Assembly (NCBI GenBank): GCA_902776375.1 | Contig: CACYPV010000008.1 | Span: forward strand, 1 to 60,874 | Reading direction: 5' to 3' | DNA length: 60,874 bases | Source of the DNA: an uncultured Ruminococcus sp. | GTDB taxonomy: Bacteria > Bacillota > Clostridia > Oscillospirales > Acutalibacteraceae | Shown: positions 1 to 60,874 of the stretch, piece by piece | How the letters are laid out: each line of letters starts with the position of its first letter | How positions within the stretch are numbered: the first letter of the stretch is position 1 | Program-made: the position numbers and the translations under genes | Notes under the pieces: generated by a model | Told to the model about the DNA's origin: nothing | The model's input: only the letters and a program-made list of their open reading frames with translations | Databases searched by the model: none

Positions 1-1
1 T

Positions 2-1081
2 GACAGCTGCGGCTATCCCGGCGGCGCTCCCACCGTTACCATCTCCGGCAACCCGACTGTCACCAGCACCAACGGCAAGCAGATCGGCGACTACAGCTAT
101 GGCAATAACGCTCTAGGCGAGGTCACCGCTACTTCCAGCACCATGACTCTGCCCACAGGACTTAAGTGGGTCGAGACTGATACACCCGGCGTTTACGAAG
201 TTGGTCAAAAGCTCTTTGTCGGTCACAACCTCCTTCTCGGCGGCGACATCGGCGTGAACTTCTACCTGAATCCTGTGATTCTTGATTCCTACAACGGAAC
301 CAAGACCGTGAAATTCACCTGCGACGGCGAAGAAACGACTGTTGCTGTTCCCGCAACAGCTGATGCTAAAGGCTACAAGGTAACCCTTAACGTGGTAGCC
401 GCTCGCATGGCACACAAGATCAACGCCGTGGTCTATGTTAATAACGGCAGCACAGCGCTCGCTGAGACCGATTCCTACAGCGTACAGGATTACGCCGAGG
501 CGGTCTTTGCAGAGCCTGCAAAGTATACCACCGCCAATAAGGCTGATGCGCTCAAGGCTCTGGCTAAGGCTATGCTCAACTACGGCGCACAGGCGCAGAA
601 CGTCTTTGCTTCCTCTCTGAAAGACAAGACTCCCGCTCCTGCCAATACCACAGTTGGCAATAACGGCTACAGCGCTGTTACCGTTGGCGATGTTCAGAAT
701 GCTATCAACGGCGACGCTTCCGATCTGACTGCTATTGCGGCTCAGCTCAACGCGGAATACTACACCAGCTCCTTGATCTATCTGCAGAACAACACTCTGC
801 GCATCTACTTCACTCCCAAGTCAAAACAACTCGGTGATTTGGATGGTATGGGCTTTGACGACAATCTGTCCGACTATTACTACTACAAGGATGTGGAAGG
901 CATCGCGGCTGCTGAGCTTGATGAACAGAAGGAATTCAAAGTAGGCAACGTTACCTTCAACTACTCCGCGCTCGATTATGTCGTAGCTGTATTGAACAGC
1001 AACAAGATGGGCCCCGCGCAGCAGAACCTCGCCAAGTCCCTGTTCCTGTACAACCAGGCGGCTAACGCGTACTTCGATTAA
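2..1081 (+). CDS. C-terminal part of a large secreted protein with a duplicated helical/beta module (5' end outside window)
   Basis: The frame is open from base 2, so the gene starts before the window and the first ATG at 143 is internal. What is visible is about 359 residues: a short Gly/Thr/Ser-rich stretch, then a module of about 280 residues starting near the motif GHNLLLGGDIGVNFY. The same module closes the alpha-amylase at the other end of the window (GHSISLDGDIAVNFY). Each module has two halves, each ending in a similar amphipathic helix (here AMLNYGAQAQNVF, then LFLYNQAANAYF). No enzyme domain lies within the visible part and no dockerin follows. From the amylase parallel, the protein is probably extracellular and carbohydrate-related; that is inference. 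It is followed after 19 bases by the 48-codon peptide gene and a terminator. Confidence 0.85.
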   Translation, partial: DSCGYPGGAPTVTISGNPTVTSTNGKQIGDYSYGNNALGEVTATSSTMTLPTGLKWVETDTPGVYEVGQKLFVGHNLLLGGDIGVNFYLNPVILDSYNGTKTVKFTCDGEETTVAVPATADAKGYKVTLNVVAARMAHKINAVVYVNNGSTALAETDSYSVQDYAEAVFAEPAKYTTANKADALKALAKAMLNYGAQAQNVFASSLKDKTPAPANTTVGNNGYSAVTVGDVQNAINGDASDLTAIAAQLNAEYYTSSLIYLQNNTLRIYFTPKSKQLGDLDGMGFDDNLSDYYYYKDVEGIAAAELDEQKEFKVGNVTFNYSALDYVVAVLNSNKMGPAQQNLAKSLFLYNQAANAYFD

Positions 1082-1100
1082 ACGAAAAGGAGATTAACGA

Positions 1101-1247
1101 ATGAACAAAGAAACATATGAGCGTCTTGCTATGGACGTTACTAAATTCGACGTTGAAGACGTTATCACCACCTCGGGCGAAACACCCACCGGCACACCAC
1201 CCGCATTTGCTCCTAAGAATCCGTGGGAGATGCCCGTTGGCGTTTGA
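1101..1247 (+). CDS. 48-residue peptide with DVITTSGE motif; candidate RiPP-like precursor
   Basis: A short gene with a good ribosome binding site (AAAAGGAG, 8 nt before ATG 1101) and TGA stop at 1245-1247. The peptide begins MNKETYERLAMDVTKFDVED, carries DVITTSGE in the middle, then a Pro/Thr/Gly-rich part and ends NPWEMPVGV. It has no Cys, no signal peptide and no membrane helix. It is real because a diverged copy of the same peptide, with the same flanks, lies at 58561-58708. There the copy sits just upstream of a PqqD-like protein and an S26-like peptidase, which suggests that this is a substrate of a peptide-modification system. The leader/core split (acidic amphipathic N-terminus, Gly/Pro-rich C-terminus) fits such a precursor, but no modification is shown. 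It could instead be a stand-alone small protein. Confidence 0.75.
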   Translation: MNKETYERLAMDVTKFDVEDVITTSGETPTGTPPAFAPKNPWEMPVGV

Positions 1248-1279
1248 TCCTTGTAAAACCTAACATAAACAAATGATTC

Positions 1280-1323
1280 GCGCCGCTGTTTGAGTGCTTT
1301 ACCCAAACGGCGGCGCTTTTTTT
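1280..1323 (+). terminator. Rho-independent terminator after peptide gene
   Basis: Arms GCGCCGCTGTTTG (1280-1292) and CAAACGGCGGCGC (1304-1316) pair over 13 bp with one G-T, followed by seven T. A related hairpin without the T run lies at 58737-58775. Confidence 0.9.
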
Positions 1324-1421
1324 AGTTGAGAGTTGTTAGGTATTAGGTACTAGGTATTAGGTATTAGTAGTTAGTGCTGTAGTGGCGACCCTTGCGGTCG
1401 CCTAAAACGTTGGCTTTACTG
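1324..1421. repeat. Dispersed repeat: TTAGGTATTAGG-type tandem plus GTAGTGGCGACCCTTGCGG hairpin
   Basis: 1335-1374 is a run of imperfect units of the type GGTATTA. It is followed by GGCGACC...GGTCGCC, a small hairpin. A similar arrangement (TTAG-rich run, then GTAGTGACAGCCCTTGCGG) occurs at about 47437-47500. No gene is seen here. Confidence 0.6.
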
Positions 1422-1478
1422 TCATCTCGAGCAAAGTCGAGAGATACCCCAATGTGGGGCACAAGCGTTTAGCTCCGT

Positions 1479-1561
1479 GAAAGCCTTCTCCCTCGCGGAG
1501 AAGGTGGGCAATTCGCTTTGCGAATTGGTCGGATAAGGGGTTTGTCGCGGAGCGACAAAAG
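1479..1561. repeat. Dispersed repeat, family B copy 1
   Basis: This 83-bp block (GAAAGCCTTCTCCCTCGCGG at its start, ending in GTCGCGGAGCGAC) is repeated almost exactly at 39226-39307. It contains three small hairpins in a row. It is preceded at about 1420-1450 by a GTCATCTCGAGCAAAGTCGA segment related to family A repeats. Confidence 0.75.
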
Positions 1562-1636
1562 GGCTGCCGCCCGGCTGCGGGTTCGCTGCAAGGTAATCAT
1601 TTAGCGCCATGCCGCCCTCGGCAAATACCCACATGC

Positions 1637-1668
1637 AAAAATCCCCCGCACTTTTACCGGTGCGGGGG
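1637..1668 (-). terminator. Terminator of the dockerin gene
   Basis: On the minus strand, CCCCCGCA and TGCGGGGG (8 bp, 1643-1650 and 1661-1668) form a stem followed by ATTTTTG. It lies 19 bases after the stop codon of the gene ending at 1687. Confidence 0.85.
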
Positions 1669-1686
1669 CTGCTTTATATATTGATG

Positions 1687-2964
1687 TCAGAATCTGTCGA
1701 TCATTTTGGCGACATAGCGCTGGATTTCCGTAACATCCAAAACGCTGATCTTATTGTCGCGGTTGGCGTCGGCTCTTTTAACTAATTCCGTATCGGCTTC
1801 GTCGATAATGCTTTTTCCTTCGGCGTCGGTAAACTCGGCGAGGTGGCGTTGAAGCATTGTAGCGTCGTTGATATTTACCTTGCCGTTTTTGTCAACGTCG
1901 CCCACAAATACTATGGGTTTTTTGTCGACGCGGTTTCCGTCCTTAAATATGACCCTTTCACCGTCGGCGGTCTTAACGGTCATATTATTTATACTTAAGT
2001 AAACCATGTCTACCAATTCCGTATCGTAATCTGTAGTTATGCTGATATCGGTTTTAAGCAGGGATTCGCCCTTCATCACCAAAACAGGGTCGAGGGAGGT
2101 GAAATTGCCGCTGAGAAGAACTTGGTCTGTGCCCGGCTCAAAAACCATTTCGTCGGAAAACGCGGAATACTCATCCAAGGTAGTTATGGAAGACTCGTGA
2201 TACAGAGTAAAGTCGAGGCTGAGTATCTCCAGATCCTCGGGAGCGACAAAGTCGAGCGTGTACCAGCCGTAGTCCCAACCCGAGAATTCGGGAGTTGCGG
2301 GGCAGTAGTTTGAGTAGCCTGTGAGGTGATACATTGCGTCGTCGGTGCAATGGCCGGTAGGATTCTCATACGGGTCTTCCGTGGTGTCTTGGGTGGGGTC
2401 GGTTTGAGGCTCAACAAGCTCGCCGTTCTGAATGATTATCTTATCGCCCGATTCGGTGCGTACCTGAAGATCCTCGATTTCAAGGTATAGATCATATTTT
2501 CCTCTTGTCTCAGATAAGAATTCAAGATTAAGAATCGGTACGTCTTCTTCGACAAGGATAGGATCGAGCGACGACACGCTGCCCTTTAGAATAACTTGGT
2601 CGTCATCAAAATTTGTGTTGAAAGCCATTTGTCCGGTGAAAGAAGAATAATTTACCAGCTCCAAATCAGTGTTTTCGCGGTAGAGCGCAAACTGAAAGCT
2701 GACTATTTCCAAGTCCTCGGGCGCGCGATAGATCACGCTGCCTATCGAGTTGACATTCGGAATTCCCTCGTAAGCCGTATAGCAGTAATTTGATCTGGAT
2801 ACAATAGTGTATGTTTCTTCGCAGTAACCTGTCGGGTTTTCGGTATTATCTTCAGGGGGCTGGACGGGAACATATTTGGCGGACGCCGAAAACGTTGAAT
2901 ACCCAAACATTCCGATTACCAGCGCCAGCGATAATAAAACGGCTGCTATTTTTGTGATTTTCAT
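1687..2964 (-). CDS. Secreted dockerin protein with two cohesin-like repeats
   Basis: 425 residues. Residues 1-30 form a signal peptide (KITKIAAVLLSLALVIGMF, then ASA). Two homologous domains of about 150 residues follow, each starting with NPTG(Y/H)C and containing APEDLEI(V/L)S and SLDP(I/V)LV. They resemble cohesin-type beta sandwiches and the first domain of the protein at 52673. A Glu/Asp/Thr-rich linker separates them. The last 75 residues are a type I dockerin: GDVDKNGKVNINDATMLQRH and a second calcium loop DANRDNKISVLDVTEIQRY. ATG 2964 has AAAGGAG upstream. The protein is expected to be outside the cell, attached by its dockerin to a scaffold. No catalytic domain is recognised, so it is structural or binding. 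Confidence 0.9.
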   Translation of the reverse strand: MKITKIAAVLLSLALVIGMFGYSTFSASAKYVPVQPPEDNTENPTGYCEETYTIVSRSNYCYTAYEGIPNVNSIGSVIYRAPEDLEIVSFQFALYRENTDLELVNYSSFTGQMAFNTNFDDDQVILKGSVSSLDPILVEEDVPILNLEFLSETRGKYDLYLEIEDLQVRTESGDKIIIQNGELVEPQTDPTQDTTEDPYENPTGHCTDDAMYHLTGYSNYCPATPEFSGWDYGWYTLDFVAPEDLEILSLDFTLYHESSITTLDEYSAFSDEMVFEPGTDQVLLSGNFTSLDPVLVMKGESLLKTDISITTDYDTELVDMVYLSINNMTVKTADGERVIFKDGNRVDKKPIVFVGDVDKNGKVNINDATMLQRHLAEFTDAEGKSIIDEADTELVKRADANRDNKISVLDVTEIQRYVAKMIDRF

Positions 2965-3007
2965 TTTTATATTCTCCTTTCACTGTAGGTATAATATCAT
3001 TACCTAA

Positions 3008-3036
3008 AGTATATCATGGTTTAACCTTGTATGCAA
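3008..3036 (-). promoter_or_regulatory. Promoter of the dockerin gene
   Basis: Minus strand TTGCAT (3031-3036), 17 nt, TATACT (3008-3013) with TG one base before the -10. It lies about 45 nt upstream of ATG 2964 and directly after the rny terminator. Confidence 0.8.
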
Positions 3037-3044
3037 GATATAAT

Positions 3045-3075
3045 TGCAAAAATCCCCTGCTTTTCAGCAGGGGAT
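3045..3075 (-). terminator. Terminator of rny
   Basis: Minus strand stem ATCCCCTGC/GCAGGGGAT (9 bp, loop TGAAAA) followed by TTTTTGC, 18 bases after the rny stop. Confidence 0.9.
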
Positions 3076-3092
3076 GATTTTACTGTTTAATT

Positions 3093-4649
3093 CTATTTTG
3101 CAAATTCTGCCGCGCGGCTTTCGCGAATGATGTTTACCTTGATCTGACCCGGATATTCAAGCTCTTCCTCGATCTTCTTGCAGATCTCTCTGGCAAGCGG
3201 TATCATGCGCTCATCCTTGACAGATTCGGGCTTGACCATAACTCTGACCTCACGGCCTGCCTGTATGGCGTAGCAATTCTCGACTCCGTTGAAGGACGAA
3301 GCGACCTCTTCAAGCTTTTGCAGACGCTTGATGTAGTTTTCAACGTTTTCGCGTCTGGCTCCCGGCCTTGCGGCAGAAAGCGCGTCGGCAGCCTGAACAA
3401 GTATCGCGACAATGGTTTTAGCCTCAACATCGCCGTGGTGAGCGTGTATGGCGTGGATGACCGCGTCGCTCTCCTTGTATTTTCTGGCGAGGTCAACGCC
3501 TATCTGAATGTGCGTGCCCTCGACCTCGTGGTCGATAGATTTACCGATATCATGCAGCAGACCCGCACGCTTTGCAAGGGTGGGGTCAAGCCCCAGCTCG
3601 CTTGCCATCATGCCCGCAAGATAAGCCACTTCCATAGAATGTTTAAGCACATTCTGACCGTAGCTGGTGCGGTAACGCAGTCTGCCCAGAAGTTTGATAA
3701 GCTCGGGATGGATATTGTGTATGCCCAAGTCGAGCACCGCGCGTTCGCCCGCCTTCTTGATAGTAGCGTCTACCTCGCGGCGCGCTTTTTCTATCGTTTC
3801 TTCGATTCTTGCGGGGTGGATACGTCCGTCCGAGATAAGGCGCTCCAGCGCGATCCTTGCTACCTCGCGGCGCACAGGCTCAAAGCACGACAGCGTGATA
3901 GCCTCGGGCGTGTCGTCGATAATAAGATCAACGCCTGTCAGCGTTTCGATAGCTCTGATGTTTCTTCCCTCGCGGCCGATTATACGACCCTTCATTTCGT
4001 CATTGGGAAGCGGTACAACAGAAATAGTAGCCTCCGCGACATATTCCGCGGCAAGCTTTTGAATGGAAAGTGAAATAATGTTTCTTGCTTTTTCGTCTGA
4101 TTCTTCCTTAAGCTGCTCCTGATACTCCAAGATCTTAACGGATTTCTCATGAGTCAGCTCGTTTTCAAGCTGGGAGAGTAAGTAGTTCTTCGCCTGCTCG
4201 GCTGTGTAGCCCGAAATCTTTTCCAGCATTTCAAACTGACTTTTCTTAAGAGCTTCGATCTCTTCAAGCTTTGCGTCAGCCTCTTTGATCTTGCGCGAGA
4301 CCTTCTCTTCCTTTTTCTCAACATTGTCGAGCTTGCGGTCAAGCGTTTCTTCCTTTTGCTGAATGCGGCGCTCTTGGCGCTGGACCTCGCGGCGTCTGTC
4401 CGCGATCTCCTTTTCGCTCTCGTTGCGAAAACGGTGAACTTCTTCTTTACCCTCAAGAACAAGCTCCTTTTTCTTGGCTTCGGCGTTCTTCATAGCGTCT
4501 GCTACAATACGGTTCGCTTCTTCCTCCGCGCTTCCGATCTCTTTCTCGGCGGTGCTTTTTCTCAGCTTTATGCCGATAAAAACGCCCAATGCGCCCGCAA
4601 CCACAGCGGCGGCGATGATACTGATTATCAAAACAATAACATCAACCAT
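3093..4649 (-). CDS. rny: Ribonuclease Y
   Basis: 518 residues, the usual length. RNase Y is the membrane-bound endonuclease that starts mRNA decay in Firmicutes. Order of parts: N-terminal membrane helix (about 3-28), a long Glu/Lys/Arg coiled coil (about 30-205), a KH RNA-binding domain ([10 protein letters not shown], about 215-280) and an HD domain with the metal-binding LLHDIGKS near residue 368. The start is ATG 4649, because AGGAGGTG lies 8 nt before it; an in-frame ATG at 4673 would leave that site inside the gene. It is transcribed alone, from a promoter about 275 nt upstream with a structured leader. Confidence 0.96.
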
Positions 4650-4843
4650 CTCCCTGACACCTCCTTGTTTCATTTTGTTTCATTTCTAAAAGTCAAACAG
4701 CTTTCATCAAAACAAAACCTTTTCGGTGCCGTTACTTTAGATATTAAATTTTAAGAATATAAAATATTTTTTAATTAAATAAAAAACAGGAATAAATAAA
4801 TAAAAAATATCTATATATAACGGCTCCCAAAAAGAGTCTGATT

Positions 4844-4894
4844 AAAAAAAGCAAATCACAGCCGCCGGCGCATTCATGCCGCGCGCCGCGATTT
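4844..4894 (-). terminator. GC-rich hairpin plus T run in the rny leader (possible attenuator)
   Basis: On the minus strand, a stem of about 18 bp with small bulges (AATCGCGGCGCGCGGCAT against ATGCGCCGGCGGCTGTGATT) is followed by GCTTTTTTT. It lies between the promoter at 4924-4952 and the rny start, inside the leader. TATAAC and GTTATA on either side could close an outer stem. It has the form of an intrinsic terminator; whether rny is controlled by it is unknown. The remaining leader (4650-4843) is AT-rich with nothing else recognised. Confidence 0.6.
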
Positions 4895-4923
4895 CAAACC
4901 CCATAGTTATAGAGTCTAGTGTA

Positions 4924-4952
4924 ATTTTATAATAAAATCAAGTGAATGTCAA
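4924..4952 (-). promoter_or_regulatory. Promoter of rny
   Basis: Minus strand TTGACA (4947-4952), 17 nt, TAAAAT (4924-4929). The predicted leader is about 265 nt long. Confidence 0.75.
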
Positions 4953-5094
4953 GGAGTAAAGTGTAACTTTTACAAAAACAATTCTTTATAGCAATAATGT
5001 ATCTGCCTCAGACATGATTTCCCCGATATTTTTATAATTTTGGTGAACACGTGGAAAAACTTGAAAAAAATATCGTTAATTTTTAATCAAACTA

Positions 5095-5123
5095 TTGAAG
5101 AAATGAAAAAAATGTAATATAAT
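5095..5123 (+). promoter_or_regulatory. Promoter of gap
   Basis: TTGAAG (5095-5100), 17 nt, TATAAT (5118-5123), 33 nt before ATG 5157, in a very AT-rich stretch. The stretch from 4953 to 5094 holds nothing else recognised. Confidence 0.85.
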
Positions 5124-5156
5124 ATACTTACCTTAAAATTTTAGGAGGAATTTATT

Positions 5157-6185
5157 ATGTCAGTAAAAGTTGCAATTAACGGCTTTGGCCGTATCGGACG
5201 TCTTGCTTTCCGTCAGATGTTCGGCGCAGAGGGTTACGAGGTAGTTGCTATCAACGACCTTACCGATCCCAAAATGCTCGCAAACCTGCTCAAGTACGAC
5301 ACCGCTCAGAAGGGCTACTGCGGCACTATCGGCGAGAACCTGCACACCGTAGAGGCGGGCGAGAACTCCATTATCGTTGACGGCAAGGAGATCACCATTT
5401 ATGCAAAGCCCAACGCGGCTGAGCTTCCTTGGGGCGAACTGGGCGTAGACGTTGTTCTCGAGTGCACAGGCTTCTATTGCTCAAAGGCTAAGAGCCAGGC
5501 TCACATCGACGCAGGCGCTAAGAAGGTCGTTATCTCCGCTCCCGCGGGCAAGGATCTTCCCACTGTTGTATTCAGCGTTAACGAGGGCATCCTCACTGCT
5601 GACGACACCATCATCTCTGCAGCTTCCTGCACCACCAACTGCCTCGCTCCCATGGCTGATACTCTTAACAAGTATGCTCCCATCCAGAGCGGCATCATGA
5701 GCACCATCCACGCTTACACAGGCGATCAGATGATCCTCGACGGTCCTCACAGAAAGGGCGACCTCAGAAGAGCAAGAGCGGGCGCTGCCAACATCGTTCC
5801 CAACAGCACCGGCGCTGCCAAGGCTATCGGCCTTGTTATCCCCGAGCTCGACGGCAAGCTCATCGGCTCCGCACAGCGTGTTCCTGTTCCCACAGGCTCC
5901 ACCACCATCCTTACCGCTGTTGTTAAGGGCACAGACGTTACCGTAGAGGGCATCAACGCCGCTATGAAGGCTGCTGCTTCTGAGTCCTTCGGCTACAACG
6001 AGGATCCCATCGTTTCTTCCGACGTTATCGGTATGCGTTACGGCTCACTGTTCGACGCTACCCAGACCATGGTTTCCAAGGTTGCCGACGACCTCTATGA
6101 GGTTCAGGTCGTTTCTTGGTACGACAACGAGAACTCCTACACCAGCCAGATGGTAAGAACCATCAAGTACTTCGCTGAGCTGTAA
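5157..6185 (+). CDS. gap: Glyceraldehyde-3-phosphate dehydrogenase, type I
   Basis: 342 residues. It oxidises glyceraldehyde 3-phosphate to 1,3-bisphosphoglycerate with NAD in cytosolic glycolysis. The NAD-binding motif NGFGRIGR is at residues 8-15; the catalytic Cys158 sits in SCTTNCLAP, and the C-terminal SWYDNENSY is typical. AGGAGG lies 8 nt before the ATG. It is a single-gene unit with its own promoter and terminator; no pgk or tpi is near. Codon use is strongly biased to C-ending codons, as expected for a highly expressed gene. Confidence 0.98.
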
Positions 6186-6210
6186 TTTGTTCTTATAGTA
6201 AGCATGATCA

Positions 6211-6242
6211 AAGCGCGCTTCGTTACGAGGCGCGCTTTTTTT
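6211..6242 (+). terminator. Terminator of gap
   Basis: Stem AAGCGCGCTTCG/CGAGGCGCGCTT with loop TTA, then a T run. It may also serve the convergent mscS-type gene. A short GACGATTGACAGTTGACAAT segment of the family C repeat follows (6245-6275). Confidence 0.9.
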
Positions 6243-6281
6243 AATTGACGATTGACAGTTGACAATGGACAATAATGGTAT

Positions 6282-7112
6282 TTATTTTTGAATAAGGTTG
6301 ATGTACGGGTAAGGTATCTCGATCCCGTTTTCCTTCAGCGCGGTGTTCACGCGGCTGTTTATGTCGGATATCAGCACCTCCGAAGGCGTCTCGGCTTCGT
6401 AATATACCGTCGTTGACATTTTCAGGCTGCTTTGCTCGTACTTCATAAAGTAAACATCGGCGTATTTTTCGCCGTCGTCGGTCTGCTTGCCGGGAATACT
6501 CAGGGGAGAGGCAATCACAGCGTCCTTTATTATCTCCATCGTGCGCTCGATGTCGCTGTTGTAGCCGATAAAAAAGTCAAAGTGAGCGGCGCGCGTGGTC
6601 GCGTGATAGCTGAAATTCCTGATTTTCATCACGTTTATCTTGCTGTTCGGCACGATGTAAAACTGAGTGTCAATGCCCTGCAGCACCACGTGGCGCATCG
6701 TCATGTCCTTCACTATGCCGAAGGTGCCGTCCTCCAGCTCAATGCGGTTCCCGACCTCAAACGGCTTGTGAACGCTTATCATCAAGCCTCCCAGAATGTC
6801 CTTTATAACGTCCTGCGCGGCAAAGGCTATAACACCGCTTATGATGGCTGTTCCGCCCAGCAGGGTCTTCCACAGAGAATCCACGCCGTCAAAAGCAGAC
6901 AGCACAACGATAATTCCGATGACAAGTATCATGGCGCTGGTGACCCGCTGAAAGAAGCGAAGGTGGATGCCCTCGTGCCTTTGCTGCACTTTTCCGAAAA
7001 CAAATTTATTGAGCCGCAGCAAGCCCCAGATAATAACGGCGACGATCGCCATGATCAAAACTATCATTATCGCCAGTAGCCACGGCTTTTCGGCAAAAAG
7101 TCCCTTTAACAT
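6282..7112 (-). CDS. mscS: Small-conductance mechanosensitive channel, MscS family
   Basis: 276 residues, typical of the short MscS class. It opens under membrane tension to release solutes on osmotic downshift. Three hydrophobic segments (about 12-35, 55-75, 80-105) precede the pore-helix region with AFAAQDVIKDILGG, followed by the MscS beta domain (FEVGNRIELEDGTFGIVKDM, then a PNS box) and the alpha/beta C-terminal domain ending near IEIPYPY. ATG 7112 has GGAAGGAAGGGG upstream. It stands alone, convergent with gap. Confidence 0.92.
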   Translation of the reverse strand: MLKGLFAEKPWLLAIMIVLIMAIVAVIIWGLLRLNKFVFGKVQQRHEGIHLRFFQRVTSAMILVIGIIVVLSAFDGVDSLWKTLLGGTAIISGVIAFAAQDVIKDILGGLMISVHKPFEVGNRIELEDGTFGIVKDMTMRHVVLQGIDTQFYIVPNSKINVMKIRNFSYHATTRAAHFDFFIGYNSDIERTMEIIKDAVIASPLSIPGKQTDDGEKYADVYFMKYEQSSLKMSTTVYYEAETPSEVLISDINSRVNTALKENGIEIPYPYINLIQK

Positions 7113-7272
7113 TTTACCCCTTCCTTCCCAAAGATTAGAAGATCATAAACTGATTATACCACATTTTTCCTGTTTTTCCATACTTTTTTACCGCGATACC
7201 GATATTTTCACAGCGATGACCGCTAACTGCAAATTCTTTAAAAATCTTTTTTAGAAAAATAAATGCACCTGC

Positions 7273-7301
7273 TTGCATTTGAAATAAAAGTGTTATATAA
7301 T
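7273..7301 (+). promoter_or_regulatory. Promoter of the zapA/U32 unit
   Basis: TTGCAT (7273-7278), 17 nt, TATAAT (7296-7301), 34 nt before ATG 7335. Confidence 0.85.
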
Positions 7302-7334
7302 ATAGAATGGAGTTTTATAAGGAGAGGTGTTTGT

Positions 7335-7895
7335 ATGGAGAAAAAACGCGTAAGCGTGCAGATAGAGGGGCGCAATTACGTCGTCATCACCACCGAGGAC
7401 AGAGCGTATGTCCACGGGGTAGCCGACGAGGTGACCGACCGCATCCGCAACGCTGCCCAGACGGGGCGCAATCTCGACACCCGCGACTGCGCGGTGCTTG
7501 CGGCGCTTGATTTCTGCGACGACCGCAACAAGGCGGAGCGCAAAAACAAGGAGGTCGTGGACAAGGCAGACCAAATAATCCGCCAGTCCGCCGAGCTCGC
7601 CAAGCAATGCAAGGACTACAAGGCCAAGCTCGCCGCCGCTATCAATGAAAATACAAACCTTACCAAACGCATAAAGGCGCTCGAGGAACAGCTTCGCGTG
7701 CTGCTTAAGGAAAACGAGGAACTCAAAAAGACCGACGGCAAGCCCGCAGAGAATAAAAACACCGAGAACAAAAAGAAGTTCGAGCAGGCAGTCCGCGACA
7801 AAAAGACCGAAAAGATGATGGGCTATGTGCCCATGCGCCAGTATTCGCTTTTTGAGCAAGCCGACGGCAATCAAAAGAATAATGGAAAAAATTGA
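7335..7895 (+). CDS. zapA: Cell division protein ZapA, long form
   Basis: 186 residues. ZapA binds and bundles FtsZ at the division ring. The first 90 residues are the ZapA domain (KKRVSVQIEGRNYVVITTED, then AVLAALDFCDD); the rest is a long Lys/Glu/Asn coiled coil, with a C-terminal QYSLFEQ tail. This is longer than the usual 85-110 residues. The start is ATG 7335, 9-10 nt after GGAGAGG. The 3' end overlaps the U32 gene by 14 nt, so the two are translated together; this pairing is common in Clostridia. Confidence 0.88.
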   Translation: MEKKRVSVQIEGRNYVVITTEDRAYVHGVADEVTDRIRNAAQTGRNLDTRDCAVLAALDFCDDRNKAERKNKEVVDKADQIIRQSAELAKQCKDYKAKLAAAINENTNLTKRIKALEEQLRVLLKENEELKKTDGKPAENKNTENKKKFEQAVRDKKTEKMMGYVPMRQYSLFEQADGNQKNNGKN

Positions 7896-9942
7896 GATAT
7901 TGGCTCCCGCGGGCGGCTTTGACAGTGTTATCGCTGCCGTGCGTTCGGGCGCGGACGCAGTTTATGTGGGAGCAAAGCGGTTTTCCGCCCGCGCTTCTGC
8001 AAAAAACTTTGACGATGACGAGCTGAAAAAGGCGGTCGCCTACTGCCACATCCACGGCGTTAAGGTCTACGTGACCGTGAACACCATCGTTTTTGACGCT
8101 GAGTTTGAAAAGCTCGCCGAAACTATAAAAGCCATAGCTGAGGCTGACGCCGACGCGCTTATCGTGCAAAACCACGGCGTTGCGCGGCTTGCGCGGCAGA
8201 TTGCCCCGGAGCTTCCGCTGCACGCCTCCACCCAAATGAGCGTCCACACCGCTTCCGGAGTTCGCGCGCTGTATGAAATGGGCTTCAAGCGCGTCGTTCT
8301 CGCGCGCGAGATGAGCCGCGAGGAAATCAAAAAAGCGGCTGAGATTCCCGTCGAGCTCGAGGTTTTCGTCCACGGCGCGCTGTGCATGAGCGTGTCGGGT
8401 CAGTGCTATTTCAGCGCGATGCTCGGCTCGCGCAGCGGCAACCGCGGCGCCTGCGCCCAGACCTGCCGCCTGCCGTTTTCAATAAACAACCAAAAGGGCG
8501 GTCACGCGCTCAGCTTAAAGGACAACAGCCTTATCCCGTACCTCGGCGAATTGCAGGATATGGGCGTCGCCTCGGCGAAGATCGAGGGCAGGATGAAGCG
8601 CCCCGAGTACGTTTCCGCCGCGGTCAGGGCTTGCGTCGAGCAGCGCGACTTCGGCTTCATCACCGACAAAACCGCCGAACAGCTCCGCGGCGTTTTCGCG
8701 CGCACGGGCTTTACCGACGGCTACTACACCGGCAAGACCGGTCGCGGCATGTTCGGCACGCGCACCCGCGACGACGTTACCGCGGCTGACGACAAGCTCC
8801 TTTCGCAGCTCAGCCAAAGCTACAAGGTCGAGCTCCAAAACGTTCCGCTTACGGGCAGTTTTTCCGTAAAAGCGGGGGAGAGGGCAAAGCTGAGCCTGAG
8901 CGACGGCGTTCACACCGTCGAGGCTTTCAGCGAACAGGCTGCCGAACAGGCGCAGAGGGTGCCGCTCGACCCCGAAAAGGCAAAGGCGCAGCTCTGTAAG
9001 ACCGGCGGCACGGCGTATAAGATCACCGGGCTAAAGCTCGACATCGCGCCCGACGTTTCGCTTCCGCTCTCAACGCTCAACAGCCTGCGAAGGGCGGCGC
9101 TCGAGCAGCTCGACGGGCTGCGCGCCGTTGTCCATAGCTATAAAATCAACGATATTATAATAGAGACGCCTGCGCCGTATCATCCCATAAAGCAAACGGT
9201 ACGCGCAAGGGCGCCGAAAACCAAGCTCGGCGCGGGCTTCAAAGACCTTGAGCTTGTGTTTGTGCCGCTGTTTTCTGATATACGCGAGCTTGAACGCCTG
9301 CAAAACGAGGGCTATCCCATCGGAATTGAGATACCGCGCGGCATGTTCGGGCGCGAAAAGCAGATACAAAAGCAGCTCGAACGCGCAAAAAGCGTCGGCG
9401 TAAGCCACGCCCTCTGCCACAACATCGGCGCGCTGTATCAGGCTAAGTCGCTGGGCTTCACGCTCCACGGCGGCTTCGGGCTCAACCTCTGCAACACCTG
9501 CGACCTGCTGTGGGCTGAGGAATACGGCATACAGGATACCGAGCTCAGCCTTGAAATGCGCTTCGGGCAGATAAACGCTTTGGGCGGCAATATCGGCAGG
9601 GGCATAATAAGCTACGGCTATCTGCCGCTTATGCTGTGCCGCAACTGCCCCGCGAAGAGCGTCGGGCTGGATTGCAAATCCTGCAAAAACCAATCTAAAA
9701 TGACGGACAGAAAGGGTAAGCGCTTTCTTTTGAAATGCGACGGCAACTGCACCGAGGCGCTCAATTGCGTGCCTTTGTATATTGCCCCTGAGGAAATTTC
9801 AAAACTTTCCACATCTTTCCACATTTTGCGGTTCACTGTGGAAAACTATGTTGAAAACGTTGAAATCACGGGGATAACCAATGACTTTTCAATGTTAAAA
9901 GAAAAATTTACCCGCGGACTGTACCGTCGCGGCGTCGATTGA
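7882..9942 (+). CDS. Peptidase U32 family protein, long form with DUF3656-like C-terminus
   Basis: 686 residues. The N-terminus MEKIEILAPAGGFDSVIAAV and the signature HGALCMSVSGQCYFS followed by SRSGNRGACAQTC place it in the U32 family. Members of this long class (RlhA type) hydroxylate 23S rRNA in E. coli, so an RNA-modifying role is more likely than proteolysis; this is from family knowledge. The C-terminal part has a Cys-rich set (CNTC, CRNC, CKSC, CDGNC) that may bind an iron-sulfur cluster. The start is ATG 7882, inside the zapA 3' end; an earlier in-frame ATG at 7825 would lie deep in zapA. No terminator is clear after it; 9943-10110 holds a weak hairpin (TCGGTT/AACCGA, 9961-9982). Confidence 0.9.
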   Translation: MEKIEILAPAGGFDSVIAAVRSGADAVYVGAKRFSARASAKNFDDDELKKAVAYCHIHGVKVYVTVNTIVFDAEFEKLAETIKAIAEADADALIVQNHGVARLARQIAPELPLHASTQMSVHTASGVRALYEMGFKRVVLAREMSREEIKKAAEIPVELEVFVHGALCMSVSGQCYFSAMLGSRSGNRGACAQTCRLPFSINNQKGGHALSLKDNSLIPYLGELQDMGVASAKIEGRMKRPEYVSAAVRACVEQRDFGFITDKTAEQLRGVFARTGFTDGYYTGKTGRGMFGTRTRDDVTAADDKLLSQLSQSYKVELQNVPLTGSFSVKAGERAKLSLSDGVHTVEAFSEQAAEQAQRVPLDPEKAKAQLCKTGGTAYKITGLKLDIAPDVSLPLSTLNSLRRAALEQLDGLRAVVHSYKINDIIIETPAPYHPIKQTVRARAPKTKLGAGFKDLELVFVPLFSDIRELERLQNEGYPIGIEIPRGMFGREKQIQKQLERAKSVGVSHALCHNIGALYQAKSLGFTLHGGFGLNLCNTCDLLWAEEYGIQDTELSLEMRFGQINALGGNIGRGIISYGYLPLMLCRNCPAKSVGLDCKSCKNQSKMTDRKGKRFLLKCDGNCTEALNCVPLYIAPEEISKLSTSFHILRFTVENYVENVEITGITNDFSMLKEKFTRGLYRRGVD

Positions 9943-10110
9943 CCTCTTTAGCACGCTAAATCGGTTTATTTTTCTTAACCGAAAAATATAAATTTCCCTT
10001 TCGGAACAAAGGCTTATGTTAATATTCCCATATGAAATTACCCGGGGGAATTATCAAAAAGAAAATAAAATAATCCTGCAAAAAATGATAATAATGAAGG
10101 AATGAACGAT

Positions 10111-10551
10111 ATGCAACTCAAAATCAAAAAGCTCAGGGAAAACGCGCGCATACCCAAGCGCGCCACGAACGGCTCGGCCGGAATGGATCTTTACGCCTGC
10201 ATCGACCAAAGCATCACGCTCGCGCCCGGTCAGCTCGCTATAATACCCACCGGCATAGCCATCGAGCTGCCCGACAACACCTGCGCGGCATTTTTGTACG
10301 CGCGCAGCGGTCTGGGCGTTAAGCACGGAATCTGCCTTTCAAACGGCGTAGGCGTCATCGACAGCGACTACCGCGGCGAGGTCTGCGCGGGGCTGTGCAA
10401 CGTTTCCGACAAGCCCTATGTAATAGAGCCTGACGAGCGCGTGGCGCAAATGGTCATCGCGCCCGTACTCACCCCCGATATCGTTGAGGTTACCGAGCTC
10501 GGCGGCACCGACCGAGGCGAAGGCGGCTTCGGCTCGACGGGAAAGAAATAA
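10111..10551 (+). CDS. dut: dUTP diphosphatase (dUTPase)
   Basis: 146 residues, trimeric dUTPase class. It hydrolyses dUTP to dUMP and pyrophosphate, keeping uracil out of DNA. All five motifs are visible: AGMDLYA, ARSGLGVKHGI, GVIDSDYRGEV, ERVAQMVIAPV and the C-terminal GGTDRGEGGFGSTG. The start is ATG 10111, 9 nt after AAGGA; ATG 10102 is too close to that site. It is followed by 75 bases and then mreB with its own -10 element. Confidence 0.96.
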   Translation: MQLKIKKLRENARIPKRATNGSAGMDLYACIDQSITLAPGQLAIIPTGIAIELPDNTCAAFLYARSGLGVKHGICLSNGVGVIDSDYRGEVCAGLCNVSDKPYVIEPDERVAQMVIAPVLTPDIVEVTELGGTDRGEGGFGSTGKK

Positions 10552-10592
10552 AGCGCAAACGCGAATCGACACTTTTCGATTATAAATCGTCT

Positions 10593-10598
10593 TATAAT
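10593..10598 (+). promoter_or_regulatory. -10 element upstream of mreB
   Basis: TATAAT 29 nt before ATG 10627. No good -35 is found at 16-18 nt, so the promoter is only tentative. Confidence 0.4.
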
Positions 10599-10626
10599 AT
10601 ATGGTATATGAAAAGGAGCCCGAACA

Positions 10627-11640
10627 ATGTTTTCATTTTCAAAAGAGATAGGTATAGACCTCGGCACCGCCAACACCCTGGTGTGTCTTAAGGGAAAGGG
10701 AATAATCCTGCGCGAGCCGTCGGTCGTTGCGGTCGACATCCGCACCGACACCGTGCTTGCCGTAGGTTCCCAGGCTAAGGATATGATAGGCAGAACGCCC
10801 AATTCCATCGTCGCCGTTCGTCCGCTCAAGGACGGCGTTATCGCCGATTTCAGGATCACCGCAAAAATGCTGCAGCATTTTATCAGAAAGTCCGTAAAGC
10901 CCGGCATTTTCAGCAAGCCGCGCATCGTTATCTGCATACCCTCGGGCGTCACCGAGGTCGAGCGCAAGGCTGTAGAGGACGCCGCTTATCAGGCGGGCGC
11001 AAAGCCTCCCGTCATACTCATCGAGGAGCCCATGGCGGCGGCTATCGGCGCGGGGCTTCCCGTTGACGAGCCCACCGGCAGCATGGTAGTCGACATCGGC
11101 GGCGGCACCAGCGAGGTCGCTGTGCTCTCGCTCGGCGACATCGTAGCCGCGTGCTCGGTGCGCGTCGCGGGCGATAAATTCGACGAGGCTATCCTTTCGT
11201 TCATCAAAAAGAAATACAACCTTCTTGTCGGCGAAAGAACGGCAGAGGACATCAAGATAAAGATCGGCTCCGCCTATCCCTACGAAAACGAGCAAAGCAT
11301 AGTGATAAAGGGCAGAAACCTTGTAGACGGTTTGCCCAAGGACGTCACCATCACCGCGGCTGAGGTGCGCGAGGCGCTCGCCGACCCGCTCGATTCAATT
11401 GTCGAAGCCATCAAAACGACTCTCGAAAAGACCCCGCCCGAGCTTTCGGCGGATATCATCGATCACGGCATCATGCTCACCGGCGGCGGCGCGCTGCTCA
11501 GGGGCATAGATATGCTCATCATGCAGCAGACGGGCATGCCCGTCCACATCGCCGCCCGTCCGCTCGACTGCGTTGTAGACGGCGCGGGCAAGAGACTGGG
11601 CAAGGTGTACGCAAGCAAGTACAAGCACAACAGAAGTTAA
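10627..11640 (+). CDS. mreB: Rod shape-determining protein MreB
   Basis: 337 residues. It is an actin-like filament under the membrane that guides lateral wall synthesis. Actin-fold motifs: IGIDLGTANTLV (phosphate 1), VVDIGGGTSEVAV (phosphate 2) and LTGGGALLRG (adenosine). AAAGGAG precedes the ATG. It is the first gene of mreB-mreC-mreD-PBP2, and the tight spacing (1 nt to mreC) indicates one operon. Confidence 0.97.
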   Translation: MFSFSKEIGIDLGTANTLVCLKGKGIILREPSVVAVDIRTDTVLAVGSQAKDMIGRTPNSIVAVRPLKDGVIADFRITAKMLQHFIRKSVKPGIFSKPRIVICIPSGVTEVERKAVEDAAYQAGAKPPVILIEEPMAAAIGAGLPVDEPTGSMVVDIGGGTSEVAVLSLGDIVAACSVRVAGDKFDEAILSFIKKKYNLLVGERTAEDIKIKIGSAYPYENEQSIVIKGRNLVDGLPKDVTITAAEVREALADPLDSIVEAIKTTLEKTPPELSADIIDHGIMLTGGGALLRGIDMLIMQQTGMPVHIAARPLDCVVDGAGKRLGKVYASKYKHNRS

Positions 11641-11641
11641 G

Positions 11642-12493
11642 ATGCGTATGAGAAAAAAACGAACTAACCGCACCCTCAGGGTGCTTATAATAACGCTTGT
11701 CGTCCTCGTCGCTCTCGGCGTTTTGTCAAAGGCGGAAAACTCTCCCGTTTCCACCGCCCTCAACGCCGTAAGCCGCGGACTGTTCAAGCTGACCGCTTCG
11801 GCTACCGCAAGCGCCGATTCAGCCTCGACTGAGGAGCTCGCCGCGCAGGCGGAGGCGCTCTCAAAGGAGAACGCCGAGCTCAGAAAGCAGCTTGCGGACT
11901 ATATCGACGTAAAAAAAGAAAACGAGACCCTCTGGAAATATTTCGGGCTTAAAAAGGAAAACCCTTCCTATGAGGTGACCCCCGCAAACGTGATAAGGCG
12001 CGACGTGAACGACGACTTCTACTCCTTCACGCTCGACGCCGGCACTACCGTGGGAGTCCATGTCAACGCGCCCGTCGTCACCGAAAAGGGGCTTGTCGGC
12101 TGGGTTTATCAGGCTGACGCGGTGAGCTGCAAGGTAAAGACCATCCTTTCGCCCGACACCAAGGCGGGCGTTTCGGACAAGCTCAGCGGCGACAGCGGCA
12201 TACTCAGCGGCAGCGTCTCGCTCTGCGATAAAAACCTCACCAGCATGAACAAGCTCGTCGAGAACCACACCGTCAAAGAGGGTGACATGATAGTCACCTC
12301 CGGCACGGGCGGCGTCTATCCGTCGGGCCTGCTTATCGGCGAGGTTCAGTCCATCGAGTTCAATAAATACGACGCGTCGCGCTACGCGATAATCAAGCCC
12401 TACGAGGATGTGCGCAAGATCACTTCGGCGGCGGTGATAACCGACTTTGACGACAAGGGCAAGGTGGTAAAGAGCGATGAAAAGAAGAACTAA
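11642..12493 (+). CDS. mreC: Rod shape-determining protein MreC
   Basis: 283 residues. It has an N-terminal membrane helix (LRVLIITLVVLVALGVL, about 12-28), then a coiled coil (about 60-95), then the two beta-barrel domains (DAGTTVGVHVNAPVV, VTSGTGGVYPSGLLIGEV). It links MreB to the periplasm-side elongation synthases. It starts 1 nt after the mreB stop and overlaps mreD by 17 nt. Confidence 0.95.
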   Translation: MRMRKKRTNRTLRVLIITLVVLVALGVLSKAENSPVSTALNAVSRGLFKLTASATASADSASTEELAAQAEALSKENAELRKQLADYIDVKKENETLWKYFGLKKENPSYEVTPANVIRRDVNDDFYSFTLDAGTTVGVHVNAPVVTEKGLVGWVYQADAVSCKVKTILSPDTKAGVSDKLSGDSGILSGSVSLCDKNLTSMNKLVENHTVKEGDMIVTSGTGGVYPSGLLIGEVQSIEFNKYDASRYAIIKPYEDVRKITSAAVITDFDDKGKVVKSDEKKN

Positions 12494-12995
12494 ACGCAAA
12501 AGCCTCCTGTTTTTCCGCTATCTTGCCTTCGGAATAGAAATTTTGCTGCTATGGCTGCTGCAAAGCACGCCCAAGCTTTTGCCTGAGCTCTTAGGCTCCA
12601 AGGCGTTTTTGCTGCTTGCGGCGGCGCTTTCGTTCGCCGCCTGCGTAAAGCCCATACCCGCGATAATTTTGGGAGCGGTCTGCGGCGTGTTGGCGGACAT
12701 CTCCGCCGACGGCACGGTGGGCTTTTTCTCCGTTGCCTTCGTGCTCGTGTGCTACGCCGAAGCCTCGCTGCTCGGCACCTACCTCAACCGCAACGCGCTC
12801 ACCTCGGCGGTGCTCTCGTTCGGGGCGATCGTTTTGGTAATAGGGCTGTACTTTCTGTTCTTTAAGGTTTTCGCGGGTATACCCGACTGCGGAACGCTGT
12901 TCGTAACGAGCTATCTTTCCAGAATGGCGCTCACCGCTTTGGCGTTCATACCGCTGTATATTTTGAATAATCTGCTGACAAAAAAGCTTACCTGA
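12477..12995 (+). CDS. mreD: Rod shape-determining protein MreD
   Basis: 172 residues, almost wholly hydrophobic with five to six membrane helices and a basic N-terminus (MKRRTKRKSLL). Sequence conservation in this family is low; the call rests on size, topology, the GVLADISADGTVG-type loop and its position between mreC and a class B PBP. The start lies inside the 3' end of mreC, so translation is probably coupled. Confidence 0.9.
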   Translation: MKRRTKRKSLLFFRYLAFGIEILLLWLLQSTPKLLPELLGSKAFLLLAAALSFAACVKPIPAIILGAVCGVLADISADGTVGFFSVAFVLVCYAEASLLGTYLNRNALTSAVLSFGAIVLVIGLYFLFFKVFAGIPDCGTLFVTSYLSRMALTALAFIPLYILNNLLTKKLT

Positions 12996-13024
12996 TACAA
13001 TAAACCACGAAAGGAGTGAGCGGG

Positions 13025-15076
13025 TTGAATAAAAGACTTCGCGGCAGAACGCCGTTTGTTGTCTGCGCGGTCGCCGTATTGTTGGCGGCGGCGTTGTTCG
13101 TGTGCCGTCTTGCCGACTGGCAGCTTATCCACGGCGCCGAATACAAACGCCTGTCAACGCGCTCAACCAGCTTCAACGTCGACACCGAGCCCACGCGCGG
13201 CGAGATCCTCGACCGCAACGGCGTAGGCTTGGTTACCAATATCACACATTATAAAATAGTTATAGACAAGCTTTTCGCCGACGACCAAAAGCTCGACTCC
13301 ACCCTGCTCAGACTCATGGATCTGGTGCGTGAATCGGGCGACGAGTGGGTGGACGACCTGCCTATCCTGCTTTCCGGCGGCGAATATTCCTTCAAGCCCG
13401 ACTCCGACGAGGCGATATCCGCGCTCAAAGAAGAGCTCGAGCTGAAGGACGACGCTTCCGCGCGTCAGTGCGTCGAGCTGCTTTACGACCGCTATGAGAT
13501 CGATAAATCGCTCCCCGACGAGCAAAAGCGCGCGCTCGCGAGCGTTCGCTACAACATGGATGTTCAGGACTACTCCAACGCCAACCCCTACACCTTCGCC
13601 TCCGACGTCAGCCGCGACTGCGTCAGCGCCGTCAGCGAGAACACTCAGGGCGTGGGCGGCGTCGACGTGCAGACTTACCTTGTGCGCACCGCTAAGGATC
13701 CCACGCTTGCGCCGCATGTTCTCGGCGCGCTGGGCGCGATCTCCGAGGAGGAGTACGACCGCCTGTCCCACAGCGTTAAGGAATACGGCATCAACGACAC
13801 AGTGGGCAAGTTCGGCATCGAGCTCGCCTACGAGGAGGAGCTCAAGGGTGAGGGCGGCACTAAAATAATCCAAAGGAACTCCGACGGCACCGTTGTGGAC
13901 ACCGTCGAAACCATTAACTCAAAGCCCGGCAGCACCCTGTACCTCACACTCGACAGCAAGCTGCAGCAGACCGCCGTTCAGTCGCTTGAAAAGAACGTAA
14001 AGGCGGCTCAGGCGGCGGGCAAAAACGAAAGCTTGTTAAAAAACAAAAAGCTGGTGGGCGAGGACTGCCAAAGCGGCGCTGTGGTCATGCTGGACGTCAG
14101 CGACTTCTCGGTGCTCGCGGCGGCGAGCTATCCTACCTACGACCTGAACAAGTACAGCGAATACGACGATTATTACACCGAGCTCGCCGAAAACAAGATA
14201 TCTCCCATGTTCGACCGCGCCTTTTCCGGCACCTTCGAATGGGGCTCGGTGTTCAAGCCCTGCGTTGCTCTGGCGGCGCTGGAGGAAAAGATAATCACGC
14301 CCGACACCAAGATATTCTGCACCGAAAAATACGACTACTATCCATCGAACGTTGTCAGATGCATGCATCGCCACGAAAACCTCGATCTTCAGGGCGCCAT
14401 AGAGCGCTCGTGCAACTACTACTTTGCCGAGGTCGGCAGACGCATGGGCATCGACACCATGTATCTTTACGCCGAAAAGTTCGGCTTGGGCGAGTACACA
14501 GGCGTTGAGATCGAAGAATCAAAGGGTACGCTCGCGGGCCGCGACAGCGAAAACTGGATGCCCGGCAACACGGTTCAGGCGGCGATCGGTCAGTCCGACA
14601 ACGCCTTTACCCCCGTGCAGCTCGCGACCTACGCGGCGACTATCGCCAACAACGGCGTGCGCCTCAGAACGCATGTCGTCAACAAAATCACGGATTACGA
14701 GCGCGAAAAGACCCTTGCGGACTACACAAAGCCCGAAAAGGTCGACGAATGCGGCGTGTCCGCAGAGAATCTAAAGATCGTTCAGCAGGATATGCTCACC
14801 GTAACGCAGTCCGACCAGGGCACGGCGTACTCGGTGTTCGGCGGCTACAAGGTCAAGGTTGCCGCTAAAACCGGCACGGCTGAAAACGCCGGTTCCGACC
14901 ACACCACCTTCATCTGCTACGCCCCCTACGACAAGCCGAAGGTCGCCATAGCGGTCGTGCTCGAGCACGGCGTAAGGGGTCAGTACTCAATGCAGGTCGC
15001 AAAGGATCTGCTCGACACATACTTCGGCTTCAACCGCACCGATAAGAAAAAAACGACCGATAGTCATAATAGCTAA
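13025..15076 (+). CDS. mrdA: Class B penicillin-binding protein 2 (elongation transpeptidase)
   Basis: 683 residues. It cross-links peptidoglycan during elongation. An N-terminal membrane helix (about 8-28) is followed by the PBP dimerisation domain (RGEILDRNGVGLVTN) and the transpeptidase domain with the active Ser408 in SVFK, S462-C-N464, and K615-T-G-T. TTG 13025 is chosen as start, 10 nt after AAAGGAG; the GTG at 13016 abuts that site. Its position after mreBCD supports the rod-complex role; no RodA gene is near. Confidence 0.93.
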   Translation: MNKRLRGRTPFVVCAVAVLLAAALFVCRLADWQLIHGAEYKRLSTRSTSFNVDTEPTRGEILDRNGVGLVTNITHYKIVIDKLFADDQKLDSTLLRLMDLVRESGDEWVDDLPILLSGGEYSFKPDSDEAISALKEELELKDDASARQCVELLYDRYEIDKSLPDEQKRALASVRYNMDVQDYSNANPYTFASDVSRDCVSAVSENTQGVGGVDVQTYLVRTAKDPTLAPHVLGALGAISEEEYDRLSHSVKEYGINDTVGKFGIELAYEEELKGEGGTKIIQRNSDGTVVDTVETINSKPGSTLYLTLDSKLQQTAVQSLEKNVKAAQAAGKNESLLKNKKLVGEDCQSGAVVMLDVSDFSVLAAASYPTYDLNKYSEYDDYYTELAENKISPMFDRAFSGTFEWGSVFKPCVALAALEEKIITPDTKIFCTEKYDYYPSNVVRCMHRHENLDLQGAIERSCNYYFAEVGRRMGIDTMYLYAEKFGLGEYTGVEIEESKGTLAGRDSENWMPGNTVQAAIGQSDNAFTPVQLATYAATIANNGVRLRTHVVNKITDYEREKTLADYTKPEKVDECGVSAENLKIVQQDMLTVTQSDQGTAYSVFGGYKVKVAAKTGTAENAGSDHTTFICYAPYDKPKVAIAVVLEHGVRGQYSMQVAKDLLDTYFGFNRTDKKKTTDSHNS

Positions 15077-15166
15077 ATTCACAGCGAAATTTTTGTTTGA
15101 TAAAACAGTTTACTTTTATTGCATTTTACAAAAATTTGTGTTAAACTGTTGTAGAGGTAGTATAAT

Positions 15167-15904
15167 ATGGACAATGTAATCGTTGTTGCTTCCGGTAAAG
15201 GCGGCACGGGCAAGTCGACCGTGTGTATCTGCCTTTCGGTCGCGCTCGTAAAACAAGGAAAAAAAGTGTTGCTGATCGACTGCGACTGCGGTATGCGCGG
15301 TCTGGATATCATGCTTGACATCGAGCAGGATATCTTATTCGACGCGTCCGACGCCGTGTGCGGCAACTGCAGCTTTGGCGAGGCGATCTACAAAAGCCGT
15401 CACAACAAAAATCTCTTTCTCATGGCGGCGCCCTTCGACGCCGAAAACGAGCTGAGCCCCTCGGTGTTCAAGCAGCTTGTGGACTCGGTAAAAAACAACT
15501 TTGACTATGTTATCATCGACTCGCCCGCGGGCATAAGCTCCGGCTTCATCACCGCCGCGGCTCCTGCCGACAAGGCGCTTATCGTCACCAACGCCGAACC
15601 CACCAGCGTGCGCGGCGCGCTTAAGGTGCGCAAAAAGCTCGAGGCGCTGGGCATAAAGAGCCTAAGGCTCGTCATAAACCGCTTCGACAGAAAAATGTTC
15701 AAAAAGCTCGGCTTTTACAGCGACCTCGACGCTGTCATCGACGCGGCGCAAACGCAGCTCATCGCGCTTGTTCCGTTTTCGATAGATATTTCCGTCATCA
15801 TGCAGCGCGGCGCGGCGGGTCTTGAAAACAGCTCGGCTCTCGCGGTTTTCGACCGCCTGACCTACAGGCTCGAGGGCAAGCGCGTTCCGCTGATGATCGG
15901 GTAA
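15167..15904 (+). CDS. minD: MinD-like ParA-family ATPase
   Basis: 245 residues. Deviant Walker A SGKGGTGKSTV at 10-20, Walker B-like DYVIIDSPAG and switch DCDCGMRGLDIML fit MinD, the membrane ATPase of division-site placement. A C-terminal amphipathic membrane-targeting helix is not obvious (the end is GKRVPLMIG), and no minC or minE is adjacent, so a MinD-related cell-shape or septum role is the safer reading. The start ATG 15167 has AGAGGTAG 8 nt before. Gene order after mreBCD-PBP2 is common in Clostridia. Confidence 0.8.
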   Translation: MDNVIVVASGKGGTGKSTVCICLSVALVKQGKKVLLIDCDCGMRGLDIMLDIEQDILFDASDAVCGNCSFGEAIYKSRHNKNLFLMAAPFDAENELSPSVFKQLVDSVKNNFDYVIIDSPAGISSGFITAAAPADKALIVTNAEPTSVRGALKVRKKLEALGIKSLRLVINRFDRKMFKKLGFYSDLDAVIDAAQTQLIALVPFSIDISVIMQRGAAGLENSSALAVFDRLTYRLEGKRVPLMIG

Positions 15905-15978
15905 CGACTTGCTGAAAAATCTGATAAATCTGAAATATCTGAAATATGAAATAACGTGAAATGTTTGGAGGATTGAGT

Positions 15979-16374
15979 ATGAATATCGCATTGATTGCAC
16001 ACGACGAGAAAAAAGAATTAATGGTTCAGTTTTGCATAGCTTACTGTGGAGTTCTCAGCCGCAACACCCTTTGCGCCACCGGCACAACGGGCAAAATGGT
16101 TTCCGAGGCGACAGGTCTGTCCGTCCAGAAATTCCTCTCGGGCGGTCAGGGAGGCAGCCAGCAGATCGCCGCGCGCATCGCGTGCAACGAGATAGACATG
16201 CTGCTCTTCTTCCGCGACCCTCTCAACCAGAAGCCCAACGAGGCTAACGATATGGACATGCTGCGCCTGTGCGACATGCACAACATCCCTGTAGCCACCA
16301 ATATCGCTACGGCAGAGGTGCTTATCCACGGTCTCGAGCGCGGTGACTTGGATTGGAGAAACATTATTAAGTAA
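15979..16374 (+). CDS. mgsA: Methylglyoxal synthase
   Basis: 131 residues. It converts dihydroxyacetone phosphate to methylglyoxal and phosphate, a glycolysis overflow route. Conserved parts: MNIALIAHDEKK, GTTGKMV, GGQGGSQQI, the catalytic Asp80 in FFRDPL and NIPVATNIATAE. The usual PHDPD segment is replaced by PNEAND, a variant worth noting. ATG 15979 has GGAGG 7 nt before; an in-frame ATG at 15961 has no site. A good terminator follows. Confidence 0.93.
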   Translation: MNIALIAHDEKKELMVQFCIAYCGVLSRNTLCATGTTGKMVSEATGLSVQKFLSGGQGGSQQIAARIACNEIDMLLFFRDPLNQKPNEANDMDMLRLCDMHNIPVATNIATAEVLIHGLERGDLDWRNIIK

Positions 16375-16396
16375 TAAGTTATAAGTAATAAGTTAT

Positions 16397-16425
16397 AAGC
16401 CTTCCTTTTGGAGGGCTTTTTGTTT
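16397..16425 (+). terminator. Terminator after mgsA
   Basis: Stem AAGCCTTCC/GGAGGGCTT, loop TTTT, then TTTGTTTT. Confidence 0.85.
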
Positions 16426-16426
16426 T

Positions 16427-16484
16427 ATCATTCTGAGCGGTGCCGCAGGCAATTTCACAAAGTGAAATAGTCGAAGGATCCCCC
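16427..16484. repeat. Dispersed repeat, family A (half element)
   Basis: ATCATTCTGAGCGG at the left and TAGTCGAAGGATCC at the right, with a TTTCAC/GTGAAA hairpin in the middle. Related copies lie at 17933-18070 and 30882-30940. Confidence 0.75.
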
Positions 16485-16564
16485 GATGTGCGGCAGAAAC
16501 GTTTTTTATATGGTATCGACACATCGACGTATATTAACCCCCGGAATCAACTTATAAAAAAACC

Positions 16565-16593
16565 TTGCGCTTGCAATCACAATGATGTATAAT
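16565..16593 (+). promoter_or_regulatory. Promoter of hisS
   Basis: TTGCGC (16565-16570), 17 nt, TATAAT (16588-16593), 29 nt before ATG 16623. No T-box leader fits in this space. Confidence 0.8.
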
Positions 16594-16622
16594 ACTATCG
16601 AATATGCATAACGGAGGTAAAT

Positions 16623-17918
16623 ATGGCTTTAATTACGAAAAAGATAAAGGGAACCGAGGATGTGCTGCCAAAGCAGAGCTACCGCTGGCAGTTCATTGAA
16701 AATATAATGCGCGAGGAAAGCCGCGCCTACGGCTTTAAGGAGATACGCACCCCCGTGTTCGAGCACACCGAGCTTTTTGCGCGCGGAGTGGGTCAGACCA
16801 CCGACGTGGTGCAAAAGGAAATGTACACCTTTGACACAAAGGGCGGCGAGAGCGTCACCCTGCGCCCCGAAGGCACCGCGGGCGCCGCGCGCGCCGTTTT
16901 GGAGCACTCGCTCGAAAACGAGGGCTTGCCCATAAAGGCGAGCTACTTCGTGTCCTGCTACCGCTACGAAAAGCCTCAGGCGGGCAGACTCAGAGAGTTC
17001 CACCAGTTCGGTATCGAGGAATACGGCACACAGTCGCCGATAGCCGACGCCGAGATGATCTGCGTAGCGCAGTCGGTGCTCGACAGGCTGGGGCTTACGG
17101 ACATCCGTCTCGAGCTCAATTCCATCGGCTGCCCCGAATGTCGCGCCAAGTACAATCAGGCGCTGCGCGACTACTTCGGTGAGTACAAGGATCAGCTTTG
17201 CTCTACCTGCCTTTCGCGTTTGGAGAAAAACCCCATGCGTCTGCTCGACTGCAAAAGCCCCGAGGATCACAAATTGGCCGAGGGCGCGCCTAAGATCACC
17301 GACTACCTCTGCGAGGAGTGCGAAAACCACTTCAAAGAGGTTCAAAGATATCTCGACAGCGCGGGCGTCAAGTACGTTATCAACCCCACCATCGTGCGCG
17401 GGCTTGACTACTACACCAAGACCGTGTTCGAGTTCGTCACCGACTGCATCGGCGCACAGGGCACCGTCTGCGGCGGCGGACGCTACGACGGACTTATCGA
17501 GGAGCTCGGCGGCAAGCACCTGCCGTCCTTGGGCTTCGCCATGGGCTTAGAGCGCATTTTAATGGTAATGGACGCTCAGGGCATTGAGATACCCTGCCCC
17601 GATATCTGCGCGCTGTATATCGCCACAATGGGCGACGACGCAAAGGTAAAGGCGTTCAATCTGCTCAAGCAGGTGCGCGAGTGCGGCATAATAGCCGAGA
17701 CCGACGTTGTCGGCAGAGGTCTGCGCGCGCAGATGAAGTACGCCGATAAGATCGGCGCTAAGTATTCAATGGTGCTCGGTGACAACGAGATAGCCGAAAA
17801 CAAGGCAAAGGTCAAAAATATGGAGAGCGGCGAGCAGACCGAGCTCATGCTCGACGATACCTTCGCCGAAAAATTCTCGGTTTTGAACCTGACAGACAAT
17901 AAAGCGTTTGGAATATAA
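16623..17918 (+). CDS. hisS: Histidine-tRNA ligase
   Basis: 431 residues, class II synthetase that charges tRNA-His. Motif 2 with LRPEGTAGAARA, then the histidine-specific GLDYYTKTVFEF, GGGRYDGL and the motif 3 GFAMGLERI, followed by the anticodon-binding domain (about 335-425). CGGAGGT precedes the ATG. It is followed by aspS after 177 bases that are filled by a repeat, the usual Firmicute pair. Confidence 0.97.
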   Translation: MALITKKIKGTEDVLPKQSYRWQFIENIMREESRAYGFKEIRTPVFEHTELFARGVGQTTDVVQKEMYTFDTKGGESVTLRPEGTAGAARAVLEHSLENEGLPIKASYFVSCYRYEKPQAGRLREFHQFGIEEYGTQSPIADAEMICVAQSVLDRLGLTDIRLELNSIGCPECRAKYNQALRDYFGEYKDQLCSTCLSRLEKNPMRLLDCKSPEDHKLAEGAPKITDYLCEECENHFKEVQRYLDSAGVKYVINPTIVRGLDYYTKTVFEFVTDCIGAQGTVCGGGRYDGLIEELGGKHLPSLGFAMGLERILMVMDAQGIEIPCPDICALYIATMGDDAKVKAFNLLKQVRECGIIAETDVVGRGLRAQMKYADKIGAKYSMVLGDNEIAENKAKVKNMESGEQTELMLDDTFAEKFSVLNLTDNKAFGI

Positions 17919-17932
17919 TAGATGTCATCCTG

Positions 17933-18070
17933 AGCGGTGCCCGAAGGGCAAAATTGCGAAGCAATTTAGTCGAAGGATCCCCCTCGGTGACAGGATTTGT
18001 TTCCTATCAAGGGGATACTTCGACTATTCGCTGCGCGAATTTTTGCTTCGCAAAACCGCTCAGTATGACA
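17933..18070. repeat. Full-length palindromic family A element (MITE-like)
   Basis: The left end (GTCATCCTGAGCGG...TAGTCGAAGGATCC) is mirrored by the right end (GGATACTTCGACTA...CCGCTCAGTATGAC), so the ~138-bp element can fold as one long hairpin. It fills the hisS-aspS gap. Half copies are at 16427-16484 and 30882-30940. Confidence 0.8.
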
Positions 18071-18095
18071 GTGAGTGAAAAAGGAGAATAAGAAA

Positions 18096-19868
18096 ATGGC
18101 AGAATTTATGACAGGCTTAAAGCGCACGCATTACTGCGGAGACCTCCGCGTCTCCGATGTTGGCAGCGAGGTCACCGTATGCGGCTGGGTACAGCGCGCA
18201 CGCGACCTCGGACAGCTTATTTTCATCGACCTGCGCGACCGCACGGGCATAGTGCAGCTCGCTTTCAACGATACAACCGACAGAGAGATTTTCGACAAGG
18301 CTTTCTCATGCCGCAGCGAGTTCGTGCTTGCGGCAAAGGGCACGGTCTGCGAGCGCAGCGCGAAGAACCCCGACATCCCCACCGGTGATATCGAGGTCGT
18401 CGTGACCGACCTTCGCGTGCTTTCAAAGGCGCAGACCCCGCCGTTTGAGATCGTCGATGACAGCAAGACCGGCGAGGACGTCCGCCTCAAATACCGCTAT
18501 CTCGACCTTCGCCGCCGCCCCTTACAGCGCAACCTCATGCTGCGCAGCAAGGTGTCAAAGGTCGCCCGCGACTACTTTGCCGAGAACGGCTTTATCGAGA
18601 TCGAGACCCCGATGATGATAAAATCCACCCCCGAGGGCGCGCGCGACTACCTTGTGCCCTCGCGTATCCACAACGGCAAATTCTACGCTCTGCCGCAGTC
18701 GCCGCAGATCTACAAGCAGCTTCTCATGCTCTCCGGCTTTGACCGCTACATCCAGCTCGCGCGCTGCTTCCGTGACGAAGACCTGCGCGCCGACCGTCAG
18801 CCTGAGTTCACCCAGATAGATATGGAGCTCTCCTTCGTCGACGTCGAGGACATCCTCGAGATCAACGAGGGGCTGTTCAAGCGCCTGTTCAAAGAGGTCA
18901 TGGGCGTCGACCTGCCCACGCCCTTTGAGCGCATGAGCTACGCCGACGCTATGAACGCCTACGGCTCCGACAAGCCCGACATCCGCTTCGATATGAAGAT
19001 ACAGGATATCTCCGACCTTGTTAAGGACTGCGGTTTCGGCGTGTTCACCTCCGCCATCGAAAACGGCGGTTCGGTGCGCGCGATAGTTGCCAAGAACGCC
19101 GCCGCCGTCTACACCAGAAAAGAGATCGACAAGCTGACCGAGTACGCAAAGGGCATAGGCGCAAAGGGTCTTGCCTATGTGCGCTGGGTCGACGAGCCCA
19201 ACGCCTCCTTCAAAAAGTTCATGACCGAGGACGAGCTCAGCGCGATCTATGCGCGTCTCGGCGCCGAAAAGGGCGACGTTGTTTTGATAGTCGCCGACAA
19301 AAACAGCACCGTGCTGTCTACCCTCGGCGCGCTGCGCCTCACCGTCGCCAAGCGCCTCGATATCATTCCCGATGAATTCAAGTTCCTCTGGATAGTCGAC
19401 TTCCCGTTCTTTGAGAAGGACGAGGAGAGCGGCGAATGGGTCGCCATGCACCACCCCTTCACCATGCCCAAGGAGGAATGTATACAATACCTCGACACCG
19501 ACCCCTCAAAGGTCATCGCCAAGGCTTACGACCTCACGCTCAACGGCGTTGAGCTCTCCAGCGGCTCCATGCGTATAACCGACTACGAGCTGCAGCAGAA
19601 GATGTTCCGCGCGCTTAAGCTTACCGACGAGGAGATCGAGGCAAAGTTCGGCTTCCTCGTTGAAGCCTACAAGTACGGCGCGCCGCCCCACGGCGGAATG
19701 GGTATCGGACTTGACCGCGTGACCATGCTCCTTTGCGGAGCCGACAGCCTGCGCGACGTCACCGCCTTCCCCAAGGTGCAGAACGCCAGCGAGCTCATGT
19801 CCTCCTGCCCGTCTCCCGTAGATCAGGAAAGCCTTGACGTGCTGGGAATCAGCATAATTGACAGGTGA
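18096..19868 (+). CDS. aspS: Aspartate-tRNA ligase, bacterial type
   Basis: 590 residues, the bacterial length. It charges tRNA-Asp (or tRNA-Asp and tRNA-Asn in organisms without AsnRS). An N-terminal OB domain (VCGWVQRARDLGQLIFIDLR) is followed by the class II core with LPQSPQIYKQLLM, RCFRDEDLRADRQPEFTQID (motif 2), a GAD insert (about 290-420) and motif 3 GIGLDRVTM. ATG 18096 has AAGGAG 9 nt before. Discriminating or non-discriminating type cannot be told by eye. Confidence 0.97.
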   Translation: MAEFMTGLKRTHYCGDLRVSDVGSEVTVCGWVQRARDLGQLIFIDLRDRTGIVQLAFNDTTDREIFDKAFSCRSEFVLAAKGTVCERSAKNPDIPTGDIEVVVTDLRVLSKAQTPPFEIVDDSKTGEDVRLKYRYLDLRRRPLQRNLMLRSKVSKVARDYFAENGFIEIETPMMIKSTPEGARDYLVPSRIHNGKFYALPQSPQIYKQLLMLSGFDRYIQLARCFRDEDLRADRQPEFTQIDMELSFVDVEDILEINEGLFKRLFKEVMGVDLPTPFERMSYADAMNAYGSDKPDIRFDMKIQDISDLVKDCGFGVFTSAIENGGSVRAIVAKNAAAVYTRKEIDKLTEYAKGIGAKGLAYVRWVDEPNASFKKFMTEDELSAIYARLGAEKGDVVLIVADKNSTVLSTLGALRLTVAKRLDIIPDEFKFLWIVDFPFFEKDEESGEWVAMHHPFTMPKEECIQYLDTDPSKVIAKAYDLTLNGVELSSGSMRITDYELQQKMFRALKLTDEEIEAKFGFLVEAYKYGAPPHGGMGIGLDRVTMLLCGADSLRDVTAFPKVQNASELMSSCPSPVDQESLDVLGISIIDR

Positions 19869-20003
19869 CAATTGACAATTGACAGTTTTGGGCGGGACAC
19901 CCGCACCCGATTTGTATTGTTGCAGTTGACAGAAAACACGCGGCATTATAAATCGGAGCGCAGCGACCCTTAATTATCCATTGTCCACTGTCCACTGTCC
20001 ATT
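19866..20003. repeat. Miniature inverted-repeat element, family F copy 1
   Basis: Outer arms are built of TTGACAATTGACAGT-type units (left) and CATTGTCCACTGTCCA (right, inverted). The core carries CCCGATTTGTATTGTTGCAG and CATTATAAATCGGAG as inner arms. Copy 2 is at 34319-34470. Confidence 0.75.
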
Positions 20004-20018
20004 GATAAAAGGTGTTCT

Positions 20019-20795
20019 ATGGAAAAAATAATCATTCCTCTCGCCGTCATCGCGGTGCTTTTGCTCGTTATCGTCGGCACGGGATTCCTAATTAAATCAA
20101 AGCTTTCGCGCATATCGCGGCAGGCGTTCGGCACCGACGACATCTTAAAGGGCTTCAAAGATCAAAAACGCCAACTCAGCGAGACCCCGCGCTCGGTGCA
20201 GTCGATGACAAACATCTACCTGCCGCAGATCCAGCGCGACTTCCCCGACTTTGACTACGACGACGTCAAAACCAAGGCGAAGGCGGTGCTCATGGCGTAC
20301 TTCAACGCCGTATCCACCGGCAGCACCAAGACCCTGCCCAAGGAGATAATGACCAACGCGCTGGTTGATCACATCGCTGAAATAACCGAGACGCTCGCCT
20401 CCAACGGGCAGAAGCAGTACTTTGTCGAGCCCGTTATCCACGCCTGCGAGATCGGTCGCTACATCAAAAGCGGCGGCACCGTTACCATCCGTTTCAACAC
20501 CTCGGTAGGGCTGTATTCCTACATCGAGGACGTAAACGGCAGTATCATCAACGGCGACAGGGACAACAAGCTTCAAACCGTCTACGAAACAGACCTAATT
20601 TATTTGCAGGACGCCGACAAAATGGGCGTTTACGGCGAGGCGCTCGGACTCACCTGCCCCAACTGCGGCGCGCCTATAAAGAATCTCGGCATGAAATTCT
20701 GCGAATACTGCGGCACGGGCATAGTCGAGGTCAACACCCGCGTGTGGAAGTTCAACGCTGTAAACGAGCAGACAAAACGCAGAACCGCATATTAA
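20019..20795 (+). CDS. Membrane-anchored protein with C-terminal zinc ribbon
   Basis: 258 residues. A hydrophobic N-terminal helix (about 3-24) is followed by a soluble alpha/beta domain of about 180 residues, loosely like Tim44/VirB8-type folds, and a zinc ribbon (CPNCGAPIKNLGMKFCEYCG, about 213-233). The family is not firmly recognised. The same style of zinc ribbon occurs in the SPFH and membrane proteins at 23311 and 24810, so it may belong to the same envelope-stress theme. RBS AAAGGTG precedes ATG 20019. It ends 23 bases before the next start, so the two may be cotranscribed. Confidence 0.75.
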   Translation: MEKIIIPLAVIAVLLLVIVGTGFLIKSKLSRISRQAFGTDDILKGFKDQKRQLSETPRSVQSMTNIYLPQIQRDFPDFDYDDVKTKAKAVLMAYFNAVSTGSTKTLPKEIMTNALVDHIAEITETLASNGQKQYFVEPVIHACEIGRYIKSGGTVTIRFNTSVGLYSYIEDVNGSIINGDRDNKLQTVYETDLIYLQDADKMGVYGEALGLTCPNCGAPIKNLGMKFCEYCGTGIVEVNTRVWKFNAVNEQTKRRTAY

Positions 20796-20818
20796 GGACA
20801 AATACAAGGAGCATTAAA

Positions 20819-23149
20819 TTGAAACGCGCAACAAGATTTTTCGCTTTTATCCTTTCATTGATTATGATCACCTGCTTTTTCCCCGCGGCGCAAACAGCTT
20901 TTGCCGCCGAAGCGGAAAGCATGGCTACTTCCGCGGGCGTAGTCACCATACACGTTACCGCCGAGGATCTTGAAATTGACCCCTACTACGCCATACAAAA
21001 CGCGCTTTCTCTGGCTGAGGACGCGGGCGGCGATATGTTTTACAAGATAGTCGTCGCTCCCGGCGACTACTACCTTAGCTACGCGCTTACCATCCACAGC
21101 AACACCTGCCTTTCGCTTTACGGCGTTACGCTCAGGCGAAACGGCACCGCCAACATGCTCATCGCCGGCGGGAACCGTTACGAGGCGGAGGGCTATTGTT
21201 ACCGCAATATCACTGTCGAGGGCGGCACCTTCGACGGCAATGGCGGCACGGGCACGATGATAAAGCTCGCCCACGCCAAGAACGTTCTGCTCAAAAACGT
21301 CACCGTCAAAAACAACCGAAACACCCATATGATAGAAACGGCGGCCATCGACGGCTTCACCGTCACGGGCTGCAACTTCTCCGATCAGGTTTCCGCAAGC
21401 AAGGACGGCTACGAGGTCATCCAGCTCGACGTGCTGAAAAGCGGCAATTTCAACGGATACCGCGCCGAAGACCTTTCAATGCGCAACGTCCTTGTTGAAA
21501 ACTGCACCTTCACCAACTGTCCGCGCGGCGTCGGCTCGCACACCGCCGTGCTCAATAATCCGCACAGGAACATCGTTATCCGCAACAACACCTTCACCGA
21601 TCTGACCAGCGTCGCGGTCGAGGGCTACAACTGGGTTGACTGCTATATCACCGGCAATATCATCGATAACGCTCCGCGCGCCATCGCCCTTTACACCGCC
21701 GGCAACGGCACCTACACCTCGGCTTCGATCGCCGACGAGGGCGGCACAACGCCGCATTACGAGGACGTCAAGCCCACCTATTGGACGAACGGATACATCG
21801 AAAACAACGTTATAACCAATTGCGGGCTCACCGCAGATCAGTACGAGAGCGGACGCGAGCGCTCGGCGATATCCGTTATGGGCGTGAACATCACGGGCGG
21901 CAGTATTCCCGCCGGCGAGTACACCTGCATAAACGTCGCGGTCAGGCACAACGCCATCCAAATGAAGGGCAACGGCATCCGCGCCGAATACGCGCGCAAC
22001 CTTGTTATCCAGGGCAACGAGATAAAATCGCTCGGCACAGCCAATGCCAACGACTACGGCGTAGTCATCCGCAAAAACACTACCAACGCCTACATCAATA
22101 AAAACTACATCACCGATATCCCCGTAAACGGCATCCAGATCGCGGAATCCTGCAACGTTAAGCAGGTCGTCCTCAACGAGCTCTACCGCATGGGCAAGTA
22201 CGGTATCGGCGTCTACACCTCGACCGTCAGCCTTATAAACAACAACGAGATACGCGACACCCAAAGCGACGGCATACTTGCGCACTCGGGCGCGCATGTC
22301 GACAAGATCACCGAAAACAGGCTGATGCGCACGGGCTCTACGGCTATCCACATAACGAGCGAGGCGAGCGCCGGTACGATCGAGAAAAACACTGTCTACC
22401 GCTGCTCCGGCAGTCAGCCCGGCGGCAACAACTACACCTCGGCGGGCTCACTCAGCTCTGTCACCCCGTCCGACAGCTCCGTAACGCTTGCAAAGGGCGA
22501 AAAATACCGCGTTACAAAGACCTTGTCGCCCGTTAATTCCCTCTACGATTTCACTTACACAAGCTCCGATACAAGCGTAGCCACGGTGGATAACGCCGGA
22601 CTTGTCACCGCCCTGAGCGCAGGTACGGCGACCGTCAAAGCCACCGCCACCAACGGCAAGTCCTGCTCGGTCGTCATCAACGTTCCGGCTGAAAAGGTTT
22701 TGTCGGTTAGTGGCACGGTCACGGTCGGCAATAGCGGAGAAAGCGCTCAGCTTGTGCTTATCCCCGAGGATGATTCCGCTCCGGCGTTTACGGACGCGGC
22801 TCCCGACGGCACATACATGTTTGACAACATCGCCGCGGGCAGATACACCTTGTCCGTTTCAAAATATGACTGCGTAGCGGTCGAAGCCGAGTTCGAGATA
22901 GACGCCGACCCCGTTGTGCTCGATATCTCACTGCGCATGATCGGAGATCTCAGCGGCGACGGCATCATCAACGTCGAGGACGCCACGGTGCTGCAAAGGC
23001 ATCTGGCAGAATTCACAAACGCCGACGGCTCGCCCATTGTTGACGAAGACGACCCCGCCGCCTTCCGTGCAGCCGACTTCAACGGCGACGGCGTCATCGA
23101 CATAGTGGACGTGACCGATATCCAGCGCAGACTTGCTGAATACATATAA
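20819..23149 (+). CDS. Secreted right-handed beta-helix protein with Ig-like domain and dockerin
   Basis: 776 residues from TTG 20819, which has AAGGAG 7 nt before and opens directly on a signal peptide (RATRFFAFILSLIMITCFF, then AFAAEAES). The ATG at 20744 is inside the upstream gene. Order: parallel beta-helix of about 500 residues with repeated N-N-x-I/V and GNxI turns (GGTFDGNGGTGT, IENNVITNCG, ITENRLMRTG); a Big2-like Ig domain (DTSVATVDNAGLVTALSAGT, about 545-620); a CnaB/carboxypeptidase-regulatory-like beta domain (about 625-705); and a type I dockerin (GDLSGDGIINVEDATVLQRH, second loop DFNGDGVIDIVDVTDIQRR). Beta-helices of this type often act on pectin or other polysaccharides, but no catalytic residues can be assigned. 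Confidence 0.9.
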   Translation: MKRATRFFAFILSLIMITCFFPAAQTAFAAEAESMATSAGVVTIHVTAEDLEIDPYYAIQNALSLAEDAGGDMFYKIVVAPGDYYLSYALTIHSNTCLSLYGVTLRRNGTANMLIAGGNRYEAEGYCYRNITVEGGTFDGNGGTGTMIKLAHAKNVLLKNVTVKNNRNTHMIETAAIDGFTVTGCNFSDQVSASKDGYEVIQLDVLKSGNFNGYRAEDLSMRNVLVENCTFTNCPRGVGSHTAVLNNPHRNIVIRNNTFTDLTSVAVEGYNWVDCYITGNIIDNAPRAIALYTAGNGTYTSASIADEGGTTPHYEDVKPTYWTNGYIENNVITNCGLTADQYESGRERSAISVMGVNITGGSIPAGEYTCINVAVRHNAIQMKGNGIRAEYARNLVIQGNEIKSLGTANANDYGVVIRKNTTNAYINKNYITDIPVNGIQIAESCNVKQVVLNELYRMGKYGIGVYTSTVSLINNNEIRDTQSDGILAHSGAHVDKITENRLMRTGSTAIHITSEASAGTIEKNTVYRCSGSQPGGNNYTSAGSLSSVTPSDSSVTLAKGEKYRVTKTLSPVNSLYDFTYTSSDTSVATVDNAGLVTALSAGTATVKATATNGKSCSVVINVPAEKVLSVSGTVTVGNSGESAQLVLIPEDDSAPAFTDAAPDGTYMFDNIAAGRYTLSVSKYDCVAVEAEFEIDADPVVLDISLRMIGDLSGDGIINVEDATVLQRHLAEFTNADGSPIVDEDDPAAFRAADFNGDGVIDIVDVTDIQRRLAEYI

Positions 23150-23154
23150 AGATA

Positions 23155-23196
23155 AAAGGGTTTGACTTGATTGAACGGGTCAAGCCCTTTGCTTTT
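23155..23196 (+). terminator. Terminator of the beta-helix dockerin gene
   Basis: Stem AAAGGGTTTGAC/GTCAAGCCCTTT (12 bp, one G-T) followed by GCTTTT. Confidence 0.8.
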
Positions 23197-23225
23197 CCAA
23201 AAAAACAACAAAAACCCTTGCATTT

Positions 23226-23255
23226 TTGTTCAAAACATATTATTATAGATATAAT
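23226..23255 (+). promoter_or_regulatory. Promoter of the SPFH gene
   Basis: TTGTTC (23226-23231), 18 nt, TATAAT (23250-23255), 55 nt before ATG 23311. Confidence 0.65.
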
Positions 23256-23310
23256 GCGGGTACTATATTTTGTTTCCCGTCATAATACTTTCTTAAAAGG
23301 AGAAATCACT

Positions 23311-24579
23311 ATGGGTATTATCAGAGCAGCGTTAAACGCCGTAAAAGGCGGACTTGCCGACACATGGCTTGAAGTCATCGAGCCCTCTCCGCTCGGCGAA
23401 CACACTGTATTCGCTCCGGGTCAGCTTATCACACAAAACGGCAAGAGCCAGAATAAAAAGGGTTCTTCCAATATCGTTTCAAACGGTTCTATCATTCACG
23501 TATATCCCGAACAGATGATGATCCTGATGGACGGCGGCAAGGTAGTAGACTACACCGCCGAGGAGGGCTATTTCAAGGTAGACAACAGCTCCATGCCCTC
23601 ACTGTTCAACGGACAGTTTGGCGACGCGCTCAAGGAAAGCGTAAAGCGTATCCTCTACGGCGGTGTTCCCTCGCAGTCCCAGCACGTTTTCTATATCAAT
23701 CTCAAAGAGATCAAAAACCTGAAATTCGGCACCACCACCCCCGTTCAGTACTACGACAGCTTCTATGAGGCAGAGCTGTTCATGCGTCTGCACGGCTCAT
23801 ATTCTATCAAGATCACCGATCCCTTCAAGTTCCTGCAGCAGGTCGTTCCCAACGAGTACATCACCGAGAACAGGGCTCTTGAATTCGAGGGCGAGTTCGT
23901 CCGCCAGTACAACGAGGAATTCGTGACCGAGCTCGGCACCGCGTTCAACCAGTATTCCGCCGACGGCAACCGCATCAGCTTCATCACCTCCAAGTCGAAG
24001 GAAATGGCTAAGTACATGCGCGACGCCCTCGACGACGACTGGAACGACGCCCGCGGATTCGAGGTATTCCGCGTATCTATGGGCGTGCCCGCTTACAGCG
24101 ACGAAAGCCAGAAGATCGTCAACGAGCGCGCGGCTATGGGCGCTTCCGTCAGCTATCTGCGCGACGGCGCCAACCAGCAGGCTTACATGGCTAAGAACGT
24201 AGCCGAAGGTATCAACGCGGCAGGCCACAACGAGGGCGGCGGCGGAGCTATGGGCGCGTTCTTCGGAATGGGCATGGCTCAAAACATGGGCGGCAACGTC
24301 ATGGGCGGCTATATGCAGAATCCCCAGTACACCCAGCATAATCCTCAGCAGGGCTATCCTCAGCAGCAGGCTCCTCAGCAGCAGGCTCCCGCGGCTCCTC
24401 AGCAGGCGGCTCCCGCAGGCTCGTGGACATGCGAATGCGGCGCCGTAAACTCCGGCAAATTCTGCGCCGAGTGCGGCAAGCCCAAGCCCGAAGCTCCCAA
24501 AAAGCGCTTCTGCCCCAACTGCGGCGCTCAGCTCACCGAAGGACAGAAATTCTGCCCCGAGTGCGGAACAAAGCAATAA
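23311..24579 (+). CDS. SPFH-domain (virion core-like) protein with two zinc ribbons
   Basis: 422 residues. The N-terminal 300 residues are the bacterial SPFH class often named virion core protein/YdjI-like (MGIIRAALNAVKGGLADTWL, then FYINLKEIKNLKFGT). A Gly/Met-rich stretch and a Gln/Pro/Ala linker (about 330-370) lead to two C-terminal zinc ribbons (CECGAVNSGKFCAECG and CPNCGAQLTEGQKFCPECG). ATG 23311 has AAAGGAG 8 nt before; in-frame ATGs upstream overlap the promoter. SPFH proteins organise membrane patches; B. subtilis YdjI works with YdjG, a zinc-ribbon membrane protein, in envelope stress. The next two genes fit that picture. Confidence 0.88.
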   Translation: MGIIRAALNAVKGGLADTWLEVIEPSPLGEHTVFAPGQLITQNGKSQNKKGSSNIVSNGSIIHVYPEQMMILMDGGKVVDYTAEEGYFKVDNSSMPSLFNGQFGDALKESVKRILYGGVPSQSQHVFYINLKEIKNLKFGTTTPVQYYDSFYEAELFMRLHGSYSIKITDPFKFLQQVVPNEYITENRALEFEGEFVRQYNEEFVTELGTAFNQYSADGNRISFITSKSKEMAKYMRDALDDDWNDARGFEVFRVSMGVPAYSDESQKIVNERAAMGASVSYLRDGANQQAYMAKNVAEGINAAGHNEGGGGAMGAFFGMGMAQNMGGNVMGGYMQNPQYTQHNPQQGYPQQQAPQQQAPAAPQQAAPAGSWTCECGAVNSGKFCAECGKPKPEAPKKRFCPNCGAQLTEGQKFCPECGTKQ

Positions 24580-24641
24580 CCCGTTTACAGTTGAGAGTTG
24601 AGAGTGGAGAGTTAATTTAGCTGAAACGTTAGTTATAATTC

Positions 24642-24716
24642 GTAGGGGCGCACCCATGTGTGCGCCCGCATAGAAATGCGCAACGTTTTAGGGCGGACAC
24701 GTGGGTCCGCCCCTAC
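24642..24716. repeat. Palindromic repeat, family E
   Basis: Outer arms GTAGGGGCG and CGCCCCTAC, each followed inward by its own small hairpin (GCGCACCCATGTGTGCGC; GCGGACACGTGGGTCCGC). The whole can fold as a cruciform. A family C segment (GTTGAGAGTTGAGAGTGGAG) precedes it. The rest of the 230-base gap is featureless. Confidence 0.75.
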
Positions 24717-24809
24717 ACTCTGACCTAACCAACCAATATTCATTATTAATCAATGGTTGCTTTGTAACCTTAAACAGTTGCAAAGTAACCATAAAACAGG
24801 AGTCCCTTT

Positions 24810-25907
24810 ATGGCTACTATGAGTTATAAGTGTCCGAATTGCGACGGACCCTTAAAATTTGATCCCGATAAACAGTTATTCACCTGCGAATTCTGTCTCG
24901 GCGAATTTGCGCCCGATAAAGTCCAGCAGATGAATGAAGAAAAAGAACAGCGCGAGACCTACGACGAAAAGGAGGTCAAGCATGCCGAGGAGCAACAGCA
25001 AAAGGCTCAGGAGCAGGGCGCCGAGGACAACGGCGAATACGCGGTGTCCTACACCTGCCCCAGCTGCGGCGCCGAGATCGTAACGACCTCCACCACAGCC
25101 GCCACAACCTGCTTCTACTGCTACAACCCCGTCGTTCTGGGCGCCCGTCTTTCCGGCGAGTTCAACCCCGACAAGGTCGTTCCCTTCGAGCTTTCAAAGG
25201 AAAAGGCTCAGGAAAGGTTCCTCGCGATGTGCGGCAAAAAATGGTTCCTGCCCAAGGGCTTTGTAGGCAAGGAGCAGTTTGAAAAGCTCAACGGCGTTTA
25301 CTTCCCCTACTGGTTCGCCGACGAGCAAAAGACTGCTCACCTCACCGCGACCGGCAAGAAGATACGCACATGGCGCAGCGGCAACAAAGAGTACACCGAG
25401 ACCCGCATTTTCCATGTGGTTCGCGGCGGCGACGTCGTCATCAAGAACGTCTTCGAGCGCGCCCTCAAAAGCGAGAGCCGCGACATGCTTCAAAGCGTGC
25501 ATCCCTACGACCTCAGCAAGGCGCAGCCCTTCGCTATGAGCTATCTGTCCGGCTTCCAAGCCGAAAAGCGCGACCTCGAAAAGGCGGACGTAGAGCCCAT
25601 CATCGAGCAGAAGATGCATGAATACGCCGAGCAGGCGCTTAAAAACACCATGGAGGGCTACGACATCATCGAGACCGAAAGCTTCAACGAGCACACCGAT
25701 CTCGCGGCGTACACCTACGACCTCCTTCCCGTGTGGATGGTGACCTACAAGTATAACGGCGAGATCATCCCCTTCGCCATCAACGGCCAGACCGGCAAGG
25801 CTTACGGACATCTACCCGTAAACAAGGCAAAGCTCGCGGCAGTGTCCGCAGCGATAGCGGTCGTTGTGTTCATTATCGGTGTGTTAGGAGGTATGTTGTT
25901 CTTATGA
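24810..25907 (+). CDS. Zinc-ribbon membrane protein (TFIIB-type ribbon), YdjG-like
   Basis: 365 residues. There are two N-terminal zinc ribbons (CPNCDGPL...CEFC, 10-33; CPSCGAEI...CFYC, about 87-110) separated by a Glu/Gln/Lys-rich coil, then a soluble core of about 210 residues, and a C-terminal hydrophobic helix (AAVSAAIAVVVFIIGVLGGM, about 343-363). ACAGGAGT precedes the ATG. Its stop overlaps the next start by 4 nt (ATGA). Family and context suggest a partner of the SPFH protein at the membrane; the exact function is unknown. Confidence 0.8.
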   Translation: MATMSYKCPNCDGPLKFDPDKQLFTCEFCLGEFAPDKVQQMNEEKEQRETYDEKEVKHAEEQQQKAQEQGAEDNGEYAVSYTCPSCGAEIVTTSTTAATTCFYCYNPVVLGARLSGEFNPDKVVPFELSKEKAQERFLAMCGKKWFLPKGFVGKEQFEKLNGVYFPYWFADEQKTAHLTATGKKIRTWRSGNKEYTETRIFHVVRGGDVVIKNVFERALKSESRDMLQSVHPYDLSKAQPFAMSYLSGFQAEKRDLEKADVEPIIEQKMHEYAEQALKNTMEGYDIIETESFNEHTDLAAYTYDLLPVWMVTYKYNGEIIPFAINGQTGKAYGHLPVNKAKLAAVSAAIAVVVFIIGVLGGMLFL

Positions 25908-26662
25908 TAAAGAAAACTGCTTTCAAAATCTCCGTGCTTGCAATAGCGCTCATGCTTATCCTTGCATCTGCAATGATGGTTTCCGCGGCTTCCGCTAAAA
26001 TGGATGACGCCGCAAACTATTTTACAAATACCGACCAGTACGCAAGCGTTCAGCAAAAGCTTGAAGAGGCAAGCGAGAAAACCGGCTGGAACATGGTTTT
26101 CCATTCAGTCGCAAACGGATACACCGGCGATAACCTGAAAAATTACGGCGATGATTACCTTAACCGAAACGGTCTTTCCGACAACGCGTTTCTGTACGTT
26201 TATGACACTCAGTCAGGCAAAAGCAAGCTTTTGACGGCGGGCGAGGTCGACAAGTATTTTAACAATACAAACCGTCTTGACGATGTGGTAGATAAGCTTG
26301 AAGTTTACACTACTCAGGGCGATATCGCCGGCGCAGTAATGAAATTTGCCGACGAAGCGGTTGCTGTCCATGACATGGGCAAGCCGGTACTCTTTGTGGA
26401 GTCGCTTAAACATTACGGCATTTTTGCCGGTCTTGCGGGCGTTGCCGCCGGACTGATTGTTTTCTTTGTGACCAAGTCCAGATATAAAAACATGGGCAAG
26501 TCAGGCACATATGATCTTGACGCCAACAGCAATGTGAATCTGGATGACGTTGAAGATACCTTCGTCACTCAGCACACCACTGTCAGAACTATCCAAAAGG
26601 ACAGCGACAGCGGCTCGTCGGGCGGCAGCACAAGCAGCGGACACGCCAGCAGAGATTTTTAA
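25904..26662 (+). CDS. TPM-domain (YgcG/Psb32-like) membrane protein
   Basis: 252 residues. A signal peptide or membrane helix (about 7-30, ending VSAASA), then a TPM-like extracytoplasmic domain (about 35-165), a second membrane helix (GIFAGLAGVAAGLIVFFVT, about 172-190) and a low-complexity tail rich in Ser and Gly (GSSGGSTSSGHASRDF). The Gly/Ser tail is usual for this family. It is translationally coupled to the zinc-ribbon gene (ATGA overlap). It probably completes a three-gene membrane-maintenance operon; the activity is not known. Confidence 0.82.
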   Translation: MIKKTAFKISVLAIALMLILASAMMVSAASAKMDDAANYFTNTDQYASVQQKLEEASEKTGWNMVFHSVANGYTGDNLKNYGDDYLNRNGLSDNAFLYVYDTQSGKSKLLTAGEVDKYFNNTNRLDDVVDKLEVYTTQGDIAGAVMKFADEAVAVHDMGKPVLFVESLKHYGIFAGLAGVAAGLIVFFVTKSRYKNMGKSGTYDLDANSNVNLDDVEDTFVTQHTTVRTIQKDSDSGSSGGSTSSGHASRDF

Positions 26663-26700
26663 TAATTGAATAAACCCACAAGCTCAAGGCGGAAATTATA

Positions 26701-26729
26701 TTGACGTCAAGACCTTTGTTAAATGTAAC
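26701..26729 (+). promoter_or_regulatory. Possible promoter of the hydrogenase maturation operon
   Basis: TTGACG (26701-26706), 17 nt, TGTAAC (26724-26729). The -10 is weak. TTGACGTCAA is also a perfect 10-bp palindrome that could be a regulator site. Confidence 0.4.
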
Positions 26730-26767
26730 GCGCCCGTATAACGGGCTGCGCTGGCATGTTTTACAAC

Positions 26768-26800
26768 AACGGCGGTGAGCTTTTCACCGCCGTTATTTTT
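26768..26800 (+). terminator. Terminator in front of the hydrogenase maturation operon
   Basis: Stem AACGGCGGTGA/TCACCGCCGTT (11 bp), then ATTTTTAT. It ends only about 18 nt before ATG 26818, leaving no room for a promoter between them. It is either the end of the TPM operon with read-through, or an attenuator. Confidence 0.85.
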
Positions 26801-26817
26801 ATAAAAGGAAGTGTGTA

Positions 26818-27075
26818 ATGAGCGAAACAAACGACGCCCGCGTAGCGGTCATCAGCATCATCGTTGAGGAACCCGGCTGCGTTCCCGCGATAAACGAGAT
26901 ACTCCACGCCGCCGCCGACAGCATTATCGGCAGGATGGGCATACCCTACCGCGAGAAGAACATCAGCATAATCAGCGTTGTTGTTGACGCCCCGCAGGAC
27001 GTCATCAGCAACATTTCGGGCAGGCTCGGCAGGCTGTCGGGCGCTACCGTAAAAACCGCTTATTCTAAGAAATAA
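26818..27075 (+). CDS. TM1266-family putative regulator of the [FeFe]-hydrogenase system
   Basis: 85 residues, ferredoxin-like/ACT-type fold (RVAVISIIVEEPGCVPAINE, then ISIISVVVDAPQDVISNISG). The family is named from TM1266 and is found beside HydE/F/G in Clostridia; it is thought to sense a small ligand, but the mechanism is unproven. AAAGGAAG precedes the ATG. The stop codon shares a base with the hydE start at 27075. Confidence 0.88.
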   Translation: MSETNDARVAVISIIVEEPGCVPAINEILHAAADSIIGRMGIPYREKNISIISVVVDAPQDVISNISGRLGRLSGATVKTAYSKK

Positions 27076-28115
27076 TGGATATTTTAAGTATAATCGATAA
27101 ACTGAAAACACAGCACACCGCGTCGCGCGATGAGCTTATATTTCTGATAAAGAATATTAACGATGACGAGCGCGAGGTCTTGCGCCAAGCCGCGCAGGAA
27201 ACGGCGACCGGTGTTTTCGGCAACAAAATATATATACGCGGACTTATCGAGATATCGAGCTACTGCAAAAACGACTGCCTCTATTGCGGCTTGCGGCGCT
27301 CAAACAAAAACGCCGTGCGCTACCGCCTTACAAAGCAGCAGATACTTTCCTGCTGCGAAACGGGCTGCGCGCTGGGCTTCCGCACCTTCGTTATGCAGGG
27401 CGGCGAGGACGGCTTTTTCACCGACGAGGTCGTTTGCGGTATCGTCCGCGAAATAAAGCGGCGATACCCCGACTGCGCCGTGACCCTCTCGCTGGGCGAA
27501 AGGGGAGAGGAAAGCTTCAAAAAGCTTTTTGAGGCGGGCGCCGACCGCTATCTTTTGCGGCACGAGACCGCCGATTTGGCGCATTATTCCAAGCTGCATC
27601 CCGGCAATATGATCGGAGCCGAGCGGCAGCGGCAGCTATACGCGCTCAAAAGCATAGGCTTCCAAACAGGCGCGGGCTTCATGGTCGGCTCTCCGTATCA
27701 AACGGCGGAAAACCTCGCGGACGACCTGCTTTTTTTGCAAAAGCTCAAGCCGCAAATGTGCGGCATAGGTCCCTTCATTCCGCATAAAGACACCGATTTC
27801 CGCGGTTTCGCGCAGGGCGGCCTTGACCTTACCCTAACGCTGCTCTCCGTCATCCGCCTTATGCATCCGCACATCCTGCTGCCCGCCACCACGGCGCTCG
27901 GCACCATCCATCCCGAGGGCAGAGAGCTGGGCATTCTGCACGGCGCTAACGTCGTCATGCCCAATTTGTCGCCCGTAGAACACCGCAAAGATTACGCGAT
28001 ATATGACAATAAAATATGCACAGGCGACGAGTCGGCAGCGTGTATTCGCTGCTTGTCCCTGCGCATGCAGCACATCGGCTACCAAATCGTCACCGATAGA
28101 GGAGATTATAAATAA
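27075..28115 (+). CDS. hydE: [FeFe]-hydrogenase maturase HydE, radical SAM
   Basis: 346 residues. HydE is a radical SAM enzyme in assembly of the hydrogenase H-cluster diiron site. The cluster motif C64-x3-C68-x2-C71 lies in SYCKNDCLYCGLR. Other family parts: VMQGGEDGFFTDE, RHETADLAHYSKLHPG, HIGYQIV at the end. It overlaps the regulator gene and precedes hydG by 59 bases with its own ribosome binding site. Confidence 0.95.
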   Translation: MDILSIIDKLKTQHTASRDELIFLIKNINDDEREVLRQAAQETATGVFGNKIYIRGLIEISSYCKNDCLYCGLRRSNKNAVRYRLTKQQILSCCETGCALGFRTFVMQGGEDGFFTDEVVCGIVREIKRRYPDCAVTLSLGERGEESFKKLFEAGADRYLLRHETADLAHYSKLHPGNMIGAERQRQLYALKSIGFQTGAGFMVGSPYQTAENLADDLLFLQKLKPQMCGIGPFIPHKDTDFRGFAQGGLDLTLTLLSVIRLMHPHILLPATTALGTIHPEGRELGILHGANVVMPNLSPVEHRKDYAIYDNKICTGDESAACIRCLSLRMQHIGYQIVTDRGDYK

Positions 28116-28174
28116 CGGCAACACCGTCAATCCATGTGCCAAAGGCACGATTCATAAATAAAGGAGTAATCAAA

Positions 28175-29602
28175 ATGGCAATTTACGATCCAAAATCTCT
28201 CAAAGCAGAGGAATTCATCAACCACGAAGAAATCATGGCGTCGCTTGCGTACGCCGACGAAAACAAGGACAATTTCGAGCTTATCGATCAAATCATCGAA
28301 AAAGCTAAGCTGCGCAAGGGCATCACCCACCGCGAGGCTAGCGTGCTGCTCGCCTGTGAGGACGAAGCGAAGATCAAGGAGATCTACGCCCTTGCCGAGC
28401 AGATTAAAAAGGACTTTTACGGCGAGCGTATCGTAATGTTCGCGCCGCTCTACCTTTCGAATTACTGCGTCAACGGCTGCGTTTACTGCCCGTATCACGC
28501 CAAAAACAAGCATATCTGCCGCAAAAAGCTGACCCAAGAGGAAGTCAAGGCTGAGGTCATCGCGCTTCAGGACATGGGTCACAAGCGCCTTGCGATAGAG
28601 AGCGGCGAGGATCCCGTCAACAACCCCATCGAGTACATCCTCGAATGTATCGACACCATCTATTCCATCAAGCATAAAAACGGCGCGATCCGCCGCGTCA
28701 ACGTAAATATCGCCGCAACCACCGTCGAAAACTATAAAAAGCTCCACGACGCCGGTATCGGCACCTACATCCTTTTCCAGGAGACCTATCACAAAGAGAG
28801 CTACGAGCAGCTTCATCCCACAGGCCCCAAGCACAACTACGCCTACCACACCGAGGCTATGGACCGCGCTATGCAGGGCGGCATCGACGACGTGGGCTTA
28901 GGCGTGCTCTTCGGGCTTGAGCTCTACCGCTACGAGCTCGCGGGTCTGCTCATGCACGCCGAACACCTCGAGGCTGTTCACGGCGTAGGCCCCCACACCA
29001 TCAGCGTGCCGCGCATCCAGCCCGCCGACGACATCGACCCCACCGACTTTGACAACGGCATCAGCGACGACACCTTCTGCAAGCTTATCGCGATAATCCG
29101 CATAGCCGTGCCGTATACCGGCATGATAATCTCCACCCGCGAAAGCGCCGAGGTGCGCAGAAAAGCGCTCCGTCTGGGCATTTCGCAGATCAGCGGCGGC
29201 TCGCGCACCAGCGTGGGCGGCTATGTCGAGGAGGAAAAAGAGGAGGACAACTCCGCTCAGTTCGACGTTTCCGACCGCCGCACCCTCGACGAGGTAGTCC
29301 GCTGGCTCATGGAGCTCGGCTACATCCCGTCCTTCTGCACCGCCTGCTACCGCGAGGGCAGAACAGGCGACCGCTTTATGTCGCTGTGCAAGAGCGGACA
29401 GATCCAAAACTGCTGCCACCCCAACGCCCTTATGACCCTCGAGGAATACCTTGTAGACTACGCCTCGCCCGAGACCCGCGCCATCGGCGAAAAGGTCATC
29501 GAAAAAGAGCTGCTCAACATCCCCAAGGAAAAGGTCAGAGAGATCGCGCGTCAGCACATAGAGGACATCAAGAACAACAACAAGCGCGACTTTAGATTTT
29601 AA
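28175..29602 (+). CDS. hydG: [FeFe]-hydrogenase maturase HydG, tyrosine lyase
   Basis: 475 residues. HydG cleaves tyrosine to give the CO and cyanide ligands of the H-cluster. It has the radical SAM motif C98-x3-C102-x2-C105 (NYCVNGCVYCPY) and the C-terminal second-cluster cysteines in FCTACYREGRTGDRFM and SLCKSGQ. ATG 28175 has AAAGGAG 8 nt before; an in-frame upstream ATG at 28136 does not. The gene is part of the hydE-hydG-hydF run. Confidence 0.96.
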   Translation: MAIYDPKSLKAEEFINHEEIMASLAYADENKDNFELIDQIIEKAKLRKGITHREASVLLACEDEAKIKEIYALAEQIKKDFYGERIVMFAPLYLSNYCVNGCVYCPYHAKNKHICRKKLTQEEVKAEVIALQDMGHKRLAIESGEDPVNNPIEYILECIDTIYSIKHKNGAIRRVNVNIAATTVENYKKLHDAGIGTYILFQETYHKESYEQLHPTGPKHNYAYHTEAMDRAMQGGIDDVGLGVLFGLELYRYELAGLLMHAEHLEAVHGVGPHTISVPRIQPADDIDPTDFDNGISDDTFCKLIAIIRIAVPYTGMIISTRESAEVRRKALRLGISQISGGSRTSVGGYVEEEKEEDNSAQFDVSDRRTLDEVVRWLMELGYIPSFCTACYREGRTGDRFMSLCKSGQIQNCCHPNALMTLEEYLVDYASPETRAIGEKVIEKELLNIPKEKVREIARQHIEDIKNNNKRDFRF

Positions 29603-29620
29603 GAAAATTTAAAACTGTCT

Positions 29621-29650
29621 GGCTTCTAGCCTCCAGCTTCTAGCTTCTAT
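29621..29650. repeat. Short repeat, family D (CTTCTAGCCTC units)
   Basis: Units of the type GGCTTCTAGCCTCCAGCTTC. Similar tracts occur at about 39170-39192 (inverted), 43321-43350 and 47612-47624. Confidence 0.6.
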
Positions 29651-29677
29651 CAACTAATACCTAATAGAGGTGAAACA

Positions 29678-30871
29678 ATGTCACTGAATTCCACCCCCTC
29701 CGGCGAGCGCGTGCACATCGGCTTTTTCGGCAGGCGCAACGCGGGCAAGTCCAGCGTTGTCAACGCCTTTACCGATCAGCAAATATCCGTCGTGTCCGAC
29801 GTCAAGGGCACCACCACCGACCCCGTCACAAAGGCAATGGAGCTTTTGCCGCTGGGTCCCGTAATGATAATCGACACCCCGGGCTTCGACGATGAGGGCG
29901 CTCTGGGCGAGGAGCGCGTGCGCCGCACAAAGCAGGTGCTCAACCGCGTCGATATCGCCGTGCTGGTCGTCGACGGCGCCGTCGGCAAAACCAAAGCCGA
30001 CGAGGAGCTTATCGCGATTTTCGCGAACAAAGACATCCCCTACATCGTCGCCTACAACAAGTGCGACCTCACGGGCGAAAAAGAGCACGCCGACGGAATA
30101 GCCGTAAGCGCGCTTGAAAAAACAAATATCGAGCTGTTAAAGGAGACCGTAGCGCGGCTGGTCAAGACCGGCGGCGAAGAAAAACACCTCTGCGGCGACT
30201 TGGTACAGCAGGGCGACGTCGCGGTGCTCGTCGTGCCTATCGACAAGGCGGCGCCCAAGGGCAGGCTGATCTTGCCCCAGCAGCAGACGATACGCGACCT
30301 GCTCGACTCGGGCGCGATACCCGTCGTTTGCCGCGACGAAGAGCTTTCGCTCACACTGAAAAAGCTCATTCAGCCGCCAAAAATGGTGATAACCGACAGT
30401 CAGGCGTTCGGCAGGGTGAAGGATATCGTCCCCGCCGACGTTCCGCTCACCTCGTTCTCCATCCTGATGGCGCGCTACAAGGGCTTTCTTGAAACCGCAG
30501 TGCGCGGCGCGGCGGCTATCGAAAAGCTGCAAGACGGCAGCCGCGTGCTTATCTCCGAGGGCTGCACCCACCACCGCCAGTGCGACGACATCGGCACCGT
30601 CAAGCTGCCTAACATGCTAAGGCGATTCACGGGCAAAAGCATTGTCATCGAAACAAGCTCAGGCAAGGGCTTCCCCGAAGACCTCACGCCCTACGACCTT
30701 GTGATCCACTGCGGCGGCTGCATGCTCAACGAGCGCGAAATGACCTACCGCCGCAAATTCGCCGAGGACAGCTCAATCCCCTTCACCAACTACGGCACCG
30801 CCCTCGCGTACATGCAGGGCATCCTAAAGCGCACCCTTGAAATCTTTCCGCATCTATATGAATTGGTGTAA
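29678..30871 (+). CDS. hydF: [FeFe]-hydrogenase maturation GTPase HydF
   Basis: 397 residues. HydF is the scaffold on which the diiron subcluster is built before transfer to HydA. GTPase motifs: GRRNAGKSS (G1), TTTDP (G2), DTPG (G3), NKCD (G4). The C-terminal cluster-binding part has EGCTHHRQCDD and CGGCML. AGAGGTG precedes the ATG. The hydrogenase HydA itself is not in the window, so its gene must lie elsewhere. Confidence 0.95.
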   Translation: MSLNSTPSGERVHIGFFGRRNAGKSSVVNAFTDQQISVVSDVKGTTTDPVTKAMELLPLGPVMIIDTPGFDDEGALGEERVRRTKQVLNRVDIAVLVVDGAVGKTKADEELIAIFANKDIPYIVAYNKCDLTGEKEHADGIAVSALEKTNIELLKETVARLVKTGGEEKHLCGDLVQQGDVAVLVVPIDKAAPKGRLILPQQQTIRDLLDSGAIPVVCRDEELSLTLKKLIQPPKMVITDSQAFGRVKDIVPADVPLTSFSILMARYKGFLETAVRGAAAIEKLQDGSRVLISEGCTHHRQCDDIGTVKLPNMLRRFTGKSIVIETSSGKGFPEDLTPYDLVIHCGGCMLNEREMTYRRKFAEDSSIPFTNYGTALAYMQGILKRTLEIFPHLYELV

Positions 30872-30881
30872 GGGTGAGCGC

Positions 30882-30940
30882 TGTCATCCTGAGCGGTGCC
30901 AAAGGCAAAACTGCGAAGCAGTTTAGTCGAAGGATCCCCT
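30882..30940. repeat. Dispersed repeat, family A (half element)
   Basis: TGTCATCCTGAGCGG at the left, a CTGCGAAGCAG hairpin, and TAGTCGAAGGATCC at the right; the same design as 16427-16484. Confidence 0.75.
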
Positions 30941-30977
30941 TCTTCAATCAACAAACATCTCTGCCATACCATAAAAA

Positions 30978-31012
30978 CGGAAGCCATGCAACCGCGCGGC
31001 TTCCGCTTTTTT
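30978..31012 (+). terminator. Terminator downstream of hydF
   Basis: Stem CGGAAGCC/GGCTTCCG with a 12-nt loop, followed by CTTTTTT. Bases 31013-31157 are AT-rich with nothing recognised. Confidence 0.8.
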
Positions 31013-31157
31013 AAAGCTGTATGTTTTCGCTGTGTTTTGAAGTAGAACTTCAGAGGTTTATATATAATTGTAGTAAATCGGATTTTTGCTTTATACTCTC
31101 CAATAAAACTATTTTCAAAGGATATAAAGAATTGCAAATAATTAATCTTTTCAAAAA

Positions 31158-31349
31158 CTAGTCATTTTTAGTAAGTGCCTTAATACCTGCCAATGCTAAT
31201 CCACCTATTACCCCAAGAATTCCCACTATAGTTCCGCCTGTATCTCCAGCTTTCTTTTTACATGCGGAACAAACCCCTGTTTTATTTTTACCAACTAAAG
31301 TTTTTCCGCATATTCTACATTTTTTCTCTTTACCGTTATTCTTGCTCAT
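31158..31349 (-). CDS. Small protein: zinc ribbon plus one glycine-rich membrane helix
   Basis: 63 residues. Residues 11-32 carry a zinc ribbon (CRICGKTL...CSAC), and residues 37-58 a Gly/Ile/Leu-rich hydrophobic helix (GGTIVGILGVIGGLALAGI), ending KALTKND. GGAGG lies 9-10 nt before ATG 31349. It overlaps the end of the upstream gene by 14 nt, so the pair is coupled. Both genes are much more AT-rich than their surroundings. The function is not known; a small membrane-acting partner of the larger protein is one possibility. Confidence 0.75.
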   Translation of the reverse strand: MSKNNGKEKKCRICGKTLVGKNKTGVCSACKKKAGDTGGTIVGILGVIGGLALAGIKALTKND

Positions 31350-32451
31350 TATTTACGTCCTCCAATGAAACTATGTATACATCTTTGTTTTCAATTGCGA
31401 GTCTTGTACTTTCTAATGCCGGTTCGAGTTCTTTTGAAAAGCGATACCAACAATCTGTATTATCCTTAGTGTAGTGATAATTATCGTGCATCAGCTCTAA
31501 AGCTGACATACCTCTTCCTCCGATTTCCTGAGTGATAAAATCGTGCATAACAGTTTGATAACGATCCAGTACGAGCTTTGAATCCTCTCGTCGACCGAGT
31601 GCCTCAAACACCTGCATTTGTACACCAGAAAATTTTGTTGCCAGTTGTAAATCGTCTGATAAGTTAGCAAGCAGAGTGTCAATTGATGATTGTTTGTGAA
31701 ACAAAGCCCATTTTGTATTCTTGGCAAGATGTAAAGAGGCAGTTCGCATTTCAGCATATACACTATTCAAAGCTGTAGTCATCCGGTCAGATGCCTTTTC
31801 AAGAAACTGGTTTCTCGATTCAATAGATTTGGCATTCTGCGCTTGTAAAATATAGTCACGAGCATCAAAAAATGGCGTGAGAATATCCCTATCACGGTCC
31901 CGATCTAATTGATAACTCTGCATTTCTTGGATTCCTTTAAGTGTGTCTTGAATTTGCTTCATCTGCATTTGGTTAGCTATGCTTCGAGTAGTTTCAAGAG
32001 TTCCAGGATTATTAATCACTTTTTTTAGTGTAATATCTTTTACGCGAACTCCATTCTCGTCAACGATTACAGCACGAAGATTTCCATCCACTTGTTTTGA
32101 ATCACCTATGGAGTATAAACCCTGTTTGAGCTTTTCTTTTATCCCTGATGGTAGGTTATCAAAATCAGGAACAAGGGTAATATTATCTTTGGTAACAACA
32201 GCCACTTGCTGAATAACATCATTTATAATGCCTATATCCGCAACAGGAATACTGGATACAACTTCAATAAACGGACTTTCTGTCAATGATCGAGTTAACT
32301 GTTGAGCATATAAGCCCATGAAATCACTCATTTTTGATATTTCGTAACCGTTCGTATCAGCGTCGGTTACAAGAATATGTAATTCGGAAGGAATAAGAGC
32401 GGTGTTAGGTTCTTTGCTCACTTGTTCCTTGTATTCATCTGAGTCAATCAC
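31336..32451 (-). CDS. Unknown 371-residue protein in an AT-rich island
   Basis: The gene starts at GTG 32451, 7 nt after AGAGGTG. The protein has no signal peptide or membrane helix. The first ~150 residues look alpha/beta (LHILVTDADTNGYEISKMSD; ITLVPDFDNLPSGIKEK; LRAVIVDENGVRVKDITLKK). The rest is helical and charged, with DRDRDRD and Gln/Met-rich stretches, suggesting a coiled or bundle domain. I do not recognise the family. The low G+C, against about 55% or more around it, points to recent acquisition. It is coupled to the small zinc-ribbon membrane protein downstream and lies 43 nt after the Cys/His protein gene on the same strand. Confidence 0.8.
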   Translation of the reverse strand: MIDSDEYKEQVSKEPNTALIPSELHILVTDADTNGYEISKMSDFMGLYAQQLTRSLTESPFIEVVSSIPVADIGIINDVIQQVAVVTKDNITLVPDFDNLPSGIKEKLKQGLYSIGDSKQVDGNLRAVIVDENGVRVKDITLKKVINNPGTLETTRSIANQMQMKQIQDTLKGIQEMQSYQLDRDRDRDILTPFFDARDYILQAQNAKSIESRNQFLEKASDRMTTALNSVYAEMRTASLHLAKNTKWALFHKQSSIDTLLANLSDDLQLATKFSGVQMQVFEALGRREDSKLVLDRYQTVMHDFITQEIGGRGMSALELMHDNYHYTKDNTDCWYRFSKELEPALESTRLAIENKDVYIVSLEDVNNEQE

Positions 32452-32483
32452 TGGATTTCACCTCTTACACTTAGATTTCAATT

Positions 32484-32510
32484 AAGCAAAACCGCTATTT
32501 GGCTATAGCG
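32484..32510 (-). terminator. Weak terminator at the end of the Cys/His protein gene
   Basis: Minus strand CGCTAT/ATAGCG with loop AGCCAA followed by GTTTTGCTT. The stem overlaps the stop codon at 32495. Only six base pairs. Confidence 0.4.
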
Positions 32511-33196
32511 TAAGGCTTTTCCTTCGTCAAAAACTCTATGCTTCTCTCTATCGCGTCCACCGAGGTGCCCCATTCCTGACCCTTGCTGCGGTAGTCGAAC
32601 ATGTCCACAAAGTGCGACACATCCTTTTTGAGCGAATCAAGATAACCCCTCACCAGCTCCAGCACGTCGGCGTGAAAGTCCGCGAGCTGCTTTGACGGCA
32701 CGCCGCGCTTGCCCATCGCCGCGTTCATGATAAAGCGGTAGTGATTCAGGCAGATGAACGGCTGATCGCGGAAGGTCTGACGGAACTCGCCGCCCTTAGC
32801 CCACTCTACGAACACCGTAGCCATAAGGTGGTGCATATCGGCTTCAACTCTGTCGCACACATAGCAGGAGTTAAGCATCGCGCCCAGCGCTTCAAGCTGC
32901 TTTTTGTCGGGCTTGCCGGCTTTTTTCGGAAAGAATTTTTCTTCTATCTCCTGCAAATGGCTGTCCAAAATCAGCGCATTGGGCAGCTTTTGACCCACTT
33001 GGGTCATCCTTGCAAAGTGGCGGTGACAAAAGCCCCTCTTGTTCGTTTCAATGCGGATGCTCGGCTCCATCATCGCGTCGCCCGTCACAAATTCGCAGTA
33101 CTGCTGTTCAAGCATGCTCTCCATGCGGCACAGCGGACAGCCGTCCTTCGGCGCAAAAAGGTCGTTGATAGGTATGGTCACGATAGTTTCTTTCAT
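32495..33196 (-). CDS. Cys/His-rich protein, DUF6062-like
   Basis: 233 residues, soluble. It has two half-sites of similar form: CPLCRMES...CHRHFARM in the N-terminal half and CYVCDRVEADMHH...CLNHYRF in the C-terminal half. This suggests two metal sites from an internal duplication. It resembles a Clostridial family I recall as DUF6062; no activity is known. CGGAGATG lies before ATG 33196. It is divergent from the glycosylase gene, sharing a symmetric promoter region. Confidence 0.75.
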   Translation of the reverse strand: MKETIVTIPINDLFAPKDGCPLCRMESMLEQQYCEFVTGDAMMEPSIRIETNKRGFCHRHFARMTQVGQKLPNALILDSHLQEIEEKFFPKKAGKPDKKQLEALGAMLNSCYVCDRVEADMHHLMATVFVEWAKGGEFRQTFRDQPFICLNHYRFIMNAAMGKRGVPSKQLADFHADVLELVRGYLDSLKKDVSHFVDMFDYRSKGQEWGTSVDAIERSIEFLTKEKPYAIAK

Positions 33197-33234
33197 AAAA
33201 TCATCTCCGTTTCTTTTATGTTTTTCTTTTTATA

Positions 33235-33267
33235 AGTATAGCATATCCCGACAAAATATGCTATAAT
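33235..33267. promoter_or_regulatory. Symmetric divergent promoter/operator
   Basis: Perfect 10-bp inverted repeat TATAGCATAT (33237-33246) and ATATGCTATA (33256-33265) with a 9-nt spacer. Each arm carries an extended -10: TGCTATAAT to the right, TGCTATACT to the left. It lies between two divergent genes and could serve both, or bind a dimeric regulator. Confidence 0.6.
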
Positions 33268-33294
33268 ATACAAAAAATAAAACGGAGTTTTTTT

Positions 33295-34104
33295 ATGCTG
33301 ATTTTTAACGATATAACCGATCTCGATTTGGCTCAGACCCTCGACTGCGGTCAAAGCTTCCGCTGGGTCGAACAGCCCGACGGCTCCTTCACGGGCGTGG
33401 CTTATAAACGCAGCGTGAGCGTTCGGCTCAATAACGGCAGCCTTATCATCGACGGCGCCGATGAAAGCGACAGGCAGCTTTGGAGCGACTATTTTGATTT
33501 ATCGCTCGACTACGGCAAGATCCGCGCAGATATAAGCAAAATACACCCCGTCCTCAGCGAGGCGGCGGGCTACGCGGCGGGCATCCGTATTCTGCGGCAG
33601 GAGCCCTACGAGGCGCTGTGCACCTTCATCATCTCGCAAAACAACAACATCAAGCGCATAAAGGGCATAGTGCAAAGGCTGTGCGAAAGCTTCGGCGAGC
33701 GCCTGCCCGACGGCAGCTTTGCCTTCCCCGACGCCCAAACCATGAGCGCCCTCACCGTAGATGACTTGGCGCCGCTGCGCTCCGGCTTCAGGGCGAAGTA
33801 CCTTGTCGACGCCGCGCAAAAGGCGGCTTCCGGCGAGGTTCGGCTCGAATACTGCCGAACGGCTGATTACAACGACGCGCGCGCCGAGCTGATGAAGATA
33901 AAGGGCGTGGGCACAAAGGTAGCCGACTGCACCTTGCTTTTCGGCTTGCACAGGGTAGAGGCGTTCCCGCTGGACGTCTGGATGAAGCGCGCCATGGAAA
34001 AGCTTTTCCCGGGAATGGAGCCGAAGGACTTCGGAGAATACTCAGGCATAGCCCAGCAGTACATCTTCCACTACAGCCGCATGCACCCCGAGCTTTTCGG
34101 TTAG
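33295..34104 (+). CDS. ogg: 8-oxoguanine DNA glycosylase, OGG1 type
   Basis: 269 residues. It removes oxidised guanine and can nick at the abasic site. N-terminal TLDCGQSFRW is typical of the OGG1/AlkA-like group, and the helix-hairpin-helix GPD motif reads MKIKGVGTKVADC with catalytic Lys208 and Asp227 in FPLDVWMKR. Presence of this oxidative repair enzyme in an anaerobe is common in Clostridia. GGAGTT lies close before ATG 33295. Confidence 0.94.
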   Translation: MLIFNDITDLDLAQTLDCGQSFRWVEQPDGSFTGVAYKRSVSVRLNNGSLIIDGADESDRQLWSDYFDLSLDYGKIRADISKIHPVLSEAAGYAAGIRILRQEPYEALCTFIISQNNNIKRIKGIVQRLCESFGERLPDGSFAFPDAQTMSALTVDDLAPLRSGFRAKYLVDAAQKAASGEVRLEYCRTADYNDARAELMKIKGVGTKVADCTLLFGLHRVEAFPLDVWMKRAMEKLFPGMEPKDFGEYSGIAQQYIFHYSRMHPELFG

Positions 34105-34216
34105 CCGAACATATATACAAACAGATACCTATATACAAACAGATACTTAAATAGCGCTATTAATTGATACATTTCGCCAAAACGCAGGCTGCAAGCCGAT
34201 AATTTGGAAAAAGCAC

Positions 34217-34245
34217 TTGATTTTTCCGTCTGTTGGTGCTATAAT
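34217..34245 (+). promoter_or_regulatory. Strong promoter upstream of the rimP operon
   Basis: TTGATT (34217-34222), 17 nt, TATAAT (34240-34245) with TG one base before the -10. Transcription should start near 34252, about 240 nt before rimP. The preceding 34105-34216 carries two tandem TATATACAAACAGATAC units (34110-34146). Confidence 0.8.
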
Positions 34246-34260
34246 TCAATACGATGAATA

Positions 34261-34307
34261 TTATGAAACTAAAGGAGTGGGCAGTCAACCCGCTCCTTGT
34301 TTCATAA
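34261..34307 (+). ncRNA. Long hairpin at the 5' end of the rimP leader (possible small RNA)
   Basis: Arms TTATGAAAC (34261-34269) and GTTTCATAA (34299-34307) enclose AAGGAGTGGG/CCCGCTCCTT, giving 19 paired positions around loop CAGTCAA. It begins about 10 nt after the expected start of transcription. There is no clean T run, so it may be a leader element protecting the message or a small RNA. A 17-codon frame starting at ATG 34255 runs through it. Confidence 0.5.
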
Positions 34308-34318
34308 TGGACTATGTA

Positions 34319-34470
34319 CAATGGACAGTTGATAATTGACAATTGACAATTTATGGTGGGCTCCGCCCACGCCCGATTTGTATTATTGCAGTGTGATGTT
34401 CAACACGCAGCATTACAAATCGTAGCGAAGCAGCCCTTAATTGTCCATTGTCCACTGTCAATTGTCAACT
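34319..34470. repeat. Miniature inverted-repeat element, family F copy 2
   Basis: Left arm of GACAATTGACAAT units, right arm CCATTGTCCACTGTCAATTG (inverted). The core has CCCGATTTGTATTATTGCAG and CAGCATTACAAATCG, the same core as at 19866-20003. Confidence 0.75.
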
Positions 34471-34489
34471 TAAAAACGGAGGGATATGA

Positions 34490-34969
34490 ATGGCGAAAAG
34501 CAAGGGCGGCGTCACCGTCTCAAAGGTCTGGGAGCTCTGCGAGCCCATTGTCGAGGGCTTGGGACTGTCGGTCTGGGACGTGCGCTACGTCAAAGAGGGC
34601 GCAGACTGGTATCTGCGCGTGTTCATCGACAAGCCCGGCGGCGTCGATATAAACGACTGCGAGGCTGTGTCCCGCGCGATAAACGACCCGCTCGATCAGC
34701 TCGACCCTATAGAAAACGCCTACTGCTTGGAGGTGTGCTCCCCGGGCTTAGAGCGCGAGCTTGTGCGCGACGAGCACTTTGAACGGTTTGTCGGCGCCGA
34801 CATAATGGTAAAAATGCTGCGCCCCGTCGAGGGAATAGGCAGAGAATTCAAAGGTAAGCTTAAGGCGTATAAAGACGGCGAGGTGACCGTTGAGGATCAC
34901 AGCGGCGAAAACGAGCTGACCTTCAACAAAAAAGAAGCCGCGTGGATCAAACTGGACGACTTTGATTAA
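34490..34969 (+). CDS. rimP: Ribosome maturation factor RimP
   Basis: 159 residues. It assists 30S subunit maturation. N-terminal alpha/beta domain (LCEPIVEGLGLSVWDVRYVK, LRVFIDKPGGVDINDCEAVS, LEVCSPGLERELV) and a C-terminal SH3-like domain (GKLKAYKDGEVTVED). ATG 34490 has GGAGGG 6 nt before. It is the first gene of the nusA-infB operon; a repeat of family C separates it from nusA. Confidence 0.95.
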   Translation: MAKSKGGVTVSKVWELCEPIVEGLGLSVWDVRYVKEGADWYLRVFIDKPGGVDINDCEAVSRAINDPLDQLDPIENAYCLEVCSPGLERELVRDEHFERFVGADIMVKMLRPVEGIGREFKGKLKAYKDGEVTVEDHSGENELTFNKKEAAWIKLDDFD

Positions 34970-34977
34970 GTTGACAG

Positions 34978-35046
34978 TTACAAATTACAAATTGCAAGTT
35001 GTTTTTTCAGAAACTTGTAATTTGCAATCGGTAACTTGTAGTTGTT
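34978..35046. repeat. Imperfect inverted repeat of ACAAATTACAAATTGC units
   Basis: CAAATTGCAAGTT on the left pairs with AACTTGTAATTTG on the right around a T-rich loop, in the rimP-nusA gap. It lacks the look of a terminator because no T run follows. Confidence 0.6.
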
Positions 35047-35068
35047 ATAGAAAGGATTGGTTGGAAAA

Positions 35069-36184
35069 ATGACAAATAAGGAATTGTTTGAAGCGCTGAG
35101 GATGTTTGAAAAGGAAAAGGACATTCCCATGGATTACATGCTTCAGCAGATACAAAAGGCAATAGAGATCGCCTGCAAAAGTTACTACGGCGGCAACGAG
35201 AACGTGGTTTTCAAGGCTGACCCCGAAAAGAACTCATTTGACGTAAAGCTCGTAAAGACTGTCGTCGAGGAGGTCGACGACCCCAACTTCGAGGTAACTC
35301 TTGAGGAAGCCAAGCAGATCAACAAAAGAAAGAAATTCGAGATCGGCGACGAGGTCGAGGTCCCGCTCGATCCCAAGCGTCTCGGCAGGATCGCCGTATC
35401 CTCCGCGAGAAACGTTATCCGCCAGGGCATCCGCGCCGGCGAGAAGGGACAGAGCCTCATCGAGTTCCAGAGCAAGCTCGGCGAGATCGTCACCGCCACC
35501 GTTGAGAGGATCGATCTCAAAACCGGCGTCGCCACCATCCGCATAGGCAAAAGCACCGCCATGCTGCCCAAGATCGAGCAGGTAGGCATCGAAACTCTGC
35601 ACGAGGGCGACCATGTAAAGGTCTACATCGCCGACGTCAAGGACAACGAAAGAGGACCTCACGCCATCATCTCGCGCTCGCATCCCGGCTTTGTACGCCG
35701 CCTGTTTGAGCAGGAGGTTCCCGAGATTTACGACGGCATCGTCGAGATCAAGGCGGTTTCCCGCGAGGCTGGTTCGCGCACCAAAATGGCGGTCATCAGC
35801 AACAACGGCGACGTCGACGCTATCGGCGCCTGCATAGGTCCCAAGGGCGCGCGCGTCAATACGATCGTAAGCGAGCTCGGCGGCGAAAAGATAGATATCA
35901 TCGAATACAACGACGACCCGCAGAAGTATATTTCGGCGGCGCTGTCTCCGGCGACAGTCCTCAAGGTGGACATTATAGACGAGGAGACAAAGAGCTGCAA
36001 GGCTACCGTGCCCGACGACCAGCTCTCACTCGCCATAGGCAACAAGGGTCAAAACGCCCGTCTCGCGGCAAGACTCACCGGTTGGAGGATAGACATCCGC
36101 CCCGAGAGCGGCTTCTACGGCGAGGACGAGGAAGACGAAACTACCGAGACTGCGCAGGAAGCTGCGGAGCAGACGGAAGAGTAA
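35069..36184 (+). CDS. nusA: Transcription termination/antitermination factor NusA
   Basis: 371 residues, the short form without C-terminal repeats usual in Firmicutes. It binds RNA polymerase and pauses. N-terminal domain (about 1-125), S1 domain (about 135-200, GEIVTATVERIDLKTGVATI), and two KH domains (GACIGPKGARVNTIVSELGG; LAIGNKGQNARLAARLTGW). ATG 35069 is taken as start; AAAGGA is 12 nt before. It ends in an acidic tail and is followed after 1 nt by rnpM. Confidence 0.97.
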   Translation: MTNKELFEALRMFEKEKDIPMDYMLQQIQKAIEIACKSYYGGNENVVFKADPEKNSFDVKLVKTVVEEVDDPNFEVTLEEAKQINKRKKFEIGDEVEVPLDPKRLGRIAVSSARNVIRQGIRAGEKGQSLIEFQSKLGEIVTATVERIDLKTGVATIRIGKSTAMLPKIEQVGIETLHEGDHVKVYIADVKDNERGPHAIISRSHPGFVRRLFEQEVPEIYDGIVEIKAVSREAGSRTKMAVISNNGDVDAIGACIGPKGARVNTIVSELGGEKIDIIEYNDDPQKYISAALSPATVLKVDIIDEETKSCKATVPDDQLSLAIGNKGQNARLAARLTGWRIDIRPESGFYGEDEEDETTETAQEAAEQTEE

Positions 36185-36185
36185 T

Positions 36186-36479
36186 ATGAAAAAGGTACCA
36201 CTTAGAAAATGCACGGGCTGCGGGGAAATGAAGCCCAAGCGCGAGCTGATACGCGTTGTCAAGGCGCCCGATACCACCGACGCCGACGGCAACGTCACGG
36301 CGCAGGGCGCTGTTTCGCTCGACCTCACCGGCAAAAAGCCGGGCAGGGGCGCGTACGTTTGCAAAAGCGCCGAGTGCTTTCAAAAGGCGCGCAAGGCGCG
36401 TCGCTTCGAGCACTCGCTAAGCTGCAAGATCCCCGAGGAAGTCTATGAATCAATGAGTGCGGAGTTACAGGAAATATGA
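36186..36479 (+). CDS. rnpM: RNase P modulator RnpM (YlxR)
   Basis: 97 residues. YlxR/DUF448 family with RKCTGCGEMKPKRELIR and GRGAYVCKSAECFQKA; in B. subtilis it binds the RNA of RNase P and lowers its activity. It lies in the standard slot between nusA and ylxQ. Its stop overlaps the ylxQ start by 4 nt. Slightly longer than usual by an inserted loop (PDTTDADGNVTAQG). Confidence 0.94.
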   Translation: MKKVPLRKCTGCGEMKPKRELIRVVKAPDTTDADGNVTAQGAVSLDLTGKKPGRGAYVCKSAECFQKARKARRFEHSLSCKIPEEVYESMSAELQEI

Positions 36480-36808
36480 ACGACAGGGTATTGTCATTTT
36501 TAGGGTTATGCAGACGGGCAAAAAAGCTTGTCATCGGCGCCGAGGTCACCGAGCAGTCGATAGTCGAGGCTAGATCTCAACTTGTGCTGCACGCTGACGA
36601 CGCGTCCGAAAACAGCTTAAAGCGAGTGCGCAAAGCCGCCGCGGAACACGGCGTAACGGTAATGCGCGCGGGGCGAAGCAAGGACGAAATGAGCGCGGCG
36701 CTGGGCAGACTGTGCGCGGTGCTGTCCGTTGAAGACAAAGGCTTTGCCTTAAAGCTTGAAGAAATGCTCGGGCATGAACAGAGAGGAGAATTTGATGATA
36801 AAATATAA
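36476..36808 (+). CDS. ylxQ: L7Ae-family ribosome-associated protein YlxQ
   Basis: 110 residues. L7Ae/L30e RNA-binding fold with [15 protein letters not shown] at the start and [14 protein letters not shown]. The family binds kink-turn RNA; its role in the nusA-infB operon is not settled. It overlaps rnpM by 4 nt and infB by 14 nt. Confidence 0.92.
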
Positions 36809-39131
36809 GGTTAAAGACGCGGCTGCCGATTTCGGCGTGCCGAATAAAAAGATTACTGAGATCCTCAAGACACATTGTAATGTAGATAAAAAGACCATGA
36901 CCGCGCTTGCCGAAGCTGAGCTCGACGTCATCTTTGACGTTCTCACCAAGGAAAACAGCGTGGAGAATTTTGATAAGTATTTCGCGGCGAGGAACGAAAA
37001 GCTTGACCGCGAGCCTGAGCCGGAGCCCGAGAAGGCAGCTCCCAAGCAGGAGGCAAAGGAAGAAAAGCCCGCCGCCGATAAGCCCGAAAAGGCAGGCGCA
37101 AAGCCCGCGCCCAAAGCCGAGCAGAAGGGCGAGACCCCCAGCCATCAGCGCAAGCGCAAGGTCATCGACACCCGCGCAACCAACGTGGACGTCGAGCGCT
37201 ACAACTCAAAATACGACGATCTGGCAAGCGGCACCTCAAAGAGCCGCAGCACCGACCGCGACCATACAACAAAGAAGCAGAAGTTCTCTAACCGCACCCA
37301 AAAGCAGAAGGGCAGGCGTCAGGGCAAGCGCGAGACCGAGGCGGAGCGCCTCAAGAGAATAGCGCTGGAGCGCAAGCAAAAGCCCATCACCGTGCAGATT
37401 CCCGACGAGATCACCGTCAACGAGCTGGCTCTGCGCCTTAAGGCTACCGTAGCCGAGGTCGTCAAAAAGGCGTTCCTTATGGGCACCATGGTAACGGCGA
37501 CCGACACCATCGACTTCGACACCGCCTCGCTCATCGCCATGGAGTTCCACGCCAAGGTCGAAAAAGAGGTCGTAGTCACCATCGAGGAAAAGATCATCGA
37601 CGACAGCGAGGATGACGAGTCCAATCTCGTCGGCAGAGCGCCCGTTGTAGTTGTTATGGGTCACGTAGACCACGGCAAGACCTCCATCCTCGACGCTATC
37701 CGTCACGCGAACGTCACCGCGGGCGAAGCGGGCGGCATTACCCAGCACATCGGCGCGTACCGCGTGCAGGTCAACGGCAAGCCCATCACCTTCCTCGACA
37801 CCCCGGGTCACGAGGCTTTCACCACCATGAGAGCGCGCGGCGCGCAGGTCACCGATATCGCTATCCTCGTTGTTGCGGCGGACGACGGCATCATGCCGCA
37901 GACCGTTGAGGCTATCAACCACGCAAAGGCTGCGGGCGTTTCCGTTATCGTCGCCATCAACAAAATGGATAAGGTCGGCGCTAACCCCGAGCGCGTCAAG
38001 CAGCAGCTCACCGAATACGAGCTGGTTCCCGAGGATTGGGGCGGCGACACACCCTGCATCCCCGTTTCGGCTAAGACAAAGGAAGGTCTTGACGACCTGC
38101 TCGAAATGGTAGCTCTCGTCGCCGAGATGAAAGAGCTCAGGGCTAATCCCGACCGCGCCGCCAAGGGTACGGTCATCGAGGCTCGCCTTGACAAGGGCAG
38201 AGGCCCCATCGCCACCGTGCTCGTACAGAACGGCACGCTCCACAAGGGCGATATTATCATCGCCGGTTCCACCGTCGGCAGAGTGCGCGTAATGATGAAC
38301 GACAAGGGCGAGCGCGTCACCGAGGCGGGTCCCTCCGTTCCGGTCGAGATCACCGGTCTTGACGAAGTGCCCGAGGGCGGCGACGTATTCGACGCGGTTT
38401 CCGACGAGCGCCTCGCGAGAACTCTCGTAGAGCAGCGCAAGGACGCTAAGAAGGAAGAGATCTTCAACGCGCGCACCAAGGTCACCCTCGACAACCTCTT
38501 CGATCAAATGAAGCTGGGCGAGGTCAAGGAGCTGCAGATCATCGTAAAGGCGGACGTTCAGGGCTCTGTAGAGGCTGTCCGTCAGTCGCTCGAAAAACTG
38601 AGCAACGAGGAAGTGCGCGTAAACGTCATCCACGGCGCGGTAGGCGCTATCAACGAAAGCGACGTAATGCTCGCCGAGGCTTCCTCCGCTATCATCGTCG
38701 GCTTCAACGTGCGTCCCGACTCCGTAGCGGCGGCTCACGCCGAGACCGCGGGCGTAGATATGCGCCTGTACAGCGTCATCTACGACTGCATCAACGAGAT
38801 CGAGGCGGCTATGAAGGGCATGCTCGCGCCCAAGACCAGAGAAGTCGTGCTCGGCATGGCAGAGGTGCGCAGCGTCATCAAAATCAAATCCGTCGGCACC
38901 ATCGCCGGTTCCTATGTCAAGAGCGGCGTTATCCAGCGCGGCGGCGGCGTTCGCGTCATCCGCGACGGCATCGTCATCGCCGAGGACAACATCGGCTCCC
39001 TCCAGCGCTTCAAGGACGCCGTCAAGGAGGTCAAGGAGGGCTACGAGTGCGGTATCGGACTCGAAAAGTTCAACGACCTCAAGGAAGGCGATATGTTTGA
39101 GGTTTATACCATTGAGGAATACCGCGACTAA
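36795..39131 (+). CDS. infB: Translation initiation factor IF-2
   Basis: 778 residues. It is the GTPase that brings initiator tRNA to the 30S subunit. An N-terminal IF2 domain is followed by a Lys/Glu/Pro-rich linker (about 75-150), a second IF2N domain, and the GTPase core with GHVDHGKTS near residue 289, DTPGHEAF and NKMD, then domains II-IV. ATG 36795 has AGAGGAG 7 nt before and overlaps the ylxQ end. The bases after it (39132-39225) hold family C and D repeats. Confidence 0.97.
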
Positions 39132-39225
39132 ATTGAGAGTTAAGAGTTGAGAGTTAAGACTGGATACTAGAGGCTAGAAGCTAGAAGCTAGTGGCTGGAT
39201 CAATTAGCACAAACGTTTCCCGAAA

Positions 39226-39307
39226 GAAAGCCTTCTCCCTTGCGGAGAAGGTGGGCGATTCGCTTGCGAATTGCTCGGATAAGGGGTTTGTCGCGTTAGC
39301 GACAAAA
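39226..39307. repeat. Dispersed repeat, family B copy 2
   Basis: Nearly identical to 1479-1561, starting GAAAGCCTTCTCCCTTGCGG and ending in GTCGCGTTAGCGAC. It sits between infB and rbfA and is preceded by GAGAGTTAAGAGTTGAGAG and CTAGAGGCTAGAAGCTAG tracts. Confidence 0.75.
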
Positions 39308-39370
39308 TAGTTGCCGGCATGCTGAGGCTGTCACTACTATCCCGCTCTCAACTCTCCGTAAGGAGATAAA

Positions 39371-39754
39371 ATGGCAAGTCACAAAATAGAACGAACAACA
39401 GAAGATATACGCCGCGAGCTCACGGCTATTTTCCGCGAGCTCAAGGATCCGCGTGTCACGGGGGCGTTTCTGTCGATCGTCAGGGTCGAGGTCACTAACG
39501 ACCTGTCCTATTGCACCGTCAAGGTCAGCGCTATCGAGGGGCTCCCCCGCGCTAAAGAGGCGGTCAAGGGGCTCAGATCCGCGTCGGGCTTTATCCGCCG
39601 CGAGCTGGGTCACCGCCTTAAGCTGCGCCACGTTCCCGAGCTGATCTTCGAGGCGACCGACAGCATCGAGTACAGCGCCAACATCAGCCGAATCCTCAAT
39701 TCGCTCGATATTCGCGACGACGTTCCCGAAGGAGATGATGGCGCAGATGAATGA
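39371..39754 (+). CDS. rbfA: Ribosome-binding factor A
   Basis: 127 residues. It binds the 30S neck and helps 16S processing. HKIERTTEDIRRELTAIF at the start, KDPRV, and VTNDLSYCTVKVS are the family marks. AAGGAGA precedes the ATG. Its 3' end overlaps the next gene. Confidence 0.95.
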   Translation: MASHKIERTTEDIRRELTAIFRELKDPRVTGAFLSIVRVEVTNDLSYCTVKVSAIEGLPRAKEAVKGLRSASGFIRRELGHRLKLRHVPELIFEATDSIEYSANISRILNSLDIRDDVPEGDDGADE

Positions 39755-40688
39755 AATGATGAGCAAAACGGCGGCGTTCCTGCGCGAACGCGACTGCTTT
39801 GAGATACTCACACACGATTATCCCGACGGCGACACGCTTGGCAGCGGCTACGCCCTCTGCCTTGTCCTGCAGCAAATGGGCAAAAAAGCAAGAGTCATCA
39901 CCACGTCGGTGCCAAAGGGCTTCACTTTCCTGCAAAAGGGAGTGATCCCGCAGGAATTCGAGGCGCAGACTGTCGTTAGCGTCGATATCGCCGACGAAAA
40001 GCTGCTCGGCAAAAACCGTGAAAAATACGCCGGAAAAATCGATCTTTGCATCGACCACCACATGACAAATAAAATAGACGCGCCGCTCAAGCTCGTCGAG
40101 GGCTACGCGGCTGCCAACTGCGCTATACTCTATAAGCTGTTCCGCTTTATGGACGTCGAATTCACGCGCGAGATCGCAAACTGCCTTTACACCGGCGTTT
40201 CCACCGACACAGGCTGCTTCCGCTACACCAACACCACCGCGGAGACCCTGCGCATCGGCGCGGACATCCTCGACATCGGCTGCGATTCCGCCTACATCAA
40301 CAAGGTGATGTTCGAAACGAAAACTCGCAAAAAGATCGCGCTCGAGCGCGAGATCTACGACACCATAGAGTACTGCTTCAACGACCGCTGCGCTATCATC
40401 GCGGCTACGCTCGATATCCAGCGCAAGCTGGACGTCGGCGACGGCGAGCTCGAAGGGCTTGCCACCATCCCGCGCCAGATCGAGGGCGTCGAGATCGGCA
40501 TAACCATGCGCGAAAAGGAGCCCGGCGTTTTCAAGGTCTCCGTGCGCACCAACGGCGAAGTCAACGCCGCGCAGTTCTGCACGCGTCTCGGCGGCGGCGG
40601 ACATTCCGCCGCGGCGGGTTGCACCGTAAAGGGCAGCCTCGAGGAAGCCAAAAACAAGCTAAAGGCTGTAGTTGAAGAGGTGCTATGA
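39747..40688 (+). CDS. nrnA: DHH/DHHA1 phosphoesterase, NrnA-like oligoribonuclease/pAp phosphatase
   Basis: About 313 residues. DHH motifs HDYPDGDTLGSG, VDIAD and IDHH bind two metals; the DHHA1 domain ends in LGGGGHSAAAGC. NrnA degrades very short RNAs and removes the 3' phosphate of pAp. The start is uncertain: AAGGAG at 39729-39734 lies 12 nt before ATG 39747 but touches ATG 39735. It overlaps rbfA at the front and truB by 4 nt at the end, so the three are one unit. Confidence 0.93.
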   Translation: MNEMMSKTAAFLRERDCFEILTHDYPDGDTLGSGYALCLVLQQMGKKARVITTSVPKGFTFLQKGVIPQEFEAQTVVSVDIADEKLLGKNREKYAGKIDLCIDHHMTNKIDAPLKLVEGYAAANCAILYKLFRFMDVEFTREIANCLYTGVSTDTGCFRYTNTTAETLRIGADILDIGCDSAYINKVMFETKTRKKIALEREIYDTIEYCFNDRCAIIAATLDIQRKLDVGDGELEGLATIPRQIEGVEIGITMREKEPGVFKVSVRTNGEVNAAQFCTRLGGGGHSAAAGCTVKGSLEEAKNKLKAVVEEVL

Positions 40689-41587
40689 ACGGCGTTATTG
40701 TAATAGATAAGCCGGCGGGCTTTACGTCCTTCGACGTCATCGCCGTCACGCGCAGGCTTACCGGTCAGCGCAAAACGGGGCACACCGGCACCCTTGACCC
40801 CAACGCCACGGGCGTGCTGCCCGTGCTTCTGGGCTCGGCTACAAAGGCTCAGGACCTTATCGTGAACCACGACAAAGAGTATGTCGCGGAGTTTAAACTC
40901 GGCATGACCACCGACACCCTCGACATCTGGGGGCAGGTAAAGACCCAAGCCGAAAGCCATGTTACGCGCGATATGCTCGAAGCCCTGCTCCCGCGCTTTC
41001 GCGGCGATATAACGCAGGTGCCGCCCATGTTTTCAGCCGTGCAGAAAAACGGCGTGCGGCTTTACGACCTCGCGCGCAAGGGCGTTGAGGTCGAGCGCGA
41101 GCCGCGTGCGGTCACGGTATACAGATTTGAACTGCTTAGCTTTGACGAAGCCGCTCAGCGCGGTACGCTCGATATCAAGTGCTCAAAGGGCACCTACGTG
41201 CGCACGCTCATCGACGATATCGGCGCGGCGCTCGGCGTCGGCGCGGTCATGACCGCCCTGCGCAGAACGTCGGCGTGCGGCTACACTCTCGAAGACTGCG
41301 TGACGCTCGACGAGCTTAAAGCTCTTTCCGAGAGCGGCGCGATAGGGGAGAGGCTTCGCCCCGTCGAAAGCCTTTTCACATCATACAAATCCCTCACCGT
41401 CAGCGAGGCGCAGGCAAAGCGCTTCAAAAACGGCGCGGCGCTCGATATCTCGCGCACCGCGTTAAGGGGGCGCGACATAGCGGAAAACACCGTTTTCAGA
41501 ATAAAAGACCCGTCAAACGCTTTTCTCGGATTGGGTATCGCGACGGACGGAATGATAAAAATATATAAATTATTCGCGGAGCGCTGA
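40685..41587 (+). CDS. truB: tRNA pseudouridine(55) synthase TruB
   Basis: 300 residues. It makes pseudouridine 55 in the T loop of tRNA. VIVIDKPAGFTSFDV, then the catalytic Asp38 in GHTGTLDPNATG, and KGTYVRTLIDDIG. The C-terminal PUA-like part is present. It ends the operon; ribF, often the next gene in Firmicutes, is not here. A weak AGCGC/GCGCT stem with TTTT follows at about 41579-41606. Confidence 0.96.
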   Translation: MNGVIVIDKPAGFTSFDVIAVTRRLTGQRKTGHTGTLDPNATGVLPVLLGSATKAQDLIVNHDKEYVAEFKLGMTTDTLDIWGQVKTQAESHVTRDMLEALLPRFRGDITQVPPMFSAVQKNGVRLYDLARKGVEVEREPRAVTVYRFELLSFDEAAQRGTLDIKCSKGTYVRTLIDDIGAALGVGAVMTALRRTSACGYTLEDCVTLDELKALSESGAIGERLRPVESLFTSYKSLTVSEAQAKRFKNGAALDISRTALRGRDIAENTVFRIKDPSNAFLGLGIATDGMIKIYKLFAER

Positions 41588-41639
41588 TTAATTCGGCGCT
41601 TTTATTGCTGTTTCAAACGAATATTTTAGACAAAATGTA

Positions 41640-41668
41640 TTGATTTTTAGTTACAAATATGATAATAT
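41640..41668 (+). promoter_or_regulatory. Promoter of the SGNH lipoprotein gene
   Basis: TTGATT (41640-41645), 17 nt, TAATAT (41663-41668), 39 nt before ATG 41708. Confidence 0.65.
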
Positions 41669-41707
41669 AAGGCGGTATCATAAAGATTGGAGATTATGGA
41701 GATCATT

Positions 41708-42739
41708 ATGAAGAGATTTACAGCATTGTTATTCGTTGCCGCGTTGTGCGCAGCGCTGCTGTGCGGCTGCGCCGAAGGCGAACCGGTTTTCAAAAACGCC
41801 GAAGTGCCCGGCATTTTCTCATCCGATGAAGCGGCCAAAGCGCCGACATCGGCAGTTGTTGAGCCTGATGCTCAGGCTACCGAGCCCACTCAGGCGCCCA
41901 CCGCGCCGCCCGTTACTCAGCCTACTCAGCCAGTCACGCGGCCGGCTACCACAGCGGACGGAAGCGTCGTTGCCTCTTGGTTTGACGACGCGGTGTTTAT
42001 CGGCGACAGCATCACCACCACGCTCGACTTCCTTTGCGCCGAGGACGAAAACCTGCTCGGCAACGCGCAGTTCGTATGCGCCGACAGCCTCGGCTTCAAC
42101 AGCGCGCAGTGGGATCTCAACGACCCCAACAACGTTCACCCCACATACAAGGGAAAAAAGGTGCTTGCCGAAACCGCCGCTAAGATCACCGGCGCAAAAA
42201 AGGTGTTCATCCTTTTGGGCGCAAACGATCTGGGCACATGGGGCTTAGACGACACAAAGACTGCTGTCAAGTCGTTCACCTCAAAGCTCTTTGCGAATTC
42301 CCCGAATATCGAGCTTTACTTCCAGTCCACCACCCCCATGATAACCGATAAGGAAAGCGATTACCTCGATAACGCCGATATCGTTGAGTTCGACAAATGG
42401 CTCAAGGAATACTGCGACCAAAACGGCTACCACTATATTGATCTGTACAGTCAAATGGCGGACCCAACCGGCGCGCTCAGAATAGATTACTGCGACGACC
42501 CCGACTACGACGGCATCCACTTCACCATGGACGCGTGCACCGTCTGGGCGAATTACCTTAAATACATAGTAGCGAATCCGTCCGGCGATAAAAAACCCGA
42601 AAATACTGTCGAACCGACTTACGCGGACCCGTATGATGATACGAACGGCGACACGTACGGCGACGCGTACGAAGAACCTTACGAAGATACCTATGAAGAT
42701 TACGGTAATTACGAAGGCTACGAAGAATACGATAATTAA
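41708..42739 (+). CDS. SGNH/GDSL-family hydrolase lipoprotein
   Basis: 343 residues. The signal sequence ends in a lipobox (LLCG-C21), so the protein is anchored outside the membrane. A Pro/Thr/Gln linker (about 50-80) leads to the hydrolase: Ser101 in GDSI, Asn173 in GANDLG, and Asp268-x-x-His271 (DGIH). This is the esterase/O-acetyl-handling type; the substrate may be acetylated wall or polysaccharide. The last 50 residues are an unusual Asp/Glu/Tyr/Gly-rich acidic tail. ATG 41708 has TGGAGA 5-6 nt before. It is followed after 15 nt by a second lipoprotein gene. Confidence 0.87.
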   Translation: MKRFTALLFVAALCAALLCGCAEGEPVFKNAEVPGIFSSDEAAKAPTSAVVEPDAQATEPTQAPTAPPVTQPTQPVTRPATTADGSVVASWFDDAVFIGDSITTTLDFLCAEDENLLGNAQFVCADSLGFNSAQWDLNDPNNVHPTYKGKKVLAETAAKITGAKKVFILLGANDLGTWGLDDTKTAVKSFTSKLFANSPNIELYFQSTTPMITDKESDYLDNADIVEFDKWLKEYCDQNGYHYIDLYSQMADPTGALRIDYCDDPDYDGIHFTMDACTVWANYLKYIVANPSGDKKPENTVEPTYADPYDDTNGDTYGDAYEEPYEDTYEDYGNYEGYEEYDN

Positions 42740-42754
42740 GAGAGGTATGACCAC

Positions 42755-43270
42755 ATGAAAAAGATATTTGCAGCATTATTCGCGGCTGTTATCGCGCTGT
42801 GCTTCTGCTCCTGCGGCGGCACTTCCGAAAGCTCCGCGCAGCCGTCACAGGGCTCCGCCGAGGCGGCGGTCTCCGCTAAACCGCTCAAAGAGATATTCGA
42901 GGATATCAAAACGCAGGTCGGCATCGAGAATCTCACCGAGCTTTCAAACGTTCGCACGCTCGACCGCTACTACGGCATCACCGAGGACAAGGTGTCCGAG
43001 TTCGCCGGCGGCAACAATTCCTCCGGCGTAAGCCAGGAGGAGATCGTGCTTATCAAGGCAGTCGACGACAACGCCGCTGCGGAGGTCGAAGCTAGTCTCA
43101 ACGACCGCTACAACTCCAAGCTCGAGCAAAGCAGGAATTATAACCCCGAGCAGGCGGCGATCATTGAAAAATGCAAGGTTCAGCGCGACGGTCTGTATGT
43201 GTCCATGATCGTCTCCGAAAACGCCGACAGAATCACCGACATCTACCGCACCGAGGCGGGCTTGAAATAA
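42755..43270 (+). CDS. DUF4358-type lipoprotein
   Basis: 171 residues. Lipobox FCS-C20, a Ser/Ala linker and a domain of about 115 residues with YYGITEDKVSEFAGG, IKAVDDNAAAEVEASL and VSMIVSENADRITDIY, which fits DUF4358. These lipoproteins are often beside SGNH hydrolases or MBOAT acyltransferases in Clostridia, suggesting a shared role in surface acylation. AGAGG lies before ATG 42755. It shares an operon with the hydrolase. Confidence 0.82.
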   Translation: MKKIFAALFAAVIALCFCSCGGTSESSAQPSQGSAEAAVSAKPLKEIFEDIKTQVGIENLTELSNVRTLDRYYGITEDKVSEFAGGNNSSGVSQEEIVLIKAVDDNAAAEVEASLNDRYNSKLEQSRNYNPEQAAIIEKCKVQRDGLYVSMIVSENADRITDIYRTEAGLK

Positions 43271-43280
43271 AAACAAAAAC

Positions 43281-43310
43281 GGCAGCTCAATTAAGCGAGC
43301 TGCCTTTTTT
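43281..43310 (+). terminator. Terminator of the lipoprotein operon
   Basis: Stem GGCAGCTC/GAGCTGCC, loop AATTAAGC, then six T. Confidence 0.92.
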
Positions 43311-43343
43311 AGTTTTAAGATGCTAGCCTCTAGCTTCTAGCCT

Positions 43344-43949
43344 CTAGCCCCTCGCGCCTTCGGCGTCCGCGCTTATAACGCCGTTAAAGCCGCTGAAGCT
43401 CATCGTGCTGATTATCTGCGCCACCTCATCGGGCGGCACTGCCTTATCAGAGGCGAACCAGTGCTGATAAACCGACAGCATGCCCGACAAAATAAAGTCT
43501 ATCATAATGTCAGCCTTGTATTCCTCAATGTCAACCTGCGCCACCATCACCTCGCGGGTCTTGTCCTTCAACAGCCGCATAATGCGAGTTATCAGCGCGG
43601 TGTTGCCGTTCATCGTCAGCAGATATCCAAAGAACTCCGGATCCATGTTTATCAGCCGGCTGAACCGCTCAAACAAGGTGTACGGCGCCGCCATCGACTG
43701 CTTGAACTGCACGTTGCCCAACAGCCTTTCGTAGCTTTGGATGATATCGTTCTCGATGTCCTCTATCACCTGATAAACTCCCGAATAGTAGTTGTAAAAG
43801 GTTTTGCGGTTTATGTCCGCCGCCTCGGCTAGCTCGATTATGGTTATATCGTTTATGTCTTTTTCCACCATAAGCTTGGCAAAGGCGTTGCGTATGGCGC
43901 GTTTGGTTTTGATGACCCTGCGGTCGACGCTCTTTGTTTTATTCTCCAT
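43344..43949 (-). CDS. TetR-family transcriptional regulator
   Basis: 201 residues. The N-terminal helix-turn-helix (KTKRAIRNAFAKLMVEKDIN, then IIELAEAADINRKTFYNYY) is TetR type; the C-terminal ligand domain is of the TetR_C_7/DhaS-like kind. It is divergent from fakA, so it most likely controls the fatty acid operon and may sense an acyl ligand. The last codons (GARG) and the stop run into a CTAGCCTCTAG repeat, so the C-terminus may have been set by that repeat. No perfect operator palindrome is seen in the 202-nt gap, but GTGTAATAATATAC and GTGTAATTATACC form a direct repeat at 43986-44025. Confidence 0.87.
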   Translation of the reverse strand: MENKTKSVDRRVIKTKRAIRNAFAKLMVEKDINDITIIELAEAADINRKTFYNYYSGVYQVIEDIENDIIQSYERLLGNVQFKQSMAAPYTLFERFSRLINMDPEFFGYLLTMNGNTALITRIMRLLKDKTREVMVAQVDIEEYKADIMIDFILSGMLSVYQHWFASDKAVPPDEVAQIISTMSFSGFNGVISADAEGARG

Positions 43950-44071
43950 CGTTGCATCCTCAATCTACATTTTTTGCCGGTAATGTGTAATAATATACAG
44001 TAACCGCATATAGTGTGTAATTATACCACAAAACCCTAAGATAATGTCCATTAATTTTTTGGCGTTTCTAT

Positions 44072-44077
44072 TATAAT
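44072..44077 (+). promoter_or_regulatory. -10 element upstream of fakA
   Basis: TATAAT about 75 nt before ATG 44152; no convincing -35. Tentative. Confidence 0.4.
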
Positions 44078-44151
44078 ATATAAAGTGGAGAAAATCAAGC
44101 TATTTCGGCATTTTCTCCTGTAATTTTATTGAGTATATAGGAAGATGGGAT

Positions 44152-45801
44152 ATGCAGACTACACTTATGGACGGCGTTCTTTTCGCGCGTCTTCTTCGCG
44201 GAGGCGCGGCTGCCTTAAAGGCGAACGTAACTACCGTCAACGACCTTAACGTGTTCCCGATACCCGACGGCGACACCGGCGACAACATGTTTTTAACTAT
44301 CAACGCGGGCGCTTCGGCGGCGGGCGAGGGCAGCGAAAGCCTTTCGCAGACAGCCGGCAAGGCGGCAAGCGGAATGTTGCTCGGCGCGCGCGGCAATTCG
44401 GGAGTTATCCTCTCGCGTATATTCGCGGGTCTTTCAAAGGGCTTCGAGGGCGTTTCAAGCGCCGACGTAAACGCGTTGGGCAAGGCGTTTGAAAGCGGCG
44501 TAAGCGAGGCTTACAGCGCGGTATCCGTGCCGGTCGAGGGCACTATCCTCACCGTGCTCAAGGATTCCGTAGCCGTGGCAAACGGCAATATAAATCCCGA
44601 AAGCACCTTTGACAGCTACTTCGCCGACTTCAAGGCGGAGCTTATGCAGTCGCTTGAGCGCACGCCCGACCTGCTCGACGTGCTCAAAGAAGCGGGCGTT
44701 GTAGACAGCGGCGGCGCCGGACTCGGCTATATCATCGACGGCTTTATCGAAGTCCTCGGCGGCGCCGAGGTAAAGGCTGACGAATCATCAGCGGTTCAGG
44801 CGCGCAGCGTCGACCTTGACGCCTTCGGCGCGGACAGCGTGCTCGAGTTCGGCTACTGCACCGAGTTTTTGCTCCGTTTGCAGACAAGCAAGATCGACCT
44901 TGCAAACTTTGAGGTGGACGAGCTTATCGACTATCTCAACAGCGTGGGCGATTCCGTCGTGTGCTTCCGCGAGGGCACCATCGTCAAGGTGCACGTTCAC
45001 ACCAAGACCCCGGGCGACATTTTGAACCATATGCAGCTTTACGGCGAGTTCCTGACCTTAAAGATCGAGAACATGACCTTGCAGCACAACGAGAACCACA
45101 TGGCTGAAAAGCACGCTCCCAAGCAAAGAAAGCCGCACAAGCCGTTCGGCATCGTCAGCGTTGCGGCGGGCGAGGGCATCAAGAACGCCTTTTCGGCTCA
45201 GGGCTGCGACGTCGTCGTAGACGGCGGACAGAGCATGAACCCCTCCGCCGAGGATATGATCTCTGCCTTCCGCGAGATCAACGCGGACGTTATCTTCGTG
45301 TTCCCCAACAATTCAAATATCATTCTGACAGCCAATCAGGCTGCCGAGCTCTACAAGGATTCCGATATCCGCGTCGTGCCCACCAAGACCATAGGCGAGG
45401 GCTATGCGGCTATCTCGATGCTCGACACCACCTTGGGCGACGCCGACGCCATCATTTCCAACCTTGAAGAGGTTATCGCCGGCGTGGTAACCGGAATGGT
45501 TTCCCGCGCGGTGCGCGACACCGAGCTCAACGGCGTGGCGGTCAAGAAGGACGACTTCATCGGCTTTGTGGGCGACACTATTTACACCGCCTGCGCCGAA
45601 CGCAACCAAGCTGCCGCCGAGCTTTGCGACGCGACAAGTGCGGAAGATTACGACATAATGCTGCTTGTATGCGGCTGTGACGCTTCTGCCGACGAGGCTC
45701 AGGCGCTTTACAGCGAGCTGAAGAAAAAATACAAGTGGACGGAAATCGTTATGATCGACGGCGGACAGCCGGTTTATGATTATATTATTATTTTAGAATA
45801 G
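44152..45801 (+). CDS. fakA: Fatty acid kinase catalytic subunit FakA (DAK2/DegV-associated)
   Basis: 549 residues. It phosphorylates FakB-bound fatty acids to acyl phosphate. The N-terminal DhaL-like domain carries the metal-binding Asp39, Asp41 and Asp44 in PDGDTGDN and GARGNSGVILSRI; the middle and the C-terminal FakA-specific domain end in GGQPVYDY. It is followed after 12 nt by fakB. Confidence 0.94.
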   Translation: MQTTLMDGVLFARLLRGGAAALKANVTTVNDLNVFPIPDGDTGDNMFLTINAGASAAGEGSESLSQTAGKAASGMLLGARGNSGVILSRIFAGLSKGFEGVSSADVNALGKAFESGVSEAYSAVSVPVEGTILTVLKDSVAVANGNINPESTFDSYFADFKAELMQSLERTPDLLDVLKEAGVVDSGGAGLGYIIDGFIEVLGGAEVKADESSAVQARSVDLDAFGADSVLEFGYCTEFLLRLQTSKIDLANFEVDELIDYLNSVGDSVVCFREGTIVKVHVHTKTPGDILNHMQLYGEFLTLKIENMTLQHNENHMAEKHAPKQRKPHKPFGIVSVAAGEGIKNAFSAQGCDVVVDGGQSMNPSAEDMISAFREINADVIFVFPNNSNIILTANQAAELYKDSDIRVVPTKTIGEGYAAISMLDTTLGDADAIISNLEEVIAGVVTGMVSRAVRDTELNGVAVKKDDFIGFVGDTIYTACAERNQAAAELCDATSAEDYDIMLLVCGCDASADEAQALYSELKKKYKWTEIVMIDGGQPVYDYIIILE

Positions 45802-45813
45802 GAGTAATGCACA

Positions 45814-46701
45814 ATGAGACCTGTTAAAATCGTCACCGATTCCTGCTCGGATCTCCCCAAGGAGCTCCGCGAAAAGTACGACATTGATTACATGATGATG
45901 AATACCGTTAAGGACGGCGTGGAAACTCCCGCAGATCTTGACTGGAACAACATCGATCCCAGAGATTTTTACAACGTTATGAGAGGCGGCGAGCGCTACA
46001 CCACCACCATGGTTCCTCCCGCTGAATTCCAAAAGTATTTCAGAGCTGAGCTTGAAAAGGGCAACGATATCGTTTATATCGCCTGCTCCGGCAAGCTTTC
46101 CGGTTCGGTAAACGTTGGTAAGGTAGAGGCAGAGGCTATCCTCAAGGATTATCCCGACGCTACTATCATCTGCGTAGACCCCATCAACGCCTGTCTTGGC
46201 GAGGGTCTTATCGCTATCAAGGCGGCTCAGTTCAGAGATCAGGGCATGTCCCCTCAGCAGATAGTAGACGCCATCATGCCTATCTGCAACAACGTCAACC
46301 AGTTCGTTACCGTTCACAACCTCGGCGCGCTCAAGGCTGCGGGCAGAGTTACAGGCTCATCCGCGTTCTTCGGCGATCTGCTGGGCGTTAAGCCGATCAT
46401 CATCTCCGACAAGGTCGGCAACAACTCTCCCCTTAAAAAGGTAAAGGGCAGACTCAACTCCCTAAAAGAGCTCGCCAATCTGACCATCGACGCTGTTGAG
46501 GGCGAAGAAAAGCCCCTCATCCTCATCGGACACGCCGATTGTATCGAAGAGGCGGAGAAGGTCAAAGAGATCGTTCTTGAGAAGGTGCCCGACGCCGAGA
46601 TCTACATCGCTTACATAGGCCCCATCATTGGCGCGTCTATCGGCGCCGACGCCGTCGGAATCTTCTCCTTCGGCAAGAGCATCGAGAGGTTCGGCATATG
46701 A
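45814..46701 (+). CDS. fakB: DegV-family fatty acid-binding protein FakB
   Basis: 295 residues. It presents a fatty acid to FakA and passes acyl phosphate to PlsX/PlsY. KIVTDSCSDLPKEL at the start, TTTMVPP, CSGKLSGS, GALKAAGR and GPIIGASIGADAVGIF are the DegV family marks. AGGAG precedes the ATG. Its stop overlaps the plsY start by 4 nt. Confidence 0.93.
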   Translation: MRPVKIVTDSCSDLPKELREKYDIDYMMMNTVKDGVETPADLDWNNIDPRDFYNVMRGGERYTTTMVPPAEFQKYFRAELEKGNDIVYIACSGKLSGSVNVGKVEAEAILKDYPDATIICVDPINACLGEGLIAIKAAQFRDQGMSPQQIVDAIMPICNNVNQFVTVHNLGALKAAGRVTGSSAFFGDLLGVKPIIISDKVGNNSPLKKVKGRLNSLKELANLTIDAVEGEEKPLILIGHADCIEEAEKVKEIVLEKVPDAEIYIAYIGPIIGASIGADAVGIFSFGKSIERFGI

Positions 46702-47327
46702 TAATGGGCGGAGAACTGCTTGTTATAGCTTTGCTTTGCTATGTCGCGGGCGGCATCAACGGCGCGATCATCATGTCTAAGCTGCTCTATCACGAGGATA
46801 TCCGCAAATCGGGCAGCAACAACCCCGGCTTCACCAACTTCAAGCGCGTCTACGGTCTTAACGCCGCCGCTTGGTCGGTGCTGCTGATCGACATTTTAAA
46901 GACCGCGCTCCCCGTATTCCTGTCTGCGGTATTCATGAGCTTCCGTTACGACATGTGGCAGTTCGGCGCGCAGTTCGCCGGTTTGTTCTGCATGCTGGGT
47001 CACTGCTTCCCCGTGTGGTACGGCTTCAAGGGCGGCAAGGCGTTCATCGCCGGTTTCGCTACGATCTGGTTCGTAGACTGGCGCATGACGCTTATCGCAA
47101 TGGCTATCTTCTTCCTGCTGCTGTTCACGCTCAAATACATGTCCGTAGCCTCCTGCACGGCGGCGCTCAGCTGCCCGATCTCCCTGTTCTATCTGGGTTA
47201 TTCCGACGTTTGGGTAGAGGTCATGGCGGTAGCCGCGGCAGCGCTGGTAATAGTGCGGCATTATCCCAACTTCGTAAAGCTTGTCCACGGCACCGAATCA
47301 AAGTTCAGCCTTTCAAGCAAACACTGA
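46698..47327 (+). CDS. plsY: Glycerol-3-phosphate acyltransferase PlsY
   Basis: 209 residues, membrane protein with five to six helices. It moves an acyl group from acyl phosphate to glycerol 3-phosphate, the first step of phospholipid making. Motif 1 SGSNNPGFTN, motif 2 GHCFPVWYGFKGGKA and motif 3 RHYPNFVKLVHGTE are present. Overlap with fakB makes a direct route from fatty acid kinase to lysophosphatidate. Confidence 0.93.
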   Translation: MIMGGELLVIALLCYVAGGINGAIIMSKLLYHEDIRKSGSNNPGFTNFKRVYGLNAAAWSVLLIDILKTALPVFLSAVFMSFRYDMWQFGAQFAGLFCMLGHCFPVWYGFKGGKAFIAGFATIWFVDWRMTLIAMAIFFLLLFTLKYMSVASCTAALSCPISLFYLGYSDVWVEVMAVAAAALVIVRHYPNFVKLVHGTESKFSLSSKH

Positions 47328-47333
47328 TAAATC

Positions 47334-47370
47334 AAAGCCCTTTCGCTTATTGCGAAAGGGCTTTATTAAA
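47334..47370 (+). terminator. Terminator of the fak-plsY operon
   Basis: Perfect 13-bp stem AAAGCCCTTTCGC/GCGAAAGGGCTTT with loop TTATT, then ATTAAA. Confidence 0.88.
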
Positions 47371-47618
47371 TGAATGATGAATACTGAAAAATGAATAATG
47401 AATAGTGAAGGGTCGCTTCGCTCCGATTTGTATTTGTGTGTTGTTAGGGGTTAGGGATTAGTGGTTAGTGGCTAGTTTAGGGTGTAGTGACAGCCCTTGC
47501 GGCTGTCATTTCGCCGCAAAGCGGCGAACGGGCAGCAAGCACCGCCTCTACGTCATAAAACCAACGTTTCCGCTAATTTAATTCCGAATTCCGCATTCCG
47601 AATTCCGCATTAACTAGC
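47371..47618. repeat. Composite repeat region
   Basis: No gene. In order: TGAATGATGAATACTG-type units, a family F fragment (GGGTCGCTTCGCTCCGATTT), a TTAG-rich tandem like that at 1335, CAGCCC...GGCTG and GCCGC...GCGGC hairpins, and AATTCCGCATTCCG units ending in a CTAGCTTCTAG tract. Confidence 0.65.
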
Positions 47619-47620
47619 TT

Positions 47621-48079
47621 CTAGCCCTTCTTCTCGCGAAAGGCGAAAAAGCGCTGACCCACATAGTTGCAAGCCACAAATACGCACGCGCCCACCGCCC
47701 AGCTCAGGTTGCCGGCGAAGGTGTTGACGTCCATTCCGAACATCGCCCAGCCCAGGCTTTTGCTCAGCGCGCTCACTCCGGTGGCGGCGAGCATCCTTAT
47801 AAGCAGGCAGACCGCGATGTTCAGCGTAAAGCGGATCGCGGGCTTAATGCCCTTTTCCTTGTTTTTGAACGTGAAATGCTTATTCAGGAAGTAGCTTACA
47901 ATGCTGCCCACCACAACGCCGACGAACGCCGCCGCCGCGGGACCCCAGTCGTAATTCTTCCAGCCTATCGGATTTGTGAGCACCAGCACTACGCCTTCGC
48001 CCACAAGAGTGTTCAAAACACCCACCAACAGGAATTTCCAAAACTTTATATCGAAAAACTTTTTCAGTTTATCCTTCAT
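47621..48079 (-). CDS. GtrA-family membrane protein
   Basis: 152 residues with four membrane helices (KFLLVGVLNTLVGEG; AAAFVGVVVGSIVSYFLNKHFTF; a third and fourth further on). GtrA/GtcA proteins are thought to flip lipid-linked sugar made by the partner GT2. The start is ATG 48079, with GAGGA close before; a longer in-frame TTG start at 48103 has no site. It overlaps the end of the GT2 gene by 11 nt. Confidence 0.88.
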   Translation of the reverse strand: MKDKLKKFFDIKFWKFLLVGVLNTLVGEGVVLVLTNPIGWKNYDWGPAAAAFVGVVVGSIVSYFLNKHFTFKNKEKGIKPAIRFTLNIAVCLLIRMLAATGVSALSKSLGWAMFGMDVNTFAGNLSWAVGACVFVACNYVGQRFFAFREKKG

Positions 48080-49034
48080 TTTCCTCGTTGCCTTCCTCTT
48101 CAAAATTCGAGAATTTGGTAATATATATCGGCCTGTCCTTCGACTCCATGTATATCCTGCCGATGTACTCTCCCAAAATGCCTATCGACATCTCGGTAAT
48201 GCCGCCGAGGAACAGCACCGCGCAAAGGGTGGTGACGTAGCCGGGCGTGGTTATGCCGAAGAACAGCGTTTGAATAAGCGTGACGATGATATAGATGAGC
48301 GACACCATAAAGATGATAAAGCCCATCACCGCCGTAAAGCGCAGCGGCGCCACCGAAAAGCAGGTTATGCCGTCTATCGCGTATTTGAACAGCGAGGAGA
48401 ATTTCCACGAGGTCTTGCCTAGCTGACGGTCAACGGTCTTAAAGCTTATCCATTTTGTGTCAAAGCCGACCCAAGAGAATATGCCCTTTGAAAAGCGCTG
48501 CACCTCGCTCAGCTCCAGTATGGAGTCGACCATCTGACGGGTCATCATGCGGTAATCCATCGCGCCGTAGGGGTTCTTTACGTCGGTCAGCTTGTTCGAC
48601 AGCTTGAAGAAAAGCTTTGAGAATATGCCTCTGAAAAAGCTTTCGCCCTCGCGGTCGTCGCGCTTTGTGGCGCAGCAGTCATAGCCCTCCTCCATAGCTT
48701 CGAGCATCTGCGGGAACACCGCCGGCGGATGCTGCAAATCGGCGTCCATAACCACCACATAGTCGGCGGTGGTGTGCTGCAGACCGGCGTACATAGCCGC
48801 CTCCTTGCCAAAATTGCGCGAGAAAGAGATGTATTTTATGTTATCATAGCGCTTAGCCAGCGCCTTCATCACGAGATAGGTCTTGTCGCGGCTGCCGTCG
48901 TTTACAAGGATGTAGCGGAAGTCATAATCGGGAAGCGTGTCGATCACCTTGTTGGTTTCGACCACAAAGGTTTCAAGTCCTTCCTCCTCGTTGTAGCAGG
49001 GAACGACCAAATCAATAGTTTTTCTGTATGTCAC
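48069..49034 (-). CDS. GT2 glycosyltransferase, GtrB/CsbB type
   Basis: 321 residues. It makes undecaprenyl-phosphate sugar. The GT2 domain has VVPCYNEEEGLE, ILVNDGSRDKT and MDADLQHPP (metal-binding DxD), followed by two C-terminal membrane helices (FTAVMGFIIFMVSLIYIIV; TLCAVLFLGGITEMSIGILG). The start chosen is GTG 49034 with AAGGTG 7 nt before. The ATG at 49055 lies inside the -10 box and cannot be in the message. It is coupled to the GtrA gene and divergent from the YfhO gene. Confidence 0.9.
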   Translation of the reverse strand: MTYRKTIDLVVPCYNEEEGLETFVVETNKVIDTLPDYDFRYILVNDGSRDKTYLVMKALAKRYDNIKYISFSRNFGKEAAMYAGLQHTTADYVVVMDADLQHPPAVFPQMLEAMEEGYDCCATKRDDREGESFFRGIFSKLFFKLSNKLTDVKNPYGAMDYRMMTRQMVDSILELSEVQRFSKGIFSWVGFDTKWISFKTVDRQLGKTSWKFSSLFKYAIDGITCFSVAPLRFTAVMGFIIFMVSLIYIIVTLIQTLFFGITTPGYVTTLCAVLFLGGITEMSIGILGEYIGRIYMESKDRPIYITKFSNFEEEGNEENEG

Positions 49035-49053
49035 ATTTATCACCTTGCCTACC

Positions 49054-49083
49054 ATTATAGCAAAGATATAGCGAAAAGTCCAA
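49054..49083 (-). promoter_or_regulatory. Promoter of the GT2-gtrA unit
   Basis: Minus strand TTGGAC (49078-49083), 18 nt, TATAAT (49054-49059), with TG one base before the -10. Confidence 0.75.
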
Positions 49084-49121
49084 ACTTTTTTGAAAAATAA
49101 ATAAAAAAATCCGAAATTCTT

Positions 49122-49151
49122 GTTTACCTCTGTGCCAAAACGTGGTACAAT
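49122..49151 (+). promoter_or_regulatory. Promoter of the YfhO gene
   Basis: TTTACC (49122-49127), 18 nt, TACAAT (49146-49151), 34 nt before ATG 49186. Confidence 0.55.
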
Positions 49152-49185
49152 ATAAAATGTATTGCTCTATGGAGGTATAATTTCT

Positions 49186-52100
49186 ATGTCGATCAATGCA
49201 AATGTCATTACGTCCCGCTTCAACTCAAAAAAGATAACCGAGTTCTGCAAGCGGAATGTGTATTTGTGGCTGGCGTTCTTTATCCCGCTGGCACTAATGC
49301 TTACGGCGTTCGCGCTTATGAACGTTTCGCCGTTCGGTACCGCCGAAAAGCAGGTCATGGTGACCGATCAGTGGCACCAGTACTACCCGTTTTTGGCGGA
49401 CTTTCAAAACAAGCTGCAACACGGCGAAAGCCTGTTCTGGACATGGTCGGTGGGCAGCGGCGTAAATTACTTTTCGCTGATGTCATACTACGTGGCAAGC
49501 CCGATGAATCTGTTCTCGTTTTTCGTTTCTCCCGATTATCTAAGAGAATTTTTGATGATCTCTATATCGGTGAAGATAGCGTTCGCCGGCTGCTTCATGG
49601 CGCTCTTCCTGCGAAGCGTGTTCAAGCGCAACGACATGTCCATCGTGTTTTTCGGTATATGCTTCTCGTTCTGCGCGTACTTTATGGGCTACTACTGGAA
49701 CAACATCTGGCTGGACACCGTAGCAATAACGCCTCTGGTGGCGCTCGGCGCTATAAAGCTTTTGACGGAAAACCGTTTCAGGCTGTACACAATAACGCTT
49801 GCGCTGTCGCTCATCACAAACTACTACATCGGATTTTTCACCTGCATATTCGTGCTGCTTATCTTCATCTGCTACCACCTTGTAAGATGGCAGAACTTTA
49901 GGGCCTTCGGCGTTAACGTGCTCAAAATGCTCGTGTTCACAATTCTGGGCATAGGGCTCGCGGCGTTCTTCATCCTGCCGGCGTTCATGGCGCTGCAAAA
50001 CACGCACGCCAGCGGAAGCACTTTCCCAAAGGATTTCGCGACAAACATAGGCGGCACCAACGACCTGCTCGGCGTGCTCAAGGGACTTAAAAGCGTCACC
50101 GGCAATCTCGTGAACTTCACCGTTGCCGCCAACAAGGAAATAGACGCAATGCCCAACATCGCGTGCGGCGCCGTTCCGCTGTTCTTCGCGTTTTTAAGCC
50201 TGACCTCAAAGCAGATCAAGCTCAGGGAAAAGCTCGTCAGCGTGGGACTTATCCTCTTTATGTTCCTCAGCTTCATCATACGTCAGCTCGACTACGTGTG
50301 GCACGGCTTCCACTTCCCGAACATGATCTACTACAGGTTCAGCTACCTGGTAAGCTTTGTCATAATCGTAATGGCGTTCCGCGCCTTTATGCATGTCAAA
50401 AAGACTAATATATCGCAGGTCATCATCGCGGCGCTGCTCAGCTTCTCGGTACTGCTTATGGAATTCGACTTCTCCGGCAAAGAGAATCCCGACGGCGAGG
50501 GCAGCTTTGACCAAGGCGTTTTCAACATGTTCGCCGTAAAGGGTCACAACCGCGAGGACAGACTCAGCTGGGTCATCCCCACGCTCACCGCGGTCGCTAT
50601 AATCTTCATCCTTATCACGGCGCTTATGGTGCTGTACACAAAGCGCGTCATCCCCATGCAGGCAATGGCTGCTGCGCTGCTTGTCATCGTTGTGGCTCAA
50701 AGCGGCTACACCGCCTACTTCGGCGTGAACGTCACCACAGTCACCGGCATGAAGGATTATCCGCGCGGCGAGCCGAATACAGCGGCGGTCGTCGATTATA
50801 TGTATGACCAAGAAAAGGACAATCCCGAGCTGTGGCGAGCCGAGGTGACAAGCACGCAGACGCTCAACGACGGCGCGCTCAACCACTATCGCGGCCTGTC
50901 TATGTTCAACTCGATGGCTAACGAGACCGTCACCATATTCTACGAAAACTTCGGCATGAACGGCTGGCAGTCGGGCAACCGCTTCCTCTACTTTGAAAAC
51001 TCGCCCGTCACCAACATGTTCATGAACCTCAAATACCTTATCGCGCGCAACGAAGCGGTTTACAACACCTACGACATGTCGTACGCGGCTTCCTCCGGCA
51101 ATATCGAGCTGTACAAAAACAACCACTATTTGCCGATGGGCTTCGTCGTAGACCCTCAGCTCAAAAACTGGAGCGTCATTTCAGCCGAAAACACCTACAA
51201 CCCGATCGAGCAGCAAAGCGAATTCTTCCGCCTTGCTACGGGCATTGAGGAGCCTGTATATTCAAGGGTAGAGCCTACGTCCGAAAGCCATACCGACGCC
51301 TCGCAGTTCAATGTGTCCAAGCGTTCCGACGGCAGCTACGGCTTCTCCTGCGTCAGCTCCGACGTAAAGCCGCACCTGCAGTGGGACTACAAGGCAAACA
51401 AGAGCGGGCTGTACCTTGTGGCGGCTAAGATCGACAAGGGCGATAACATTACCGTCCTGCGCAACGGCAGCAGCCAGAAGAAAACCCTCAACATGAGCCG
51501 CTTGTCCATAGGCTGCGCGGGTTACTTCAAAGAGGGCGAGACCCTATCGTTAAAGACCGACCTCGATACCAACGCGTCGGGCAGCGCCAAGATATACGTT
51601 TATGTGCTCAATCAGGATGTGTTTGAACAGGGCTACAACATGTTCAAGCAGAACACCATGACCACCACCTATTTCCGCAACGGCGGCAAGATGGAGGGCA
51701 CCATAAACAGCAACCGCGACGGTCTGTTCTACACCTCTATCCCGTATGAAAAGGGCTGGCGCGCGTATGTCGACGGCGAAGAGGTCGACATCACGCCCAT
51801 AGGCAACTGCATGCTCGCGTTCGACATCACAAAGGGCGAACACGAGATCGTGCTTAAATACCTGCCGCACGGCTTTATTCCGGGCTTGATAGTGTCTATC
51901 CTGTGCCTGCTGGGCTTCATCGCCTTCTGCGTATTCACCTATATTTTCAAGAGAAAGCTTATTCCGGATTGGGGCATGGACAAGGCGTTTACCGGTCAAG
52001 AGGAAAACGTTTTGGAAAGCCACTCCGAGTATGGATCGGAAAAAGCGTTCATCGCGCCTGAAAAGCAGGAACAGGTCACCGTACCGGCTGACGACATTAA

Positions 52101-52497
52101 AGATGTTCGTCCGGCAAAGAAAAAGAACGCGAATAAACCGTTCGTAGGCTCAACGCTGTTCTTGGTCGCGAGCATCATTATGACGATTGGCGGCGCGCTG
52201 TCGTTGCTGATAAGCATCGGAAATATGAGGAACACCGCAGACATGAGCGGCAATATGAAAACCGGCGCTGCAATAGGTTTGATAGCTGCGTTGCTGCAGA
52301 TCGTGTCGGGCATATTCGGGCTGGTCTTCCACAACAAACGCCACGATCCCCTCGTTGCCGTTTCGTTGGGAGTCGGAACGATCATTTTTGCGGTCGTCTC
52401 AAATCTATTGTTCGGCAACTGGATGGTCTTCCTTATGCTGGCGTGGCCGGTGCTGTATATCATCGGCGCTGTAATAAACAAAAGCAAAAACAAATAA
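49186..52497 (+). CDS. yfhO: YfhO-family membrane glycosyltransferase with extra C-terminal membrane domain
   Basis: 1103 residues. The first 520 residues hold about 12 membrane helices with the early DQWHQYYPF and WSVGSGVNYFS loops typical of YfhO. A large outside domain (about 530-890) ends in SIPYEKGWRAYVDGE. After the usual last helix, a charged linker and four more helices (about 985-1100) are added; this end is not part of ordinary YfhO. In B. subtilis YfhO, with CsbB and GtcA, puts GlcNAc on lipoteichoic acid; the divergent GT2 and GtrA genes here are the same set. ATG 49186 has TGGAGGT before it. Confidence 0.9.
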   Translation: MSINANVITSRFNSKKITEFCKRNVYLWLAFFIPLALMLTAFALMNVSPFGTAEKQVMVTDQWHQYYPFLADFQNKLQHGESLFWTWSVGSGVNYFSLMSYYVASPMNLFSFFVSPDYLREFLMISISVKIAFAGCFMALFLRSVFKRNDMSIVFFGICFSFCAYFMGYYWNNIWLDTVAITPLVALGAIKLLTENRFRLYTITLALSLITNYYIGFFTCIFVLLIFICYHLVRWQNFRAFGVNVLKMLVFTILGIGLAAFFILPAFMALQNTHASGSTFPKDFATNIGGTNDLLGVLKGLKSVTGNLVNFTVAANKEIDAMPNIACGAVPLFFAFLSLTSKQIKLREKLVSVGLILFMFLSFIIRQLDYVWHGFHFPNMIYYRFSYLVSFVIIVMAFRAFMHVKKTNISQVIIAALLSFSVLLMEFDFSGKENPDGEGSFDQGVFNMFAVKGHNREDRLSWVIPTLTAVAIIFILITALMVLYTKRVIPMQAMAAALLVIVVAQSGYTAYFGVNVTTVTGMKDYPRGEPNTAAVVDYMYDQEKDNPELWRAEVTSTQTLNDGALNHYRGLSMFNSMANETVTIFYENFGMNGWQSGNRFLYFENSPVTNMFMNLKYLIARNEAVYNTYDMSYAASSGNIELYKNNHYLPMGFVVDPQLKNWSVISAENTYNPIEQQSEFFRLATGIEEPVYSRVEPTSESHTDASQFNVSKRSDGSYGFSCVSSDVKPHLQWDYKANKSGLYLVAAKIDKGDNITVLRNGSSQKKTLNMSRLSIGCAGYFKEGETLSLKTDLDTNASGSAKIYVYVLNQDVFEQGYNMFKQNTMTTTYFRNGGKMEGTINSNRDGLFYTSIPYEKGWRAYVDGEEVDITPIGNCMLAFDITKGEHEIVLKYLPHGFIPGLIVSILCLLGFIAFCVFTYIFKRKLIPDWGMDKAFTGQEENVLESHSEYGSEKAFIAPEKQEQVTVPADDIKDVRPAKKKNANKPFVGSTLFLVASIIMTIGGALSLLISIGNMRNTADMSGNMKTGAAIGLIAALLQIVSGIFGLVFHNKRHDPLVAVSLGVGTIIFAVVSNLLFGNWMVFLMLAWPVLYIIGAVINKSKNK

Positions 52498-52510
52498 ACC
52501 TATATCAAGA

Positions 52511-52552
52511 CTTGCCGCCGCAGGATGTATTTCTGCGACGGCAGGCTTTTTT
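52511..52552 (+). terminator. Terminator of the YfhO gene
   Basis: Stem CTTGCCGCCGCAG/CTGCGACGGCAGG with loop GATGTATTT, then CTTTTTT. Confidence 0.88.
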
Positions 52553-52604
52553 GTCAGCGGAGCGTCATAGTCAATTCGCACAAAATCAGTCAGTGTTTTT
52601 TGGG

Positions 52605-52633
52605 TTGCATAGCATATCAAATTATAGTATAAT
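52605..52633 (+). promoter_or_regulatory. Promoter of the cohesin-like dockerin gene
   Basis: TTGCAT (52605-52610), 17 nt, TATAAT (52628-52633), 39 nt before ATG 52673. Confidence 0.85.
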
Positions 52634-52672
52634 GTTGTTATCCTGAATGATTCTCAAAAAAGGAGGATAATT

Positions 52673-53566
52673 ATGACCAAAAGAATAAAAACAGTCATTT
52701 CCGTTTTGCTGGCGCTCGCCCTGGTCGCGGGCATATTCGCCATAGCGCCCTTGACGGCATTTGCCGATGAAGCTCCCCTTACCGTGACCGCCGCCTCAAA
52801 CTTTTTCCCATCGACCGTAAACACCTACTATGACCTAAGCGAGTTTGAGGACGACAACGGCGATGCGTTCATCACCGTCGAGTACAAAATGCACGCCGAC
52901 CAAAAGTACCTCATCAATATCGACGTCGACCTTACCTACGACCCAGAGGTGCTCGAGTGGAGCGCGGATTACAACAAAACCGGCAATGTTATCAATATCT
53001 TCCCGTTTGCCGCCAAGAACGGCTTCGGCTCCGGCATCGTCAATCAGGCGGAGGAAAACAGGGTCGTCGGCAACTTTTCATCCGTTCGCCCCGCTGCGTG
53101 GGCGTATAACGAGGACGGCTCGGCTGTCACCGTAGTCAAGGCGGTGTTCAAGGTGCTCGACCGCAACGCCGGAGCGACCGCCGTAAACTGCATTGTCGAG
53201 TACCTGGCAATGTGCGACGAAGCAGTCCAAAAGCCCTATGTGCAGTATCAGGTTGTCGCCGACGGAGTAGTCGACAGCGAGCTTGAGCTGGGCGAGACCC
53301 TTTCAACAGTCGTCACGCCCGCTTCACAGGAGCCTCCCGTAGTTATCCTTGTGGGCGATGTTGACAACGACGGTCAGGTCACCATCAGCGACGCCACCCT
53401 GCTCCAGCGGCATTTCGCCGAGTTCACGGCTCAGGACGGCGCGCCTCTGCTCGATCTTACGGACGAAGCAGCCTTCACCCGCACCGACGCTAACCGCGAC
53501 GGCAAAATAGATATCCGCGACGTTACTCAAATCCAAAGACTCGTCGCCGAATTCGGAATAGAATAA
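52673..53566 (+). CDS. Secreted protein with one cohesin-like domain and a C-terminal dockerin
   Basis: 297 residues. Signal peptide (about 1-31, IKTVISVLLALALVAGIF, then AFADE). Residues 40-200 form a predicted beta-sandwich with YLINIDVDLTYDPEVLEWS and VVKAVFKVLDRNAG, a cohesin-like pattern related to the doubled domain of the protein at 1687. The dockerin (about 225-297) reads GDVDNDGQVTISDATLLQRH and DANRDGKIDIRDVTQIQRL. A protein with a cohesin-like and a dockerin part could act as a small adaptor, but binding is not shown. AAGGAGGA precedes the ATG; it has its own promoter and terminator. Confidence 0.88.
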   Translation: MTKRIKTVISVLLALALVAGIFAIAPLTAFADEAPLTVTAASNFFPSTVNTYYDLSEFEDDNGDAFITVEYKMHADQKYLINIDVDLTYDPEVLEWSADYNKTGNVINIFPFAAKNGFGSGIVNQAEENRVVGNFSSVRPAAWAYNEDGSAVTVVKAVFKVLDRNAGATAVNCIVEYLAMCDEAVQKPYVQYQVVADGVVDSELELGETLSTVVTPASQEPPVVILVGDVDNDGQVTISDATLLQRHFAEFTAQDGAPLLDLTDEAAFTRTDANRDGKIDIRDVTQIQRLVAEFGIE

Positions 53567-53577
53567 AACAAAAATAA

Positions 53578-53603
53578 GCGGACGCGTCAAGCGCCCGCCT
53601 TTT
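53578..53603 (+). terminator. Terminator of the dockerin gene at 52673
   Basis: Stem GCGGACGC/GCGCCCGC (one mismatch), loop GTCAA, then CTTTTTG. It may also end the convergent FHA gene. Confidence 0.8.
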
Positions 53604-53615
53604 TGTATCAAAAAA

Positions 53616-54353
53616 TCATTTTTCCACATCAAGCGTTATAACGTTGCCTTTGTCGCCTACGAAGAAGCTGTCGCCCGCCGAAAGCTTCACGGGAACGTTC
53701 GGCTGCAGCTTGGCGCCGTCGCCCAGGAAGGTGCCGTAGCTCGAACCGATATCGGTCAGCGTAAACTGTTCAAGCAAGCTGCTGTAGCTCAGCGTGCAGT
53801 GCTTGCCGCTGACGCCCGGCGTGCCGGGTGCGTAGGTTATCGCGCAAACAGCAGGGTCGCGTCCTATGACAACGGGCTTTTCGGTAATGTAAAACACTTT
53901 GCCGTTATGCTGCGCCGAGGCTGATCTCGCCGCGCCCCTCGAAGCGGTCGGCGCAGTTGTAACGCCGTAATTCAAGGGCTGCGGAGTTTGCACAGCCGCG
54001 TTAGCACCCTCTATTTCGGCAGGGTCTACCAAATTTCCGTGCTCGTCCCTCTTTCTTTTAAGGACGACATAAGCCACTATTCCGGCGGCGGAAATTAGCG
54101 CCACCGCGCCGGCTATAACAATAATTATCACCAGCGGGTCGACCCCGCTTTTTTCCTTGTCGGCGGCGTTTTGGCTCACGCCGTCGGTCGGCGAGCCGGC
54201 GCCGATAGTATCGATGCCGCTGCCGTCTATGGATTCGTTCAAAGCGGCAGCTTGCCCCGCCGCGCTCACGCTCAGCGTAAACGCCGTCATAAAGGTGAAC
54301 AACATTAAAAGCGTCATAAAACCAGCCGATATTTTCTTTATTACGGACTTCAT
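53616..54353 (-). CDS. Membrane-anchored FHA-domain protein
   Basis: 245 residues. A signal peptide (about 6-31) and a short outside stretch are followed by a membrane helix (VIIIVIAGAVALISAAGIVAY, about 74-96) and a basic KRKRDE stop, so the C-terminal FHA domain is in the cytosol. FHA marks: VIGRDPAVC, GVSGKHCTLSY and LTDIGSSYGTFL, the phosphothreonine-binding Arg and Ser/His included. It probably reads Ser/Thr kinase signals; no kinase gene is in the window. TGAGGT precedes ATG 54353. The 300-base gap to the amylase holds only AT-rich DNA and promoters. Confidence 0.87.
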   Translation of the reverse strand: MKSVIKKISAGFMTLLMLFTFMTAFTLSVSAAGQAAALNESIDGSGIDTIGAGSPTDGVSQNAADKEKSGVDPLVIIIVIAGAVALISAAGIVAYVVLKRKRDEHGNLVDPAEIEGANAAVQTPQPLNYGVTTAPTASRGAARSASAQHNGKVFYITEKPVVIGRDPAVCAITYAPGTPGVSGKHCTLSYSSLLEQFTLTDIGSSYGTFLGDGAKLQPNVPVKLSAGDSFFVGDKGNVITLDVEK

Positions 54354-54587
54354 ACCTATAACCTCATTTCGGTTTCGCGCCCCTGAAAAGCGTCATTCTC
54401 GTATCTATTTTATCATTCTTTTAAATGATTTGCAATATATAATAAAAAAATACGCCCGGAATTTAACGGCGGAGAATAACTTTATTGACCTGCCGCATGA
54501 CACCAAAAGTACAATCCGCGTCGCACTGAAAAGATGATTTGTATCAGCCTACAAAAATGTGCCGTTTTTTTTATTAAAAAAGCCAAA

Positions 54588-54616
54588 TTGACTGTTTACG
54601 GGTTTTATAATAGAAT
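54588..54616 (+). promoter_or_regulatory. Promoter of the alpha-amylase gene
   Basis: TTGACT (54588-54593), 17 nt, TAGAAT (54611-54616), 49 nt before ATG 54666. A TATAAT at 54606 is also present but only 12 nt from the -35. No CcpA-type site was spotted. Confidence 0.6.
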
Positions 54617-54665
54617 TAAATTGGATAATTTTTTGCTCATTTTTTATTTGTAAGGAGTGTTTTTT

Positions 54666-57600
54666 ATGCGTTTTACCAAAAAGCTTACAAGCGTTGTTCT
54701 CGCTCTGTGTATGCTTTTGTCCGTGGCGTCGGTCGGCGTCGTAACCGCCTCGGCAGAAGACACAGCCTACGAAACCTACGCTCAGGCATCGATCCGCGGC
54801 AGCAACATCCTGCACTGCTTCAACTGGTCGTACAACCAGATCAAGGCTAATTTGTCCGAAATCGCGAAGGCGGGCTACACCGCCGTGCAGACCTCTCCGG
54901 TCCAAAGCCCGAAGGACTACAATTCCTCTTGGACAGATACCCCTAATCAGTGGTGGAAGCTGTACCAGCCGCTGGGCTTTTCCGTTTCCAACAACAGCTG
55001 GCTCGGCACAAAGGCAGAGCTCACCTCGCTGTGTACCGAGGCTGATAAATACGGCATAAAGGTCGTTGTAGACATCGTAGCCAACCACCTGGCGAACAAC
55101 GGCACCGACGGCGGCACCTACAGCTACATCAACAGCGGCGTTGAAAGCGACCTGAAAAACGCCAATTACTACCACACCAACAACACCCGCACCAACGACA
55201 ACAACCGCTACAACATCACACAGTACCACCTCGGCATGCCCGACCTCAACACAGGCAATTCCTACATTCAGCAAAGGGCGCTCGGTCTGCTTGAAGAGTG
55301 CATCGACTGCGGCGTCGACGGCTTCCGCTTTGACGCGGCAAAGCACATCGAGGTTCCCGCAGACCCGTCAAACTGCAAAAGCGACTTCTGGCCTACGGTT
55401 ATCAACGGCGCCACAGCTTACGCTGAGCAGAAAGGAAAGGAAACGCCCTTCTATTACGGCGAGATCCTCGGCGGCGCAGGCACCGATATTTCCAACTACA
55501 CCCAGTACATGGCGGTGACCGATAACTACACCGGTGATCTGGCGCTCGACAAGGCTTACTGGGCATATGCGCCCGAATTGGCTAACGGCACATATCACAA
55601 GGGCGCGTCCGCTTCCGACAGCGTGCTTTGGGCGGAATCGCACGACACCTATATGGGCGAATCCGGTTCGGCGTGGACTAAAAACACCTCAAGCGTTGAT
55701 AATAACGTCATCAACCGCGCGTGGGCTATAGTCGGCGCGAGAGCCGGATCCACCGCGCTGTTCTTCGCGCGCCCAAATTCCACAATGGGTTACGCCAGCA
55801 CCGACGGCAACTGGAAGTCGAAGGCCGTTGCCGAAGTAAACAAGTTCAAAAACCATTTTGCCGACACAAACGAATATCTGGCAAGCTCCGGCAATAATGT
55901 CGCGTATATCGAGCGCGGCACCAAGGGCGTCGTCATCAGCAAGCTCGACGGCGGCGGACAGGTAAACCTCACCGCTCACCAAATGGAAGACGGCACATAT
56001 ACCGACTACGTTACGGGCGGCACGTTCACCGTATCCAACGGCGTAATCAGCGGCAACGTCGATTCTCAGGGCGTGGCGGTCGTCTACAACGCTCAGGACA
56101 GCGCCGGCAGCTTTATCGAAGCCGACACCCTTTACCTCGACCCCGGCATTTCAAGCTGGAAGCAAAGCGATGAGCGCTATGCTATGTACGTATTCAATTC
56201 AAACTCCTCCGCTTGGGTGAGCATGGCTGACACCGACAGCGACGGAATATTCGAGGCGGCGGTCCCCACCGGCGACTGGACGGGTGTTATCTTCTGCACG
56301 ATGGACGATTCCGACTCGACCAACAGCTGGGGAAACAAAATTAATCAGACCGTCGATCTGTTCCCGACTAACGGCAACGACCTGTTCACCGTGACCGGAG
56401 CAGACTCCGGCGACAGCACAAAATACAACGGCACATGGAGCGTTTACAGCCCTCAGGAGGAGGAAACCACCCAGCCCGAAACCCAGCCCGAAACCCAGCC
56501 TGAAACCCAGCCCGCAACTCAACCGACCACAGACGAACCCGAATCAAATACCTACACCGTCTATGCGTACAACGCTCCCGGATGGAACACAATGAAGGTG
56601 TATTATTGGGGCAGCAGCGCGGCGACTAATCCCCAGTGGCCGGGTATCGATATGACCCGGGGCGGCACGGTCTATACGGCGGAGATCCCGAGCGACGCAA
56701 CGGGCGTTATCTTCAATAACGGCAACGGCGGCAACGGAAACCAGACCGTAAACATCACGGGCGCTTTGATCCACGATAACGCTCAGTACTATATCAATCC
56801 GTCATCCAATTCCAATTGTTCGGTAGAAGAGGCGCCCACATATTACCTCGTAGGCACAATGTCGTCTTGGGGTAAAAACGATAATTACGCGTTCACCCTC
56901 AGCCCCGATCCCTCCGGTAATGTTCAGTATAAGCTGAGCGGCGTATCCCTCACCGCAGGAACCGAGCTCAAAGTCAATGACAGCAAAGATCACTGGTATC
57001 CCGGCGGAGCCAACTACACCGTGACCGCCGACGGCACCTATGATGTTTACTTCCGCCCGAACGGCGACGGCAACAGCGACTGGTATCAAAAATACATCTA
57101 CCTCGCCAACGTCACCCCCTGCACCGTAACATGGAAGAATTACGACGACACGGTGCTTGATACCGAAACCTACACCTACGGCGAAACGCCCACCTACAAG
57201 GGCGAAACTCCCACCAAGCTCTCCGACCTGCAAAACACCTACACCTTCACCGGTTGGAGCCCCGAGCCCGCCGCGGTAACGGGCGATATCACCTACACCG
57301 CGCAGTATACGCCCACCGCCCACAATTGGCAGGTGAGCTGGACATGGAACGGCTATCAAAGTGCCTACGCGCACTTTAGCTGCACCGATTGCGCAATGAC
57401 TACCGACAAGGCTGCGGCGATAACCTCCGTCACCACCGCGCCCACCATGACTGTCGCGGGTTCTGTAGTCTATACCGCCACCGTAACAGGTCCCGACGAA
57501 CAGACCTATACCGACTCAAAGACCGAAGTCCTTCCCGTGACCGCCGTTCATTTGGCGGGTCACTCCATCAGCCTCGACGGCGACATAGCGGTCAACTTCT

Positions 57601-58406
57601 ACATGGAGCTCGACAGCGCGCTCGCGAACAGCCAAACCGCATACATGCAGTTCTACGTTCCCGATACCAGCCCCGAGTACCAAGACCAGAAGGTATACGT
57701 CAAAGACCTCACTCCCATTGAGCAGGGCGGCAAGACCTATTATGTGTTCAAGTGCCGCGTAGCCGCCAAGGATATGGACGCCCAAATCAGCGCGCAGCTT
57801 ATCAACGGCGACGATGTCAGCGATACATACACCTATTCCGTCAGGGAATACGCAAATTACCTGCTCGATCATCTTGATGTTCCCCAATACGCGGCTGCCG
57901 CAAACCTTGTCAGGGCAATGCTCACCTACGGCGACAACGCAAACGTCTACTTTGACGAAACCGCCGAGGCGCTCGCACCCTCCAACACCGTCATACCCGA
58001 ATACATCTCAACCGTAGCTTCGTTTGCCGACAGCATCTTCAACGGTGCGTCGCTCTCGCTCAAATCAAAAACCACGCTCTCGCTGTTCTTCAAGAGCGGC
58101 TCCGATCTGACCATCTCAATGCAGGGCAAGACCGAGGGCGTCGACTATGAGCTGCAGCACGTCGGCAACGATTACGTCATCCGTATCCGCAACATACCGG
58201 TATTCGACCTCGACAAGCCTATCACAGTTCGGGTCAATGGGGAAGACGCAGTCAGCTACAGTCCGCTGACCTACTGCTTCAAAGCGCAGGATTCCTCAAA
58301 CGTCAAGCTCGCAAACACCGTAAAGGCATTGTATAATTACTGGCTCGCGGCAAAAAGCTACTTCGGCGGAATAGAACCTGAGGTAGACGAAACCGAGAAG
58401 CTCTGA
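54666..58406 (+). CDS. Secreted multidomain alpha-amylase (GH13)
   Basis: 1246 residues. Signal peptide (about 1-32). The GH13 barrel (about 38-470) has the four regions: D136-IVAN-H141, GFRFD223AAKH with the nucleophile Asp223, acid Glu266 in YYGEIL, and H326-D327. Then a beta domain (about 475-600), a linker of ETQP repeats, a CBM26-like starch-binding domain (about 640-715, YYWGSSAATNPQWPGIDM), a second beta domain with YLVGTMSSWG (about 720-815), an InlB/Flg_new-type repeat (FTGWSPEPAAVTGDITYTAQY), and the C-terminal module shared with the gene at 2-1081 (from about 964). No dockerin and no sorting signal are seen, so attachment may depend on the C-terminal module. AAGGAG lies 9 nt before ATG 54666. 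Confidence 0.94.
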   Translation: MRFTKKLTSVVLALCMLLSVASVGVVTASAEDTAYETYAQASIRGSNILHCFNWSYNQIKANLSEIAKAGYTAVQTSPVQSPKDYNSSWTDTPNQWWKLYQPLGFSVSNNSWLGTKAELTSLCTEADKYGIKVVVDIVANHLANNGTDGGTYSYINSGVESDLKNANYYHTNNTRTNDNNRYNITQYHLGMPDLNTGNSYIQQRALGLLEECIDCGVDGFRFDAAKHIEVPADPSNCKSDFWPTVINGATAYAEQKGKETPFYYGEILGGAGTDISNYTQYMAVTDNYTGDLALDKAYWAYAPELANGTYHKGASASDSVLWAESHDTYMGESGSAWTKNTSSVDNNVINRAWAIVGARAGSTALFFARPNSTMGYASTDGNWKSKAVAEVNKFKNHFADTNEYLASSGNNVAYIERGTKGVVISKLDGGGQVNLTAHQMEDGTYTDYVTGGTFTVSNGVISGNVDSQGVAVVYNAQDSAGSFIEADTLYLDPGISSWKQSDERYAMYVFNSNSSAWVSMADTDSDGIFEAAVPTGDWTGVIFCTMDDSDSTNSWGNKINQTVDLFPTNGNDLFTVTGADSGDSTKYNGTWSVYSPQEEETTQPETQPETQPETQPATQPTTDEPESNTYTVYAYNAPGWNTMKVYYWGSSAATNPQWPGIDMTRGGTVYTAEIPSDATGVIFNNGNGGNGNQTVNITGALIHDNAQYYINPSSNSNCSVEEAPTYYLVGTMSSWGKNDNYAFTLSPDPSGNVQYKLSGVSLTAGTELKVNDSKDHWYPGGANYTVTADGTYDVYFRPNGDGNSDWYQKYIYLANVTPCTVTWKNYDDTVLDTETYTYGETPTYKGETPTKLSDLQNTYTFTGWSPEPAAVTGDITYTAQYTPTAHNWQVSWTWNGYQSAYAHFSCTDCAMTTDKAAAITSVTTAPTMTVAGSVVYTATVTGPDEQTYTDSKTEVLPVTAVHLAGHSISLDGDIAVNFYMELDSALANSQTAYMQFYVPDTSPEYQDQKVYVKDLTPIEQGGKTYYVFKCRVAAKDMDAQISAQLINGDDVSDTYTYSVREYANYLLDHLDVPQYAAAANLVRAMLTYGDNANVYFDETAEALAPSNTVIPEYISTVASFADSIFNGASLSLKSKTTLSLFFKSGSDLTISMQGKTEGVDYELQHVGNDYVIRIRNIPVFDLDKPITVRVNGEDAVSYSPLTYCFKAQDSSNVKLANTVKALYNYWLAAKSYFGGIEPEVDETEKL

Positions 58407-58431
58407 TAGAATAGCACATAAAACCTAAACA

Positions 58432-58470
58432 AAACGCCCGTCTGCTGTTTTTAAGACGGGCGTTTGCTTT
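58432..58470 (+). terminator. Terminator of the alpha-amylase gene
   Basis: Stem AAACGCCCGTC/GACGGGCGTTT (11 bp) followed by TGCTTT; T run modest. Confidence 0.8.
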
Positions 58471-58499
58471 GAAAAAGTGGTAAAAGTTTCTCAATCCAC

Positions 58500-58528
58500 T
58501 TGAAATCCTGCTAAAAATATAGTAAAAT
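58500..58528 (+). promoter_or_regulatory. Promoter upstream of the peptide remnant and the PqqD-like gene
   Basis: TTGAAA (58500-58505), 17 nt, TAAAAT (58523-58528), just after the amylase terminator. It would now drive the PqqD/S26 genes. Confidence 0.75.
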
Positions 58529-58560
58529 AATGTAATGAATGTCAAAGATGAGATAAACGA

Positions 58561-58708
58561 ATGTACATAAAAGCATATGATCGTCTCTTGATCGATATTG
58601 CAATATTTGACATTTAGGTTGTTATCACCTCCTCCGGTGAAAGCGCCGGCGGAGACGGTGTGCCTGGCTTTGACCCAAAATCCGTGGAAAATGCCAGTTG
58701 GTGTTTAA
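58561..58708 (+). pseudogene. Decayed copy of the 48-residue peptide gene
   Basis: It reads MYIKAYDRLLIDIAIFDI, then TAG in place of the Glu codon, then VVITSSGESAGGDG and GFDPK. A 2-nt loss shifts the frame, and the last codons, in the new frame, read PWKMPVGV and stop. It aligns over its whole length with the intact peptide at 1101-1247, and the stretch before ATG (GATGAGATAAACGAATG) matches that copy but has lost the strong AAAAGGAG site. Three separate lesions make a sequencing error unlikely. Confidence 0.8.
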
Positions 58709-58736
58709 TGCTGTTAATAGTTTAAACAAACTATAT

Positions 58737-58775
58737 GCGCCGCCGTTTTTGGTGCTTCTCTTAAAACGGCGGCGC
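58737..58775 (+). other. Former terminator hairpin that lacks a T run
   Basis: Perfect 13-bp stem GCGCCGCCGTTTT/AAAACGGCGGCGC, the counterpart of the terminator at 1280-1323, but followed by AGCAGCTATG. Read-through from the promoter at 58500 into the PqqD-like gene is therefore possible. Confidence 0.75.
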
Positions 58776-58835
58776 AGCAGCTATGCAGGTATTCAATAGA
58801 GATCATACCGCTGATTTTTATTGAATGTTTGTATA

Positions 58836-58871
58836 AAGGAAGTGTTATCTATGAAGGAAGTGTTATCTATG
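58836..58871 (+). repeat. Exact 18-bp tandem duplication of a ribosome binding site and start codon
   Basis: AAGGAAGTGTTATCTATG occurs twice without a break (58836-58853, 58854-58871), giving two in-frame starts, 58851 and 58869, each with the same spacing. Confidence 0.95.
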
Positions 58872-59129
58872 AAGCTGAAAAGTTGCTTTATCTCACATCA
58901 GTTCGACGGTCAGGCGGTCATCGTCCCCACCGCGGACGCAAGCTTTCACGGCTTGGTTCAGGGCAACAAGACCCTTGCCGCCATCACCGACTGCCTAAAG
59001 CAGGAAACCACCGAATCCGAGATCGTCGATACCCTCTGCGCCCGTTTTGACGGCGACAGAAAGGATATCGAGGCGGATGTCCGTGAAGCGCTCGTAAAGT
59101 TAAGAGAGATCGGAGCGATAGATGAATAA
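58869..59129 (+). CDS. PqqD-like protein (RiPP recognition element fold)
   Basis: 86 residues from ATG 58869, or 92 from the duplicated ATG 58851. PqqD-family pattern: FHGLVQGNKTLAAITDCLKQ, then TTESEIVDTLCARFDG, then IEADVREALVKLREIGAIDE. Such small winged-helix proteins bind leader peptides for modifying enzymes in PQQ, lasso and radical-SAM peptide systems. Here it follows a decayed peptide gene and overlaps a peptidase-like gene by 8 nt. No radical SAM or cyclase gene is seen beside it, so the modifying enzyme, if any, is elsewhere. Confidence 0.85.
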   Translation: MKLKSCFISHQFDGQAVIVPTADASFHGLVQGNKTLAAITDCLKQETTESEIVDTLCARFDGDRKDIEADVREALVKLREIGAIDE

Positions 59130-59547
59130 GAAGTTTGAGGACGTTATCGCCGAGCAGGGCAGATTGATATACACTAACGTGGGCGACAGCATGGAGCCCG
59201 TTATCCGCGAGGGCAACCTGCTTATTATCGAAGCCGTAAAAAAGCCGTTAAAGGTCGGCGACGTGCCCTTGTATAAGCGCGACAGCGGACAGTATGTGCT
59301 GCACCGCATAGTTAAAATAAAGCGCGGCGAATACACAATGAAGGGCGACAACCGCACCGCCCTCGAAAAGGGGATAACCGACAGGCATATCATCGGCGTC
59401 CTTACTGGAATAGTCAGGAACGGCAAGACCTACCCTGTAGAGACCGCGCAGGAATACCTCGCGCGCGAAAGCGGCTTGGCGCCCGCGCAGCCTAAAGGGA
59501 TAAAGGCGAAGCTCGGAAAAATCATCAGTTTTAAAAAAAGGGGATAA
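59122..59547 (+). CDS. S24/S26-type peptidase (signal-peptidase-like), soluble
   Basis: 141 residues. Ser23 in VGDSMEPVIREGN is the nucleophile of the S26/S24 fold; YVLHRIV with His61 and KGDNR are the other boxes. The His in place of the usual Lys recalls the SipW/ER type. No membrane helix is present, unlike a true signal peptidase, so it acts in the cytosol or at the membrane face. The C-terminal 30 residues are basic. It overlaps the PqqD gene by 8 nt. It may cut a leader peptide; the substrate is unknown. Confidence 0.85.
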   Translation: MNKKFEDVIAEQGRLIYTNVGDSMEPVIREGNLLIIEAVKKPLKVGDVPLYKRDSGQYVLHRIVKIKRGEYTMKGDNRTALEKGITDRHIIGVLTGIVRNGKTYPVETAQEYLARESGLAPAQPKGIKAKLGKIISFKKRG

Positions 59548-59549
59548 AA

Positions 59550-60494
59550 ATGAAAGAAACAAGCTTAAAAACACTAAAGATATTCGTCAGGTCAATAACG
59601 GCATTGGCGTTTGCGCTGTTTACGGCATATCAAATATATATGGCGTTAAAAACAGATGTTGGCTTATACGGCAGGATCATCGGTATCGTTTGCTATACGT
59701 TTTTGGCCGCGGCGTCGGTCTTTTCCCTCATTCATCAGCGCGGAATCAGGATATTGCGCTCCGTGCTGTTCGTCGCAGGCTTGGCAGGACTGTTTTTTAT
59801 GCGTCTGCTCAGCGTTGCCCGCGTGTTCGGAGCCTTGGACTTTTCGTTCTTCCCCTCTGTTTTGAATTGCTCGGAATACCTTGCCTCGCAGCTCGGCACG
59901 CTGGTTCTGCTGCTGTATTATCTTGCGGTCAGAACTAACAAGTATATCAAAAACAAACGCAGGGTAACTATTATAATGATGATATTTGTCATAGCCTTTT
60001 TTGGTTTAGGTCTGATATCCGAGTGGACGCTCAGGGCAAAATACGGCTACAACATCGATTCGACTTTGCAGTTGACTCTTATCAGCCGCGTTGTGTACTT
60101 CTGCGGCTTTGCCCTCACTGCCTTAAACTTTATGCTGCCGCCCACAAAAGTGGAATCGGAAGCAGAGCAATATATCATCAAAGAGCAGAGCGAAGCGGAG
60201 ATCCTTGTGTCGTCTTCCGATGAAAACCGAAATCATCCCGCGCATGATAAAAAAAGGAACCCCACTCTCGACGACGCGAATATCATCCTTAACACCGTAA
60301 ACAGCGGCAGATCACGTTCCCACGGCGAAAGAAAAAGGAGCCCCGTCCTCGACGAAGCGGATATCATTTTGGATCCCGCGCAAACCACCAGACCACATTC
60401 GCACGGCGAGAAAAAAAGAAGCCCCGTCCTCGACGACGCCGACATCGTTTTCTCCGACACCGATAACATCCACTCCAAAAAACACAATCGCTGA
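59550..60494 (+). CDS. Membrane protein with about six helices and a triplicated KKRSPVLDDADII tail
   Basis: 314 residues. About six hydrophobic segments lie in residues 10-205. The cytosolic tail (about 210-314) has three copies of the unit (K/R)KR(N/S)P(T/V)LD(D/E)A(N/D)I(I/V), each after a HGE(K/R) or HDK lead, spaced about 36 and 34 residues apart. The unit has no family I recognise; it could be a repeated docking site. It starts 2 nt after the S26 gene, so it is likely cotranscribed with the PqqD and S26 genes. Confidence 0.8.
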   Translation: MKETSLKTLKIFVRSITALAFALFTAYQIYMALKTDVGLYGRIIGIVCYTFLAAASVFSLIHQRGIRILRSVLFVAGLAGLFFMRLLSVARVFGALDFSFFPSVLNCSEYLASQLGTLVLLLYYLAVRTNKYIKNKRRVTIIMMIFVIAFFGLGLISEWTLRAKYGYNIDSTLQLTLISRVVYFCGFALTALNFMLPPTKVESEAEQYIIKEQSEAEILVSSSDENRNHPAHDKKRNPTLDDANIILNTVNSGRSRSHGERKRSPVLDEADIILDPAQTTRPHSHGEKKRSPVLDDADIVFSDTDNIHSKKHNR

Positions 60495-60537
60495 CCCAAA
60501 ATGCAAGTATAAAACAAATTTTGAATATCCCAATAGA

Positions 60538-60583
60538 AAATCGCTTAGGTACCGAATAACGGCTTACCTAAGCGATTTTTTTG
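60538..60583 (+). terminator. Terminator of the PqqD/S26/membrane protein unit
   Basis: Perfect 14-bp stem AAATCGCTTAGGTA/TACCTAAGCGATTT followed by TTTTGG. Confidence 0.92.
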
Positions 60584-60675
60584 GAGCTGATAACCTGTTG
60601 TGCGCGCAAGCCAAAACTCTGCGCTCGCTTGCTGCGGCGTGCGCGCAGCTAAGCCGCGCGTTCGTCTCTCTCGCG

Positions 60676-60700
60676 GAAAACATGCCGCCGGCATGTTTTC
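60676..60700. repeat. Perfect hairpin
   Basis: GAAAACATGCC/GGCATGTTTTC (11 bp) around GCC, within the gene-free 60584-60874 stretch, which otherwise looks like dispersed repeat DNA. Confidence 0.8.
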
Positions 60701-60743
60701 TGATCGCTCGCCTTCAAATCCGGTTAACCGCACGGGTAAAATA

Positions 60744-60775
60744 GAAATAGGGTATCCGGATGGATACCCTATTTC
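60744..60775. terminator. Perfect hairpin, terminator-like
   Basis: GAAATAGGGTATCC/GGATACCCTATTTC (14 bp) with loop GGAT; the T run is short on both strands. Confidence 0.65.
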
Positions 60776-60787
60776 TCAGACTGTAGA

Positions 60788-60826
60788 AAAACCCGAAATT
60801 CAGGCAAACTGGATTTCGGGTTTTAG
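60788..60826. terminator. Bidirectional terminator-like hairpin
   Basis: AAAACCCGAAAT/ATTTCGGGTTTT (12 bp) around a 13-nt loop. It has A and T on the two sides, so it could act on either strand; a gene to the right may end here on the minus strand. Confidence 0.75.
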
Positions 60827-60874
60827 CATGTAAAAGAGAGAATAGGCAAAATTAAAAAAGTGCAAGGATTTTGG

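Follow-up and report, generated by a model that had tools for sequence, protein, structure and literature searches.

The closest described relatives of the locus reported here are the pathways for phosphorylated and phosphoglycosylated lasso peptides, namely those of paeninodin, pseudomycoidin and the bsf cluster. As presented in PMC9266682, PMC8498205 and PMC10368454, these pathways have in common with our gene set a PqqD-type B1 protein, a nucleotidyltransferase, an ABC transporter and a leader of the YxxPxL type, as well as an HprK-like kinase to which our kinase-like gene may correspond. In one group of lasso leaders a YxxPxL motif is reported to be conserved at positions -17 to -12 (PMC10368454). 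Of the rumen genomes analysed in PMC7533575, about 58% are reported to have the lasso kinase, 46% PqqD and 30% the nucleotidyltransferase. Additionally, a 2026 survey of rumen bacteriocins counts 153 RRE-containing clusters (PMC13289728).

We analysed a window of 60,874 nucleotides from an uncultured Ruminococcus sp. In comparison with the lasso clusters, no cyclase C or transglutaminase-like B2 was found near the peptide and PqqD genes of our set. An S26-type peptidase is present instead, and many dispersed precursors lie behind large ORFs. Our best explanation, which as a whole we hold with somewhat better than even confidence, is that the window locus represents a RiPP-like pathway in reduced form, other copies of which occur across Clostridia.

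The window locus and its peptide family

Four adjacent parts were found on the forward (+) strand in the arrangement that the original prediction had proposed. These are a decayed 48-codon copy of a peptide gene (58561..58708), a PqqD-type, lasso B1-like putative leader-binding protein of 86 amino acids (58869..59129, with a second in-frame ATG at 58851), a soluble S26-type peptidase of 141 amino acids (59122..59547) whose ORF overlaps that of PqqD by 8 nt, and a six-helix membrane protein of 314 amino acids (59550..60494) that begins 2 nt past the S26 ORF. Upstream of the decayed gene, on the same strand, is a 1249-amino-acid alpha-amylase-like protein with a CBM26 (54657..58406; PF00128, 7e-13; PF16738, 4e-11). 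A promoter had also been claimed, and a promoter-like sequence pattern is indeed present at 58500-58528; we do not count it as evidence because the excess of sites of this kind is slight (8, compared with 3.5 in shuffles). A search within the window identified neither a kinase-like gene nor NTP_transf_5 (NTP5).

The decayed copy carries an in-frame TAG at 58615-58617 and, as read by eye, a frameshift from a one-base change in length (148 nt, compared with 147 nt in an intact paralogue). This paralogue (1101..1247, + strand) is a precursor-like gene encoding a 48-amino-acid peptide with the leader YERLAM...EDVITTS and a variable tail. It is located about 20 nt behind the 3' part of a surface-protein-like gene (2..1081, + strand) that runs off the contig, "surface" being judged by eye from the C-terminal form. 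A search with the intact paralogue recovers the decayed copy, with its one TAG, at 46% identity (E=1.5e-4), which establishes the remnant as a real peptide gene. The DVITTS pattern occurs once in the window, as an exact match at 1158; with up to one mismatch, 0.16 occurrences were expected, and 16 of 100 shuffles contained one.

In the genome as a whole, twelve peptide matches were recovered at E<=10, the weakest having E=0.74: two are full-length (92-100% identity), two are fragments less than 2 kb from contig ends, one is the decayed copy and seven are more distant. The peptide profile matched 35 of the 243 sampled class genomes (own genome included), the protein sequence is conserved in genomes of many families, and a reversed-sequence decoy gave no peptide matches at the same threshold. 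When four of the peptides were compared with Pfam and NCBIfam no match was found, and assignment to a known family was rejected on this basis. A looser scan for short ORFs containing YxxP was too noisy to be used, yielding 40 loci on the + strand and 47 on the - strand.

The leader motif [YF]xx[PT]x[LIVMF] is present in 40 of 56 peptides, compared with a mean of 1.8 and a maximum of 6 in 500 residue shuffles. With proline required at the central position ([YF]xxPx[LIVMF]), 27 of the 56 retain the motif (shuffle mean 0.6, maximum 4, again from 500 shuffles); the proline of YxxPxL is therefore replaced in about half of the peptides. The spacing from the tyrosine to E-D-V/I is exactly 13 in 39 of the 42 peptides measured, out of 54. 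The serine of D-V-I-x-T-S is nearly invariant across 30 peptides (alignment A3); beyond the genus, certain peptides have lost it or carry it at a shifted position (L189, L234, L242 and L259). The leader motif is lasso-type, though only partly canonical. If cleavage were to follow the serine, the tyrosine would fall at -20, compared with the -17 reported for lasso leaders (PMC10368454).

The PqqD-type protein and its link to the peptides

The PqqD ORF matches PF05402 (PqqD) with E=3e-10. Against TIGR03859, the family for PqqD in PQQ biosynthesis, it scored 22.3 bits where the cut-off is 46, and we rejected an ordinary PQQ-biosynthesis PqqD for this reason. The best solved-structure matches of its profile were TbiB1 (1e-9) and TfuB1 (6e-8). 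Similarly, the predicted structure (pLDDT 88) gave six PDB matches with E<=0.001, all of them TbiB1 or TfuB1 with leader. TbiB1 and TfuB1 (PDB 5v1u/5v1v and 6jx3) are its best matches by both profile and fold, from which it differs by an identity of 22-26% and by its partner enzymes. On its profile and predicted structure, the window PqqD looks like a lasso-type leader-binding domain.

To relate the two families we used 39 genomes from the genus and order (own genome included) and 243 genomes from the class, with the own genome left out of the statistics. In the 39-genome set, peptide profile matches occur in 22 genomes and PqqD in 30. The peptide is present in 34 of the 242 other class genomes; PqqD is found in 32 of these 34 compared with 77 of the 208 that lack the peptide (Fisher P 1e-10, in a test that treats genomes as independent and ignores relatedness). 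The families are also neighbours more often than expected. Within 3.2 kb, a limit chosen after the data were seen, a peptide gene accompanies 10 of 52 PqqD genes among those listed for the class (0.54 expected), and a peptide match accompanies 9 of 58 short-frame PqqD genes in the genus and order relatives with the own genome removed (0.41 expected by random placement). At a 2 kb limit the counts are 8 of the 52 listed and 9 of the 58, where about 0.3 is expected in each. A failure of the two families to co-occur had been set beforehand as the outcome that would speak against the system; the families were instead found both to co-occur and to co-locate. As in RiPPs generally, an encoded, precursor-like peptide is linked to a putative leader-binding RRE, here by co-occurrence, co-location, leader motif and predicted fold.

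Most peptide genes do not adjoin a PqqD gene. Among 16 genomes with a single peptide match, 10 have the peptide beside PqqD; it is not so placed in G041, G257, G129, G255, G046 or G233, the match in G233 being weak and inside a 608-amino-acid frame. G259 has four peptide matches (best 3.9e-8) and no PqqD at E<=1e-4. In the own genome only two peptide genes adjoin PqqD (at C8, the decayed copy, and at C16). This genome has five PqqD matches over the cut-off plus two weak ones, and three matches each of S26, the kinase-like protein and the membrane protein. Because the peptide genes outnumber the enzyme sets, the enzymes would, on our explanation, have to work in trans on precursors scattered over the genome. 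With its own precursor dead, the PqqD and S26 of the window would have intact copies, such as that at 1101-1247, as their substrates.

Peptidase, putative tailoring genes and comparison with lasso pathways

The S26 ORF matches PF00717 (Peptidase_S24) with E=7e-7 and TIGR02228 (signal peptidase I) with E=4e-12, at 46.3 bits where the cut-off is 51.85. Its profile matches solved signal peptidases weakly (best 6e-4). With the S26 signal peptidases SipW, Sec11 and TIGR02228 it has in common the GxSMxP and LHR motifs (GDSMEP ... LHR in the window) and a serine paired with histidine, not lysine. Residues S23, H61, R62, G75 and D76 are invariant in all 21 aligned sequences, out of 26 matches. The window-type enzymes differ from signal peptidases in that they are about 120-140 amino acids long, have no membrane anchor that we could see and sit in a peptide cluster; inspection of the 141-amino-acid window ORF by eye revealed no hydrophobic segment.

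From its sequence the S26 enzyme is a plausible protease for the peptide. A cut after D-V-I-x-T-S is our guess, prompted by the small residues with which the conserved block ends; small residues at a candidate P1 suit signal-peptidase-type enzymes. The S26 gene directly adjoins PqqD or overlaps it in the window, L130, L133, L135 and L136, and S26 is naturally fused to NTP5 in L130. Both observations weigh against an alternative that we regard as unlikely, in which PqqD binds the peptide and the kinase and nucleotidyltransferase modify it, with the target of S26 lying elsewhere, for example among the neighbouring secreted proteins. The conserved serine would then be a site of modification and not of cleavage. 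In favor of this alternative, S26 was not found in the peptide-PqqD loci L131, L132, L034 and L189, and the nearly invariant residue is a serine, the residue modified by HprK-like lasso kinases (PMC9266682 and PMC10368454).

Our preferred reading, with S26 acting on the peptide, extends to a larger gene set. Fuller loci have the order peptide, HprK-like kinase, PqqD, S26, ABC transporter and nucleotidyltransferase (NTP5), and occur whole or in part in several families. All six genes are present outside the genus in L180, L181, L183 and L185 and within the own order in L138. Five are found in L182 (no ABC) and in L184 and L187 (no NTP5), and four in L186, the ABC label in loci outside the genus resting on a profile from one sequence, with three transporters checked against NCBIfam. 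In L188 the set is down to peptide, PqqD and S26, and in L196 to the peptide alone. Loci within the genus often show no kinase and have the membrane protein in addition: L130 contains the peptide, PqqD, the S26-NTP5 fusion and the membrane protein, and L131 and L132 the peptide, PqqD and membrane protein. A radical SAM gene was found in one locus only (L134) among the proteins scanned. The original prediction that no radical SAM or ABC exporter is adjacent therefore holds for the window and not for the wider system; in particular, "no exporter" is true only locally because fuller loci often carry an ABC transporter.

The kinase was also used as the starting point of a scan of genome records, in which neighbours within 6 kb on the same strand were scored. 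Among the best 80 of at least 571 kinase loci, PqqD is present in 60, S26 in 47, both PqqD and S26 in 45, ABC in 27, NTP5 in 21 and a recognised peptide in 13; in the other 33, no S26 was found within that distance of the kinase. In the 45 of these 80 loci that have 5 kb of sequence on both sides, the counts are PqqD 36, S26 27, ABC 18, NTP5 13 and peptide 12, with S26 not found in 18.

Three kinase-like proteins were scanned and gave no Pfam match and no kinase family above cut-off, and the kinase profile matched no HprK structure in the PDB. Their best NCBIfam match is ScmC (1e-7 to 2e-5), with scores far under the cut-offs. The SynChlorMet/HprK-related cassettes (TIGR04249, TIGR04352) have such a kinase-like partner in common with our gene set and differ from it in their radical SAM enzyme, seen here only in L134. 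The invariant histidine and the P-loop lysine are 21 residues apart (H85/K106; 19 of 24 matches aligned), as in the lasso kinase BsfK (H148/K169), whereas the spacing from lysine to aspartate is 22 here and 18 in BsfK (PMC10368454). The first aspartate varies. A D-x-D motif is invariant in the 12 NTP5 sequences. We take the lasso nucleotidyltransferase PsmN to be a member of PF14907. This enzyme is reported to add hexoses to phosphoserine (PMC9266682). Additionally, the S26-NTP5 fusion of L130 parallels the B2-N fusions reported for lasso pathways (PMC8498205), and S26 may replace the lasso B2.

Because the kinase, PqqD, nucleotidyltransferase and transporter types are common to lasso pathways and the leader motif is similar, we also considered an ordinary lasso pathway with cyclase and B2 encoded elsewhere. 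B2 (PF13471) had no match in 17 of 19 carrier genomes, and the other two have one match each, away from the clusters and in one case at the family cut-off. Asn_synthase (PF00733) was matched in all 19 carriers, in none of them closer than about 13 kb to a peptide-PqqD locus; B2 or cyclase genes could be missed where an assembly consists of short contigs, as some do. The peptide tails, examined by eye, have no common Gly1 with Asp/Glu at 7-9. A lasso pathway proper was rejected on the B2 and Asn_synthase results, and we consider this explanation highly improbable.

For the membrane protein, neither Pfam nor NCBIfam gave a match above cut-off. Six long helices are predicted, with a mean pLDDT of 65.5 from a three-sequence alignment, and the model has no PDB match with E<=0.001; matches to GPCR-like folds had TM scores of about 0.2-0.35 and are not meaningful. 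It was recovered from this genus alone (6 of the 39 genomes, own included and one weak), and of its 7 copies in relatives, 6 have a peptide gene within 3.2 kb where 0.1 is expected. Its charged C-terminal tail, predicted at low confidence, contains three repeats spaced by 81 nt (P-T/V-L-D-D/E-A-x-I; 60246..60446, + strand). The idea that these repeats mimic the peptide motif was rejected, as the peptide profile gave no positive score.

Secreted-looking neighbours and the proposed pathway

Of the 56 distinct peptide genes, 37 start no more than 60 nt behind an ORF of at least 300 amino acids on the same strand, and 27 of these ORFs have a hydrophobic stretch near a possible start. By the same criterion, 176 of 1348 called genes in 120 loci (13%) follow such an ORF and 105 (8%) follow one with a hydrophobic start; a stricter baseline criterion gave 6%. 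The contrast is only descriptive because near relatives are counted apart. The upstream proteins are diverse, including LRR, lectin-like, beta-helix, Big_2 and InlB-type repeats, and many end in one of two C-terminal forms that look similar by eye.

This placement raises two further possibilities. Each peptide might be intended for the large secreted protein whose gene immediately precedes its own, such that a modified acidic peptide decorates, anchors or signals for that surface protein. Parts of the lasso pathway would then make up a new system of surface-protein maturation; we view this as rather doubtful. Alternatively, the peptides would not be substrates at all and would instead be small translated ORFs that regulate, or are coupled with, the large secreted-protein genes, with the PqqD cluster serving another substrate. 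The frequency of peptide genes directly behind large ORFs and the distance of most of them from PqqD suit this second possibility. It is opposed by the association with PqqD at the level of genomes, by a leader motif far above shuffles and by conservation of the protein sequence in many families, and we think it improbable.

We therefore return to the peptides as substrates. The proposal towards which we lean, taken as a whole, is a RiPP-like pathway, present in the window as a reduced copy, whose product is not a lasso. The short peptides would be the precursors. Based on sequence and fold, the PqqD-type protein would bind the N-terminal leader through Y-x-x-P/T-x-L as lasso B1 proteins do. 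By analogy with the lasso homologues, the peptide would probably be phosphorylated by the HprK-like kinase and afterwards glycosylated or nucleotidylated by NTP5, both of which are encoded elsewhere in the own genome. Soluble S26 would remove the leader in place of B2, perhaps after D-V-I-x-T-S. Export, the weakest step, would be carried out by the ABC transporter in the fuller clusters and possibly by the six-helix protein in the window. The expected product is a short peptide that is linear and often acidic.

In the open-licence literature, with subscription journals outside the scope, we found no description of a gene set of peptide, kinase, PqqD, S26, ABC and NTP5, and none is given in the parts available of PMC7533575, PMC9266682, PMC8498205, PMC13289728, PMC10368454 and PMC4289311. 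The gene set is apparently widespread in gut and cellulose-degrading Clostridia and undescribed, and is likely a new RiPP variant. The core of the original prediction is supported by the co-occurrence; the extent of the system was understated, as the wider gene set also includes an HprK-like kinase, NTP5 and often an ABC transporter.

If this proposal is correct, gut and cellulolytic Clostridia of many families have a pathway that recognises its peptide in the manner of lasso pathways, and probably tailors it in that manner as well, yet makes no lassos, with a relative of signal peptidases as the protease for the leader. Mining of genomes by rules that call for a cyclase or B2 would overlook such a pathway or report it just as "RRE-containing". 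Since the peptide genes are closely linked to large proteins, most of which look secreted, a function at the surface can be tested.

Start region and membrane-protein tail of the window cluster

The ribosome-binding-site region 5' of the window's PqqD gene (58869-59129) carries an 18-nt tandem duplication (58832-58867), which results in two in-frame starts, 58851 and 58869. Further along the cluster, the tail of the six-helix membrane protein (59550-60494) contains three repeats (60246-60446). One stretch similar to these repeats was found within 15040-15888 of locus L038. Relatives of the membrane protein in L131, L132 and L141 are ~230 aa long, leaving no room for such a repeat tail.

Peptide genes and the proteins beside them

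By eye, two C-terminal forms recur among the proteins encoded 5' of peptide genes, each protein closing with either WYARGYxxYxDxxG... or LVKAMxxYGxxAxxYF, as read in L183, L207, L237 and L138; L182, L143, L145 and window genes 2-1081 and 54657-58406. In L148 (6284-12505), three identical peptide genes are spaced by ~3 kb, each preceded by a large secreted-type gene.

Tails were compared by eye in L130, L131, L132, L133, L055, L040 and L140, with the dockerin label checked against Pfam in L130 and L055 only. Matching tails (e.g. ELPFIPxx) end small dockerin proteins and lipoproteins adjoining peptide or PqqD genes, and some of the peptide tails are similar to those of these neighbors. The L040 pair is NPYDLPIDE and DPYDLPFDDD; in L140 both tails share DLPPMP.

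Additional genes in other loci

After the NTP5 nucleotidyltransferase gene of L134 lies a radical SAM/SPASM gene (10076-11428), whose likeness to geopeptide maturases scores below the cut-off. Beyond it, on the opposite strand, is a second peptide gene, which contains Cys.

In L054 (G000:C20:36500-52500), the kinase-like, PqqD, S26 and NTP5 genes adjoin genes that by eye are Wzz-like and glycosyltransferase-like, a neighborhood that hints at an exopolysaccharide link.
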